The translations under genes were made by a program, and so were the position numbers. From Heterohyrax brucei (Eukaryota; Chordata; Mammalia; Hyracoidea; Procaviidae), in NCBI GenBank assembly GCA_028571685.1, contig CM053143.1, positions 50,461,208 to 50,525,207 of the forward strand: DNA of 64,000 nucleotides. Direction: 5' to 3'. Shown piece after piece: positions 1 through 64,000 of the stretch. The notes below the pieces were generated by a model, which was given only the letters and a program-made list of their open reading frames with translations, made no database searches and was not told the origin of the DNA. Each line of letters starts with the position of its first letter. The first letter of the stretch is position 1.

Positions 1-360
1 TTATTTTATTTTCTTAAAGGCTATTATAAATAGTATTACTTTCCCTTTTTTTGTCGTTCTCTTTATTTGTGTATACGAATCTGATTAATTTTCATATGTT
101 AACCTTATATTGGTGGCTCTTCTGAATCTTTCTATTAGTTCTGATAGTTCTTATGTGGAGTCTTTGGTTCTCTATGTATAGTTTTATATCAGCTGCAAAC
201 AGGGATATTTCACTGCTTCTGTACCAAGTTGGATGCCCTTTATTCTTATTCTTGTCTTACTGCTCTAGCTAGATGGTCCTGCACAATGTTAAGGAGGAGT
301 GTTGATAAAGGGCATCCTTGTCTTGGTCCCATTCTCAGGGGGAATGCTATGAGCCTCTCT
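1..360 (-). mobile_element. Old L1 ORF2 fragment (reverse transcriptase region), antisense
   Basis: The minus strand matches the L1 ORF2 stretch around the FADD motif; the plus strand reads atcagctgcaaacaggga followed by tgttgataaagggcatcc, the usual antisense L1 wording. It runs off the left edge of the window. It is diverged and has no open frame. The right limit is approximate because the next L1 piece lies in the opposite orientation. Confidence 0.75.
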
Positions 361-429
361 CTTTGGGAACCTACACCATAAAAACACGAGTTGTCTTCAC
401 ACTATGAGATAGGGAAAGATTCCTTAAAC

Positions 430-1080
430 AAGACATAGTTAAAACAAATCATAAAGGAAAATGTTGATTACTTGGGCATGTTCATACACTTCCACAAGTT
501 AAGGAATATCATAAATACATTTAAAAGAAAAGCCATAAACTGACAGAAAATACTTGCCACTCGTATAATGATCAAAAGATTAATTTCTGTTAATATGCTT
601 TAAGTATATAAACTTGCCAGTATTCAACAATTTTTCCACATCCAAAATGGGAATTTCACATGATTCCACCTAATACAAGTAATTCTTTCAAACTGATAAG
701 AAAAAGACTAACAAGCCAACAGAAAAAATGGACTAAGAATTTGAATCCACAGATGAGGAAAGCTAAATGACTAATAAATGTTTGAAATATTCTTAAATCA
801 CTAGCAATCTAGGAAATGAAAACTACAATGAGATACTATTTCATAGCACAAGATTTGTAAAGATTAAGAAGTGTTGATAAATTGCAGGGCAGTAGGCACC
901 TCTATGCACTGTATCGGTGTAAACTGGTAGAAGTGTGATAATGTCATGTAAAATTGAAGGTAAGTATTCCATCTGACCTACCAGCTCCACTGCTAGGGTA
1001 TATATACCAAAGAGACTCTCAAACAGACAAGTACAGATGGAAACGAAGCATGATTTATAATGAATGACTGAAAACAGCAT
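430..1080 (+). mobile_element. Old L1 ORF2 3' part, sense, decayed
   Basis: Sense-strand landmarks of the ORF2 C-terminal coding region survive, such as acaatgagatactatttca near 828 and the later stretch matching 'Pro-Ala-x-Pro-Leu-Leu-Gly-Ile-Tyr' near 985-1010. The reading frame is destroyed. It meets the fragment at 1-360 head to head, so it is either a separate insertion or an inverted piece of the same one. Confidence 0.6.
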
Positions 1081-1084
1081 GATG

Positions 1085-1680
1085 ATACTATATTATTTTA
1101 TTTTGCTTTAGATGAAAGTATACAGCATGAAATAGTTTCTCCTCCAAAAATTTAAACACAAACAGTTTTGTGACATTGCTTGTGATCCCCATGATGTGTC
1201 AGCAATTGATATTGTATTTTGCAAGTAAATATCAGGTACTGTATTTTATAAGTGAATATCACGTGTCTGTTAGTTGCCTAAATGTCTTCTTTGGTCAAGT
1301 GTCGATTCATAGCCTTTGGCCATTTTTTAGTTGAATTGTTTGTCTTTCTGTTGTAGAGGTATTGGATTTTCCTATAAATTTTTGAAATTAGATATTTGTC
1401 AGATATGTCGCAGGCAAAAAATCCTTCGCAGTTGGTAGGTTCTTTCACGCTTTTAATAGTCTTTGGATGAGTGTAAGTGTTTAATGTTTAAAAGATCTCA
1501 GTTATCTAGCTTATCTTCTAGCATTTATGTATTGTTAGTTATGGTTTATAACCTATTAATTATACTTATATAATTATATTTATATCCTATTAATTCTACC
1601 ACAGGTAAATCAACTGTGGTAGAATTCATATATCAGTCAAAACAAAGACTTGGCCTTCCATCTATCAGCATGGATAAGCC
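1085..1680 (-). mobile_element. Old L1, 3' UTR plus ORF2 C-terminal part, antisense
   Basis: 1085-1250 resembles the start of the antisense 3' UTR also seen at 6,510 and 31,420 (gaaagtatacagcatgaa). From 1255 the sequence is antisense ORF2 C-terminus (aatgtcttctttggtcaagt, then ttatctagcttatcttctag). It is diverged. The continuation at about 1690-1960 may be another L1 3' UTR fragment, but it is too weak to call separately. Confidence 0.6.
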
Positions 1681-2039
1681 TTTTTTAAATTTTTTTTATT
1701 GTGATTAAGTGGAAGTTTACAATCCAAGTCAATTTTCCATACAAACCCCCAAGTGCCCACCTCTCTGTAACTCTGTCTGCTCATCTCACCATGTGACAGC
1801 ACTCTTCTTTTTCATACTTTACGTACAGTAAATTCTTGTCCCATCCTCTACACTCTCTTCTCTCCCCTCTAAAAAGAATCCAGTAGGACAGCCTCATATA
1901 TGTGTGTATATAAAGTGTATATAAAGTATACACACCACATGCATCAGTCTGTGTCCCCAAGTCCAGTCTATTCAATTCTTAACAGCGATTTTGAATAAAC
2001 AACAAATTAGAGCATGATACCTAGAGGATGATTCTAGTT

Positions 2040-2245
2040 TAAAGTTACATATGTGTATATATGTGTGTATGTGTACATTTATATACATACACATGCATGT
2101 AAATGTGTGTCTAAATACATATACACACATGTGTACATATGTAAATACATGTGTATACACACAAAATACATATATATTTATACATTCATTTATGTGTGTG
2201 TACATATACAAATGCATAGCCATATAAATGTGAGTGGGAAAAATA
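2040..2245. repeat. Alternating purine-pyrimidine microsatellite (TATG/TACA-rich)
   Basis: About 200 bp of imperfect TATG, TGTA and CACA repeats. Open frames that overlap on both strands here, rich in Tyr, Ile, Cys and His, are by-products of the simple sequence and are not genes. Confidence 0.85.
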
Positions 2246-2249
2246 TATA

Positions 2250-4935
2250 GCTGATTCAAGATAGTGATTTCCTTTGGTTAGGAAGGGAAAGAAAAGAATA
2301 GAGGAATGAAGAGTTTTTAATTATAATTATAATCTTATTTATTTTTTTAAAAATCTGAAGGAAATACAGAAAAGTATAAACAACTGCTTAAAAAATAATA
2401 ATATTGGGTAACTGTGGTTTTGAGTTATTATCTCTTCTTTATGTTTGAAATATTTATAATTGAAAAGAAAAAGAAAAAGATTCACTGTGTAAGTTTCCAT
2501 GAATAAGGATGTCTGTTGCAGCATGGTTTATACAAGGGTACCAACGCCAGTGCCTGTCAACAGCAAAGATTTGAGGAAGCTGTGTTACATCCGTACCATG
2601 CACTCCACTGTTCTACAGCTTGTAATAGGCAGAGTCAGGCTTATGTTTAATTTAACATTAAGAGGACTGTTACATCAAGTTAATATCTCATATTGCTGAA
2701 TTAATGAAAAATGGGATCTTTCCATACACAGTGTTCTAACACTGACTGTGTAGTGTTTCATCATACAGATGCAAGTGACATCATAGGTGAATGTTTGCCT
2801 ACTTGCCTCATCCTGTTTATTAATGATACGTTTTCTTCCTTCTGCCTCTTGTATGTCTTTGAAATTTTGATTCAAGGAGTCATATACCAACTTACAACTT
2901 CCCTGTGGCTTCAACCAGAATCTCTAGATCATGTTATTTTGTGGGAGAACTAATATCACACTAGTATTTTTCAACTTGATTTCTAATTAAACTGAAAGGT
3001 CCTTAATAACTAACTCGCTTATTGATCTATATGGGGGACAATATTAGAAAGCAATCCCAGAATCTCAGCTTTCTTCTTCCCTGTCATTAAGAGAAGTGTC
3101 ACTCCACCACCTTGTACCTCTGTGTCCACTGGACCTTTCTTCCAGAGCTCAACTGACCTCATCTTACTGACTCCCGTACTCTCAGGGTGATACCGGGCAG
3201 TAGATTCAATTATAGACATTCTCCAGGCATCTATGCTGCATATCCAGAAGAGTGAAGGAAAAGCAGATCATGGGTAGGGGGCAATACTGACAAAGCCAAA
3301 AGCAGATAAACAGCTCGCAGGGGCCCCATCTCTCTAGACCCCCTGTGCTGTCTCTATGAGCTCAGTTCTGTCAAAATATTGCTCCTGTGGACTTGCCCTA
3401 TCACAGAGGTTACACGGTTATTCGAAAAATTCAGTAGCATTCCCACAGTTCCTTAAAGATATCCTGCTCCTTCTAAGCTCTCTTTTGACTGGTATTTTGA
3501 GAGCCACTTCTGTACTTTGGAGGTATAATCTACTGATGTTCAGCAGCTGTAAAAAGATCTCTCATTGACCACACTACCTCCTTCCAAGGCTCTTGTCATC
3601 CAGAAATAAAATTTCATCTCTTAGCAAGAAAATGAAAAGTTTTTCCCCCCTTGTATTGTTGAGAGTTTCTTCCTACAACAGCAGATTGGATCAAAATCTC
3701 ACAAAGGGGCATAGAGACAAAGGGAAATGATCACAAGCCTCCCAGTGAAAGCAGGTCACACATCCTTCTCCCTTCCTCCTCTTTCTCATCAACACCCGGC
3801 AGGAGAGGCATCTTCAGAAAGGAAACATGGAGGACCGCACGTGCAGGCTTCTCCCACAGAGGAAACAGGAGCCAAATTGGCCAAGTCAAATTGCTATCTG
3901 CCCTTACACACTGGCCATTTGCAAACTGCTCCCTCTTGAATGTTTGAAAGCATTTTTTGGTCAGTTGAGGACCAAGGAAATGCCCTTTTCTGTGTTGGGA
4001 GAAAACAAGTTAACAACTTCAATTGCCTTCCCTGCAGTGGCTAGCTGATTTCTGAGATCTTCTTCACCTGTAATGGCCTGAAAGCTAGGGCATTCTTCCT
4101 GTGGTGCTGACATATCCAGAGAGCACAAAGTCGGTGTCACACTGGGCAAAGGTGGGGGGGCTCGGGCTTCACAAAGGAATCTGAAAACAGAGAATCCACT
4201 ACCCTGAAACAGAATACAATTAGATGTCAAATGTGACCTGTTAAACAAGAATACATACTGCAAATGTCCACCCAAATATTATAATCACCTCACAAAATGG
4301 AATACATTTGCTGTTCTGTAAGACACACTTTTAACCCTGTCTCTTTCTGCTCTGTAGTAATTCTGGCCTTTATAGAGTCTTGTAACCCAAGGCCAGACAT
4401 CTTCCTCCTCAGGATTCACTTGGGAGGGCCTGGAACTTCTCTGGTGAGGAAGTGCTACTTCTTATTTTTCTCCTGCTTTTAGACAGTGGAGATTCTGGCC
4501 TGGGGCTGAGAGGTGTTTTCCCCAAAGAATGAGAAAACATGTTTAGACACTCTATGTCCACTTTAAAACATCACCAGCCTTCCAGGATGGGGTGTGGCAG
4601 CAGCTGAGACTTGTCTGTGTGTTAGGTTTCGCCTTCAGGAGCTCAGGGCCTGAGAAACAAAGGTCCAGAAGCAATGGGCTGCTTCTCTTATAAGACATCA
4701 GTGCTTTCCAACACATTTTTTTTTTTTTTTTTACAGCCTAACAGAGTGTCTTTGGGAGTGTGTGAAGAGTGAAGGGTTGGGGCTGGAGATGGGAAGGAGG
4801 GTCAAAACCCCCTGGAGGTCACTGTCACCAGTACTCTGGGGATTTTAACTGCTCACTGATTGCCCCTTCTCCCCTACAGCCTTCTGGGGCTACCTCTGTT
4901 TCTTATATTCGTTGTGCTTTATCAAACAATACGGT
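2250..4935. other. Unassigned stretch; no gene or clear repeat recognised
   Basis: AT-rich to about 2,500, then mixed composition. Nothing here was recognised as a mammal-wide or lineage-specific repeat except an 18-base T run near 4,715-4,732. A minus-strand open frame at 3,961-4,275 is discussed as a weak observation. No exon is called. Confidence 0.4.
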
Positions 4936-4939
4936 AACA

Positions 4940-5300
4940 CACAAACAAAAACAGTCTTGGATGAGTCCACTGTGACTCAAGGTGACCACATGTGTGCCAG
5001 AGTAGAACTATGTCTCTAGAGTTTTGATAGCTGATTTTGGAAGTAAATCATAGGACTTCCTTTTCAGGGAAACCCTGGTGGTGTGGCTGAGTGCTACATC
5101 TGCTAACTAAAAGGCTGGCAGTTCAAATCTTCCAGACCCTCCTTGGAAACTGTATGGGGCAGTTCTGCTCTGTCCTATAGGTTTGCTATGAGTCAAAATT
5201 GACTCGACGGCAGTGGGTTTGGTTTGGGTTTTTTCTTTTCAGGGCACCCCTGGGTGGACTTGAACTTCCAATCTTTTGGTTAATAGTGCATTAACTGGAA
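4940..5300 (-). repeat. AfroSINE, antisense, split by a second SINE
   Basis: Left part 4,940-5,069 shows antisense SINE body (gccagagtagaactatgtct). The right part resumes after 5,244 with the antisense head region (gggtggacttgaacttcc, then ttttggttaatag). The interruption is the sense SINE at 5,070-5,234. The copy is diverged and its ends are approximate. Confidence 0.7.
5070..5234 (+). repeat. AfroSINE, sense, full length, nested in another SINE
   Basis: It starts gaaaccctggtggtgtgg (A-box-like), has a B-box-like cagttcaaatc and the body gggcagttctgctctgtcct. It ends in the RTE-like tail (gagtcaaaattgactcgacg) and a T-rich end. A 10-bp direct repeat, cttttcaggg, lies at 5,060-5,069 and 5,235-5,244, which fixes both ends. 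Confidence 0.9.
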
Positions 5301-5409
5301 TACATGTGGACTTCCATGCTTTACTACTACTCATAACAATCAAACAGGAATTTATCCACTTTTCTAGGCTTGACATAATTAGTTCCTAACTCAGTTGCTC
5401 ACCCAAAAA

Positions 5410-5525
5410 TGCAAACCTGCTATCATCATCAAGTTGATTATGACTGATAGTGACTCTACAGGACAGAGCACAACTACCGCACAGAGTTTCCGAGGAGTGC
5501 CTGGAGGATTAGAATTGTTGGTGAA
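5410..5525 (-). repeat. AfroSINE fragment, antisense
   Basis: It begins with a degenerate antisense tail (catcaagttgattatgactg), then ctacaggacagagcacaact, and runs to gcctggaggatt. The tRNA-like head is missing or unrecognisable. Confidence 0.75.
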
Positions 5526-5879
5526 TATAAGGCTCTAACAAAGGTCACTTAGATTATTAAACTACATTCCATCCTCTGTCACAATTATCACCCCAGACTG
5601 CATTAGCAGTTCTGCATTCCTCCCCCATTTCCCAGGAAGTAAAACTGATTAAGACCTCAGAGAGATAACTAAATTTTGCGGAATTCACACTGTTTGAAAA
5701 GATGTAATGGAATCTCATGATGTAGTGAAATCTTATGACTTCTGGCAATTGTTCTGTAACAATATTCAGATGCCAGTCCCTTTGAAATATGGCTATGAAA
5801 ACCACCAAAAATATAACCCAGGTGGGACAGCTTTTGGAGAAGTTATTCTCACTGTTCCCCAGATTTGCCAGTTTAACTG

Positions 5880-6016
5880 CTAATAAAGCATTCCTTGAAC
5901 CTCTCACTGTCTCTGAATTTTTGGCTACAGTGACAGGAGGAATGCACTTGCTTTAGTTGAGCAGCAGAACTGCCAACTTTTTGGTTAGCAGCTGTAGCAC
6001 TCAACTGCTCAGGTTC
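5880..6016 (-). repeat. SINE head remnant, antisense
   Basis: Only the antisense head is readable (tttttggttagcagctgtag, then cactcaactgctcagg). The remainder is too diverged to align by eye. Confidence 0.45.
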
Positions 6017-6504
6017 ATACAAATGTGTGACATTCTTTATTTCACACTTGTTGTGGAGCCAAGGGAAAAATATTCCCTCTACAAAGTGAGCAGACTGTTA
6101 CTATCAGTGTCCTTGTTTGCTAGAGATAAATAATTATTGGGCTTCCAATAATTAATAAAAATATTTAAGCAGCGTATTCTGATCCTGAATGGCAAAAGTT
6201 TACTGCACACTCTTGAACTTTTTCATCTCAATTCCTGGAATTTCTTTAAAATTTGCAGAGAAAATCCTATACCATGATGCATTCTGCTAGAGCGCTTCAG
6301 TGCTTACAACATTCGGGAGTACTTTTAAGAATTAAACTATGCCAGTATACTCCATTTCATTATTCTTAGAATTCCTCATTAGAGTGGTAGTGGTAGGAGC
6401 CACGTCTGGTGCCTTTAAGAATACAGCATGTAAGAAACCAATGAGAATTGCCCACTGCTCCCTACTGATGAAGGTAGGTCAAGATTTCTTTTTCTCTTCT
6501 TTTT

Positions 6505-7325
6505 TTTAAATTATACTTTAGCTAAAGGTTTACAGAATGAACTAGCTTCTCATTAAACAGTTGGCATACATACTGTTTTATGACATTGTTGAATAACCCC
6601 ACAATGATCAATACTCCCCTTCTCCACTTTGGGTTCCCTATTACCAACTTTCCTGTCCTCTTTGCTTTCTGGCCCATTCCCCCGGGCTGGTGTGCCCCTT
6701 TAGCCTCATTTTGTTTTATGGGCCTGTCTAATCTTTAGCTGAAGGGTGGACCGCAGTAGTGACTTCATTACTGAGCTAAAAGAGTGTCTATAGGCCATAC
6801 TCTCTAGGTTTATCCAGTCTCTGTTAGGCCAGTAAGTCTAGTCTTTTTTGTGTGACTTAGAAGTTTGTTCTATATATTTCAAGGCCTTCTATTGTGATCC
6901 CTGTCAAGACAGTCCATAACGGTAGCCTTCTACCATCTGGCTGTGCTTGCCTCAGTCTGGCTGAGGCCGCAGTAGTTGTGACTCATTAGTCCTTTGGATT
7001 GTTTCCCTGGTATCTTTAGTTTTCTTCGCTCTCACTTGTTCTTGAAGTGTTGAGACCAGTGAAGTACCTTAGATAGCTGCTTATTGGCTTTTTAGACTAT
7101 CTGCCAAAGTAGAACATCTTCTTTACAAACTATGTTAAGCCAATTGAGCTAGATGTTTCCTGAGACCATGGCCCCCATAGCTCTCAGTCCAGCAATTCAG
7201 TCTCCGAGGAAGTTTGGATGTGTTTATGGCGCTTACATGAGAACAGGTCAGTGTTTCTGATGATTTGCACAGCTCCAAAAGATTGCATTGCACCCATGGT
7301 CTCAGCTCACAACACTTAGTGGTAG
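6505..7325 (-). mobile_element. L1 3' UTR, older afrotherian subfamily, antisense
   Basis: The stretch is collinear with the 3' UTR of the old L1 at 31,400-32,260. Shared blocks include ttacagaatgaactagcttc, gggttccctattaccaac, tctaatctttagctgaaggg and gcaattcagtctccgagg. No ORF2 follows, so it is a 3'-end fragment. The CT-rich tract at 7,325-7,428 lies at its right boundary. Confidence 0.75.
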
Positions 7326-7428
7326 TACTTCTCTTCTCTTTCTTTCTTTCTTCTTTCCATCATTTCCCTTCTCTTCCTTCTCCTCTTCTCCCTTTTCCTT
7401 TTCTTTCTTCCTCTCCTCCTTTTAAATA
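7325..7428. repeat. CT-rich (polypyrimidine) low-complexity tract
   Basis: About 100 bp almost wholly of C and T, with tctttctttctttc-type repeats. Confidence 0.9.
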
Positions 7429-7654
7429 AAATTAAGCAGTAAAAAAATCTACTTGATTTTTTTTCTAATTATGCTCCTACGTCTCAGTTTTTCCAATCTG
7501 ATCACTTGTTACATCATTTTAAATTTTAGAATATTCTACACCAAACAACTATTGCCCTGTCTTAATGTACCAAGGTCCTCCTGCTTGTGATGATAAATAC
7601 ATGTATAAAACTTTCGCCAAGTCTTCTTTTGAGACTGTATCTTGAAAGTAAGTG

Positions 7655-7880
7655 CATGGGAGGCAACTGTGGCTATAGCAATTGCTAAACTTGGAGTCAT
7701 AAGTTGCTGGTTCAAGTCCCAGTTTGGACACTTAATTGTAAGACTCATGTAAATCACCTAATATCTTAGACTTCATTTGTAAAACTATGATAATAATACA
7801 TAACACAAAGAGTTGTTTTGAGGATTAAATAAGGTTGTTCCAATGAAAGTGTTTCTCAAAGAGCTATACAATGGTAAGGC
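7655..7880 (+). repeat. MIR SINE, sense
   Basis: The MIR core is visible: a head with gctggttcaagtccca, then tttgtaaaactatgataata, gttgttttgaggattaaat and a decayed 3' end. This is an old, mammal-wide element. Confidence 0.75.
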
Positions 7881-8356
7881 ATTAAAACTAAAGGAATCAG
7901 TAACTATGGAGTTGCCCGTTAAACTATTATTGGGCAGTATTTGGAGTCAAGTACCCTAGAGCATAGTAAGAATTAAACATTAAACTTCAGATACTCATCA
8001 TTGAAATTAGCTTATTATCATTGTTTAATATTTAATCCTTACCATTCTCTAGAGAACTAGACTCTGTGGAGAGTATAGATTTAGATATACACTGACTACT
8101 TGAATGCCCAACTAAAGTGCATACATAATAAAAACACCTCATAGACATAACAAAAGAGCCACTCCAAGAGGCCTTCTTAGGAGGCACTTTCTTCAATAAC
8201 ATGGTTATCAGTTTTACATCCGTCAAGTGGGGAGCCTCTAAGCAAATCTCATTCCTCTGGGAATAATGGAAATACATTATGCTCAGATTTTGTTTGTGGG
8301 TTGTGATTTCAAACTAGGTTTTTCTGCTGTAGAAGGAGACACTATTGACAAGATTT

Positions 8357-8445
8357 AAAAAAAAAAAAAAGAAAAAAACATTGTCATCGAGTCGGGTCTG
8401 ACTCAGGGAGATAAATCCAACCAAAAAGTTGGAATCTCTGGATAT
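8357..8445 (-). repeat. Short SINE tail remnant, antisense, behind an A-rich run
   Basis: An A-rich tract at about 8,357-8,378 is followed by cattgtcatcgagtcgggtc, the antisense of the AfroSINE/RTE 3' tail. The SINE body is lost. Confidence 0.55.
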
Positions 8446-8730
8446 TCACTAAATTGTCCAAAAGTTATTTAACTGTTTTTAATAAATGGTTTATATTGTT
8501 GTTTTGGATTTACCTCTCAGAAACCTTAGCTTTTAATTTTGAGTTATGTACAAAGAATGTGCACATAACATATTCTGAAGAGTATTTGAAATTTTAAAAG
8601 AACCACAGTATTAGTTTTTGATTTTTATTCATTTGTGGAAGTGGAGGGATTATCATATCTTATTTTATTCTTATTCTGTTCTCTTTAGGTTTTTTTTTTT
8701 TTTTCCCTTCTTCTTCTTCTCATTTTACAC

Positions 8731-8891
8731 CAAAATAAAACCCATTGCTATTGAGTCACTTCCAATTCATAGCAGTCCTATAGGACAGAGTAGAACTGCC
8801 CCATAGTGTTTCCAAGAAGTGGTTATTGAATTTGAACTGCTGACCTTTCGGTCAGCAGCCCAGCTCTTAACTACTATGCCACCAGGACTCC
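8731..8891 (-). repeat. AfroSINE, antisense, near full length
   Basis: It reads aaaacccattgctattgagt, cctataggacagagtagaac, tttcggtcagcagccc, and ends at ccaccaggactcc, covering tail to head. Confidence 0.88.
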
Positions 8892-8903
8892 ACCTCTCAC
8901 ACA

Positions 8904-8975
8904 AAACCCCCAAAACCAAGCCCACTGCTGTTAAGTCCATTCCAGCTCATAACAACCTCTCATACAGAGCATGCT
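8904..8975 (-). repeat. AfroSINE tail fragment, antisense
   Basis: ccaagcccactgctgttaag, then ttccagctcataacaacctc, then sequence unrelated to the SINE. Only the 3' third is present. Confidence 0.65.
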
Positions 8976-9165
8976 GAATTTAGTGAATTGATTTGGTTGC
9001 AGTGCAAACACTGCAGAGAAGTAGCAGAGAGAATCACAAACAGAGAAACTAGAAAAAAAATCATTTCAAGGACATGCTGAAAATTTCGTACCATGACCTC
9101 TGAACTTCTGGGAGGAAAAGAAAACAGTGATGGGGAAACTAGTTTAGCATATAGCTCTAAGACAG

Positions 9166-9549
9166 AAGGCTCCATTCCTGTAGCTGTTGAGTCATTTCCA
9201 GCTAATGGTGGCCCTAGTTGTGTCAGAGTAGAACTGTGCTCCACAGGATTTTCAATGGCTGATTTTTCAGAAGTAGATCATCAAGTCCTGCATCCAAAAC
9301 ATATTGACATGCTACATGCTATTATCGAGTCGATTCCAACTCATAGCAACCCCATAGGACAGAGTAGACCTGCCCCATAGAGTTTTCAAGGAGTACCTGG
9401 TGAATCTGAACTGCTGACCTTTTGATTAGGAGCCATAGCACTTACCCACTACACCATCAGGTTTCCAAAACGCCTCTGGGTAGACTCAAACCTCCAACAT
9501 GTCTATTAGCAGCTGAAGGCATTATCCATTTACACCACCCAGGAACTCC
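9166..9549 (-). repeat. AfroSINE (long subfamily), antisense, split by another SINE
   Basis: The first part (9,166-9,300) has gctgttgagtcatttccagc and the long-subfamily block ttcaatggctgatttttcag. The second part (9,472-9,549) has ctctgggtagactcaaacct and ends tttacaccacccaggaactc. The copy is interrupted at 9,301-9,463. Confidence 0.8.
9301..9463 (-). repeat. AfroSINE (short subfamily), antisense, nested
   Basis: It has the tail ttatcgagtcgattccaact, the body cccataggacagagtagacc and the head ctacaccatcaggt. The 8-bp direct repeat tccaaaac at 9,293-9,300 and 9,464-9,471 marks the insertion into the older SINE. Confidence 0.88.
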
Positions 9550-10208
9550 ACAAGAAATGGGATAATTTCTTTAAAAATACATACATTTTTTTTACCATTG
9601 GGGGGAAAATTTTTTTTGAAATCGTGTCAATAAAAAATTCACCCTCTTCTTTATGAGGACTGTTAACCACACAAGAGTCTTTGTGGACCTGCTTCCAGAC
9701 TACAGTTACTTGGTCCAGGGTGTTGCTGATTCCTTTGGGAGAGTGCTTTTTTTTCCAGAAGCAGTAAGAAGCAAGGAGAACCATCAGGGCAGCAGGTTGT
9801 CACAGTGATTCCTAGGGGAAATCAATCCCTGAAAACCCTGAACATATAAGCTGTACCATGCACCATGCAAGTGAATGATACAGGCAGCATCAACGAGGCG
9901 GCATCCTTCCACAAGCACCTGGTTTACTTGTACTGATTGCGACTGTGTCAAAGGGAGAAACCCCAGATGTGGACCTGCGCAAGGAATTCCTGAGCTTACA
10001 GGCTGGTTACGAGCCCTTTGGTCCTCAGCCCAACTGTTTCGACATGATCTCATTATTGTCCCAATGGAACCTCATTTCTTCTCGTTCTTGTGGTCATGAG
10101 AATGCTGAAACTTGAATATCCCTTTCTCTTATCATGACTCCAAGTGTTCTGCTAACCAAGCCGTATTTGTCTGCTTATACTGATTTAATAGAGTCTATTT
10201 CTACCAGT
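9550..10208. other. Unassigned stretch between SINEs
   Basis: No recognisable repeat or exon. Short overlapping open frames on both strands near 9,780-10,100 show no family resemblance. Confidence 0.35.
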
Positions 10209-10393
10209 GTGAGCCCTGGTGGCACACTGGGTAAGGTGCTCAAACTCACCAGCAGGTCTACAGGAGAAATTTGTGACAGTCTGCTTCTATAAGGATTTAT
10301 AGCCTTGGAAGCCCTATAGGGCAGTTTGCTCTGTCCTACAGGGTCATTAAGAGAAGGAATTGACTCCACAGTGGTGGGTTTGATTTGTTTTTC
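10209..10393 (+). repeat. AfroSINE (long subfamily), sense
   Basis: It begins gtgagccctggtggcacact, contains the long-subfamily block gacagtctgcttctataagg, and ends ttgactccacagtggtgggt with a T-rich tail. Confidence 0.85.
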
Positions 10394-10583
10394 GGTGTTT
10401 CTACCAACAAAATGAAATGATGTAGGTCCACATAATTATACCTTTTTACACATGAAATTTTCAAAACATGTATTTCCCATGCATATTATTCAAAATAAGA
10501 ATTCCTCTCTACTTTACTAAAATAAGTTTTCCTAATCTCTAATACTATTCAACAGACGTCAGTCTTACAAACATCAATGAAAA

Positions 10584-10742
10584 GACAGAGAAAAACCATT
10601 GCCATCAAATCAGCTCCAATCCACAGTGACCCTACAGGACAGAATAAAACTGCCCTATAGGGTTTCCTAGGAGCACCCAGTAGACTGAAGCTACCAGCCG
10701 TTTGGTGGGCAGCTGAACTCTTAATCACGATGTTGCCTGGGC
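10584..10742 (-). repeat. AfroSINE, antisense
   Basis: aaaaaccattgccatcaaat, then ctacaggacagaataaaact, then tttggtgggcagctgaactc. The head ends near gttgcctgggct. It is moderately diverged. Confidence 0.85.
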
Positions 10743-10744
10743 TG

Positions 10745-11440
10745 CATAAACACTATAGCTTTAATATATCGGAAACATTTCTAATGTTATTGAATTTGAA
10801 TATAAGCTCATCAATCATTATTAGCAAATAAATATTATTGGATTTCCCTAATGTGTTTGAATTTCATAGTTCAGCTTCTCATACAAAAGAAATATGCAGC
10901 CAATGTTTCCACCTATTCTTTTTATGAAGATTTTACTTATCTTAGAATTGATTAATACAGAATGATTATAAATAGTATATGTTTAAACAGAGGAATAGTT
11001 TATGCACTTTCTGTTTGTTTTTTATTTTTTTCTGTGGGCTTTAAGCTGTTAGATTTTCCAGTGTAGTGAAAGAACAGTAACAATATCCTCAGCCTAGAAT
11101 TTTTTTTAAGCAAGGCTTTCCTCCATTTTCAGGAAGGAACATTATTCAGAAGCCTTGTAGGTTACTCATTTCTCAAGAGGCTACATCATTCAGTACTGTA
11201 TCTTAGCCAATGATCCAAGGTCAGCAAAATGCTATGACATGTTCTGTTTGATGGCCCCAGGCAGTAAGCCACAACATTCTGACTATTAATATCTCTTGAC
11301 CTTTCGATTTATAAGCAGAAGTATTCATATGGCCATTTTCTCTCCTAGGCATCCCTGAGAAAAACAAGGATCCGGGGCCTAAGACGAGTAACGTTTTAAC
11401 CCCTAATGTCTTGTTTATTTTACATGAAAATTTCTGAGGT
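10745..11440. other. AT-rich unassigned stretch
   Basis: No gene, RNA gene or clear repeat is visible. Short T-rich runs occur near 11,015 and 11,100. Confidence 0.35.
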
Positions 11441-11444
11441 ACCT

Positions 11445-12030
11445 GTTATGTGCAAGTTACCACGCTAGGCATCAGGGAAACGAAGGTGAAACAGTCAGAA
11501 GTGTCCTCAGGGAGCTTATGATTCAACTGGAGAGAAAATAAAATAGTAAAATATTTCAATATATGGTAAGAAGGATGAAGTGCCAGAAGAGAGGCATAGA
11601 CGAGATGATTTGGAGGTTAAGAAAAATCATTGAATTTTGTGCAGGTGGGATGCACAGGGAGAATTGGTGATTGATCTGAGACAGAGATAGAATTTGAACT
11701 TATACTTGATGGAGAATTTCAGCAAGTGGAGGGAAGAAATGTGTATATTTCAAACTCAAGAAACAGCAGGATTAAGGGCATGGAGGTTAGAATATATGGT
11801 GTAATAAAGTTTCAAGTAGGTCAGTTCGGTCAGAAAACAGAACACATATATGAAGAATGATGGAAAATAAAATGGGAAAATTAGTCTGAAAGCAAATCTA
11901 TAGGGCTGTGAATGCAAGAACGTGGAATGTAGATTCTATTTCACAGGCAGTGGGAGCCCACTGGAAAAGAATTCCACAGTGACTTGGGCTGCAGGGCTGT
12001 AGTGATTGAATTAGAAAGATGAGTGCCTGA
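11445..12030 (+). repeat. Ancient mammal-wide repeat, family not named
   Basis: The order of degraded blocks (acctgttatgtgcaagttac, cagggagcttatgattcaac, agtgggagcccactggaaaa) follows a common mammalian repeat with the consensus 'tactatgtgccaggcact ... ggagcttacattc ... gggaagccattgg'. It is too diverged to assign to a family by eye. Confidence 0.45.
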
Positions 12031-12038
12031 AAGTAAGA

Positions 12039-12245
12039 ACACCAACCCACTGAGCGAGTCTTCCAGGCCCCTGGTTTGCATTCAGCTACTAGTCCAAAGG
12101 TTGGTGGTTCATACCCCACGGCACCATAGAAGAAAGATCTCATAGTCTCCTTCCAGAAAGATTACAGTGAAGAAAACTCTATGGAGCAATTCTACTCTGT
12201 AACACATGAGGTTCCCATCAGTCAACTCAATAGTAATGGGTTTTG
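12039..12245 (+). repeat. AfroSINE (long subfamily), sense
   Basis: It contains ccaaaggttggtggttcata (B box region), accatagaagaaagatctca, ctatggagcaattctactct and the tail gtcaactcaatagtaatggg. A T/G-rich end (ttgttgttgttgctg) follows. Confidence 0.8.
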
Positions 12246-12374
12246 TTTTTTCTGTTGTTGTTGTTGCTGTTTTTAAGTGTGCCCTGCAGCAGTCCAATCA
12301 GATATAGACCAGGGTCTGTAGAAAACAGAGCTTGTCACACAAGAATTAGAAGTGCCGATTCTTGATTAAACAAT

Positions 12375-12572
12375 CAAACAAAACACACGGCCAGTTTGTC
12401 AATTCTGACTCGCAGTGGCTGTATAGGACAGAGTAGAACTGCCACATAGAGTTTCCAAGGAGCAGCTGGTGGGTTCAAATTGCTGACTTTTTGGTTAGGA
12501 ATCACACCTTGCTGTAGCTGTTAACTACTGGACAGGGCAGGCCAGTAGTTAGCTGATTAGCCACTAGGACTC
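12375..12572 (-). repeat. AfroSINE, antisense, with an internal extra segment near its head
   Basis: gtttgtcaattctgactcgc, then tataggacagagtagaactg, then tttttggttaggaatcacac. About 30-40 bp of extra sequence containing gccagtagttagc separates this from the terminal ttagccactaggactc, perhaps a local duplication. Confidence 0.8.
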
Positions 12573-12599
12573 AGACACTATTATCAGGGAGATGCAAAC

Positions 12600-14120
12600 C
12601 TAGGCCAGCAAGGCTGAGAGAAAAAGAAAGAAGGTAAGGAAGGATGCCTTACCTCTGCTTTCTGATGAGCCACGGTGAGACACAGGGAGCTGCTCAGCAG
12701 GTATATCCACTTGGTCCACGGGACATTCTGGAATGGGGTAAAAAGACAAATCACATCTAGAACTCCCTGAGAACAGAGAGGAAGTTTATCTTCCCAGGTA
12801 CCTCAAATTGCGTGTTTCCTATTGGTGAAAATATCTCCTGTTAACACCTTTAGGTTTCTAGGGGCGCATCCCTCGACCGCTTTAGCCACAGAGGATGCCA
12901 GACCCTACCCCCTGAGGTGTGGTGTTCCATCCAGGCGTGGAAGTGAGAGGGGAAGAGCCAGACACTCTCATTGTGTGCTAATCAGCTTGACTGTGTGGGG
13001 GTGTGTATGTGTGGGGGTGTGTATTATAAATAGAGAGAGAGTGATTGGGAGGTGAGGGATCCAAGGCAACACTATGAGGCAAGTGATTGGTCAGTTCCGG
13101 TCAGCAGGACTGCACTGGTGGAGGGAAGAAGCAGGGTTAATAGCTGAGCACTGGAAGGCCCTAGAAGCGAGGAAGTGCCTAAGATTTGTGCTGGATACAA
13201 TGATTCCAGAGAATTAAAGGAGTACTCGTACCATACTCAGAGAGTAATTCTTCTGGAAGATAATCACACTCCTTGGGTGAAATTCTGACTCTCTTCAATA
13301 TTATATAGAAAATCACCTCCCTTTCATGTATGAAGAGTGAGATTCATTGCCTTAAAGATATTTCTGTGTATTAACTGTGATAATAGGTTCTGAGTATTAC
13401 ATTTCTTTCATTCCAATCCTGTGACTTGGCTGTCATAAGTCTTTGGCATATGCAGCCCATCTTTGGGAGAGGAGTTCAGAACTATGTAATATCAGGTTCA
13501 GCATTAAGTAACATCTGTCATGAGGATGCGACTGCAAACACTTGTCTGGACAAAACAGAACATTTTGCCCTCTCTTTCAGGATTGCAAGGAAAATAAGGC
13601 AACGCAAAAAGAGCCTGTTGCCCCTGAGAAAAAAATCTCAATTGCGAATCACCTTTGAGTAGCAGGGGTGAAATGCAATAGTTCAGCCCGAAGACTGAAA
13701 AGGAAAAGCGGACCTTTTCCCCATATTATTATTAATGTTTTTTAACCTACCAAAAGCTGATGCTAGCAAAATGTATCTTTATGTTCTTTGGGGGGGTTCT
13801 TCTTTTTAATAAAAAACAGAATGAGTACACTAGAAAGAGAATTAGAATTGCAGTCAAATAGCCTTCAAATCACCTCTGCCTCTGTGTAAGCAAATAATAG
13901 CAACCCACTTAGAAACTTTGGCCTCTTGGTTACGAAATGCAGGTAATCATACTTAACCTGGGAGAACTGTTCTAAGAACCAACTAGGGCAGAGATCTGAA
14001 AATGCCATTCAAAGCTAAGAGACTGTGCTCCCTTGGGGTCAAAGAAGTTCCTCCAGGAAGGAGCAAAGCCAAGGCACAGACAGAACCAGACAACTAAGAC
14101 ATGCTTGACAGTCAGAAAGA
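12600..14120. other. Unassigned stretch with a TG-rich patch
   Basis: A G/T-rich low-complexity patch (gtgtgggggtgtgtatgtg) lies at 12,993-13,025. The rest resembles no recognised repeat and no exon could be supported, although it is long and repeat-poor for this window. Confidence 0.4.
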
Positions 14121-14124
14121 GCAG

Positions 14125-14314
14125 AAAAAAACAAAACTAACCCTGTTGCCATGCAGTCGATTCTGTCTCAAAGCGATCCCATGTATTACACAGAACTGGG
14201 CTTCTTGAAAGCAGATCAATAGGTCTTTCTTCCGTAGAGCCACTGGGTGGGTTTGAACTGCTAACTTTTTGGACAATCTGTGAATGCAGACTCTTTGTGC
14301 CCTCCAGGGACCTC
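14125..14314 (-). repeat. AfroSINE (long subfamily), antisense
   Basis: ccctgttgccatgcagtcga, cccatgtattacacagaact, the block gaaagcagatcaataggtct, then gggtgggtttgaactgctaa, ending ccctccagggacctc. Confidence 0.85.
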
Positions 14315-14549
14315 TAGAAAGAACAGAAAGCACCTCAAATCTCTGCTTCACTTAGTGTAAAAATGCCTGAGCCACACTGCATGAAAAGGGTTAAACTGAC
14401 TCTCAATGTTTCAGCAACTTGTAATGCCATTATAAGAGACTAAGCCAATTCTTCACCTACTATACTGTGATGTATAATCTGCTAGCCTGTGATGTATAAT
14501 CACGCTTTGTGGATATTTCTAGCAGCATTTGATTTGATTTTCCTTTAAT

Positions 14550-14895
14550 TTCAAATTCCTGCTTAGCCACTTATTATGCATATTACCTGGAGCCTTTTTT
14601 CTCTCATCTGAGGTTCAGTTTCCTTATCTATAAATTGGGAATAAGAAATCCTCTTAGGATTGTTATAAAGTTTAGAATTTTCTTTTAATTACTTTCAAGT
14701 CAATTCCAACTCACAGTGACCCTATAGGACAGAGTAGAACTACTCCACATGGTTTCTGAGAAGCTACTGATAGATTCAAATGCAAATCTGTTGGCTAGAA
14801 CCTTGGCTCTGAACCACACACAAACAGCTCTGAATCTAGCATAGTGCCTGATATATAGTAAGCATTCAGTAAATGTCAACTGTAATTGCTACTGA
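14550..14895 (+). repeat. MIR, sense, interrupted by a SINE
   Basis: The left part (14,550-14,688) has aggttcagtttccttatcta and aggattgttataaagttt. The right part (14,823-14,895) has the MIR end tagtgcctgatatatagtaa, gcattcagtaaatg. A younger SINE sits between them. Confidence 0.7.
14693..14820 (-). repeat. AfroSINE, antisense, inserted in a MIR
   Basis: tttcaagtcaattccaactc, cctataggacagagtagaac, then a decayed head with gttggctagaaccttggctc. The flanking MIR halves are collinear, so this is an insertion. Confidence 0.82.
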
Positions 14896-14914
14896 CTGTG
14901 CCTTTTAATGTAAC

Positions 14915-15108
14915 ATTGTAGAAAGACCAATAGATTTGCAACCTGACAATCCTGTATTTAAATCAGCTCTGTTGCTTACAGAAAGTGTAAGCCTGAGCAA
15001 CTTGAGAAAGCTTTTAGAAGCTGAGCAATTTAAGAAAGCTTTTTGAAGTTGAGTTTTGAAATAATGATGCATTCTCTCAGTGTGTAACTGTGGGCATTTG
15101 AGAGGTAT
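14915..15108 (+). repeat. MIR fragment, sense
   Basis: It shows MIR head wording (aacctgacaatcctgtattt, then aaatcagctctgttgcttac and taagcctgagcaacttgaga), followed by a local duplication of the agaaagctttttga-like block at about 15,005-15,050. Confidence 0.6.
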
Positions 15109-15109
15109 T

Positions 15110-15558
15110 TGTAGCAGGCGGAATGGTGGCTCCAAAAAGATGTACCCATGTGCTAACTCACAGAACCCATGACTATGAAATCATTTGGGGAAAAGCTCTT
15201 TGCAACTCAGTAAAGTTTAGTAATCAAGACAGCATCATCCTAGATTATCTAGGTAGAACCCTAAATCCTGTGACAAGTGTTCTTATATAAGACAGAAGAT
15301 GAGAGATCACAGAGAAGGCCATGTGACTGCAGATGCAGAGGTTGGAGAGGTGCAGCCACATGACAAGGATCTTGGAGCTCCCCAAACCGGAAGAAATTAA
15401 GAAAAGATTCCATCCTAGGGCATTCAGAGGGAGCATGGCCCTACCAACACATTGATTTCAGACTTCTGGCCTCCTGAACTATAAGGGAACAAATCAGTAC
15501 TGTTTTAAGCCATCAAGTTCATGGTAATTTGTTCCAGCAGCCATAGCAAACTGGTACA
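15110..15558 (+). mobile_element. MLT1-type solo LTR (ERVL-MaLR), sense
   Basis: The stretch follows the MLT1 LTR order: the start tgtagcaggcggaatggtgg, aaggccatgtgactgcagat, then acacattgatttcagacttc, ctggcctcctgaactataag, and the end ttgttccagcagccatagca. No internal retroviral sequence adjoins it. It is an old mammalian fossil; no clear TSD was seen. Confidence 0.8.
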
Positions 15559-16094
15559 ATATCAAACAGAGTATGAGACTGGCATAATGACAAATGCTCA
15601 GCAACTGGCAGCTCCCTAGTGACTTCGTCACCTGTGATCACTACCTCCTCAATGAGCAGATACCAGTGAAAATCCACAGGTGGCCACCTGAGATTCTGGT
15701 GCAATGAAGCAGAAGGCACAGTGAGCTTCCAGCCCATGGTAGGATAAAAGCCTGAGCTGAGTGTTTTTAACACCAGGCTCTACCACAGGCCATAGGCCAG
15801 GGTTCTCTTATCTTATAATAGCACAGATTCAGTCTCATTATGCACTGCAGACCTTTTCCTCCTACAACTCTCACTGCCCCAGTATTTTGAGTAAATCGTC
15901 TCACCCACTGCCATCAAATGGGTTCCAACTCATAGTGACCCTGCAGAACAGAGCAGAACTACGCCACAGGGTTTTCAAGGCTATAAATCTTTATGGAAGT
16001 CTACTGTAACATTTTTCTGCCGCTCAGCAGCTGGTGAGTTTGAACCTCCAACCTTCCCATAGTAACTGAGTGCTTTAGCCGCTGCATCACCAGG

Positions 16095-16622
16095 TGTTAT
16101 GGATTGAATTGTGTCCCCCCAAAAATGTGTGAATTAATTTGGCTCGGGGGTCGCCATGAGTCGGATCCGACTCGACGGCACTTGGCTGGATTCCTTGTCT
16201 TGTTTAACATTCCTTTATGCTGTAAACCCTGCCTCTACAATGTTAACGAGGGAGGATGGGCAGCAGTAGTGTTGGTGAGGAGGACTCAATGTGTGGGGTT
16301 GTATTGTGGCTTGAAGCAACCTCTTAGGATATAAAAGAAGGCAGACAGAAGCTTGGGGACCTCCTATCACCAGGAAGGAAGTAGTGCCAGGAGCTGAGCA
16401 TGTCCTTGGGAAGAACCTGGGGTTCCTGTGCCTCAGAAGCTCCCAATCTAAGGGAAGACTGATGACAAGGACTTTCCTTCAGAGCCAGCAGAGAAAGCCT
16501 TCCCCTGGAGCTGACACCCTGAATTTGGACCTTTAGCCTACTGCACTGTGACAAAATAAAATTTCTCTTTTTAAAGTCATCCACTTGTATTTCTGTTAAA
16601 GCAGCACTAGAGGACACAGACA
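16095..16622 (+). mobile_element. Solo LTR, afrotherian ERVL-MaLR-like family, sense
   Basis: It begins tgttatggattgaattgtgt and ends aggacacagaca. Exact 5-bp duplications ccagg at 16,090-16,094 and 16,623-16,627 define its limits and fit an ERVL-type integrase. The same LTR family occurs at 33,492, 44,041, 46,355, 60,879 and 62,409. No internal genes are present. It carries a short foreign insert at about 16,145-16,181, matching the SINE/RTE 3' tail. Confidence 0.85.
16145..16181 (+). repeat. Very short SINE/RTE 3'-tail insertion inside the LTR
   Basis: gggtcgccatgagtcggatc followed by cgactcgacggcac is the 3' end of the AfroSINE or RTE. ttggct stands on both sides, consistent with a short target duplication. 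Confidence 0.6.
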
Positions 16623-16639
16623 CCAGGGTTCCTCAGAAT

Positions 16640-17285
16640 TAAAAAAATAAATAACAATAACAAAATAAAACAATAAAAATAGCAACAACAAATCTGCCTA
16701 GTTTAGTTGCCGTTCTTTTCCACAGTGGGTGAAGTAGCTCCCTCAATTTTTGCAGTACTTCAGGATAAAGAGGCCATTGTTACAAGCAAAACTCTTACGT
16801 GTATTGCTTATTCCTTTGAACAGAGATTGTTGTTATTATTTTTTAATTCTCAGCACCAACAAAGCTTTGTTCAAAGAAAGATCTTAAAGGTTCTTCTCAT
16901 AACAATAGCCTCTCTCATCCTGAAGTGCCATAAAAATGCAGGCAGCAACTTTATCCAGGTGTGGAAGATAAAGACTAGCTACTAAACCAGTAAGTCAAGC
17001 CAAGGCAGGGGAGCAACCTGTTGTCTCTGTGCTGAAAATGGTCCTCCTCTGAAAAGGAATATGCTGGTGTGTACAAAAGACTCCTCAGGCCTGTGTTTCT
17101 CAGTTTTACCTCCCAGGACTTTTTTTTAGACTTGGAAATATTTTTATTATAGTGAAAAATTTTGGTACTTACTGTGATGATATGTACTGTGATAAATTTT
17201 TGAGAAGTCCTAATTTAAACATCTTGAAAATTAGAAAATATTCTTAACAATATATGCAAAAAAAATCATTCTGTATGGATCATGG
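16640..17285. other. A-rich tract, then unassigned sequence
   Basis: 16,640-16,690 is rich in AATAAC/AAC units. The remainder to 17,285 shows no repeat or exon that I recognise. Confidence 0.4.
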
Positions 17286-17869
17286 ATTTGTTTTTGTCTC
17301 ATGTATTTTACTGTGTTTTAGGTGAAAGTATACATAGCAGATCATATGCCAATTTAACAACTTCTACAAAACTTGATCCACAACATTGGTTACATTTTTC
17401 CTATGGATTGACATGGTCATTATTTCCATTCTTTTTGTTCTGTTTCCATTAATCTCGCTTTCCTGCCCTCCTGAGTTTCTTATGTTTGTTTTAGGGTGAA
17501 TGTTGGCCGTTTGGTCTCATATAGTTGGTTATTTAAAGGAGCACAGTATTCATGGATGGTGTTGTTTATTTTATAATTTAATCTATTATTTGGATGAAAG
17601 ATGACTACCAGGAGTGGCTTTAGTTCCAAATTCAAAGGTCATTTTACAGCAATAATCTTGGAGATTTCTGTAATCTCTATGGTTCAGTAAGTCTGACCTT
17701 TTTTTAGGAACTTGTGTTTGGTTCTACATTTTTCTCCCTTTCTGTCAGGCACCTCCTACTTTATGGTCCTGTTCAGAACAGTCAATGTTCTGTAGCCAAG
17801 CACTATCTAGTTCTAGTCTCAGGTTAGATAAGGCCATGGTCTTTGTAGGCATACATTTGTTTTTAAAAG

Positions 17870-17903
<34 letters not shown>

Positions 17904-18190
17904 CTCTAATAGATGTGGTTAGCTCCTTTTTTAATATTTCATTTATCTATTTTTTGGTGATAATATACATCACCAAACATATATATCCATGCACAATTTC
18001 TATACATATAAAGTCAAGAACATTGGTTACTTTGTGTCACTGTTCTCACTACTTGTACCCACATTGTTCCACCATCATTAATTTAGATTCTCTGCCTCTT
18101 AAAGTTCTCATCTGCACTTTTAGATCAACTGTTGTCAGATTAAGCACATATAGTTAATTCCTTATAGGAGCCCTATGCTCGAGACAAATG
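17286..18190 (-). mobile_element. L1 3' UTR fragments, antisense, with a TA microsatellite
   Basis: 17,300-17,860 matches the antisense L1 3' UTR pattern (taggtgaaagtatacatagc, aagtctgacctttttttagg). 17,910-18,190 resembles a second related 3' UTR segment. A (TA)n run of about 30 bp lies at 17,872-17,901. Family assignment is by comparison with 31,400-32,250 and is weaker in the second half. Confidence 0.55.
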
Positions 18191-18389
18191 TTTTTTCTTT
18201 GTTGGTGAAGCAAGACGTTTGACCTACCACTCCCAGGGGTCACTGTCTTGGGTGTGACCCTGTTGAAGCCAAGTATCTGTCTGTGGAGAGGCTGAAGATA
18301 TCACAATGGATGAGACTGTGCAAATATGTGAAGCATTTTTTTCAGTTTCTATGACTGATTTCAACTCCCTCATGAATCATCTTCCTGTG

Positions 18390-18612
18390 TAGGATAACAA
18401 TAAGTGCAAACCCTTACTGGGTGACGGCTCTACATGCCAGGCATGCTTCTAAGTGCTCGAGATAATTTAACCATTTAATCTTCACACAATTCTAGGAGGT
18501 AGTACCAGTAGGATCCTCACTGAGTAGAAAAGCAACTTGAGGCCAGAAATTAGTAATCTGTCCAAGGCTACATAGCTAGTAAACATTGGAGCTGATTCAG
18601 GTTGGCTGGCTC
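18390..18612 (-). repeat. MIR, antisense
   Basis: catgccaggcatgcttctaa, then ccatttaatcttcacacaat, taggaggtagtaccagtagg and ccaaggctacatagctagta are the antisense MIR blocks in order. Confidence 0.75.
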
Positions 18613-18631
18613 TTCATCACTATGATATTGT

Positions 18632-18823
18632 TCTGTGCTGTTGAGTTGATTCTGACTTTTAGTGACCCTGTATGACAGAGTAGAACTGCCCTATAGAGTG
18701 CCCTAGGTTGTAATCCACAAGAACAGATCTCCAGATCTTTTTTTCTGTAGACTGGCTGGTGGGTTCAAACTATCAGTCTTGTGTTAGCAGCTGAGTACTT
18801 AACCACCATACCACCAGGGCTCC
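18632..18823 (-). repeat. AfroSINE (long subfamily), antisense
   Basis: gtgctgttgagttgattctg, cctgtatgacagagtagaac, the extra block gaacagatctccagatcttt, then gctggtgggttcaaactatc, ending accaccataccaccagggct. Confidence 0.88.
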
Positions 18824-18870
18824 TTCTCACTATGCTAAGCTGTGAGAAATAAAATTAAGCTGACTAATTA

Positions 18871-20973
18871 GTCAGAGCAATTATGCAAGACCAAGAAATA
18901 AAGGACATCTGCATCAGCAAAGAGGAAGTAAAAATCTCCCTATTTGCAGATGATATGATTGTATATACAGAGAAGCCTAAAGAATCCATAAGTAAACTAC
19001 TCAAATTGATAGAAGAGTTCAGCCAAGTCTCAGTATACATGATAAACATAAGTAAATCAGTAGGATTCCTTTATACAAACAATGGCATTATTAAGGAAAA
19101 AATCACCACAGCAGTACCATTTACTATAGCCCCCAAGAAGATAAAATACCTAGGAATAAAACTAACCAGAGAAATAACAGACCTTTACAAAGAGAATTAC
19201 AACACTTTACTACAAGAAACTAAGAAAGACTTACATAAATGGAGAAACCTACGCTGTTCGTGGACAGGGAGACTTAACATAGTGAAAATGTCTGTTTTAC
19301 CTAAAGCAATTTACGTATATAATGCAATCCCAATAAAAATTCCTGTGACAAAATATCAATAAGAAAAACATAAATCATCCAATTAGGTGATGGGCAAAGG
19401 AGATGAACAGACATTTCTCTAAAGAGGAGATCCAGGCAGCCAAAAAACACATGTAGACATGTTCACGATCATTAACTATTAAAGAAATTTAAATCAAAAC
19501 TACAATGAGGTACCATCTCACCCCAGCAGGGTTGGCCATGATCCAAAAAACACAAAACAACAAATGCTGGAGAGGCTGTGGAGAAATTGGAACTCTCCTA
19601 CACTGCTGGTGGGATTGCAAAATGGTGCACCCTCTTTGGAAAGCAATCTGGTGCTTCCTTAAAAAGCTGGAAATAGATATACCACTTGACCCAGTAATAC
19701 CACTGCTTGGAATATATCCTGAAGAATCAAGGCCATTCACACCAACTGATACATGCACACAAATGTTCATCACAGCACAGTCCACAATAGCAAAAAGATG
19801 CGACCAACCCAGATGCCCAACAACAGAGGAATGGATAGATAAACTATGGTATGTATACTCAGTGGAATACTCTGCAATGATAAAGAACAATGATGATTTT
19901 AGGAAACATAACCTGGTTTCAATTGGAGGACATTATGTTGAGTCAAAATAGTTAGTGACAAAAGGACAAATATTGTATGAGACCTTTATGATAAGAACAT
20001 AAAAACAGACTCATGCATAGAAGAAAAGACTCTTTGATGACTTCAAGGGTGGGGAGGGAGGGAGGACGAGGGTGGGGTATAGATTAGATAGCTGATAGAA
20101 ATTTGGTTGGGTGAAATCTGTAACAGCACACATTAGAAGAAAGATCAGTTTTAACTGGACTTCAACATAACATGATTACTCCTCCCATCTTAACCCAGTA
20201 TCGCAAGGATGGAGCAGCTGGAACAGGAGGCAGGGGACCATGCTCTCAGGGGAAATCGAGGCCAATTGGCACAACTAGCATTTAGCTTAGAGAGTCTTTT
20301 GCACTCCAAATTGGTGAGTGGTGTCTGGGGTCTTAAAAGCTGCTAAGCTGCTGTCTGAGGTACACCAGATAGTCCCAACTCAGCAAGAAGAGTTGATCTC
20401 CAAGGACCAAAACAACGTGGAGGAAAGAGAACCCAGAGTGGGTGACTACATCAACATGTGACCGGAAGAAGTAGATGATGCCCGGCCACCACCAGTGATA
20501 GCTGTGTAGGGGCTCACAAAGTTGAGTTTCATGGGCAACACAAAAATAAAAAGGGGTGTACAGTGAGACCTCCACTAAAAGACTGCAACTGATGGTCCAG
20601 GGGCTTCAGAGTTCCCCGGGGAACATGGCCCTGACCCTGTTGATGCCCCTGTTCATAAATCATAATGGAGGTCAACTCTTTAGGCAGAAATAGATTGGAC
20701 TTGGTGACACAGAGTAACCATATCACATGTGCACTTTATGGTTCTATGCATCTATAGGATGTCATCCAGCCTCTTACTAGATGCGGGGGAGAGGGTGGAG
20801 AGGAGGAGACAGGAGATTGTTAGGAGGATATCACATGTACAGAACGGAGAAGAGGAGTGTGCTGTCACTGGACAGGGAGAGCAGTGGGAGCTGCTCATAT
20901 GTGGGTATGCAAATTTATATGAGATTGTGTATTCTCACTCAATCATAATAAAAAATATATATTAAAAAATTTC
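18871..20973 (+). mobile_element. L1, sense, 5'-truncated with an internal deletion
   Basis: This is the same L1 subfamily as the copy at 33,899-41,081. It starts inside the reverse transcriptase domain, just before the FADD motif, and runs through the ORF2 end and 3' UTR to an A-rich tail. A duplication aagctgactaatta/aagctggctaatta at 18,857-18,870 and 20,974-20,987 marks both ends. Against the longer copy about 680 bp are missing at a junction near 19,346, joining the IPI(K) strand region directly to the segment equivalent to 39,441. The 3' UTR is complete. Confidence 0.9.
18883..19951 (+). pseudogene. L1 ORF2 remnant (reverse transcriptase and C-terminal parts)
   Basis: The first open segment (18,883-19,362) encodes about 159 residues with [10 protein letters not shown], the palm catalytic motif, and [10 protein letters not shown]. 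After the deletion junction the frame reaches IS(I)RKT and stops. The second segment (19,505-19,951) encodes the C-terminal cysteine-rich region [18 protein letters not shown] and [16 protein letters not shown] at 19,388-19,390 lies at the same position as one in the 33.9-kb copy. It cannot make functional ORF2p. Confidence 0.88.
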
Positions 20974-21617
20974 AAGCTGGCTAATTAAAGTATCTAGTCT
21001 TCCTGAATTTATCACAATCTCTTTCACATAAAGTCAATCACTTCTGGATACATGCTCAGTTGTTTCCTCATGTCTATGGGACAGGGCCTCCTGAGGGCCA
21101 TGTTGTCCCCTTGATATCTGATGGCCCAGTTTGGTGCCTGCGCATCTGGTTGACACCCACTACTGAGCACGCAGCTCAGAAGACCTGTGGTCTGTTCTGT
21201 GTTCATCTTCCCTGGCTAGTCTCTGGTGCTGGCAGTGTCTATTTATTGGTTCTGTCATGACATGTGACAATAGCCATGAATGTCTAGCAGCTTGCTGATG
21301 CTGGATATCTTGTGGAGGGGTGTCCATGCCCACCTCAACATCCACTCCCTCGGCTTTGATACTGAGCTCCCTCAACTTGCTAAGCAGGTTCTTGCTCTTC
21401 TCCAGACACACCAGAATCCTAGGAATGCCTAAAATGCCAAACTCAGCTCCAAGGAAAAGGAAAGACAACTTTGTCCTTTCCTGACTCTCATTCTCCTTCC
21501 CAGACTCTCACATGCTACCAAGTCATTGCCAAAGTACCAGCAGATGTTGCTCAAAGGGAGTTTACAGTGTTCCCAGGCCGCACTTAGGGAGGTTGAATTA
21601 AAGACATTACAACTTAA

Positions 21618-22172
21618 ATATACAAAAAGTGTTGTTAGATGCCATCAAGTTAGTTCATCTCATAGTGACAGCACGTACAACAGCATAAAATGCTGCCCAG
21701 TTCTGTGCCATCCTCACAACTGTGGCTGTGTTTGAGCTCATTGTTGGAGCCACTGTGTTTGTCCAACTCATTGAAGATCTTTTTCTTTTTCGTCGATCTC
21801 TACTTCCCCAAGCATGATGCTTTTTTTCAGGGACTGATCCCTCCTGATAAATTGTCCAAGGTAAATGAGATGAAGTTTTGCCATCCTTGCTTCTAAGGAA
21901 AATTCTGGCTGTACCTCCTTCAAGTTTTTTCCGTCTTTTAACAGCCCATTGTATAGCTAATATTCTTCACCAACACCATAATTCAAAAGCGTCAATTCTT
22001 TTTTCGTGTTCCTTATTCATTGTCCAGTTTTCACATACATATGAGGTGACTGAAAATACTATGACTTGGGTTAAGCACACCTTAGTCCTCAAAGTGCCAT
22101 TTGCAGCAGATTTGACCAGTGCAACAGATTGTTTGATTTCTTGACCACTGCTTCCATGGACAAAAATTGTAG
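21618..22172 (-). mobile_element. RTE/BovB-like LINE 3' part, antisense (fragment 1)
   Basis: The right-hand wording is the antisense RTE C-terminal region: cttcaccaacaccataattc, aaaagcgtcaattctttttt, then catacatatgaggtgactga. 21,620-21,670 is the tail (gttgttagatgccatcaagt) shared with AfroSINEs. It is diverged, with no open frame. It is collinear with the 26.9 and 29.0 kb fragments. Confidence 0.8.
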
Positions 22173-22179
22173 CTCTCTC

Positions 22180-24570
22180 TTATTTTTATTGTGGATTTCA
22201 ACTGACTCTGGGCTCACATTCCCACTCAGAAGCAGAAAGAATGGAAGGAAAAAAATTAAACCTTAGTATCTTTGACTTTCAGAAGTCTCTTTCAGGTTAA
22301 CTTAATATCTTTAGGTATTTAATTTAAAACTAAAAGTCCTATCAGCACTGAATCTTCCAGCTTCTTCCAGGAGGCTCTTCTCTACTTCTTCCTTTCCAAG
22401 ATGGCCTCTAGGGAGAGGTGAAGAGTGAGTGTGGATATGGATCTTCAAGTTATGTGGTGTCCTCAAAGGACTGGTAGATCTCTGAGTGCCCTCTGCTGGT
22501 GTCCACCAATGTCTGGCTAATCCCGGTTGATCTTCAGGGCACTATGCTGGAATTGGCTGCTAGACTCTGGGATCCCGGCCACTTGCCTCCAGCTGTGAGT
22601 CACCATGGGTCATCATGAGTTGGCATCGACTCAGTGGGAAGAGGTTTTATGAGGTCTCCACTTGTTCCTAGGCCTCTGCAGATCCACTGTCTGTTCAGAA
22701 CAACTGTATACATTTTCAGGCTTGTGTGGGAACTCTAGAATCTTCTGAGTATCACTTAGAGGTGCAAGAGAACTGGCACTACCTCGGGTAAGTCTATATG
22801 GACTTCTCTATCAGCCCAGGCTTTCTCAGACTCTCTTGCTCTCAAACTATGGTTTCTATCAGACTCTTCTTCACACTTTCTCTGAGGCCTAGAGAGCTAG
22901 CAGTGTTGAATGCCTTTTCAGGGACCCAAATATTATCCTCATGCTCATTTTTCTCCTTTTCTACTGCTTCTTCCTTTCTTATGAAAACCTTCCTTATATC
23001 CTCTGTCCTTGTTATGCTATACTTCTAGTAAAACTGTGTGATCCAAATTGGCTTTTAGTATGTGAAAAGGAGCCTTGGGAATTAAAAAGATCTAGTAAAG
23101 GTGGCTTTCAAGACTACTGTCTTTTTTCGGACTTAAGCACTTCCTTTTCCTTTCTACTCCAACAGTCCTGATCATCCCCAACATAATAGATACCTCTAAC
23201 TGAATAAGGAAAGTCACACAAAAGGAAGTACAAAAAAGAAAAATATATTAACATATTTCAAGCCTACATTATTTCCATTGCAAATCTATGGGGGCTTACT
23301 AAGTTTATATGCTTGTTTATAGAATCACATTAATTACTGTAAAAAACAGTACAAAACCAGAGGGATCTCTTAGTCAAGGCAATCTTGGTTTCAAATAAAA
23401 GACACACCAACTTGAGCTATCTTTAACCTAAAAGGAGAATTTACTAGAAGGATATTAAGGAATGCCTAGTGCTCTGGGAATCAGAAAAATTTCAAAGGCC
23501 AAGCAAGTCTCTTTCTTTCCCTCTTTTATGCTTCCCCATGCACAGTCCCCGAATTTCTAGTACTTAGGTTTCAGCTACAAATGTAGGCTATTTTATGGTG
23601 ACATTCCAAATTCCTAAAGAAAGAATTTGGCCTGGGAGGGGTTAAGTTTCATGACCCAACCCAATCAGTATGGCCAGAGGATAGAGTCATGAAGGAAAAA
23701 ATTGGCTGCGGAGTACAGAGTACTCAGAGAATTAGGATAAAATGTCAGGCGCCACAGACTCTTATATCCTCATATACCTATGTCTCGTAAACTTACATTC
23801 CCTGAGTTCAGTTATGCTCCAGCGGTAGTCAGGGATTCATTGTTCAGCTCAATACAGTTCAATACTACTAAAGCCTTCCTAAAAATCCCACAGCACCTTT
23901 GGAAATTTCTTAGTGAGGAAATATTGCTAAACCATTAGAGACCAATAGGGTTTCCCTTTGTGGCTGTGGTAGGCATTATCCTGACTTCCAATGAGCTTTG
24001 CCCATTCACACCACCTTCTTCAATGTTGTTACTACTGAGTGCCCTTGACACACAGTTTGTCTAGGAGGAAGTCCATGCCCAAGTGAAGACATTGTATAAT
24101 GGATTGCTCTGATTTTCCCTTTCCAGAAATGGTAACAAATATCCCAAGTATGTTATGAGGCCCAAGCCAAAGCACATTACTGTCAAGTGGATTCCAACTC
24201 ATGGGCTGGCTACAATACAAGTCCTTACAGCTTGTAAGAGAGCACTAGAAAACTCCAGTCCAACAGATAACCAGTTTTACCCAACTGAAGTTCTCAGCAG
24301 ACAGTTCAGTGGTGGAGTTCAGGTCCACAGTAGGGCTAGGATTTACTAATTTAAATCAGTGGTGAAAAGTTCCTGAATAAGACTAAAAATTACAGTCAAA
24401 AACCACTGGGGCTCATCCGTGTACCACGATGTACCACAGAAACAAAATAGAGCTCTTTTTGCTATCTCATAATTTTGGCCAAAGACCTAATGAAAATAGC
24501 AAGAAGTACTAAGTACATGAAATTCCAAATAAATAAATAAATGGAATAGAATGAAAAACAGTGGATCAGT
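22180..24570. other. Unassigned stretch with a few short repeat scraps
   Basis: A short sense SINE/RTE tail lies at about 22,600-22,650 (tgagttggcatcgactcagt), and an antisense SINE tail scrap lies at about 24,166-24,210 (gtcaagtggattccaactca). The rest shows no repeat or coding region I can name. Overlapping open frames at 22,798-23,171 show no family resemblance. Confidence 0.4.
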
Positions 24571-24572
24571 TG

Positions 24573-24872
24573 GCATCTCTCTAGGGAATAGACATTAACT
24601 TGAATCTTCTCTAGTCAATAGGCAAAGTAGCTGTCTTCCAAATTTCTTGGCATAATGAATGAGCAAATTTCAACATTGCATCCATTTGTTGAAATATCTC
24701 AATTGATGTTCTCTCAATTCCTGGAACCTTGCACTTAATCAATACCTTTAGTACAGCTTAGACTTCTTCCTTGCCTGTCACTGTTCCTGATCACATGCTA
24801 CCTGCTGAAATGATTGAAAGTGAAACAATTCTTTTTGATATAATGACTGTTTAATCCTTCCATCTTCTGTGA
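24573..24872 (-). mobile_element. RTE/BovB-like LINE, internal part, antisense (fragment 2)
   Basis: It matches the region upstream of the RTE reverse-transcriptase core in antisense: gtagctgtcttccaaatttc, ttggcataatgaatgagc, catccatttgttgaaatatc and tcctgatcacatgctacctg. It is a short piece with no open frame. Confidence 0.75.
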
Positions 24873-24874
24873 AT

Positions 24875-25705
24875 AGCAGAAAGGTGGTAGATACATGTAA
24901 ATACCTCATTCCAAATCAAAGTCACAGAAAACATACTTACAGAAATGAGTTAGTACAAAAAGTGCCTTCCCTGTATCTTAATCAGAAGAAAAGTGGCTCT
25001 ACTGTATTCCTTCTATTGCTGGGCAACTTTTGCCTTCATAGAGAAAATAATGCCAATTTGACCTTATTTTGAATGGGTGCAACAGAACAATGAGGTATCT
25101 GTAATCAGTTTGTAGAATTAGAAAAAATGGATCATTTATTTTGTTACATTTGTGATCATAATCAACAATTCCAGCCCATATTTAGAAACAGGATAAAACT
25201 TCAGAAAAATGTGGATGAAAGGAATGCAAACCATCACAAGCCAGTGAGTCTCATACCACAGCACAGTAATGTACCATAAACACATCTTTTCTTTGCAGAA
25301 TTTGACGCTGAACCTAAAGGCTGGAACCACTTTGACTCACTTCATTTTTTGAGTTACTGACTTTAGATAAAATTCTTCTTATATACAGTTAATCTTTCAA
25401 AGACAAATATTTATCTTAAAGATATTATCCAATGTGAACTACATGGCTACATGGTAACACGCAAATTGTCAAAAATTTAATTTCTTAACGTTTTAAATAG
25501 TGGTGTTGAAGGGCTCTTGGAGGTCCTTGGGAGGTGGCTGAAGAATAGAGTTCCTCTGACCTTCATTATAAGGAAAACTTTATTAGACGCAAACTTGGGT
25601 AGATTCTGCCCTTTTGATAAAGATGCATAATAGTAATTTCTTCAATTTTCCATAGATACGTTACATTTATATAATACCCTGCAGTGTTCAAAGGGCTGCA
25701 CAAAA
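24875..25705. other. Unassigned AT-rich stretch
   Basis: No repeat or exon recognised. Confidence 0.35.
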
Positions 25706-25709
25706 GGTG

Positions 25710-25880
25710 TAGCCCTTACAGCTTTGGATCAATAAAGGAGACCTGGCTTCCAGTCTACTACAGAATAACTTGTGGATACTAGCAAGTCCCTCCACCTCTT
25801 AGAGTTTCTATCTCCTCATTTACAAAATAAGCAGCTACATAAACCATCTCAATGTCTTTTCCAAGCCTAAGATTCCTTGG
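25710..25880 (+). repeat. MIR fragment, sense
   Basis: gagacctggcttccagtcta, then ctagcaagtccctccacctc and atctcctcatttacaaaata follow the MIR core order. Confidence 0.6.
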
Positions 25881-25972
25881 TTTTGCCCTCTTAACAACCA
25901 ACGTAGCCTCTTGGGCAGAGGCCAGTGAAACGTGGTAAGCTGAAGAAATGTTTAGGGTCTCATGTTATAGTT

Positions 25973-26192
25973 AAGGAGACTGTGGGTGGCTCAGATAATT
26001 AAGCACTCCTCTACTGACAAATGAGCAATTTGAACACACGCAGAGGCACCTTGGGAGAAGGGCACAGCAATTTCCTGGAGAGCCTACCTCCTGAAAGGTC
26101 ACAGCCTTGAAATCCCCTATGGCGCAATTTTACTGGGCCCTTGTGGTGTCTCCATGAGTTGAAGTCAACTCCATAGCAACTGGTTTTATGCT
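25973..26192 (+). repeat. AfroSINE (long subfamily), sense, diverged
   Basis: ggagactgtgggtggctcag, gagcaatttgaacacacgca, gcaatttcctggagagccta, and the tail tgaagtcaactccatagcaa. Divergence is greater than in the short subfamily nearby. Confidence 0.72.
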
Positions 26193-26461
26193 TTTTTTGT
26201 TGGTATTGTTGTTATGGTTAAAGCTGATGTGCAAATTGCTAGACAAAGCAAAAAGAAAACCACTTTTCCAAATACTCTTCATAATGTGTATGTAATTTAC
26301 TTCCTAATAAAAGGCCGTATTTTCATTGCTACTGTGAGTCTAAACCTGACAGAGTAGATTTAGACACAATGCATCTGGCTTTTTTAAGAGTGCTAAGAAT
26401 TTTAGTGACAAGTGCTCTTCCTCTTTTCCTTTCTAAAAAATATTAGGCTGCACTGGGGATA

Positions 26462-26628
26462 CAGAAACCCTGGTGACCTAATGGCTAAGTGCTATGTCTG
26501 GTAACCAAAAGTTTGACAGTTCAGATCCTCCAGGTATTCCTTGGAAACTCTATAGAACAGTTCTACTCTGTCTTGTAAGGTTACTGTGAGTTGGAATCCA
26601 CTTGATGGCAGCGGGTTTACTTCTTTTT
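26462..26628 (+). repeat. AfroSINE (short subfamily), sense
   Basis: It begins gaaaccctggtgacctaatg, then ctatagaacagttctactct, and the tail gttggaatccacttgatggc. A T-rich end follows. Confidence 0.88.
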
Positions 26629-26874
26629 TGGGCTTGGGGGTGGAGCTTTATTAATCCTTTGAAGGACTCATTTTACTTTGGCAAATGGGTAGTTCTCCCG
26701 AGGGAAAAAGATTTTTTTAACCATGTAGTTTTCCAGCTACAGGAAATTCATAGCAAGACATTTGCCTTTGTTTTGCGTAGTCACAACACCCAAGAGCTCA
26801 TACAGGGAAAATCATCTACAGATCTTTGTATTTCAGCCTCCATTCCTTTCTACATTGTTTATTTAAAACATGTT

Positions 26875-27985
26875 GTTGCTGCTAGGTGCTGTCCAGTCAG
26901 TTCCTACTCCTGTGGACTCCATGTACAACAGAACGAGAAACAGTGCTTGGTCCTATGACATCTGCACTGTCTGTCATGCTTGAACCCATCGTTGTAGCCA
27001 CTGTGTCAGTCTACCTCACTGAAGGTCGTCCTCTTTTACACTGACCTTCTATATTTTGCCAAACATTATGTTTTTCTCCAGGAATTGACCCCTCCTGATA
27101 ACATGTCCAGAGTACATGAGACAAACTCTGTGCATTCCTGCTTCTAAGAAGCATTCCTGTTATATTTCTTCCAAGACAGATTGGTTCATTCTGGAAGCCC
27201 ATGGCACAATCAGTATTCTTCACCAAAACTGTAATTCAAAGGGTGTCATTTCTTCTTTGGTCTTTATTCACTGTCCAGCTCTCTCATGCCTGTAAGGAAG
27301 TTAAAAAAACACCATGGCTTGTTTGGGTCAAGCATTACCTTAGTTCTCAGCAAATTTGCCCAGTGCAGCATCATCTGGGTATTGACTGTGGATCCAAGTA
27401 AAATGAAATTCTTGACAACTTCAGTGTTGTTGTTGGTTGGTTCAGCTGTGAGAATTTTTGTTTTATGTATAGGTACAATCCATACGGAAGGCTGTAGTCA
27501 TTGATCTTCATCAATAAGTGCTTCCAGTCCGCTTCACTATTATCAAGCCAAGTTATGTCATCTGCATATGGAAGGTTGTTAACAAGTCTTCCACCAGTCC
27601 TGATGCCATGTTCTTTCATATAGTTCAGTTTCTCAAGTTTGAACAACTATGGTGAAAGGATAAAACCTGATGCACGCCTTTCCAAACTTTAAACCATACA
27701 GTTATCCCCTTGTTCTATTAGAATGACTGCCTCTTGCTCTATGTACAGATTCCTCACAAGCACAAATAAGTGTTCTGGAATTCCAATTCTTTGCAATGCT
27801 AACCATAACTTGGTATGAGCCATACAATATAATCCCTTTGCATAGTCAATAAAACCCAGGGTAACATTTTTCTGATATTCTCTGCTTTTAGCCAGGATCC
27901 ATCTGACACCAGCAATGATATCCCTGGTTCCATGTCCTCCTCTGAATCTGGCTTGAACTTCTGGCAGTTTCTATTCACACACACT
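26875..27985 (-). mobile_element. RTE/BovB-like LINE, 3' half, antisense (fragment 3)
   Basis: About 1.1 kb is collinear with the RTE reverse-transcriptase to 3'-end region: the tail near 26,877 (gttgttgctgctaggtgctg), catgtccagagtacatgaga, gtattcttcaccaaaactgt, then the catalytic neighbourhood (minus strand L-P-Y-A-D-D-I near 27,560). The end of this piece has tgatatccctggttccatgt, the 'R-G-T-R-D-I-I-A' block. Frames are broken throughout. Confidence 0.85.
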
Positions 27986-28995
27986 TTAATTCACACACAT
28001 GTAGGAAATTTAAATAATATCTTTCCATACCTATCATGTGTGTATTTAAAGCAAAGTTTGTGTAACAAGTTTAGTAAAAAATATTTGGAGTAAAAACTTC
28101 AATGTTGTTTAATTTACTCTAATAATGTAGCACAGTGATTGCCAACCAAGATCTTGTAATACTTTGATATGTCGTAGAATGCTTCATAAGTGTGCTAACA
28201 AATTTTGAACAACATGTATAATTTATTTCAGTTACATCTGAGTATGAATGTTATTATGATGCCCGTCAGATAAACCACGGAGCTGAATGGGCAGAAGCAA
28301 TGCAATGTGTAATAGGAAGGAAACTTGCTGTGAGGTTAAGAGGCAGTGGTGACATCAAGTTGAAGCAAAATGATGTTTTCTAGAGAAAGCAAGACTTGGG
28401 CCTTTAGAAGCCTGAAGAATAAGACAGATTAATAGATCATTCTGTTCAGCAGTAACAAAGTGATAAAACGCGGCCAAAAATGAGCTGTTCCATCATACGA
28501 AGGATTGTTTTATGTTGTTGCTGACTTGTTAATTTTCTATTTCTTCACATGTACTGACAAAAATTCTAACACTTACAAGTATGTTGTAAACGCCAGAAGG
28601 ATGGGATCCACAGTCGTAAAACATTTTGTGTTTGGCCCTGACTTTCTCATAATGCCCAAACGTCAACACCTCCTCATCCTCTTACGTGTCTCCTGAGGCT
28701 GTTGGACCAATCTGGTTGTATTTTGATCTATGGAGACCACAGAATACAACCCTTCTGGGAGGGGTTGATGTCTCCTAAAGGAGCAGACACTCCCAGGATC
28801 CATCATCCAAGGAGAAAGGGTCCCTAAAAAGAGCCTGAAAATCCTATCTTTCTCTGGGATTTTGCCTAAGGCTGCCACTATTTCCTCCACTGGAGGTAGT
28901 AACAGAGCAGTAAGGTAGCCCATAAGCTAAATGTTGTAAACCAGATCATCCACTTTTATGTTGCCCTTAGTATTTATCTCCCTTTGATTATCCCG
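27986..28995. other. Unassigned stretch between two RTE fragments
   Basis: 28,130-28,480 has the feel of an old DNA-transposon fragment but could not be tied to a family. A minus-strand open frame (28,663-28,923) has no resemblance that I can name. Confidence 0.35.
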
Positions 28996-28997
28996 TT

Positions 28998-30125
28998 GCT
29001 GGTGTTATTAGGTGCTGCTGAGTCTTTTCCAACACATAGTGACCCTATGAACCACAGAATGAAACACTGCCTGCTCTTGCACCATGTCCACAATCGTTTT
29101 TATGTTTAAGCTCATTGTTGCGGCCACTGTGTCAAGCCATCTTGTCGAGGCTCTGCCTCTTTTTCTCTGACACATCACTCTACCAAGCATGATGTCCTTC
29201 TCCAGGGACTGATCCATCCTGACATGTCCAAAGTATGTAAGACATAGACTTGCCGTTGTTGCTTCTAAGGAGCGTTCTAGTGGTACTTCTTCCACAATGA
29301 TGTGTTCATTCTTTTGGCCGTCCATGGTATATTCAATATTCTTCACCAACTCAACAATTTAAAAGCATCAGTTCTTCTTTTCTTATTTGTTCATGGTCCA
29401 GCTTTTGCATGCAAACAATGTGATTGAAAATACTATGGCTTGGGTCAGGTGCACCTTAATCTTGAAGATTACATCTTTACTTTTCAATTCTTGAAAGAGA
29501 ACCTTGGCATCAGATTTTCCCAATACAATGCATCTTATGATTTCTTGACTGCTGCTTCCAGGGATGGTGACTGTGGGCCCAAGCAAAATGAAATCCTTGA
29601 CGACCTCAATTCTTTCTCCATTTATGATGATGTTGCTTAGCTTTCCAGTTGTGAGGATTTTTGTTTTCTTGATGTTGAGGTTGAATCCACACTGAAGGCT
29701 GTGGTCCTTGATCTTCATTAGTATTTCATATCTTCTTCACTTCCAGCAAGTAAGGTGATGTCACATTTGTGTAATATAGGTTGTTAATGAGTCATCCTCC
29801 AATCCTGATGACTCATTCTTCTTCACATAATCAAGCTTCTTAGAGTACATGCTCAGCATACAGATTAAAAAGGCATGGTGAAAGGATGCAACCCTGATGC
29901 ACACCTTTCCTGACTTTAAACCGTCCAGTGTCCCTTTGTTCTGTTTGTATAACTGCCTCTTGATCCATATATAGATTTCTTAAGAGCACAATTAAGTATT
30001 CTGGAATTCCCATTCTCTGCAATGTTAGTCATAATTTATTATGAGCCACACAGTCGAATGCCCTTATATAGTCAATAAAACACAAGTAAACATCTTTCTG
30101 GTATTCTCTGCCCTACAGTTTTGCC
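28998..30125 (-). mobile_element. RTE/BovB-like LINE, 3' half, antisense (fragment 4)
   Basis: This is the best-preserved RTE piece. The minus strand encodes HVRMDQSLEKDIMLGR near 29,215 (RTE C-terminus), and VRKGVHQGCILSPCLFNLYA near 29,860, which is the reverse-transcriptase GCxLSPxLFNLY motif. The 3' tail at 28,998-29,045 is shared with the AfroSINEs. It is 5'-truncated near 30,125 and split among several frames. Confidence 0.88.
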
Positions 30126-30129
30126 AGCC

Positions 30130-30905
30130 TTTTGGGCACCTAAAAATTCATTTAAAAATTTTGGTTTGGTCACAGCCATGTTGTAACCTCTGAAGAATTA
30201 AAAAGACAGTGTATCCTCCCTTGAGGACAACATCCAAGTGTTGCTGGCAGAGAAGTACCTCCAGTAACATTCACAAAGGGAAGGGAAATCCTGGAAACAA
30301 GTATTGGTCATAACACTGCGTACTCCCTCCAAAGGGCAGATTCCTCTTTCATTGCCAAGCCTTGATGGAGAGAATTTTGATTTTAGTAAGGGACCTTACA
30401 GGTTGCTTTACACACATAAACAGGAGAACAGGGATAGGGTGGTAAGTTTGAGCATTACACTAAACTCAGGACCTAACCTAAAATGTTATTTCCATAATGA
30501 TTGACAGGACTTCAGAATAAGATACTGATAGAGATTAAATTTCAGAAGAAACATTAACTCATTCTTACTGTACTTTGGCATTTACTTTTAAAGATCTTGA
30601 ATTTAGTATGTGCATCTGAAGTCATGTTTGTACATTTTTTGGCTCTTAACTGATGGAGGGTTTATAATTGGGACAAAGTCTAGGATTTCCTAGTTCAAGA
30701 GTATTAAGTTCCTCAGCCTAAATTCTTTTATTAAGTGTCTTTAGTGTTACTTGTGAAACAAGCTGGCTGCAGTTCCTAAAACCAATCTGGAATTTAAATC
30801 CAATAAGATTTGTGTTTACAGGGATGAAAGAGGAAGCCAAACTAAAACAGAAGAATGAGAAGAGAATCCAAATTAAAAATGTACCTTTAAAAACCAACTG
30901 GTTTA
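30130..30905. other. Unassigned stretch
   Basis: No gene or recognised repeat. Confidence 0.35.
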
Positions 30906-30909
30906 CCCA

Positions 30910-31080
30910 CAAAAACCAAAAATCAAACCCACTGCCATCAATTTGATTCTGACTCCAACTCATAGCAACTCTACATCAGAGTAGAACTTTCCCAGAGTTT
31001 CCAAGAAGCATCTGGCAGATTTGAACTGCTGACCTTTTGGTTGGCAGACACAGCACTTAACCACTATTCCACCAGGGTTT
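30910..31080 (-). repeat. AfroSINE, antisense
   Basis: aaatcaaacccactgccatc, acatcagagtagaactttcc, ccttttggttggcagacaca, ending actattccaccagggttt. Confidence 0.88.
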
Positions 31081-32335
31081 ACCTAATATACAGAAAATCA
31101 CTTTATAACCCTTTGTCTGTCAGGACTGTGGCCTGAAGCATTTAAGAGCTATAAGCCAAGCCAGGACTCATGTTTCTAGGAAATCACAGGTTCACACATT
31201 GAACTATAATTTCTTCCATCCTTAACAAGTCTAAAACAATCATCTTCTCTATAACAGATAATAGCAAGCACCACAGCATTTTAATCCCAGACATCCTTGT
31301 TCACGCCTATAATGTTATTTGATGAGCGATCATGTCTTCTGTGGAAGGACTAAATTGATAATAAAAACATATAAAATTAATTTCTTTATTTTAATTCCTA
31401 AATTGTGATATTCATTTACTTACTGTACTTTGGAAGAAGGTTTACAAAGCAAACTAATTTCTCACTAAACAATTAATAACATATTGTTTTGTCACATTGG
31501 TTGTCAACTCCAAAACATATCAGCCCTCTCCCTTTCTCAGCCTTGGTTTCCCTATTACCAGCTTTCCTGTCCTCTCCTATATTCTTGCCTCTGCCCCTGG
31601 ACTGGTGTGTAAGTACTAACTCTGCTGAAGAGTAAAACAGTAAATAATACTGGGGAAGCCAGCACAACTTTTCCAAGGCAAAATCTGGTTTTGTTTTGCG
31701 GGTCTCTCTAATCTTTGGCTAACAGGTAAACCTCAGGAGTGGCTTCATTACTAAGCTATAAGAGTGACAGGGGAGGGGAGATGAAGTGATATTCTCAGGT
31801 TTTCTTCAGTTTCCGTCAGGCTGTTAAGTCTAGCCTTTTTGTTTGTGTGAGCTGGAATTTTACTGTGTATTTTTCTCCACCTCTCTCTGGGGCACTGTAC
31901 TGATTCCCTCTCAGAGCAGTCCATGGTGGTATCCAGGCATCACCTAGGTGTGCTGGCCTCAGTCAGATGGATGCTGTGGTACTTGTGGTTCATTAGTCCT
32001 CTGGGCTAAACTTGACCTTGTGTTTTCTTCATTCTCCCTGTTCCACATGGGGTGGGACCAGTGGAACATCTTAGATGACTGCCCACAAGCTTTTAAGACC
32101 CCATCATCAAAGTAGAAAATAAAACGTTTTCTTTATAAATTATGTCATGCCAGTATAGCTAGATGTTCTTCCGGACCATGGTCTCCACAGCCCTCAGTCC
32201 AGTAATTTGTTCCCTCAAGAAGTTTGAGTATGTCGATGGGAGCTTCCATGACTTTGCCTTGGAAAAGTTGTGCTGGCTTCCCCAGTATTATTTCACTGTT
32301 TTACCCTTCAGCAGAGTTACTACTTAGCTATTGTC

Positions 32336-32500
32336 TCTTGGACACTCTGGTAGCTTAGTGGTTAAGCGCTAACCACTTAGTGGTTAAGTTGTTAACCAAA
32401 AGGCTGGCAGTTTAAATGCACCAGGTATTCTTTGGAAACTGTATGGGCCAGTTTTATGCTGTCCTACAGGTAGCCATAAGTTCAAATTGACGCAACAGTT
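32336..32500 (+). repeat. AfroSINE, sense, with an internal duplication in its head
   Basis: The A-box region is duplicated: ttagtggttaag occurs at about 32,356 and again at about 32,378. It continues ccaaaaggctggcagtttaa, tttggaaactgtatgggcca and ends gttcaaattgacgcaacag. It is inserted in the old L1 3' UTR. Confidence 0.8.
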
Positions 32501-33898
32501 TTTCCACTCCTACCTCTCTCCTTACTTGTAACCATTAGAAGTTGTTTCTTTTTTGTGTGTCAACTTTTTCATGAGTTTTTATAGTAGTGGTATCACACAA
32601 CATTTGTTCTTTTGTGATTGACTTATTTCATTCAGTGTAATGCCCTCCAGATTCTCCTGTGTTGTGAGAAGCGTCACGGATCCATCACAGTTCCTTACCA
32701 TAGCACAGTATGCCATTGTGTGTTTGTAATGCGGTTTGACTATCCATTCATCTGTTGGTGGGTACCTAGGTTATTTCCATCTTTTTGCTATTATGAACAA
32801 TGTTGCAATGAACATGGGTGTCCATATGTCTATTTGTGTGACGGCTCTTATTTCTCTAGGATATATTCCTAGGAATGGGATTGCTGGATCATATGGTATT
32901 TCTATTCCTAGCTTTCTAAGGAAACACCATATCGTTTTCGGAAATGGTTGTATCTTTTTTGCAATCCCAACAGCAGTGTGTAAGAGTTCCAATCTCTTTG
33001 CAGCCTCTCCAACATTTATTTTCTGTTTTTTGATTCATACCAATAATGCCAGGATGAGATGATATCTTATTGTGGCTTTTGATTTGCATTTCTCTAGTGG
33101 CTAGAGATCACTAGTGGCTAGTGATTGTGAGCATTTCCTCATGTATGTGTTAGCTACCTGAATGTCTTCTTTGGTGAAGCACCTATATATTTCTCTTGCC
33201 CATTTTTTAATTGGATTGTTTGACTTTCTCTTGCACAGGTGTTGGGTTTTGCTGTAGATTTTAGGGATGAGAACTTTGGCGGATTCATCATAACCAAATT
33301 TCTTTTTCCCAGTCTGTAGGTTCTCTTTTTACTCTTTTGGTGAAGTCTTTCGATGAGCATAAATATTTAATTTTTAGAATGTCCCAGTTATCTAACTTAT
33401 CTTCTAGTGTTTGGGTATTGTTAGGTATGGTCTGTATCCCTGTATCATGTATCATGCCATGTATCATGCCCCCTACGGTTGACCCTGTTTTTGTCTTGCA
33501 TTAGCTATCTAATGTTGCTTTAACAGAAATACAAGTATATGGCTTTCAAGTCACAGTCTAGGAAGCTGACGAAGTCCAAATTCAGGTTGTCAGCTCCTGG
33601 GGAAAGCTTTTGCTGCTGACACTGGAGGAATGTCCTTGTCATCAATCCTGCCCTAGACTTGAAGCTGCTGAGGCACAGTGACCCCAGTCCTTTCCAAATG
33701 GTGCGCTATATTCCCAGCACAGCTTATAGTGGTATAAGGTCCCCAAATCTCAGCTTCCTTTCCTTTCTTTTTATATCCCGAATATCTTTTTATATCCCAA
33801 GAGGCCATAATACAATAGGACCACAATACAGCCCACACATTAAGCCCTGCCTTACCAACTCAAATGCAGCCCATCCACCCTCATTAACATCATAGAGG

Positions 33899-34889
33899 GT
33901 CAAGATGGCGGACTAAGCCCACATCTCCTTCTATCCCTCTGGAAACCAAGACCTGAATTGACAATCAAACAGAGCCTTCTGATCACCTAATCAGCCTCAG
34001 GACACGGCACAGAGCTGTTAATTGGGACTTCATACCACTCAGCGAAAAACCTCCTCTCTCTCGCTGACTCCCGCTCCTGGCTAGCCCCGGCTCTCACCGA
34101 CAGAAGGTAAACGCACCTGTTTGACAATTTTTTCCTCGGTCTCGGCTGGCGGGCGGAGCTGGGCCTTGCTCGTTGGCTGGACTCAGACGTGCTGCTGGGG
34201 GGATAGGCAGGCAAAATTCCCATATTCTGAGAGCCAGGCTCGGGACTCTGTTAATCCAGCTGCTTTGAGCCTTTCATTTTGTAGCTGCCTCAGTGGGGTT
34301 TGTACGGAGCTTCATGGTCAGGGTGCGGGACGCCATGTTGGTACCGAGATTTCAGCGGGACCTCGTTCTTAGCCTGGGAGCCAGCACCTGCAAACAGGAC
34401 AGTGCTTCTCCGTCAGAAAAGTAGTGATTTTGCACAGTGCTGCCTACGCTGAGGGCCCTGCAACAGAAGCAGAGGAATCACTACCTCTCAGTACCTTTAG
34501 CCCCTCTGTCTGCTGCCTGTGTGGAGGACGCCATCTTGGATACGGTGGCCACAGTTGGACCTAATTGTTAGCTTGGGAGCCAGAGCCTGCTCACAGGAGA
34601 GCACTTTTCTATCACAAAACCAGTACTCCACGCAGTGTTGGCTAAGGCTAGGCCCTGTCAACAGAGGCCAACAGGGCAGTACCATTGCTGTATGCTGAAC
34701 TAGTTTGTTATCACCTGGGGTTGGATATAGTGGCACTTACTTTGTCAGATGAGAAGTGGGACCTCTACACCTGAAAACCTAAGTGACTGGTGAACTGGTC
34801 AGATACCTTTTGCTTTACATTTGAAGACAGCCTAGAGAAACATTTGCAATCCATCCTCATAGTACCTCTTCCAGCCTCTGTATACTCAC
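33899..34889 (+). promoter_or_regulatory. L1 5' UTR with two repeat units and YY1-like sites
   Basis: The first bases carry caagatggcgg (about 33,902-33,912), a YY1-type site in the position where human L1 has one. Further in, two related units of about 198 bp follow each other (about 34,321-34,518 and 34,519-34,720). Both contain gacgccat(g/c)ttgg, then gcctgggagccagcacctgc or its close variant, then a cagtgctgcc/cagtgttggc block. Each unit therefore has an inverted YY1-like core. The region is CpG-richer than its surroundings. The promoter role is inferred from L1 biology; no TATA box is evident. Confidence 0.7.
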
Positions 34890-35847
34890 ATGGGACCCAA
34901 AAAGCAACAGACAATTGTGGCATACAAGCAATCACTCATGGCTTCAGAAGGCTCCCAAACAAAGCAACCAAGGAGTTTTCCAGATGAAGAAACTTTTATG
35001 AAAGCATCAGGAAGTGAATACAAATTGATTATATACAGAGCCCTTCTAGACCTTATACAAAATATAGCAGAACAAAATGAAAAATTAAGCAAGTTGTTCA
35101 ATCTGATGGAACACCAGTACTCTGAAATCCAACAGATCAAGAAGAAAATCAAAGACATAGAAACTTCCATGCAAAGCCAAGAAAACAGAATGGAACAAAT
35201 GGAAAAAAGAATTTCTGACTTAGAAGACAGAACTACTGATGCCAGTGTTTATGAGCAGAAATCAGAAAAAAGAAACAAGAAAAATGAAGAAACATTAAGA
35301 AGCGTGTGGGACTCTATTAAGAGGAACAGCGTTCGAATAATTGGAGTCCCTGAACAGGCTGAGACATCTGAACACAGAGAGTATTGTTGCTGAGCTGCTG
35401 AAAGAAAACTTCCCAGAAATCATAAAGGAAGAGAATATAGACATCTCAGATGCATATCGTACGCCACCCAATATAGATCTCAAAAGAAAGACTCCAAGAC
35501 ATATTATAATCAAGCTTAACAAAATGAAACATAAGCAGCAACTCTTAAAGGCAGCAAGACTCAAGGCAAAGCTAACATTCAGAGGGAAACCCTGCAGGCT
35601 TTCATCAGATTTCTGAGCAGAAACCATGCTGGCACGGAGACAGTGGCATGACACATTCAAAGTCTTGAAGGAGAATAACTTCCAACCAAGAATTATATAT
35701 CCTGCAAAACTATCTTTCAAATACGAAAATGAAATTAAGACACTCCCAGATAAACAGAAACTCAGAGACTTGGTAAAAACCAAACCCAAACTACAAGAAA
35801 TGCTGAAAGAAGTTCTTGGCTTTGGCTTAGAAGAACAAAACCACTAA
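34890..35847 (+). pseudogene. L1 ORF1 (RNA-binding nucleic-acid chaperone), broken
   Basis: ORF1p coats L1 RNA as a trimer. The first frame (34,890-35,393) encodes MGPKKQQTIVAYKQS, then a coiled-coil-like stretch rich in Glu, Lys, Gln and Ile (about residues 60-125), then NSVRIIGVPE, which opens the RRM. The sequence changes frame near 35,360-35,385 and goes on with LLKENFPEII, RTP, TPRHIIIKL and FRGKP. An in-frame TGA at 35,614-35,616 lies in the DF(S)AET block. The C-terminal domain continues FQPRIIYPAKLSFKYENEIK to the stop at 35,845. The intact length would be about 319 residues, near the usual size. It has one frameshift and one stop. Confidence 0.9.
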
Positions 35848-36269
35848 CTTTATATATTAGAACGACACACTACTTAATACTCTAGTCATTTAGGGAAGGC
35901 CCCAAAGTAATTCACAGCTTTGATATGGAAAGAAGCAATCCAGTGATCATCATGAAAACTATGGTGTCATCATAATAAAAAGAGGGATGTACTACAGTCG
36001 TTATAGTCCTTCCAGATGGAGAGGAAGATGACAAGACTGGTAGTAATTAAAATTGGGCTTATAAATAGTTTATTAAGGGGGTTCACAGGGGCAGCTCTAA
36101 AGAACAACAAAGATGTATCATACCATTTCAAGAAATCTAACACATGAGTCTCAACAACTATAAAACCAGCTCTGAAAACGGTGAAAAATCAACTCACAAA
36201 AAAGAGTGTCCCAGAACAGACTAATAAGAACAACAGAGAAAACATCAACATAAAAATAAACATATCACA
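35848..36269 (+). other. Long L1 inter-ORF spacer
   Basis: A 422-bp A-rich noncoding stretch lies between ORF1 and ORF2 (human L1 has about 60 bp). It has stops in all sense frames and no resemblance to a SINE or LTR insertion, so it appears to belong to the subfamily. It contains a tract near 35,975 (aaaaagagggatg) and ends aacatatcacaatggcagca at the ORF2 start. Confidence 0.75.
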
Positions 36270-39200
36270 ATGGCAGCAGTGAACACATACCTATCAATAA
36301 TTACATTGAATGTGAATGGACTGAATGCTCCAATAAAGAGACACCGAGTGTCATCTTGGATCAAAAGACACGACCCATCCATATGTTGTCTACAAGAAAC
36401 TCACTTGAGACCTAAAGACAGGAACAAACTGAAAATTAAAGGATGGAAGAATATATATCAAACTAACAGTGAACAAAGAAGAGCAGGGGTGGCAATTCTA
36501 ATCTCAGACAAAATCAATTTTAATGTCAAATCCACCATCGTGGACAAAGACAGACACTATTTATTGCTGAAACGTTCAGTAAACAAGCAAGACTTAACTA
36601 TATTAAATATTTATGCACCTAATGTCAGAGCACCTAAATATGTCGAAGAAACACTGACTATGCTCAAAAGAGAGTTAGATGACTCCACAATAATAGTGGG
36701 AGACTTTAACATTCCACTCTTATTACTAGACAGATCATCTAGAAAAAAGCTTAGTAAAGATACAGAAGACCTCATTGACACAATTAACCAACTAAACCTC
36801 ATTGATATATACAGAACTTTCCACCCATCAGCAGACAACTACACCTTTTTCTTCAGTGTGCATGGAACATTCTCCAGAGTTGACAACATGATAGGCCATA
36901 ATGCAATGCTCAACAAAATCCATATGATTGAATTACTACAAAGCATCTTCTCAGATCATAAAGCCATCAAAGTTGAAATCAATAGCAGAAAAAAACATAG
37001 AAAGTGGAACTCTTGGAAACTGAACAACATCTTGCTCAAAAAAAACATGAGTTATAAAGGAAATCAAGGATGAATTAAAGAAATTCATGGATTCCAATGA
37101 GAACGAAAACACTTCCTACCAGAACCTATGGGATACAGCCAAAGCAGTGCTCAGAAGTCTGTTTATCTCCATAAATGCACACATCTGGAAGGAAGAAAGA
37201 AACCAAATCAAGGAACTAACCCTACAGCTTGAACAAGTAGAGAGAGCACAACAAAGGAACCCCTCAGACAACAGAAGGAAACAGATCATAAAGATTAGAG
37301 CAGAGCTAAATGAATTAGAGAATAGAAAAACGACTGAAAAAATTGAAAAGATCAAAAGCTGGTTTTTTTGAAAAGATCAACAAAATTGATAAACCACTGG
37401 CTAAACTTACTAAAGAAAAGCAGGAAAGGAAACAAATAACCCAAATTAGAAATGAGAGGGGAGTTGTCACCACAGATGCAACAGAAATCAAAAATATCAT
37501 AACAGAATACTATGAAAGACTGTACTTTAACAAATTTGAAAACCTAGGGGAAATGGACAAATTCCTTGACTCATACCACCTACCCAAATTATCACAATGT
37601 GAAGCAGAACAGCTTAATAAACCCATCACAAAGGAAGAGATTGAAAAGGTCATCAAAACACTGCTAACCAAAAACAGTCTGGGCCCAGATGGCTTCACAG
37701 CAGAATTCTACCAAGCATTTAGAGAAGAGTTATCCCCAATACTACTGAGACTATTTCACAGTATAGAAAGGGATGGAGTACTCCCAAACTCATTCTATGA
37801 AGCCACCATAACCCTGATACCTAAGCCAGGGAAAGATCCAACAAAGACAGAGAACTACAGACTGATATCACCCATGAACCTAGATGCAAAAATCTTCAAC
37901 AAAATTCTTGCTAACAGAATACAACAACATATCAAGAAAATAATCCATCATGACCAAGTGGGATTCATACCAGGGATGCAAGGCTGGTTCAACATCAGAA
38001 AAACAATTAATGTGATTAACCACATAAATAACACAAAAGACAAGGATCACCTGATTTTGTCCACTGATGCCGAAAAGGCATTTGATAAAGTCCAACACCC
38101 ATTCATGCTAAAAACTCTTAGCAAAGTGGATATAGATGGTAAATTCGTCAACACAATAAGGGCCATTTATACAAAGCCAATTGCCCACATCATCCTGAAT
38201 GGAGAGAGACTGAAAGACTTTCCCTTGAGATCAGGAACTACACAAGGATGCCCACTGTCAACTCTCCTATTCAACATTGTGCTGGAAGTTCTAGCCGGAG
38301 CAATTAGACAAGATGAAGAAATAAAGGGCATCTGCATCGGCAAAGAGGAAGTTAAAATCTCCCTGTTCGCAGATGATATGATTGTATATGCAGACAACCG
38401 CAAGGAATCTATAAGTAAGCTACTCAAACTGATAGAAGAGTTCAGCCAAGTCTCAGGATACAAGAGAAACATAAGTAAATCAGTAGGATTCCTTTATACC
38501 AACAACGAGACTGTTAAGGAGGAAATTATCAAATCAATACCATTTATGATAGCCCCTAAGAAGATAAAGTACCTAGGAATTAATCTAACCAGAGAAACAA
38601 CAGACCTTTACAAAGAGAACTACAAGCCCTGACTACAAGAAACTAAGAGAGACTTAGATAAATGGAAAAACCTACCCTGCTCACGGATAGGAAGACTTAA
38701 CGTTGTGAAAATGTCTATTTTACCCAAAACAATTTATTTATATAATGCAATCCCAATACAAGTTCCAGCATCATTTTTTAATGAGATGGAGAAACAAATC
38801 ACCAATTTTGTTTGGAAAGGGAAGAAGCCCCTGATAAGTAAGGTACTACTAAAGAAGAAGAACACACTGGCAGGCCTCTCATTACCTGACCTTAGAACAT
38901 ACTACACTGCCACAGTGGTCAAAACAGCCTGGTACTGGTACAAGAACAGACAGATGGATCAATGGAACAGAATTGAGATCCCAGAGATGACACCATCTGC
39001 CTATGAACAGTTGATATTCGACAAAGGCCCTAAGACATTAAACTGGGGTAAAAACAGTATCTTCAACAAATGGTGCTGGCAAAATTGGTTACCCATCTGC
39101 AATAAACTGAATCAAGATCCATATCTTACACCTTATACAAAAACCAACTCCAACTGGATAAAAGACCTAAATATCAAACCTAAAATGATAAAGCTCATCG

Positions 39201-40089
39201 AAGAAAAGGTAGGAACAACAATGGAAGTTTTAATACACAATGAGGACAGACTCCAAAATCTGTCAAAGAAACCTCAATCAACAGAAGAGAAAATAGATAA
39301 ATGGGAACTATTAAGAATCAAACACTTTTGCTCATCCAAAGACTTTATTAATAGAATTAAAAGAACACTACAGAATGCAAAAAAATATTTGGCAACTCTA
39401 TGTCATACCGATGCCTGATCTCCATAATCTATAAGATACTACAAAATATCAATAAGAAGAAGATAAACCTTCCAATTAAGTGATGGGCAAAGGAGATGGA
39501 CAGACACTTCACTGAAGAGGAGATCCAGGCAGCCAAAAAACACATGCGGACATGTTCACAATCTTTAGTTATTAAAGAAATTCAAATCAAGACAACAATG
39601 AGATACCATCTCACCCCAACAAGATTGGCCATGATCCAGAAAACACAAAACAACAAATGCTGGAGAGGCTGTGGAGAAAGTGGAACCCTCCTGCACTGTT
39701 GGTGGGGTTGCAAAATGGTCCAGCCTCTTTGGAAGGCAATCTGGCACTTCCTTAAAAAAATGGATATCGACATACCATTTGACCCAGTAATTCCACTACT
39801 TGGAATATATCCTATATCAAGGCCTTTCACACCAATGGACACATGCACCAAAATGTTTACTGCAGCACAGTCCACGATAGCAAAAAGATGGAATCAACCC
39901 AGATGCCCAACAATAGAAGAAAGCATTGGTAAACTATGGTACATATACTCAATGGAGCACTACGCAATGATAAAGAATAACGATGATTTCAGGAAACATC
40001 TCCTAACCTGGTTTCAACTGGAAGACATTATGTTGAGTGAAAGTAGTCAGCAACAGAGGGACAAATACTATATTAGACCTCTGCAATAA
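36270..40089 (+). pseudogene. L1 ORF2 (endonuclease and reverse transcriptase), broken
   Basis: ORF2p nicks target DNA and reverse-transcribes L1 RNA there. The start MAAVNTYLSIITLNVNGLN follows the spacer. Endonuclease motifs: N in TLNVNGLN, E in CLQETH, GDFN, and SDH near residue 233 (36,270-37,073). Reverse transcriptase: [37 protein letters not shown] and [10 protein letters not shown] (37,343-38,632). The C-terminal cysteine-rich [18 protein letters not shown] is at about 39,658-39,711. Disruptions seen: frameshifts near 37,045-37,075, in the T run at about 37,363-37,369 and near 39,410, plus TGA codons at 38,630 and 39,481. The total is about 1,273 codons, the normal size. Confidence 0.93.
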
Positions 40090-41081
40090 GGTCTCAAAAA
40101 CAGACTTGTGTATAGAAGAAAAGACTCTTTGACAGCTGCAAGGGAGGGGAAGGAGTGAGAGGGAGGGGAGGGTTTAGTTTAGATAGTTAGTAGAAATCTA
40201 GTTTGGAGAAAGCGGTGATAGCACACATTAGAAACAAGAACAACATTAAGTGGACTTCAGCATAACTTGAGTACTCCTTCCATCTTGACTCAATATTGCA
40301 AGGATAGAGTAGCCGGGGTGGGGGGCGGGGGACCATGCTCTTAGGCGAATTCCAGGCCAATTGGCACAACTAGTGTTTTGCTAAGAGAGCTCTCTGCACC
40401 CCACATTGGTGAGTGGCGTCTGGGGTCTTAAAAGCTGCCAAGCTGCCATCCGAGGACACAGCAAATGGTCCCAACTCAGCAGGAACGGATGCTCACCGAG
40501 GACCAAAATGACATGTGGTAAAGACAACCAAGAAGACAGAGAGACCCACAAGAGTGGGTGCCTACATCGACTTGGGACCAGAAGAACCAGATGGTGCCCG
40601 GCCACCATCAGTGATAGCCACGATGGAGCTCACAGAGAGGAGTCTCATTAGCAACACAAGAATAAAAAGGGGTGCACCCTGAGATCTCCACTAAAAGACC
40701 TCAATTGATGGTCCAGCAGTTTTGGGGTTCCCCTGAGAGCATGGCCCCTGGCCCTGATGCTGCCCTTACCCATAAATTATAACAAAGGTCCACTCGTTGG
40801 ACAGGAATGGATTGGACTTGACAATGCAGAGTGACTATATATTGGAAGCACTTTATGGTTCTATACGTCTGTAGGATATCATCTTGCTGACCTCTGGCTG
40901 GAGGAAGGGGAGTGGACGGAGAGGAGGGGAAAGGAGGCTGTTGGGAGGATGAGACATGTATGGAGCAGAGAGGAATAGTGCGCAGTCACCGGACAGGGAG
41001 AGCAGTGGAAGCTGCATATAGGTGGGCATGTAAATTTATACATGAATGTACATTTTCATTCAGTTATGTTAAATAAAAAAA
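40090..41081 (+). promoter_or_regulatory. L1 3' UTR with G-rich tracts and poly(A) signal
   Basis: About 980 bp. G-rich runs occur at about 40,141-40,171 (gggaggggagggttt) and 40,316-40,332 (ggggtggggggcggggg), which could form quadruplexes, a feature known for L1 3' UTRs. AATAAA lies at about 41,072 just before the A tail. The same 3' UTR is present at 19,952-20,973 (sense) and 59,535-60,560 (antisense). Confidence 0.85.
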
Positions 41082-41337
41082 AACTTCATAGAGGCAGGAT
41101 TTATAACAGGAAGGACATTATACAATATCAGGAATCATGGCTCAGTTCAATTGCTACAGATTTTGGGGGGAACACATTTCAATCCATGACAGTGATTTAT
41201 ATAATTTTTGGTTATATATTTAGGTCTTTGATCCATTTTGAATTAGTTTTTGTGTATAGTGTGAGCTGTGGTTTAAGGTTCTTTTTTTTTTGAGGATGGA
41301 CATCCAGTTTTGTCAGTATCATTTGCTGAAAGACTGT

Positions 41338-41361
41338 GACTCAACGGCACTTGGCTTGGCT
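41338..41361 (-). repeat. Very short SINE/RTE-tail insertion in old L1 ORF2
   Basis: The antisense L1 wording 'catttgctgaaagactgt ... ctttcccccatctgatgg' is broken by gactcaacggcacttggc and a few more bases, which match the AfroSINE/RTE 3' tail. In the minus-strand protein this appears as extra residues after WGK. The exact limits are uncertain. Read as sense tail it is on the plus strand; the strand given is that of the host L1. Confidence 0.5.
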
Positions 41362-42000
41362 TTCCCCCATCTGATGGACTTAGAGCCTTTATCAAAGATC
41401 ACGTAACCACAGGTGGATGAATTTACATCCCGATTCTCAGTTCTGCTCAATTGGTCAGTGTGTCTGTCACTGCACCAATACCAGGTTATTATGACTACCA
41501 TAGCTGTATAGCAGGTTCTGAAGTCAAGTAGTGTAAGGTCTCTTACTTTCTTCTTCAGCAGTGCTTTACTTATCTAGGGCCTCTTCCCTGTTCATATAAA
41601 GCTAATGAGTAGTTTTTCCACCTCTTTAAAGAATACTGTCGGTATTTGGATTAGGATTGCATTGTACTTGTAGATTGCTTTGGTTAGAATTTTCACAATA
41701 TTAAGTCTCCCTGTCCATGAGCATGGTATGTTTTTCCACTTATGTAGATTTCTTTTGGGTTCTGGCTATAGTTTTTGGTAGTTTTCTTTGTAAATTTCTT
41801 CTAGATTTATCCCTGGTTAGATTTATTCTTAAGTATTATACCTTTTTAGGGGCTATTATAAATGGTATTTTTCCCCCCAATTTCCTTTTTGTAGCTCTCT
41901 TTATTGATGTATAGGAATCCAGCTGACGTTAATCAAGTAATCTGGTAGTCTGCTAAATCTTTCTATTAGTTCTCACGGAGTCTTCTGGGTTTTCTATATA

Positions 42001-42560
42001 CAAGGTCCAACAGTTAAGTCTGTGAATTTAATTGTTCTAAGTGCTACATACCTTGTTGCCAGATATCACTATGGTCACTTTCTATGCACACATCTTAGGA
42101 AGCTATAAATTGATGCCAGTGCCTAATCCACCCTTAAAAGCAATTTTGGAACTCTTTTTCTGGAATGGCCATCAGAGCTGTTGTCATATTACCCTTAATG
42201 TCCTGAATGTCATCAAAACATCTTCCTTTCAATATTTCCTTTATCTTCAGGTAAAGAAAAAAATCATTGAGGTCCAGATCAGGTGAGTAAGGAGAGTGTT
42301 ACAATACAGTAATTTGCTTACTGGCTAAAAACTCTCACAGACAACTAAACAATTAAGTTCGCAAACTTACCACCATGCCACCATGCACACTGGCCATTCC
42401 AGAGAGTTCCAAAATTTCTTTGAAAGGTGGACTAAGCACTAGCATTGGTGCATAGCTTTCTAAGAGGAGAACTTTGAATGTGACCATAGTTATATTCAGC
42501 AGTGAGGTAGGTAGCACCTTTTTTAGGATGAGTTCATGAACTTAATTGTCAGACCTCATG
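42001..42560. mobile_element. Foldback mariner derivative (560 bp), TA-flanked
   Basis: The ends are caaggtccaacagttaag and, inverted, catgaggtctgacaattaag, with TA on each side (41,999-42,000 and 42,561-42,562), as mariner elements require. The left part, read on the minus strand, encodes the end of a mariner transposase: SPDL(x)LNDFFLYLKIKEIL, KGRCFDDIQDIKGN, ALMAIPEKEFQNCF. The right part carries the same 3' end in the opposite direction, so about 165 bp at each end are inverted copies. A third end-like sequence (caattaagttcgcaaactta) lies inside at about 42,350-42,370. It cannot encode transposase. It is inserted in old L1 ORF2. Confidence 0.88.
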
Positions 42561-42783
42561 TAGGAGTATATCACCTGGAAATTGAGACAGTTATATTTTG
42601 TCATTATCAATTTGGATGTCTTTTATTTTTGTTTCTTGCCTTACCCCTTTAGCTAGCTCTTCCAGCACAATGTTAGACACGAGTGGTGATAAACGGCATC
42701 CTTGCCTTTTTCCTATTGTCAAGAGCAATGTTTTCAGCTTTTCTTTATTAAGAATGATGTTGACTGTCAGTTTTGTACACTCA

Positions 42784-42937
42784 CATACACCCAATGCCAT
42801 TGAGTCCATTCCAACTCATAGCAACCCTATGTGACAGAGTATAACTGCCCTCACAGAGTTTTCAAGGAGCACTTGGTATATTTGAACTGCCAATCTTTTG
42901 GTTAGCAGCCAGAGCACTTAACCAATACACCAGTTTC
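42784..42937 (-). repeat. AfroSINE, antisense, inserted in the old L1
   Basis: acccaatgccattgagtcca, cctatgtgacagagtataac, tcttttggttagcagccaga and caatacaccag. The short direct repeat cagtttt stands near both ends (42,768 and 42,938). Confidence 0.87.
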
Positions 42938-44040
42938 CAGTTTTTTATGGATGCCATTTATTATGTTGAGGAATTTTTCCTCAGTACTTATTTTATTGAG
43001 AGTTTTTACCTGGAATGGGTGTTGGACTTTGTTGAATGCCTTTTCTGCACCAATTGAGAAGATCATGTGATTCTCTCATTCTACTTATGTAGTGGATTGT
43101 GTTGATTGATTTTTCTAATGTTGGACAATCCTTTCATGCCTGGTATGAATCCCAGTTGGTCTTGGTGTATTATTTTTTGGATATGATGCTGAATTCTACT
43201 GGCTGGTGTTTTGCTGAGAATTTTTGTATTCATATTCACAAGAGATATTACCCTGTAATTTTCCATTTTCATTGTGTTTTTGCCTTCTTTTGGTGTCAGG
43301 CTTATACTGACTTCATAGAATAAATTCAGAAGTATCCCTTCCTTTTCTATGTGCTGAAATAGTTTGAATAGTACTGGTGTGAGCTCTTCTTTGAATGTCT
43401 GGTAGAAGTCTCCAGGGAAGCCGTCTGTGCCATGGATTTTGTTGTTGGAAGTCTTTTAATTACGTTTACAATCTCCTCTCTTATTATGTGTCTGTTCAGA
43501 ATTCCAACATCATTTTGTGTTATTGTGAGTAAGTAGTGTATTTCTAGAAATTTGTACATTTCCTCTAGGTTTTCAAATTTGATGGAGTACCAGTTTTTGT
43601 AAATATTCTGTTATGATCCTCTTTATTTCAGTTGGGTCTGTTGTGATGTCCTCCATTTCATTTCTTATTTGGTTATTTGCAACCTGTCCTGTTTGTCTTT
43701 CATTAATTTGGCCAATGGTTTGTCAATTTGTTGATTCTTTCAAAAAACTTTTGTTTTTGTCGACTCCGTTTTTCTGTTCTCTATTTCATTTATTTATGCT
43801 CTGATCTTTGTTATTTGTCTTTCTTGTGGCTGTGGGCTTCTTCTGCTATTCTTGTTTGAATTGTATAGCTAATGTTTTCATTTAGTTCTTTTCTTTTTTG
43901 TTGTGTGCAACTATTGCTATAGCTTGACCTTTGTTGTATTTTGAAGGTTTTGATAGGATATGTTTTCATTCTTGTTGATTCTACAGCTTTTTTGATTCCA
44001 TCTTTGCTTTCTTCTATTACTCAGTGGTTTTTAAAGAGGC

Positions 44041-44540
44041 TGTCATGGTTTGAATTGTGTCCCCCCAAAAATGTGTGCAGCCACGTGGCTGGGATATGGT
44101 TCCCAGTATCTTGGGACTGTCCTCCATTGTGTGGTTTTGCTAACCTGTATGTTAAAGGATTAGGGTGGGGCTGTGAATTCCTGCTATGGGGGAAGTTTCC
44201 CTGGAGTATGGCTTGCCCCACCCTTAATGCTTTTAGCTTGCAAGGAATAAAAGGAAAAAGAACCAAGGACAATTTGAGAACCTCGCTACCATCAAGCAAG
44301 CAGCACCGGGAGCAGAGCGCGTCATTCAGACCAGAGGTTCTTGCGTTAGGACACTCCCTGGACAATGATTGATGCAATACCAGACTTTCCTCCAGAGCCG
44401 ACAAGGGGAAAGTCTTTCCCTGGAGCGGACACCCTGAATATGGACTTGCAACCTACCGGACTGTGTAAGAATGAATCTTTCTTTGTTAAAGCCATCCACT
44501 CTGTGGTATTTCTGTTAGAGCAGCCTAGCTGACTAAAACA
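44041..44540 (+). mobile_element. Solo LTR (afrotherian ERVL-MaLR-like), 500 bp, sense
   Basis: It begins tgtcatggtttgaattgtgt and ends ctagctgactaaaaca. Perfect 5-bp duplications gaggc at 44,036-44,040 and 44,541-44,545 set both limits. It contains a TATA-like ggaataaaagg near 44,243 and no polymerase, gag or env sequence. It sits in the old L1 ORF2. Low divergence of the ends suggests a lineage-specific age. Confidence 0.92.
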
Positions 44541-45714
44541 GAGGCTATTATTCAGTTTCAATACATTTGAGTTTTTTTTTCCCCCTTGGTCTTCCTGTTA
44601 TTTCTAATTTGATGGCGTTGTGGTTTGTATTAGCTCAATGTTTTGGATTTTATTGAGGGTTGTTTTGTGGCCTAGCCAGCACAAACATTCCATCTGTGTT
44701 GGAAAAGCATGTGTACTTCATTGCTGTTGGGTGGAGTGTTCTGTATATGTTTATGATGTCAGGTTGATGATTGTTGTCTTCAGGTCTTCTGTATCTTCAT
44801 GGAGTTTCTTTCTAGATGTTCTGTCCTTTACTAAGATTGGTGTGTTGAAGTCTGCTACTATCAGTTTCTCTTGTGCTTTTGGGGAGCTTGTTTTATGTGT
44901 TTTGGTGTCCTGTCATTAGGTATATAGGTATTTATAATGGTTATGTCTTCATGGTGGATTGTCCCTTCAATCACTATGTAATTCCCTTCTTTGTCTTTTG
45001 TGGTAGGATTTGCCTTAAAGTCTATTTTATCTGGGATTAGTATTGCCACTACTTTTTTTTGGTGGCTGTTTGTTGAAATATTTTTTCCATCTTCTGATTT
45101 TTAATAAATTTATAGGTTTTGTTTTTCCTAAGGTATGTCTCTTGTAGACAGTGTGATGATGGGTCCTTTTTAAAACAAAAATCCATTCTATCATTCTCTG
45201 TTACTCTATGGGTGCATTTAAGCAATTTACATGTGATTATTGATAGATATAAGTTTATTGCTGTCATTTTGTAGTGCTTTCTTGTGGTGTTGATGTTATC
45301 TTTGTTTCTCGTACTCTTCTGTACCGAATTCCTTTTGATTGTGTGTTTTTATTCCATTTTGTTGGTGTTTCTCTAGATTTTGTATTTACTGTGACTTTGT
45401 TTTTCTTCTTTATTTTGTTAAGTAGGTTTGTGAAGTTTCTTTGTGGCTACCTTGCAGTTTACCCCTGTCTCCTTAAGTTTAAATCAGTCTTTTATTATTT
45501 TTAACACCTTGACTCACTTTCCATTTGAAGGTTTTATACCTACACCATTTGTTCCTTATTTTATTGTTCTGACACTGTCATCTACAGACTGATCTCTATG
45601 GTTCCCTGTTGTAAATTTTTTTGGGGGCTTTTGTTTTTATCCTTGAGAGTTCATTATCTAGGTTGGGATTTGAATGATGGTGTCTTATGTACTAGGTTCA
45701 GACAGTTAGTTAGT

Positions 45715-47249
45715 TCTCTAATGGAAGGGCTCTCTTTAACATTTCTTATAAATTTGGTTTGGTTTTTACCTGTTCACTTAATTTTGGTTTATCTGGGCAT
45801 GTCCTAATTTCACCACTGTATTTGAACAAGAGTTTTACAGGATATATTATTCCTGGTTTGCAGTTTTGTTCTTTCATGTTTTATGTATGTCATCCCAGTG
45901 TGTTCTTGCCTCTATGGTTTCTGCTGAGTAGTCAGAACTTAATCTTATCGTTTCCCCTTTGCATATGACTTTTAGTTTTTCTCAAGCTGTTCTCTGGATT
46001 CTTGCTATTCTCAAACTGCTCTCTGGATTCTTGCTTTGTCTTTTTTTGTGTGAGTGTGATTATGACATGCCTTGATGTTTTTCTTTTTTGGGTCTATATC
46101 ATATATGTGGTTGATTGAGCTTCTTGGGTGGCTGTTTTTTTAATCTTTCATTATACTAGGGAATTTTTCTGTCAGCAAGTCTTCAATGATCCTCTCTGTG
46201 TTTTCTATTTTCTCCATTTTGGAACTCTGATTACATGCAAATTTTTGCTTTTGACTGTATCTCACATCATTTTCAAGTTTCCTTTATTCTTGTCTCTATT
46301 TCTTACTTAAACAAAGTGGCTTATCTTCAGTACACCTGGTCCTGTCTTCCATTTTGTCATGAATTGAACGGTGTCCCCTCAAAAATGTGTGTAGACATTT
46401 GGTTGGGCAATGATTCTCAATATTTTATGTCTGGCCTCTATTCTGTGATTTTCCTATGCTGTATGTTAAAGAGGATTAGGATGGGACTATAAATCCATTC
46501 ATAAGGTCACTTCCTTGCCCCAATGTAAAGGGAGTTTCCCTGAAGTGTGCCTTGCACCACCTTTTATCCTACAAGAGATAAAAGGAAAGGGAAGCAAGCA
46601 GAGATTTGGGAACCTCATACCATCAAGAAAGCAGTGCTGGGAGTAGAGTGTGTCCGTAGGATCTGAGTTTCCTGCTCCAAGATGCTCCCTGATCATAGGC
46701 TGATGCAACACAAGGACTTTTCTCCAGAACCAACAAAGAGGAACAACCTTCCCCTGGAGCAGACATCCTGAATTTGTACTTGTAACCTACTAGACTTTGT
46801 AAAACTAAACGTTTCTTTTCTGTCTCTCTTTTCTAAAGGCCATCCACTTGTGGTATCTCTGTTAGAACAGCACTAGCTGAGTGAAACACAGTCTTTCAAT
46901 TTGTTCCTGAAACCTTCAGTTGCCCTATTTCTGAAATCTTGTCATTTAGCTTTTGGATTTCTAGTTGCTGTTTTCGTATGATTTATAAGTGTTAATTTAT
47001 TTTGATATTTTGTTCCTATATTACTTTCCTGAATTCTCCCATTGTTTTGTCTGTCTTTTCCATAACTTTGTCTACTTTTTCTTTAGTTTTGTCTGCATAT
47101 TCCTTCATTTGTTGGAGAACACTGAATATGAGAGTTTTTAATTCCCTATCAGGTAGTTTCAATGCCTTGTCTTCCAGCAGAAGGTCACCTATGTTTTATT
47201 TGGGTTTCCTTCTGGAGTCATTGTCTACAATTTTTCTATATTTTGACAT
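45715..47249 (-). pseudogene. ORF1 remnant of the old L1, split by an LTR
   Basis: The minus strand starts MSKYRKIVDNDSRRKP at 47,249 and has a Lys/Glu-rich helical stretch (QMKEYADKTKEKVDKVMEK). The C-terminal part at about 45,870-45,740 reads ILYPVKLLFKYSGEIRTCPD, matching the ORF1 C-terminal domain. Without the LTR the length is about 1.0 kb. Its N-terminus does not resemble that of the 33.9-kb copy, as expected of a different subfamily. A tandem duplication of about 31 bp (tctctggattcttgct) lies at about 45,990-46,040. Confidence 0.75.
46355..46888 (+). mobile_element. Solo LTR (afrotherian ERVL-MaLR-like), sense
   Basis: It begins tgtcatgaattgaacggtgt and ends ctgagtgaaaca, collinear over its whole length with the LTR at 44,041. 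TSDs are not clear. Old L1 ORF1 lies on both sides. It is separated from the 44-kb LTR by L1 sequence, so the two are independent solo LTRs and not one provirus. Confidence 0.82.
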
Positions 47250-49310
47250 TATCTGTTATGTCTAGAATGTTTGAGATTCTCTTCATTTATTGTTTATAGA
47301 TTTGATTGTTTTGTCCTGCATTTTTTGGTTTATTTGGTTGTGTTTGGGCTATAGGCTGGATGTATTTTGTTGCTTTCTAGTCTGTAGGAATAATGCTGAT
47401 CACTAGCTTATCTAGGTGGGAAGGGCTGTGTCCAGCATGAATGGAGGGGGAAATATAGATAATTTGTGACATGAACTAGGGGCAGGGCAGGGGGCAGAGC
47501 AGTGCAGGGTCTAGGGGACTGTACCACTGCTGTTTGGGGCTTTGACACTTGTTGCATGATGCAAATAGGCAGAAGCAAGAGGAGAGGATATATATGCAGA
47601 ACTAAGTGAGTGGGTGAAAGAAGAAAGAAACAAAGGAAAGACAAAATGTTTTTTAAACCAAAATGAAATAAAACAAAAAAGTAAATAAAATGGTTCTGCA
47701 CTGGGGTTCAGTTGAGTCAGGGGACAGACCTGATGAGGTCATGTGCTTGTGGCTCTCTAGCTGACTAGCATAGCTCCACCTGTTGAGAAGCCATATAGGT
47801 GGCTCATGGGGTAAGGTGAGTGGGAGAAAGGAAGCAAACAAGGAGAAAGAGAGGAAACCAACTAGCAAATAAATTATACATATATTTTTAGAGAGCTTGC
47901 CAATGTGCGTGGGGCAGAAATGAGTTGGGCAGTGAGCTGATGTCTCTCTCCCCAGGTGGCACAGCCTGGGTGATCAGAAAGAGGTGGAAGCCGAGGTGAG
48001 AAGAAGGAAACGGAGTGGAAAGATAGAAGAACATTAAAGAATACAGCACTGAAGGAGCCAGCCTGTGGGGCAACACAGCCCTCCAGAGACAGTGCTGTAT
48101 GATCTCCAGCTGAGTGGTATAGCACAGCCTGTCAAGAATTGGGGGTGGCATGTATGCTGGGTAGTGGGAGAAAAGAAAGGACGGAAAGGAAAAAAGAGAA
48201 CAAACAATAACAAAAAATAACAAAACAAAACACACAGTAAATACATGGCACTGAGGTAGCCAGTCAGGGACAGCAGTGCAGACCTGAAAGGCTCCAAGTT
48301 AGCTGTGCAGCATGGGGTTCTCTAAAAGGAGAGCACTGCGCAAGTCTGGGTGAGCAGGAGAAAGAAAAGGAAGGAAAGCAGAGAGAGAGAAGAAAGAATA
48401 AAAAGAGAAAAAAATAAAAAGAAGAAGAGGAAAGCCAATAAATAAAAAATTAACAGCCTGTCAAGAAGAGGACAGGATGGCACACAGGGGCTAGCTGGGT
48501 GGGAGAAAGAAAAGAAAGGAAAGGAGACACAAAGGAGCAACAAAAAAGCGAAAGAAACTATGTGTATATATAAGGGACACTGAAGGAGCCAGCCAGTGTG
48601 GGCGGGGTGGACCCTGGCAGCAGTGAACTATTGTCTCTCCAGCTGAGCAATAACGGCAGAGGCTGAATAGAAGGTTGCACGGTGATGGGTGGGAAAGCAC
48701 ATATCCATGGGAGTGCTCTGTCTCCTGCAGGGAGCTCTGTGAATCTGCCTTCCCGTACTTCTTGACTGCGGTCCTTGGTGGCTGACATCCAGGATGGCTA
48801 ATGTGGTCAAAGTAAACTGTTATCTCTTGGCCAAGTGACTGTGGACCATTGGCAAGTGACAAAGGCCTTGTAAAGGGAAGAAGGATGCAAGGTGGGAAAG
48901 TGCATATCCCTGTTTACCATGCTCTGTCTCCTGTAGGGATCTCTATGAAGTTGCCTTCCCATATCTCCTGCCTGTGTTCTTTCGTGGCTGTAGTCAGGAT
49001 GGCGAGTCCTGCTACTTTAGGTAATAGGGGATCACCACTCCATAGCTTTCCTGGTTCTCTGTTCTCTGTTGGTTTCTTATTTCATTTGGTGCCTGACTGA
49101 GTTATTTATTCCTTTGTTTGGTACTTAGTGTTCCAGTATTGACCTTCGTATTTTTTTACTTAGTTTTTCAGGTCTTTACTGCAGGGGGACAGTATGGTGC
49201 TTTTATGTATAGTGTCTTGTTGGTTCCACTTCTCATATTTATTCTACATTTACAGGTGGGACCCTTCCCTGCTCCCCAAATTTTATCCCCAAGGTATAAG
49301 AAGATTAAAG
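47250..49310 (-). promoter_or_regulatory. 5' UTR of the old L1, built of degenerate repeat units
   Basis: Related units recur: actgaaggagccagcctgtg at 48,047, actgaggtagccagtcaggg at 48,250, actgaaggagccagccagtg at 48,580, with weaker relatives near 47,700 and 47,888. Each is followed by a purine-rich tract (about 47,610, 47,820, 48,000, 48,170, 48,360 and 48,500). Nearer the 5' end a second pair of about 130 bp is repeated at 48,665-48,800 and 48,875-49,005 (tgctctgtctcctg in both). This resembles the monomer promoters of rodent L1. Promoter role inferred. Confidence 0.65.
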
Positions 49311-49359
49311 TTTGAAAGACCAAAAACCTTTTTTAGAAAACATAAAGAAATGTCATCAA

Positions 49360-49535
49360 AAACAAAAAAACCAACCTAGTGTCAACGAGTTGATTTCAAC
49401 TCATAGCAACCCTATATGGCTAAGTAGAACTGCTCCATAGAGTTTCCAAGGAGTGCCTGGAGGATTTGAACTGCTACCCTTTTGGTTAGCAGACATAGCA
49501 CTTAACCACTACACTACCAGGGTTTCCAAAGAAGC
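49360..49535 (-). repeat. AfroSINE, antisense, full length
   Basis: ctagtgtcaacgagttgatt, cctatatggctaagtagaac, cttttggttagcagacatag, ending accactacactaccagggtt. Confidence 0.9.
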
Positions 49536-49673
49536 TCTCAAAATGAGTCAAAAATCATTGCAAATATCATTAATAACAATGCTATTCTTTATGAAGTATA
49601 GGGCATTGTTGCTCATAATTTGAGATTACTATCAATGGATTTCTACTGACCTATCTACATACTTTTTAAAAGA

Positions 49674-49880
49674 TCCCTGCATGGCAGCAAATGGTTTGTG
49701 CTTAACCCCTAAGCGAAAGGTTGGCAGTTCAAGTTTACTCAGCGGCACTGTGGAAGAAAGGACTGGCAATCTGCTTCTGTAAAAATTACAACCAAGAAAA
49801 CCCCAAAAAGCAGTTCTCTGTAACATTTGGGGCTGTCGTAAGTCAGGGACTAACTCAATAGCAACTAACAATAACACATA
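49674..49880 (+). repeat. AfroSINE (long subfamily), sense
   Basis: gcagcaaatggtttgtgctt, gcgaaaggttggcagttcaa (B box), gactggcaatctgcttctgt, and the tail gactaactcaatagcaact, acaataaca. The tail is closer to the RTE end (cacctaacaacaac) than in other copies. Confidence 0.82.
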
Positions 49881-49894
49881 CTTTTTTGTCCTCT

Positions 49895-50800
49895 TGACAA
49901 GTTTTATTTTATTTTATTGTCCTATAAAATTTATAACTGAAGTTAATTTCTCATTAAAAATTCATACATATATATAGTTTTGTGACGTTGATTGTACTAC
50001 CCACAGTATGACAGCACGCTCCCTCCTTCTTCCTTCTCTAGGTTCCCCGTTTCCATTTGTCAAACTCCTGTCCCTTATTGCCGTCTCATTCTGCTTTTGG
50101 ACAAGAGTTTCCCATCTGATCTTGCATGTTTGACTGAACTAAGAAGTGCATTCCTCACAAGTGCTATTTTTTGTTTTATAGGCCTGCATAGTCTTTGTCT
50201 CAAAAGTGGGCATCAGGAATGGTTGCAATTCTGGGTTAGTAGAGCATACAGGGAACATAGTTTTGGGGTTCCTCCAGTCTCTGTCAGACCAGTCAGTCTG
50301 ATCTTTTTACGTGAGTTTTAATTCTGTTCTACATTTTTCTCCTTCTCTTTCTGGGATTCTCTGCTGTGTTCCCTATCAGAGTAGTCATTGGTGGTAACTG
50401 GGCACCATGTAATTTTTCTGGCGGAGTCTCTGGTTCAGATTTTGGACTGGTATTTTCCTTGTATTTTTGGTTTTCTTCATTCTCCTTTGCTCTGAATACA
50501 ATGGAACCAGTAGATATTACCCGAGATGGCTGTTTACAGGCTTTTAAGACTCCAGACATTACTCACCAAAGTGAGAGGTAGAACACTTTCTTCATGAACT
50601 ATGTTATGCCAATTGACCTAATGTTCCCTAAGACTATGGTCCGCAGGCCTCAGCTTCAACTACCCAGTCCCTTGAAGTGTTTGGATTATCTAGAAAACTT
50701 CTATACATTTATTTTCATCCAGTTGTCCAGACTTCTGCTATATGCTGTGTTGTCCTTCCCTTCACTGAAGTGACACTTGTCTACTATCCAATTAGACAAT
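49895..50800 (-). mobile_element. L1 3' UTR, older subfamily, antisense
   Basis: It is collinear with the 3' UTR at 6,505 and 31,400: aacttctcattaaaaattca-like start, ttctaggttccccgtttcca, gtttataggcctgcatagtc, ctgtcagaccagtcagtctg, then actatggtccgcaggcctca. No ORF2 follows. Confidence 0.7.
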
Positions 50801-50831
50801 ACATACTTTCTAAGGGCTCTTGATGAACCAC

Positions 50832-50990
50832 AGGTGAGCCCTGATTGTGCAGTGGTTAGGAGCTTGGCGACTAACCAAAAGGTTGGCCGCTTGAATCCAC
50901 CAGACTCTCCTGGGAAACATTATGGGGCAGTTGTACCCTGTCCTATAGGATCACTTCGAGTTGAAATAGCCTCTACAGCAACATGTTGAT
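50832..50990 (+). repeat. AfroSINE (short subfamily), sense
   Basis: gtgagccctgattgtgcagt, aaaaggttggccgcttgaat, ttatggggcagttgtaccct, and the tail cacttcgagttgaaatagcc. Confidence 0.85.
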
Positions 50991-52247
50991 GAGGCACAAC
51001 GCACGTTTTAAAGATCCTGCTAGGGTGGGATCAGGAGACAGATAACCTTAGCTAGGTGGCACAGGAATTGAATCTTTGGTTATGGCTCCGTTATCATCAA
51101 GGTCGGCAGCTAAGTTCAGCCAGCAAGGCACACCTGTGTTGACTGATGTAAGCAGGGATGGAGAAAGCCAGCCTCATCCTGTGACCGTCACTCACTATGT
51201 CATGCTGCACTGAAGTACTTGGCATCATTCTTACCTTAATTTGTGTTCCAACATAATTTGTTAGCAGATGATTATTATTTTTCTTTCTCCTTGAAGTGAG
51301 AATGGCATATCCATTGATAGGGTGGGTGAATGGGCTAGTAAACAAATGTAAGGACTAAGACTCATTTGTTGTTACAGCTGGGAGGAAATGAGTCCAACAT
51401 CAATACTCTACAGATGAGAAAACTGTCACCTTTGGGTGAAGTCCCTTGGCCACGGTAATGTAGTTATTGAGTGATGAAGCTGAGACTAGAATTACATCTT
51501 CTGTTCTTAAACTGGTCTCCATGGTGAAGGCTTCTGGACTTGACACTGGTATGTGGAGGAAAAGGGTTACTTAGGTAGGAACGAAAAAAACCTTTGATCC
51601 CCAAACGTCTTAAAACCTCTTTTAAGAAGTGATTTTGTTGGCAAGGCTGGAGTTTTGCACTAGCTAGTCTCTGTTGTCTGATCTCCACATAAACCAAAAC
51701 TGTGGCAGAGGGAGCTGGGAACTTTGCTGGCTGGAGGGTCAATGTCTGGGCAAGCAGTAGGAGAGTGTCTCTGAGGCTCTGGCTGCTGGCAAATTGCACG
51801 AACACCAGGATTCAGAATCCCTGACCACTGGAGGCTCAGGCACTAGCTGCAGCACTCTGTCAGGGTCCTGGAGGCTTCCACAGTATGGGCATTAAGTCTT
51901 TTAAGTCATGGAACTGAGACAAAGAAGGGGAAAGGATCCTAGAAGAGGAGGTTGTGGCACTTGGTGAAGTGGTAGTCAGGCAATGAGGAGTCAGAATCAA
52001 CTTAAGCAATGGGTTTGGTTTTTTAGGGATTCTAATATTTAACAAACCAAACACACACACACCAATACATACAGTCATGAAATTAGCCCTGTATATTTAG
52101 ATAAAATACTTGATAAGATACTCATAAATTTGCCAAGAGGTAAACACAGTACAGTACACAACTACATAAAATGTTCCCTGAAGTGTGGGATGTGCCTAGT
52201 AGACTTGAGACTCAGGGTAAATCATAGTGTATAAGCCCCAGCTCTCA
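50991..52247. other. Mostly unassigned; one MIR/L2-like scrap
   Basis: 51,392-51,545 reads like antisense MIR or L2 (ctacagatgagaaaactgtc, ttggccacggtaatgtagtt). A short CA run lies at about 52,050-52,060. Nothing else recognised. Confidence 0.4.
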
Positions 52248-52452
52248 AGCTCTGGTAGCACAGTGGTTAAGACTTGACTGTTAACTGAAAAGGTGATCAT
52301 TGGAATCTACCCAGCTGCTGTTCAGGAGAAAGATCCAGCGATCTGCTTCCATAAAGATTAAAACTAAGACAACTCTATGCAGCAGTTCTACTTTGTCATG
52401 TGGGGTCATTGTGAGTCAGAACTGACTCAGTGGCATCCACCAACAACAGGAC
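52248..52452 (+). repeat. AfroSINE (long subfamily), sense
   Basis: gctctggtagcacagtggtt, then gatcattggaatctacccag, gatccagcgatctgcttcca and the tail gtcagaactgactcagtggc, caccaacaaca. Confidence 0.85.
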
Positions 52453-52561
52453 CCAAATCCACCCGACTTCCAATTAGAGATGGTCCTGCTTCACTCTCCT
52501 GTCCCCAACATCTCTACCCTTCCTCATTCCCAGCCCAGCAACACACACACATACGTTAATA

Positions 52562-52722
52562 TATAAAACCAAAACCCATTGCCATGGAGTTAATTCTGAC
52601 TGATATTGGCCATATAGGACAGAGTAGAACAGCCTCATGCAGTTTCCAAAGTGTACTTGATGGATTCAAACTGCCAACCTTTTGGTTAGCAGTTGAGCTC
52701 TTTAACCACTATACTACCATAT
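52562..52722 (-). repeat. AfroSINE, antisense
   Basis: ccaaaacccattgccatgga, catataggacagagtagaac, accttttggttagcagttga and the end ccactatactaccat. Confidence 0.9.
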
Positions 52723-52724
52723 GT

Positions 52725-55500
52725 AAACACATTATGTAAGCACCTTATGTAAATACATGCGCATACACATGTTCACACTCATATGAACAAAGTAGAACAC
52801 ACATACATCCAAAAACACGTCTTGGATAAAGTAAACATCACAAGAAGTTTTGAAAAGAAAGTCACGAAAAGACATGCACTGTGTGTGCACGTGTACAAGG
52901 GCCATTGGCTTAACATATGAGTCTCTTTGTCCTCCTCAGCTTCCCATTCCCCTGCCCGCCACATTTTTGGACCCTAAGAATGTGTGTCCATTAGATCATC
53001 TTTTGTGGTCAGGGCTAAGCAGTGAAGTCAAAGGACATTACCTGGTAAAAGGTGCTTTGGCCTGGGTTTTCTACAAGATCTCTTTGAACTTGCCCAAAAC
53101 TGATCCAATTACTGAACCTTCTTTCACTTAGGTTCTGTGTTTCCTGGACAGAGTCCAAGAGGATGGTATTATTATACTGGGGTTAATCAAGGTCACCCTG
53201 TTCTGAATCGTGGACAGTAATGCCTAGCCCCAGAAAAGGACCTGTTTTTCAGGGTGGTGTGATCAAGATTAGGCAAGAATCTTGCAAGACATCTTTTACA
53301 AGAAGGCCAGCAAGATCACAGAAGGCAATATCCAGTTTGCTCAGAGACAAGCTGTTTCCTAATCAAGTTTTCTTATCCTCAGAGCTATGGAAACATTTTC
53401 AAAGGTATTATTCTCGGCAGGTTTCCAGTAATTCAGCATTTTCAGACTTATCCAAATGGCTTCTGAAATATTTGCTGTTTGTTGAGAGCAGCTTTCAGGA
53501 TGAGGTAATTAAAAGAAACCTATCAATTTGAGATTCCACCTCCCCCTACCCGTGAGTAAATAATGTTGACATACTGTTCAAATAAACCCACAATTTACTG
53601 CAATCTGTTTTTTAGACAAACCCTCCACTTTAACCTCCAAATGGGAAAAACGAAAAGACTTTCCTCTTCTCATTTAATCAAGAACATATGTTCAAAGATA
53701 ATACCGGAGGCTTATTCTGGGAAGCGTTCTGCTCTTCCTCTGACAGCGACGCAGTGAGCTCACGAGGCAGCCTCCACGCTAATGAAAGCAAACGCCACCA
53801 TAAATCTTCCCCACGGCGGAGGTCACTTCAGAAAAATCGCCCGCTGCTCAAATAAGCGCCAGCTATACGCTGAAACTCACTGAGGGGAACAACCACCAGC
53901 TGTGATCAGCACCAGCAGGTAGGCACCAAACCTAGGCCAACCCAGGGCGCTGGGAAAGAAAAGGGTGCGGGGGGGAAGCAGGTGTGTGTGTGTATGAGTG
54001 CGCACATGTTGCCACACTATGTGGGGGCCCCGCGTGTTCCTGCTGAGAGCGAGCCAGCAACTCCGCCACAAAGAGTAGTCACTTTCCTCGGTCAGGAGAG
54101 CTTGGGAGGCGCCAATTTTCATTAAACCCAAGAGCACACACAGTGTAGCAGGAGGCCAAAACAGTCCACAAAATTGAGCCTTTTAAAAACATCTGTTAGA
54201 GGCTTTGAGATCCTAAGGAGGCAGAGAAAGCTAGGACTCTGAAAGCCCATGCCTTTCATTTCCAGACTGTGAGTCATAAAAAAGGCTGCGTAAATCCGGA
54301 TCGCCAGAATACGCTGACCCGAGTCTGGGTTTACTAACACCTGAAGTATATTTCATGGGAATTTAAATTACATATCAACTTGATCAAGAAGCTTGAAAGC
54401 TTTTTCTCCCATTGCAGCAGGGAAGGAGACCTCTGGAACCTGGAATGGAGTTTTCCGACAGCAAGGGTTTACTGTAGTGTAAGAGAAATTATGGAGATTT
54501 CCCTGCCAGGCATAAGGATGTGATCACTACAGGCACCTGCAGGCCCAGGCGGGTTACCCTAGAATATCCCTTTAAACACCAAATTATGGACTATTAGGTG
54601 ACTGCTTCAAGGCTTCCACAAATGTGAAACCTTGACAAATTCCAAAATAAAAGCCATAAAACCAATCATTTTTTAAACCTGCATGAGTGACACCAGGAAA
54701 ATTACAGCAGTGTGGCAGGCCACTGTGAAATAAAGCTGCCATAAAGAAGCTTATGATGCTGTCAGGGAAAAGGCAATTAGAAGGTTACTTTCTCTCAGGT
54801 CTGAGATTGGTTCTTGTTCTTCCTACAGCCTTCCACCTCCCTCCTGCAAAAGGGATCAATCTATAATAAGTAGTAGTTATATATCATAAGGCAGAAATTC
54901 CTTTTAGTTGTTCCACTATAAAAAAGCATCCAGATTTAGAACTTGACAGGAACTAGTATTACCTGCCCCCAAGAACCGGCGGAAAGTCTGTGTGTGTCAT
55001 TCAGTCAGCATGGAGCCTGGCTCTTTTAAAAGCTTTAATTTGAAGGGGATAAAAAACCTGGGCTTTAAGCAATTTGGCTGTGGATAGTTAATGCATCAAA
55101 CATGTGACAGAATTGGAGCCCCTTACCTCAAATGAGAAATTGACAACTTTTACAGTCTGCAGACAAGGTGTAAGTAAATGTAGAGTGGTAAGCAGAAATC
55201 AGCTGAGAACCAGCAGAAATGCTGTAAGAAGGGTGAACGACATGTTCAAAGTGTTCTTAAATAAATACCATAGTGTCATTTACAGGTATGTGAAGCATGT
55301 CTGGCTTTTCATTAGCCAGAGCCGTATCTCTCTGTATTTGTGTGGGGCTACCAGTTCACAGACAGAATGTCCTACTACGACCTACATAAAGGCCACAAGA
55401 AAACAATGACTGAGAAAGGCTAGGGCTTGCCCCATGGGAGGTAAAGAATTTGGTCTTTGTCCTTGGTTCCAGATAACCTCTAAAACCTGGGAATGTCCCT
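52725..55500. other. Repeat-poor, CpG-bearing stretch; possible conserved noncoding DNA
   Basis: About 2.8 kb has no recognisable SINE, L1 or LTR, the longest such gap in the window apart from the TG run near 53,982. 53,745-53,870 has an unusual number of CpG dinucleotides for this window. 54,350-54,770 has AT-rich blocks with many homeodomain-type TAAT/ATTA cores. A plus-strand frame of 103 codons at 53,220-53,531 has no recognisable domain and is not called. Confidence 0.4.
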
Positions 55501-55504
55501 AGTA

Positions 55505-56280
55505 AGTAAAGCGTCTTTAATGAGGCTTCCAGATTATAACTGAAGGTTTAGTGTAATGAGATAATGAAGTCAGGGCTGGCCAGGCCAAAAAGACCACCAG
55601 GTGATACCATCCAACCTGATCAGAAAGGATGATCCAATGAATCACGCCTATGGAGTGAGATCCCAGTAGTGGAAGACACTTAAGTTCCATGGCCTTCCTG
55701 GTTGGTGACAGACATCCATGCATGTCGGAGAGTAGTGTGTCCCTTTTTGGGTCATGGAAGCTTCACATTAGAAATACTGCCAGACCTTGCCAGTGTGTCT
55801 CTTCATTCATATTCTTTTTGCTATTTTAAAACTGTAATTGTTTAAGTGTTATTTCTTCTGTGAGTTCTGTGAATCACTTGAACAACTTATGGAACCCAGG
55901 GAAGTAACGGGAGCCAATCGGTTAGACCCCTAGCTTATGGCCAATGTCCTGAGGGGAGTAGAGGGAGCCCTTGAATTTGTAGCCAGCAGGTCAGAAGTGA
56001 TAGTGTAGTGAGCACTCTGAGTTTGCAGCCAGTATCTGAGGTTTTAGGCAGACCTGGAAGTCTGGAAGACTATGACCTTTAACTTGCAAGGTCTGACCTT
56101 GCTCTGGGTAGTTAAGGTTAGAGGGAGAAATAACACAGACACAGCTGGTATCTGAACAGAACTGGAATTTAACTGAATTAATCCTTACAATTTGGTGCCA
56201 GATCAGTGGGATTTGTTTTTCCCAGGCATTGCAGGCCACATAGCTCTTCAGTGGTGGCACCAAGACTGGAACCCCTTCTC
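55505..56280 (+). mobile_element. Probable old retroviral LTR, family not named
   Basis: The run ctgtaattgtttaagtgtta, cttctgtgagttctgtgaat, then gaatttgtagccagcaggtc and gacacagctggtatctgaac follows, in order, a common mammalian ERV LTR that I recall but cannot name with certainty. It is diverged and the limits are approximate. It is treated as a fossil. Confidence 0.45.
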
Positions 56281-56304
56281 TTGATCTCTAATTTCTACTC
56301 TAAT

Positions 56305-56750
56305 ACACGTGTGGTAAACAGAATAAATATCTACATATGATCCCCAGAGTTATGAAACGTTACCTTACATGGCAAAAAGGTCTTTTTGATTTGATTAAAT
56401 GAAGGATCTTGAGATGGGAGATTATCCTGGATGGACCCAGTGTAAACCACAAGCATTCTTAAAAGGGAAGGAGGGATAGAGGAGAGTCAGATGGAAGATA
56501 CTAAGTTGCTGGCTTTGAAGATGAAAGAAGGGGCCAAGAGCCCTGGAGTATGGTCAGCCTCTAGACACTAGAAAAGGCAACTAAACCGATTCTCCTCTAG
56601 ACCATCCAGAATGAATGCAGTCCTGCCAACACCTTGATTTTTGCCTAGTGAAACTGATTTCTAATCTCTAGAACTATTGAATAAATTTGTGTTGTTTTAA
56701 GTCATTAAGCTTCCAGTAATCTGTTGCAGCAGCATAGAAACTAATAGAAT
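56305..56750 (+). mobile_element. MLT1-type LTR (ERVL-MaLR), sense
   Basis: Blocks in MLT1 order: ttaccttacatggcaaaaag, ggatcttgagatgggagatt, tcctggatggacccagtgta, gctttgaagatgaaagaagg, ccaacaccttgatttttgcc, then ttgttgcagcagcatagaaa with aactaatag at the end. It is an old mammalian fossil LTR without internal genes. Confidence 0.82.
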
Positions 56751-57130
56751 TCTTTAGCTGGGGATTGCACATCCATCTGCACTGAATCTAATCAAAGCGG
56801 TGCTATTATCTCAGTGCTGGTCAGAGTCTTTCTAAAAACAAAAAGGACATGACTTGGGTGCTTTTTCTGTATCTCTGTAACAGAGGATGCAGTGAGCTTG
56901 ATACCCATGTGCTAGCCTAACCTTGAGCATGGTTTTGAAAGTGATCCAGTAGCAAAGACTGCTGGAGCAGTCTGCCCCATGGGGAGAAGTGTTTTATCTC
57001 TGACATTATTAAGAATCCCCAAGTAGATTTTTTCTAGTAGGTTTTGTTATTGTTTTTAAATTCTCAGTGGACAATACATCCTCTTATTGCCTGCTCCAGG
57101 ATGGTCTTTAGTACCTTCTTATTCACCTTA

Positions 57131-57306
57131 TGGAAACCCCAGTGGTATAGTGATTAGGTGCTCCATCTGCTCACCCTGAAGTTGGCAGTTTGAATTTGCC
57201 ACAAGCAAATTGTAGCAAAACTGTGTGAAGCAGTTTTACGTTGTCCTGTAGGGTCACTAGGAGTCAGAGTCAACTAGACAGCAGTGGGTTTGGTTTTGGT
57301 TTTGTT
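57131..57306 (+). repeat. AfroSINE (short subfamily), sense
   Basis: ggaaaccccagtggtatagt, gttggcagtttgaatttgcc, gaagcagttttacgttgtcc and the tail gtcagagtcaactagacagc, with a T/G-rich end. A second SINE follows about 10 bp later. Confidence 0.88.
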
Positions 57307-57315
57307 TGCCTTACA

Positions 57316-57521
57316 GACTCCCTGGGTGGTGCAAATGGTTAGTGTGTTTGCTCCTAACAGAGGGGTTGTTGGTTAGAGTCCACCCAGAAGCATCTTGTAA
57401 GAAAGACCTAACAATCTGCTTTTGAGAAATTAGCCATTGAAAATCCTTTGGGACACAGTCCAACCCTGACAGCATAGGATCATACAAGTTGAAATAAACT
57501 CACCAGCAACTGGTTTGGTTT
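57316..57521 (+). repeat. AfroSINE (long subfamily), sense
   Basis: gactccctgggtggtgcaaa, ttggttagagtccacccaga, aacaatctgcttttgagaaa, cattgaaaatcctttgggac and the tail agttgaaataaactcaccag. It is the clearest long-subfamily example in the window. Confidence 0.9.
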
Positions 57522-57654
57522 GACTGGTTGTTCTCCATGTAAGCCCCCTCTTCTTCTTGTGGACCCTCATTGGCTCCTTTCTCTGAGTTCATTCTGCTGC
57601 ATAAACCATTCCTAAATGGGAGTTTCTTCCTAATTGTCAACTGATGAATTCTGA

Positions 57655-57845
57655 GAAATGATTAGTAGCAATATGACCTTGGGAAAAATACTTAACCTGT
57701 CTAAGCCTTAGTTTCCTTATATACAAAATAGGGCACATAACAATGATGTTACTCTCTTGTGAGAAATTCATAATATTTTATATTTAAAGTGTTTAGCACA
57801 GACTGTGACTCACACGAGTACTCCATAAATAGTGGTGGTGATGGC
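57655..57845 (+). repeat. MIR, sense
   Basis: caatatgaccttgggaaaaa, taagccttagtttccttata, tttaaagtgtttagcacaga and gagtactccataaatagtgg are MIR blocks in order. Confidence 0.75.
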
Positions 57846-57849
57846 AATA

Positions 57850-59070
57850 GTCGTGGTACTTGGTACGTATACCCTGCCCACAACAGTATCTGTATCTCCC
57901 AAGTCCAACACAGTTATAAGTATTTAAATCCTATAGAGAAAGAAGTTTCAGATTCAGAGGTTGAAAAAAGATAGTCACTTAATGTATAAAAATGGCCAGC
58001 ATTTACACACTGCCAATGAAGCACTTTCTTTTTCGGCACCTGGGATCATCCGGGGCAAGCAAGTCACAATAGACATTACACAGCCCTGTCCAAAAAAAGC
58101 TTATGGTTTGTGGAGAACAAATATAAAAAAATAATTACTAAAACCATCACTCTGCACTGAAGTCTTATGTACAACAAAAGGTGATGAGATGATTCAGAAG
58201 GATGAAATCTTCTTAAGAGAATAAGAAATGAGGTTGCAAAGAAGATGAATTTTCAGTTGGGTCTTGAAGGATGACTAGGAGTTTTCTAAGCAGAAAATAG
58301 GAGAACATATACGTCAGGCAGAGAAAAATGGGAAGTAAGAGAGAACAATTAACAAGAACACTTCCAGAGAGCATAAGAAAAAACACTGAAATCATTAAAA
58401 CAAATTAAACCCACTTCAGCAAGGGGAAAAAGTCAGAGGCTGTGGACCACAGCCACCTGCACTGAGTCATCAACCACCAACTTTATCTGGTTCTACTGCA
58501 AAGTGATTTCAGGTTTGCACTAAACAATTCATTCTTATTTCAACAGACATGATGCCTTGAGAATTCACTGAAAGCCACGGAGCAGTCAATACTAATCAGG
58601 TAATATGCACTGGCCCTGAGGTAACAAAACATCCAGTATCCCAATGTATGAATTCATACTTAATCAATACTGCCTTACATGAGTGGAGGGTTTTTTTTTT
58701 GTTTCCACACTGCAAGCATTTTAGTGAGATGCTGAGAAAAATCAATAACTTATTAAATGCTAGTTACCTCATTAAAACAGACTATTAATCACTTTTGTTG
58801 TTACTATATTAGATCCACAGATCTGATTTTATGTATTTTGTAGTGGTATGCATCCTTGCAGGTTTACTCTATTCATTAGAGGAAATGATAGAGTTCATGC
58901 TGACAATGCAATTGAGAATAAAGCTTTAATTTAGGGATCACTCTACGCTTGCAGAATGACCACACACTGCAGTCGAAACGTGGTCGCTACAGGAAATGGA
59001 CTCCTTGTGCATTATTGAGAGAAAAAAATCCAAAGTTGAAAAAAGGGAAGTCTACGGTATTGTGTGGGCA
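57850..59070. other. Unassigned stretch
   Basis: AT-rich. No gene, and no repeat that I can name. Confidence 0.35.
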
Positions 59071-59071
59071 A

Positions 59072-59420
59072 ACAATAGTGAATATACCATGGGCTGTCAG
59101 AATAAAGAACAAATGTCTTAGAAGACATGCAATTAGAATTTTTCTTAGACATGAAGATGGCTAGACATCAGCTTGCTTACTATGGACATATCATCAGGGA
59201 AGACCAGTCACCATAAAAGGACATCATGGTTGGTAAACAGACGGTGAGCAAAAACAAGGGAAAATACCAAAGAGATGAACTGACACACAGCCAAAACAAT
59301 GGACTTAGACATGCCAATGATCATGAAGATAGCACACATGGGGGAGCATTGTGTTCTGTTATACGTAAGATTGCTGTGAGTCACAACCAACTTGACATCA
59401 CTAACAACAACTTATGGTAT
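59072..59420 (+). mobile_element. RTE/BovB-like LINE 3' end, sense (fragment 5)
   Basis: This is the sense counterpart of the four antisense RTE fragments: gtgaatataccatgggctgt, cagcttgcttactatggaca, tatcatcagggaagaccagt, and the 3' end attgctgtgagtcacaacca, cttgacatcactaacaacaa. The final bases show the tail shared with AfroSINEs followed by the ACAACAA terminus typical of the RTE. Confidence 0.85.
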
Positions 59421-59534
59421 TGCTAAATGCTATAACTTTAGTTGGGAGAGGTCAACATTTAATTGTTAGAAGCAGGGGTTACTTTATGTTACTGAAATAA
59501 CAATAATCATGTGCTGTATTTCCTGCAATATTTT

Positions 59535-60787
59535 TTCTTTTTTATTTAACATGACTGAGTGAAAATGTACAATTACATGCCCACCTATATGCAGCTTCCA
59601 CTGCTCTCCATATCCAGTGACAGCACACTATTCCTCTCTGCTCCATACATATCTCAACCTCCCAACAGCCTCCTTTCCACTCCTCTCCACCCACTCTCCT
59701 TCCTCCAGCCAGAGGTCAGCAGGATGATATCCTATAGATGTATGGAACCATAAAGTGCAACCAGTATATGGTCACTCTGCATTGCCAAGTCCAATCCATT
59801 CCTGTCCAAAGAGTGGACCTTCATTATAATTTATGGGTAAGGGCAGCATCAGGGCCAGGGGCCATGCTCTCAGGGGAACCCCAAAACCGCTGGACCATCA
59901 ATTGAGGTCTTTTAGTGGAGATCTCAGGATGCACTCCTTTTTATTCTTGTGTTGCCAGTGAGACTCAACCTAGTGAGCTCCATCGTGGCTATCACTGGTG
60001 GTGGCCAGGCACCATCCAGTTCTTCCGGTCCCAAGTCGATGAAGGCACCCACTGTTGCGGGTCTCTGTGTCTTCTAGGTTGTCTTTACCGCATGTCATTT
60101 TGGTCCTCGGTGAGCATCCGTTCCTGCTGAGTTGGGACCATTTGCTGTGTCCTTGGATGGCAGCTTGGCAGCTTTTAAGACCCCAGACGCCACTCACCAA
60201 TGTGGGGTGCAGAGAGCTCTCTTAGCAAAATGCTAGTTGTGCCAATTGGCCTCGATTTTGCCTAAGAGCATGGTCCCCTGCCCCCTGCCCCAGCTACTCT
60301 ATCCTTGCAATATTGGGTTAAGATGGAAGGAATACTCAAGTTATGCTGAAGTCCACTTAATGTTGTTCTTGTTTCTAATGTGTGCTAGCAACGCTTTCTC
60401 CCAACCAGATTTCTAGCAACTATCTAAACTAAACCCTCCCCCCCTCACCCTCTCTCCCTACCCTCCCTTGCAGCTGTCAAAGAGTCTTTTCTTCTATACA
60501 CAAGTCTGTTTTGGAGATCTTATCGTAGAGGTCTCATACAGTATTTGTCCCTTTGTCGCTGACTACTTTCACTCAACATAATGTCTTCCAGTTGAAACCA
60601 GGTTAGGAGATGTTTCCTGGAATCATCGTTATTCTTTATCATTGTGTAGTGCTCCATTGAGTATATGTATCATAGTTTACCTATCCATTCTTCTGTTGTT
60701 GGGCATCTGGGCTGATTCCATCTTTTTGCTATCATGGTCTGTGCTGTGATAAACATTCTCGTGCATGTGTCTGTTGGTGTGAAAGGC
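59535..60787 (-). mobile_element. L1, antisense, 5'-truncated, young, perfect TSD
   Basis: A 17-bp perfect duplication (atttcctgcaatatttt) at 59,518-59,534 and 60,788-60,804 brackets it. The minus strand holds the last part of ORF2 (about 60,787-60,545: QSxLSR-type sequence, IAKRW region) and the whole 3' UTR, nearly identical in order to 40,090-41,070. The poly(A) end is the T-rich start at 59,535. About 1.25 kb. Confidence 0.93.
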
Positions 60788-60878
60788 ATTTCCTGCAATA
60801 TTTTGACCATCATCCTGTGACATCAGGAAATAGAACTATGTACATTTCCAGGTTTAAGACAGCCTGAGCAATGGTGCA

Positions 60879-61293
60879 TGTCTCAGTCACCTAGTGCGAC
60901 TGTAACAGAAATACCACAAGTGGATGGCTTTAACAAAGAGAAATGGTTTTCCCACAGAAAAGTAGGCTAGAAGTCCAAATTCAGGGAATCAGCTCCAGGG
61001 GAAGGCTTTCAGTATTGGCTCTGGAGGAAGGCCTTCGTCATCAATATTGCTCTGGACTGGGAGATTCCAAGGCACAGGGACCCTGGGTCCAAAGGACGTA
61101 CTCTGCTCCAGGTACTGCTTCTTTACTGATGGTATGAGGTACTCAACTCTCTACTTGTTTCTCTTTCCATTATATCCCAAGAGATAGACTAGAGACTTAC
61201 ATATTGAGTCTTGCCCCACCAACTCAACTGCCACCCATCTTCACTCATTGACATCACAGAGTCAGGGTTTACAGCATGGAAGAATCCATCACA
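60879..61293 (-). mobile_element. Solo LTR (afrotherian ERVL-MaLR-like), antisense
   Basis: On the minus strand it starts tgtgatggattcttccatgc and ends with the family terminus. 5-bp flanks gtgca and gtaca (4 of 5) at 60,874-60,878 and 61,294-61,298. It is collinear with the split LTR at 33,492-41,191, including tcccaagagatagact-like internal sequence. No internal genes. Confidence 0.82.
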
Positions 61294-61299
61294 GTACAC

Positions 61300-62405
61300 G
61301 TTAATATATTTACTGCAAAATAAAAAAGATGTAGTCTTAGTACATTCCTCAGAAAATGAAGATACCTGTTGAACTGCTAGTGGGTTTATTTATCTAGAGA
61401 CAGTTAAATTTTTAATCTTTTTAAATAAAAATTTCAAAAATTGTGCTTTCCAATGCTATGCTGCCATCATTTTCTTTGAATATGGAGAAAGTTTGAGTTA
61501 CATGTATATTACCACAAACCTAAGCAGAGTTTGTGCTGCCCGCTGCAAACAGCCAATCTTTGAGACAGAGGTGAGATGAGAAGCAAGATGTACCGGTACC
61601 TAAGGAGGCGGAGGCTATAGATTTCTCCAAGTCAGTCTCCCCAAAATGGAGACTAGCTGGAAGTTTTATAGAAAAAGAGGATAAGGTTTTATGAGTCCTG
61701 GGGATTTTTAGAATGTTAATTCTTCTTTAGGTGGTCACTGTCGTCATGTCCCAGATATATTGATATCTTAATTGGTAATTTGGGTCCAGAGGTGTTCTGG
61801 CTGTTATATAAGTTCCTGATCACAAGACAAATTTCTTATATGGTTTTTAGGTTATGTATCACTTGTTTTTTCCACAGTCCTAAGGAGAACATAGGTTAAT
61901 CTTTAACTTGAGAGAAACTAAAGGAAACAATGGACTCTGCTTGGAGACAGAATCAAGAAACAATGGCAGTTGTGTTCAAGATGTGGTCACTTACAGCACA
62001 CTGCCTGTTCCATGTACATGAATTTGTGAGTAAGTTACTCTTCTTACTGATGGAAATTCCCCCTTACTTAAAAAGTAGGGTCAGCATTATTCAAGCTAAA
62101 CTTGGAAAATGCTGAGTTAAACAAAATGACCTCATTAAATTACTTAGGATGCAGGTACTGTCTACCAATCTTTGTATAGAGTTTCTAAAAATAATTAAGA
62201 AAGAGTGATAATTAAACCCAAACAATAGAAAATGGCCATTTTACTGGGAAGGTAAGTATTTGTGTACTTTTTCTAAGAGCTTCCACATAGTAGTCTTCTC
62301 AACATGTTGCTTGATATGGTAGAGAGAACAGAGATACTGCAATTATTAGTTCTGGGTTCAATTCATGTCTAAGTCACTCTTAAAGTGTGTTCTCAGGCAA
62401 TCACT
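61300..62405. other. Unassigned stretch
   Basis: 61,530-61,880 reads somewhat like an old LTR or LINE 5' region but could not be placed. No exon recognised. Confidence 0.35.
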
Positions 62406-62408
62406 TCA

Positions 62409-62941
62409 TGTTGTAGATTAAGTTGTGTCCCCTCAAAATGTGAGTAAACTTGACTAGGACATGATTCCCAGTATTGTGCATTTATCCTTTATTTCATGAT
62501 CTGATGTGATTCTCCTGGGTGTTATAAATTCTGGCCTCTATGCCTGTGGCTATAATCCTATTGGAGAATGAGCTCTCCATTCATGTTAATGAGGCAGGAC
62601 GTACACCTCAAGATTAAGTTGTTTCTTGGATCCATCTCTTTTCTGATATAAAAGAGAGAAGTGAGCAGAGAAGACAGGGACCTCCTACTATCAAAAAAGA
62701 GGATCCCACACTGGAATACGTCTTTTGGACCCACAGTTCCTGTGCTGAGAAACTCTTAGATCAGGAGAAGATTGATGACAAGGACCTTCCTTCCTCCATA
62801 GCCCACAGAGACAACTGACACCTTCCCCTGGAACTGACACCCTGAATTTCTACTTATCGCCTCCTGTGAGAGAATAAATTTTTGCTTGTTCAAGTCATTT
62901 GCGTATTGTATTTCAATTATGGCAGTGCTAGTTAATGAAGA
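62409..62941 (+). mobile_element. Solo LTR (afrotherian ERVL-MaLR-like), sense
   Basis: It begins tgttgtagattaagttgtgt and keeps the family blocks: agggacctcctactatcaaa, gaagattgatgacaaggacc and cttcccctggaactgacacc, with gagaataaattt near the end. It ends near ggcagtgctagttaatgaag. It is more diverged than the LTR at 44,041; TSD unclear. Confidence 0.8.
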
Positions 62942-63499
62942 TACTTTGTTTCTATAAGTTGCTTTCTTCAGATATTAAAATAGAGGTAAATAAGAAACCC
63001 AATCCAGCAACTGAAAGTTAAAGTAATTCTGACATTTAGTTGTATCCCTTAAAGGACATTAGAAGAAATCTATTTTGTAATTCATAGCACCATTTCTTAT
63101 AATTCCCTTATTGTGCTTCTCAGATTCTTTCATATTCCATGGTTCTTTTAAAATCTGTCGCTTTGTAAACTCCTTACTGTTAAATCTGTATTCAACTTCC
63201 CTCCAATACCAAGACTCAAGACTTGTCTTTATCTATCTCTTCCAGTACACTCTGTCTACCACTTGGTTTCCTCAAGTTCTTTACTACATATATCATTTTA
63301 GCCTCTCTTCATGCCTCTATAGAGACATCATTCAGCTCTCTACAGCTAAGCCTACAAGGAAGAATCCATCAGGTAAGAATAGTGCACATGCCCTCTCTCA
63401 CCCACAAGTGAGTGGCATGGAGTAAAGACAGGAGGTAGACAGCATTCATATATTAGTGATTTTTATCCCTTTTATATTTTAGTATTTTTACCCTAGCTA
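62942..63499. other. Unassigned stretch containing the first copy of a 46-bp direct repeat
   Basis: The segment 63,358-63,403 recurs at 63,953-63,998 near the window end. Otherwise nothing is recognised. Confidence 0.45.
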
Positions 63500-63706
63500 A
63501 CAAAAAACCAAACCCATCACCGTCAAGCTGAATTCTGACCACAACAACGCCACAGGATGGGGTACAACTGCCCCATAGGGTTTCTAAGGATCCCAGTCTT
63601 TATGGAAGCTGACTGCCACATCTTTCTTCCATGGAGCCTAAGACAGTTGAACCACTGACCATTTGATCAGCAACCTAGTATTTAACCACTGCACCACCTG
63701 GGCTCC
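63500..63706 (-). repeat. AfroSINE (long subfamily), antisense, perfect 14-bp TSD
   Basis: aaacccatcaccgtcaagct, ccccatagggtttctaagga, ctttatggaagctgactgcc, then cattgatcag-like head, ending accactgcaccacctgggct. The duplication ttttaccctagcta lies at 63,486-63,499 and 63,707-63,720. Confidence 0.93.
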
Positions 63707-64000
63707 TTTTACCCTAGCTAGGGTTCTGTATATTATTTTACTGTCTTTTAAATTTTAACATAGTTAATTATTATTATTGTTATTTTTCAAAATAAACTAA
63801 CCAAGGAAAAGTGGACCAATTAATCTGGGGTGGTAAATAGAAAGTGAGCTTTATTTCTACTACTCTATATTATAAACAGTTGTTTGCAAGGTATCTCTGG
63901 AAGCGTTTCTGAGAAACAAATCTAAGGGTAAATACATCAGAGAAATGCATAAGGAAAAATCCATCAGGCAAGAACTGTGCACACGCACTCTCTCACCCCC

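Follow-up and report, generated by a model that had tools for sequence, protein, structure and literature searches.

A mariner derivative with two inverted 3′ ends and its palindromic family in Heterohyrax brucei

Introduction

How does a mariner transposon come to carry its 3′ end twice, and does such an arrangement mark an accident at one site or a family that moved? The question is raised by a 560-base element in a stretch of Heterohyrax brucei DNA of 64,000 nucleotides (positions 50,461,208 to 50,525,207 of contig CM053143.1, assembly GCA_028571685.1; the whole stretch is called the window here). An original prediction, made from the letters alone, saw in this element two end sequences in inverted orientation with a TA on each side, arms of about 165 bp that carry the C-terminal end of a transposase facing opposite ways, and a third terminal-repeat-like block between them. 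The element was dissected against a mariner found in the same genome, and its relatives were sought in the window's own assembly (3,487,966,737 bases, or 3.49 Gb, in 62 contigs). We conclude that the window element is very probably one decayed member of a large nonautonomous family of palindromic MITEs, whose source was an irritans-type mariner that this genome also contains.

Anatomy of the window copy

The palindromic mariner derivative occupies exactly 42001-42560 of the window, and the two copies of its TA target site lie directly outside its ends at 41999-42000 and 42561-42562. A repeat search found the arms at 42041-42155 and 42403-42517 (115 nt, 77% complementary), together with an inner inverted pair at 42159-42171 and 42391-42403 (13 nt, 100%), and the BLAST comparison of the element with the window recovered the arms as a 131-bp inverted match (E 2.5e-22). 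The predicted pair of inverted, TA-bordered ends is thus borne out, and the estimate of about 165 bp for the arms agrees with the family consensus, in which they pair over 168 positions at 95.8% identity.

Compared with its parent mariner, the palindrome consists of an inverted 3′ end, 5 filler bases, 30 bp of 5′ end, a repeat of CACCGTGC and a direct 3′ end. The left half (42001-42343, minus strand) is the inverted 3′ end with the transposase C-terminus and the 3′ ITR; in the family consensus it aligns with parent consensus positions 967-1315 and measures 348 bp including the TA. The 5-bp filler at 42344-42348 forms a family-specific junction, and the window copy shows a single mismatch to the 27-bp word that spans it. 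At 42349-42378 on the plus strand lies a buried relic of the parent 5′ ITR, which aligns over 30 bp with the parent 5′ end and has lost the outer 11 bases (TA included). It accounts for the third terminal-repeat-like block, which had been placed at about 42,350-42,370 and was located at 42348-42369, and the repeat search detected it as inverted repeats I2 and I3 as well. A short joint at 42379-42390 (plus strand), where CACC[A/G]TGC is repeated, leads from this relic to the right half (42391-42560, plus strand), a mariner 3′ end in direct orientation whose counterpart in the family consensus is 172 bp of the parent 3′ end including the TA (parent 1140-1315). Comparison with a consensus of 12 autonomous-type parents, a check suggested with the original prediction, therefore maps both halves to the 3′ end, the left inverted and the right direct, and the claim of two inverted transposase 3′ ends stands.

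The left arm translates on the minus strand to HSPYSPDLDLNDFFLYLKIKEILKGRCFDDIQDIKGNMTTALMAIPEKEFQNCF and holds a stop-free remnant of the transposase C-terminus, 54 codons long (HSPYSPDL...EFQNCF), at 42137-42298. In the right arm, distal codons of the transposase C-terminus survive on the plus strand, GHSREFQNFFERW ... SYIQQ*, interrupted by stops. Both arms do carry the C-terminus, in opposite directions. With the 54-aa remnant as the query, the PDB gave a weak match to SETMAR (E 0.47), Pfam gave one weak and unrelated match, and pattern scans for relatives matched 5 IMG/VR stretches and 82 in GTDB contigs, none of which encoded a relative. A tRNA scan found no tRNA, no tandem repeats were found within the element, and Rfam at E up to 1 returned 2 unrelated matches (E 0.37 and 0.57) far under their gathering scores. 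The RNA fold of 42001-42562 reaches -207.2 kcal/mol, compared with -125.9 (sd 5.9) for 100 shuffles (z -13.7; 0 of the 100 reach it), which upholds the predicted capacity to form a hairpin; RNA transcribed through a well-preserved copy could form a long one.

The parent mariner

The parent was sought with a Pfam Transposase_1 search of the assembly, which gave 150 scored matches among 4,131 candidates. Twelve parents were chosen by us from these 150, the six best and six lower ones. All 12 loci align mutually, the 3′ end is common to them and the palindrome, and their consensus measures 1,319 bp as cut (about 1.3 kb). Three of the parent loci match themselves over 24, 30 and 33 bp, which gives ITRs of about 30 bp, as in irritans mariners. 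Palindromic arms beyond the ITR are present in none of the 12, the one locus flagged by the arm test (L122) owing this to its 24-bp ITR only. Relative to the parent, the second (direct) 3′ end of the family consensus has a 2-base deletion and a rebuilt tip. As judged from these alignments, the common family form consists of two parent 3′ ends that face opposite ways on either side of a truncated 5′ ITR.

In a protein alignment with its relatives the parent displays DD34D spacing and the motifs DETW, HHDNAPAH and YSPDLAP. The uncorrected parent consensus has N at the second D of the catalytic triad and the relative P0001 has H at the first, the other aligned relatives having D throughout. A 249-aa part of the parent matched Pfam Transposase_1 with 59.3 bits (cut-off 24) and also DDE_3; the family consensus of the C-terminal part, compared with known structures, matched the Mos1 transposase (E 4.6e-10) as well as SETMAR. 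The motifs described for Hsmar2 as an irritans-type element, in the excerpts of PMC3770610, fit the parent's motifs and DD34D spacing. The parent can thus be assigned, at the level of its predicted protein, to the irritans-type DD34D mariners (Tc1/mariner), and it resides in the same genome as the palindrome.

Among the matches listed (120 of 5,849), the nearest named proteins to the 249-aa part come from Rhinolophus sinicus (91%), where the matching segment belongs to an entry whose protein name refers to COX assembly, and Rhinolophus ferrumequinum (90%); after these two, the next row named by organism is an aphid at 66%. Other transposase relatives among the matches listed (P0003-P0016 and P0018-P0020) are 71-86% identical to the parent, a hint that mariners of the parent type may have other hosts. 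One copy of the parent (L140, G000:C7:115258510-115259060) has an internal deletion of ~820 bp (parent 123 to 944) and is an ordinary deletion derivative.

The palindromic family in the genome

Does the arrangement extend beyond this locus? A similarity search with the 560-base window copy produced 16,399 first-look candidates, 40 of which were scored, and all 40 have a long match over 464-560 of the 560 query bases, with 80-84% identity when the window itself is excepted. Across the whole assembly, 33,558 places (16,865 + 16,693) match the 27-bp junction when up to 3 mismatches are allowed, and 32,837 (16,355 + 16,482) match the modified tip described below, used as a second marker; the reversed control gave 0 in both cases. 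The junction filter was passed by 28 of the 39 loci chosen by similarity (the window not counted), so the true family number is probably >33,558. The copy number is at least tens of thousands, and if all 33,558 were full length the family would account for about 19 Mb, or 0.5% of the genome.

Two samples were studied in detail. The first holds 70 loci with an exact junction from contigs C1 and C2 only (30 returned first and 40 more from the exact-match list), and the second holds 39 loci ranked by their similarity to the window copy, which is itself end-swapped as described below. Both inverted arms, scored as the left-arm consensus matching twice in opposite orientation, are present in 68 of the 70 exact-junction loci (the exceptions being L083 and L105) and in all 39 similarity-chosen loci. 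The family consensus, 566 bp with its TAs, is short, encodes no complete transposase and has ends that match the autonomous-type parent. Flanking bases were surveyed in the 81 measurable copies of 110 (of the other 29, 20 were untyped and 9 had weak matches at their ends), and TA is found on both sides in 44 and on at least one side in 71. The common departures from TA are CA and TG, as is expected of decay. Since a junction of identical type recurs this many times and the arms are shared, the element represents a mobile foldback family rather than a local rearrangement, which is how the original prediction had proposed to read many copies with one internal junction.

Two tip types and end-swapped copies

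The two tips of the palindrome are unequal, one being of the parental 3′ type (X) and the other modified (Y). The 3′ tips of the parents score as X in 12 of 12, and X is therefore regarded as parental and Y as derived. Among the 70 exact-junction loci, both ends could be typed in 54 copies: 53 of these pair a parental tip at the left with a modified one at the right (XY), and the remaining one is YY. The other 16 have at least one untyped end. The 40 window-similar loci (the 39 and the window) comprise 21 XY, 7 YX, 6 XX, 2 YY and 4 untyped copies, and an earlier typing of the same 40 without the ambiguity rule had given 24 XY, 7 YX, 6 XX and 3 YY. The Y tip of the family consensus, which corresponds to 42001-42036 in the window, contains a 26-bp near-perfect palindrome made of ACAATTAAGT, six bases and ACTTAATTGT.

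The window copy belongs to the YX class: end typing gives its left half the modified tip and its right half the parental one, so that the tips are swapped, with the inner arm marker in its usual place. An exchange between inverted arms would give swapped tips. That the end-swapped copies are fresh flips only is disfavored, since a two-base change at consensus 222-223 is shared by 4 of the 7 YX copies (window included) as against 3-4% of XY copies. The swapped YX form itself therefore probably spread as a sub-family, an argument that is weakened because the change at 222-223 could be two decay products of one CpG. The YX copies also lie farther from the XY-based consensus, with a non-CpG K2P of 0.154 (0.144 for the window) versus a mean of 0.097 for the 74 XY copies of the multiple alignment. 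These 74 copies were also examined for gene conversion between the arms once inserted, and they show no sign of it: their arms share 117 derived letters versus a shuffled mean of 123.1 (sd 9.4), or 27 versus 30.4 (sd 5.3) when the count is limited to non-CpG positions.

Numbers and divergence relative to the parent

Uninterrupted parent sequence across the left breakpoint, searched with a word as long as the junction's and with equally many mismatches allowed, occurs 5,525 times (2,771 + 2,754), which sets junctions against uninterrupted parent sites at ~6:1, a ratio between two words whose decay rates may differ. Intact parent 5′ ends (31 specified bases, <=2 mismatches) number 1,076 (545 + 531). 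Twenty were fetched, taken in order from the 34 places among these matches that have no mismatch, and all 20 run on into parent 5′ sequence. Two of them have internal deletions (L137 and L140), and none of the 20 is a simple MITE that carries the palindrome's deletion.

The mean non-CpG K2P from the consensus, by local alignment, is 0.096 for the 12 parents and 0.092 for the 70 palindromes. These values suggest at most that parents and palindromes are of similar age, because both samples were picked for good matches. With a mammalian neutral rate near 2.2e-9 per year, the divergence corresponds very roughly to some 40 million years or more. The family today is a fossil.

Origin and spread

How might the doubled end have arisen, and did it matter? 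Fillers and short duplications of the sort observed here can result from template switching in gap repair after excision or from the fusion of two copies. The family would have arisen once, and its founder may have come from a repair error or a template switch that involved two mariner copies, or from two neighboring copies whose outer ends were used together. Most likely, we infer, the palindrome was then moved in trans by the parent transposase and was favored by its doubled end; mariner MITEs can transpose in vitro (excerpts of PMC2642840). Cleavage by this transposase would have taken place at the outer pair of 3′ ITRs, and the inner 5′ ITR, truncated as it is, would have been passed over and would have ceased to compete as an end. 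The doubled end may have made the palindrome a better substrate than the parent, by analogy with Mos1 and Mboumar-9, for which two identical preferred ends transpose best, the preferred end being the left repeat in Mboumar-9 and the right in Mos1 (excerpts of PMC4505599). "Two identical ends" is an approximate description of the palindrome, since nearly all fully typed copies of the exact-junction set pair a parental with a modified tip. A bolder picture is possible, though less likely than not: a natural 3′-3′ mariner with its preferred end doubled and the other crippled may have become a super-substrate that reached ~6:1 over the parent and about half a percent of the genome, with occasional flips of the middle giving end-swapped sub-families that also spread.

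Short size and master-copy luck are common explanations for MITEs, and it is quite plausible, if a little short of probable, that this family spread through small size and a chance burst and not through its doubled end. The copy number could stem from short length or chance, and mariner MITEs are able to move without palindromy and need not be fully palindromic to do so according to excerpts of PMC2642840, a point that counts against the doubled-end reading. Against small size as the whole explanation, the sample of 20 intact 5′ ends contains no short 5′-3′ MITE with the palindrome's deletion, internal deletions being found in just L137 and L140, and doubled ends were favored in vitro for two other mariners in the parts of PMC4505599 consulted; neither point is decisive.

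The hairpin could instead point to a host role. That the palindrome was kept as a source of small RNAs, like Made1 and miR-548, would suit the strong hairpin of the RNA fold and has the precedent of Made1 in the available text of PMC1784062. This alternative is nevertheless very unlikely, given that Rfam gave just the 2 weak unrelated matches and that the sampled palindromes are about as diverged as the sampled parents.

The right half on its own, a 5′ ITR relic followed by a 3′ end, has the makeup of an ordinary internal-deletion MITE, in which one 5′ and one 3′ end remain and the arms are alike merely through their ITRs. However, the homology of the arms spans 168 paired positions and includes coding sequence, the 12 parent loci are palindromic only in the short ITR (24-33 bp self-matches), the inner 5′ ITR is without its outer 11 bases and all 20 sampled intact 5′ ends lie in parent-like copies. 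Such a deletion is highly improbable, and it is rejected for the termini, both of which are 3′ ends with the 5′ ITR internal and truncated. Although each half does align to an ordinary mariner 3′ end, a local rearrangement that set two ordinary mariner insertions inverted and adjacent at a single locus is next to impossible, being refuted by the recurrence of the same junction 33,558 times and opposed by the arms common to all 39 similar loci and by the position of the whole unit within one TA site of an L1.

Comparison with known systems

FB is a foldback element with long inverted arms. The hyrax family resembles FB and Galileo in having long inverted arms around a middle but differs from them in being of mariner sequence with TA at its flanks, whereas Galileo is a member of the P superfamily (excerpts of PMC4168063). 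Made1 is alike in being a near-perfect palindrome of mariner origin (Hsmar1) that forms a hairpin, and it consists of 80 bp, two 37-bp Hsmar1 ITRs around 6 bp (PMC1784062, in part). In contrast, the hyrax family is about 560 bp long and has another anatomy and another mariner as its parent, with arms of ~170 bp that contain coding sequence and a ~220-bp core with the buried 5′ ITR. With a consensus of 566 bp and a parent in the same genome, the family is not Made1 itself. Hsmar2 and the "Humar1" inverted repeat are similar by description, since there too an irritans mariner was originally encountered as part of an inverted-repeat arrangement (Oosumi et al., as cited in the excerpts of PMC3770610), and the Hsmar2 consensus was not found among the matches listed (120 of 5,849 proteins). 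The parent may be akin to the Batmar-like irritans elements named in R. ferrumequinum (PMC5490172, in part), to judge from the 90-91% identity of the Rhinolophus proteins over 249 aa; the excerpts of PMC5490172 mention no palindromic derivative of Batmar.

Palindromic mariner MITEs are already known as a kind, and most MITEs, mariner-derived ones included, are palindromic throughout according to excerpts of PMC2642840. What is unusual here is the one doubled end with coding sequence, the buried and broken 5′ ITR, the size and the scale. For scale, a mariner lineage of 8,041 copies in Rhodnius prolixus is called huge and short mariner MITEs are rare there, in the parts of PMC4678618 consulted. 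In the titles and abstract openings of the open-licence literature on elephant, tenrec or Afrotheria mariners and on palindromic mariner MITEs (the best 20 of 42 for the latter), we found no account of the hyrax family, and the excerpts of PMC3183009, PMC5857283, PMC5490172 and PMC4971623 do not describe it. A family so large is probably already in Repbase, Dfam or similar repeat libraries. According to the available text of PMC2642840, the prevalence of palindromes among mariner-derived MITEs still lacks an explanation, and a doubled-end family makes that question testable. A palindrome made from one doubled end, beside thousands of parent relics in the same genome, provides a natural case in which to ask why a doubled end should make a successful parasite, and its copies burden one mammalian genome with many hairpin-prone repeats.

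Insertion site and neighboring repeats

The flanks of the palindrome are L1 sequence, antisense to the L1 at 34890-40089. When the flanks are joined without 42001-42562, they align through the insertion point to L1 copies of the window at 38187-38978 (reversed) and 2-360. These alignments have small gaps elsewhere, as expected for L1 copies of such age, and no large gap at the joint. Because the flanks align across the joint as an empty site would, the palindrome occupies one single TA site. The host of the palindrome is an older antisense L1 at about 41000-43600, and the plus-strand L1 at 34890-40089 has ORF pieces of 167, 267, 429, 237 and 197 aa. A repeat of ~150 bp at 42786-42939, which we take to be an AfroSINE, has about 15 further copies in the window that are 68-82% identical to it, among them 9324-9467, 49374-49514, 5068-5218 and 26470-26619. 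Two ORFs of 113 and 111 aa at 29008-29718 on the minus strand resemble a reverse transcriptase of the RTE/BovB kind.
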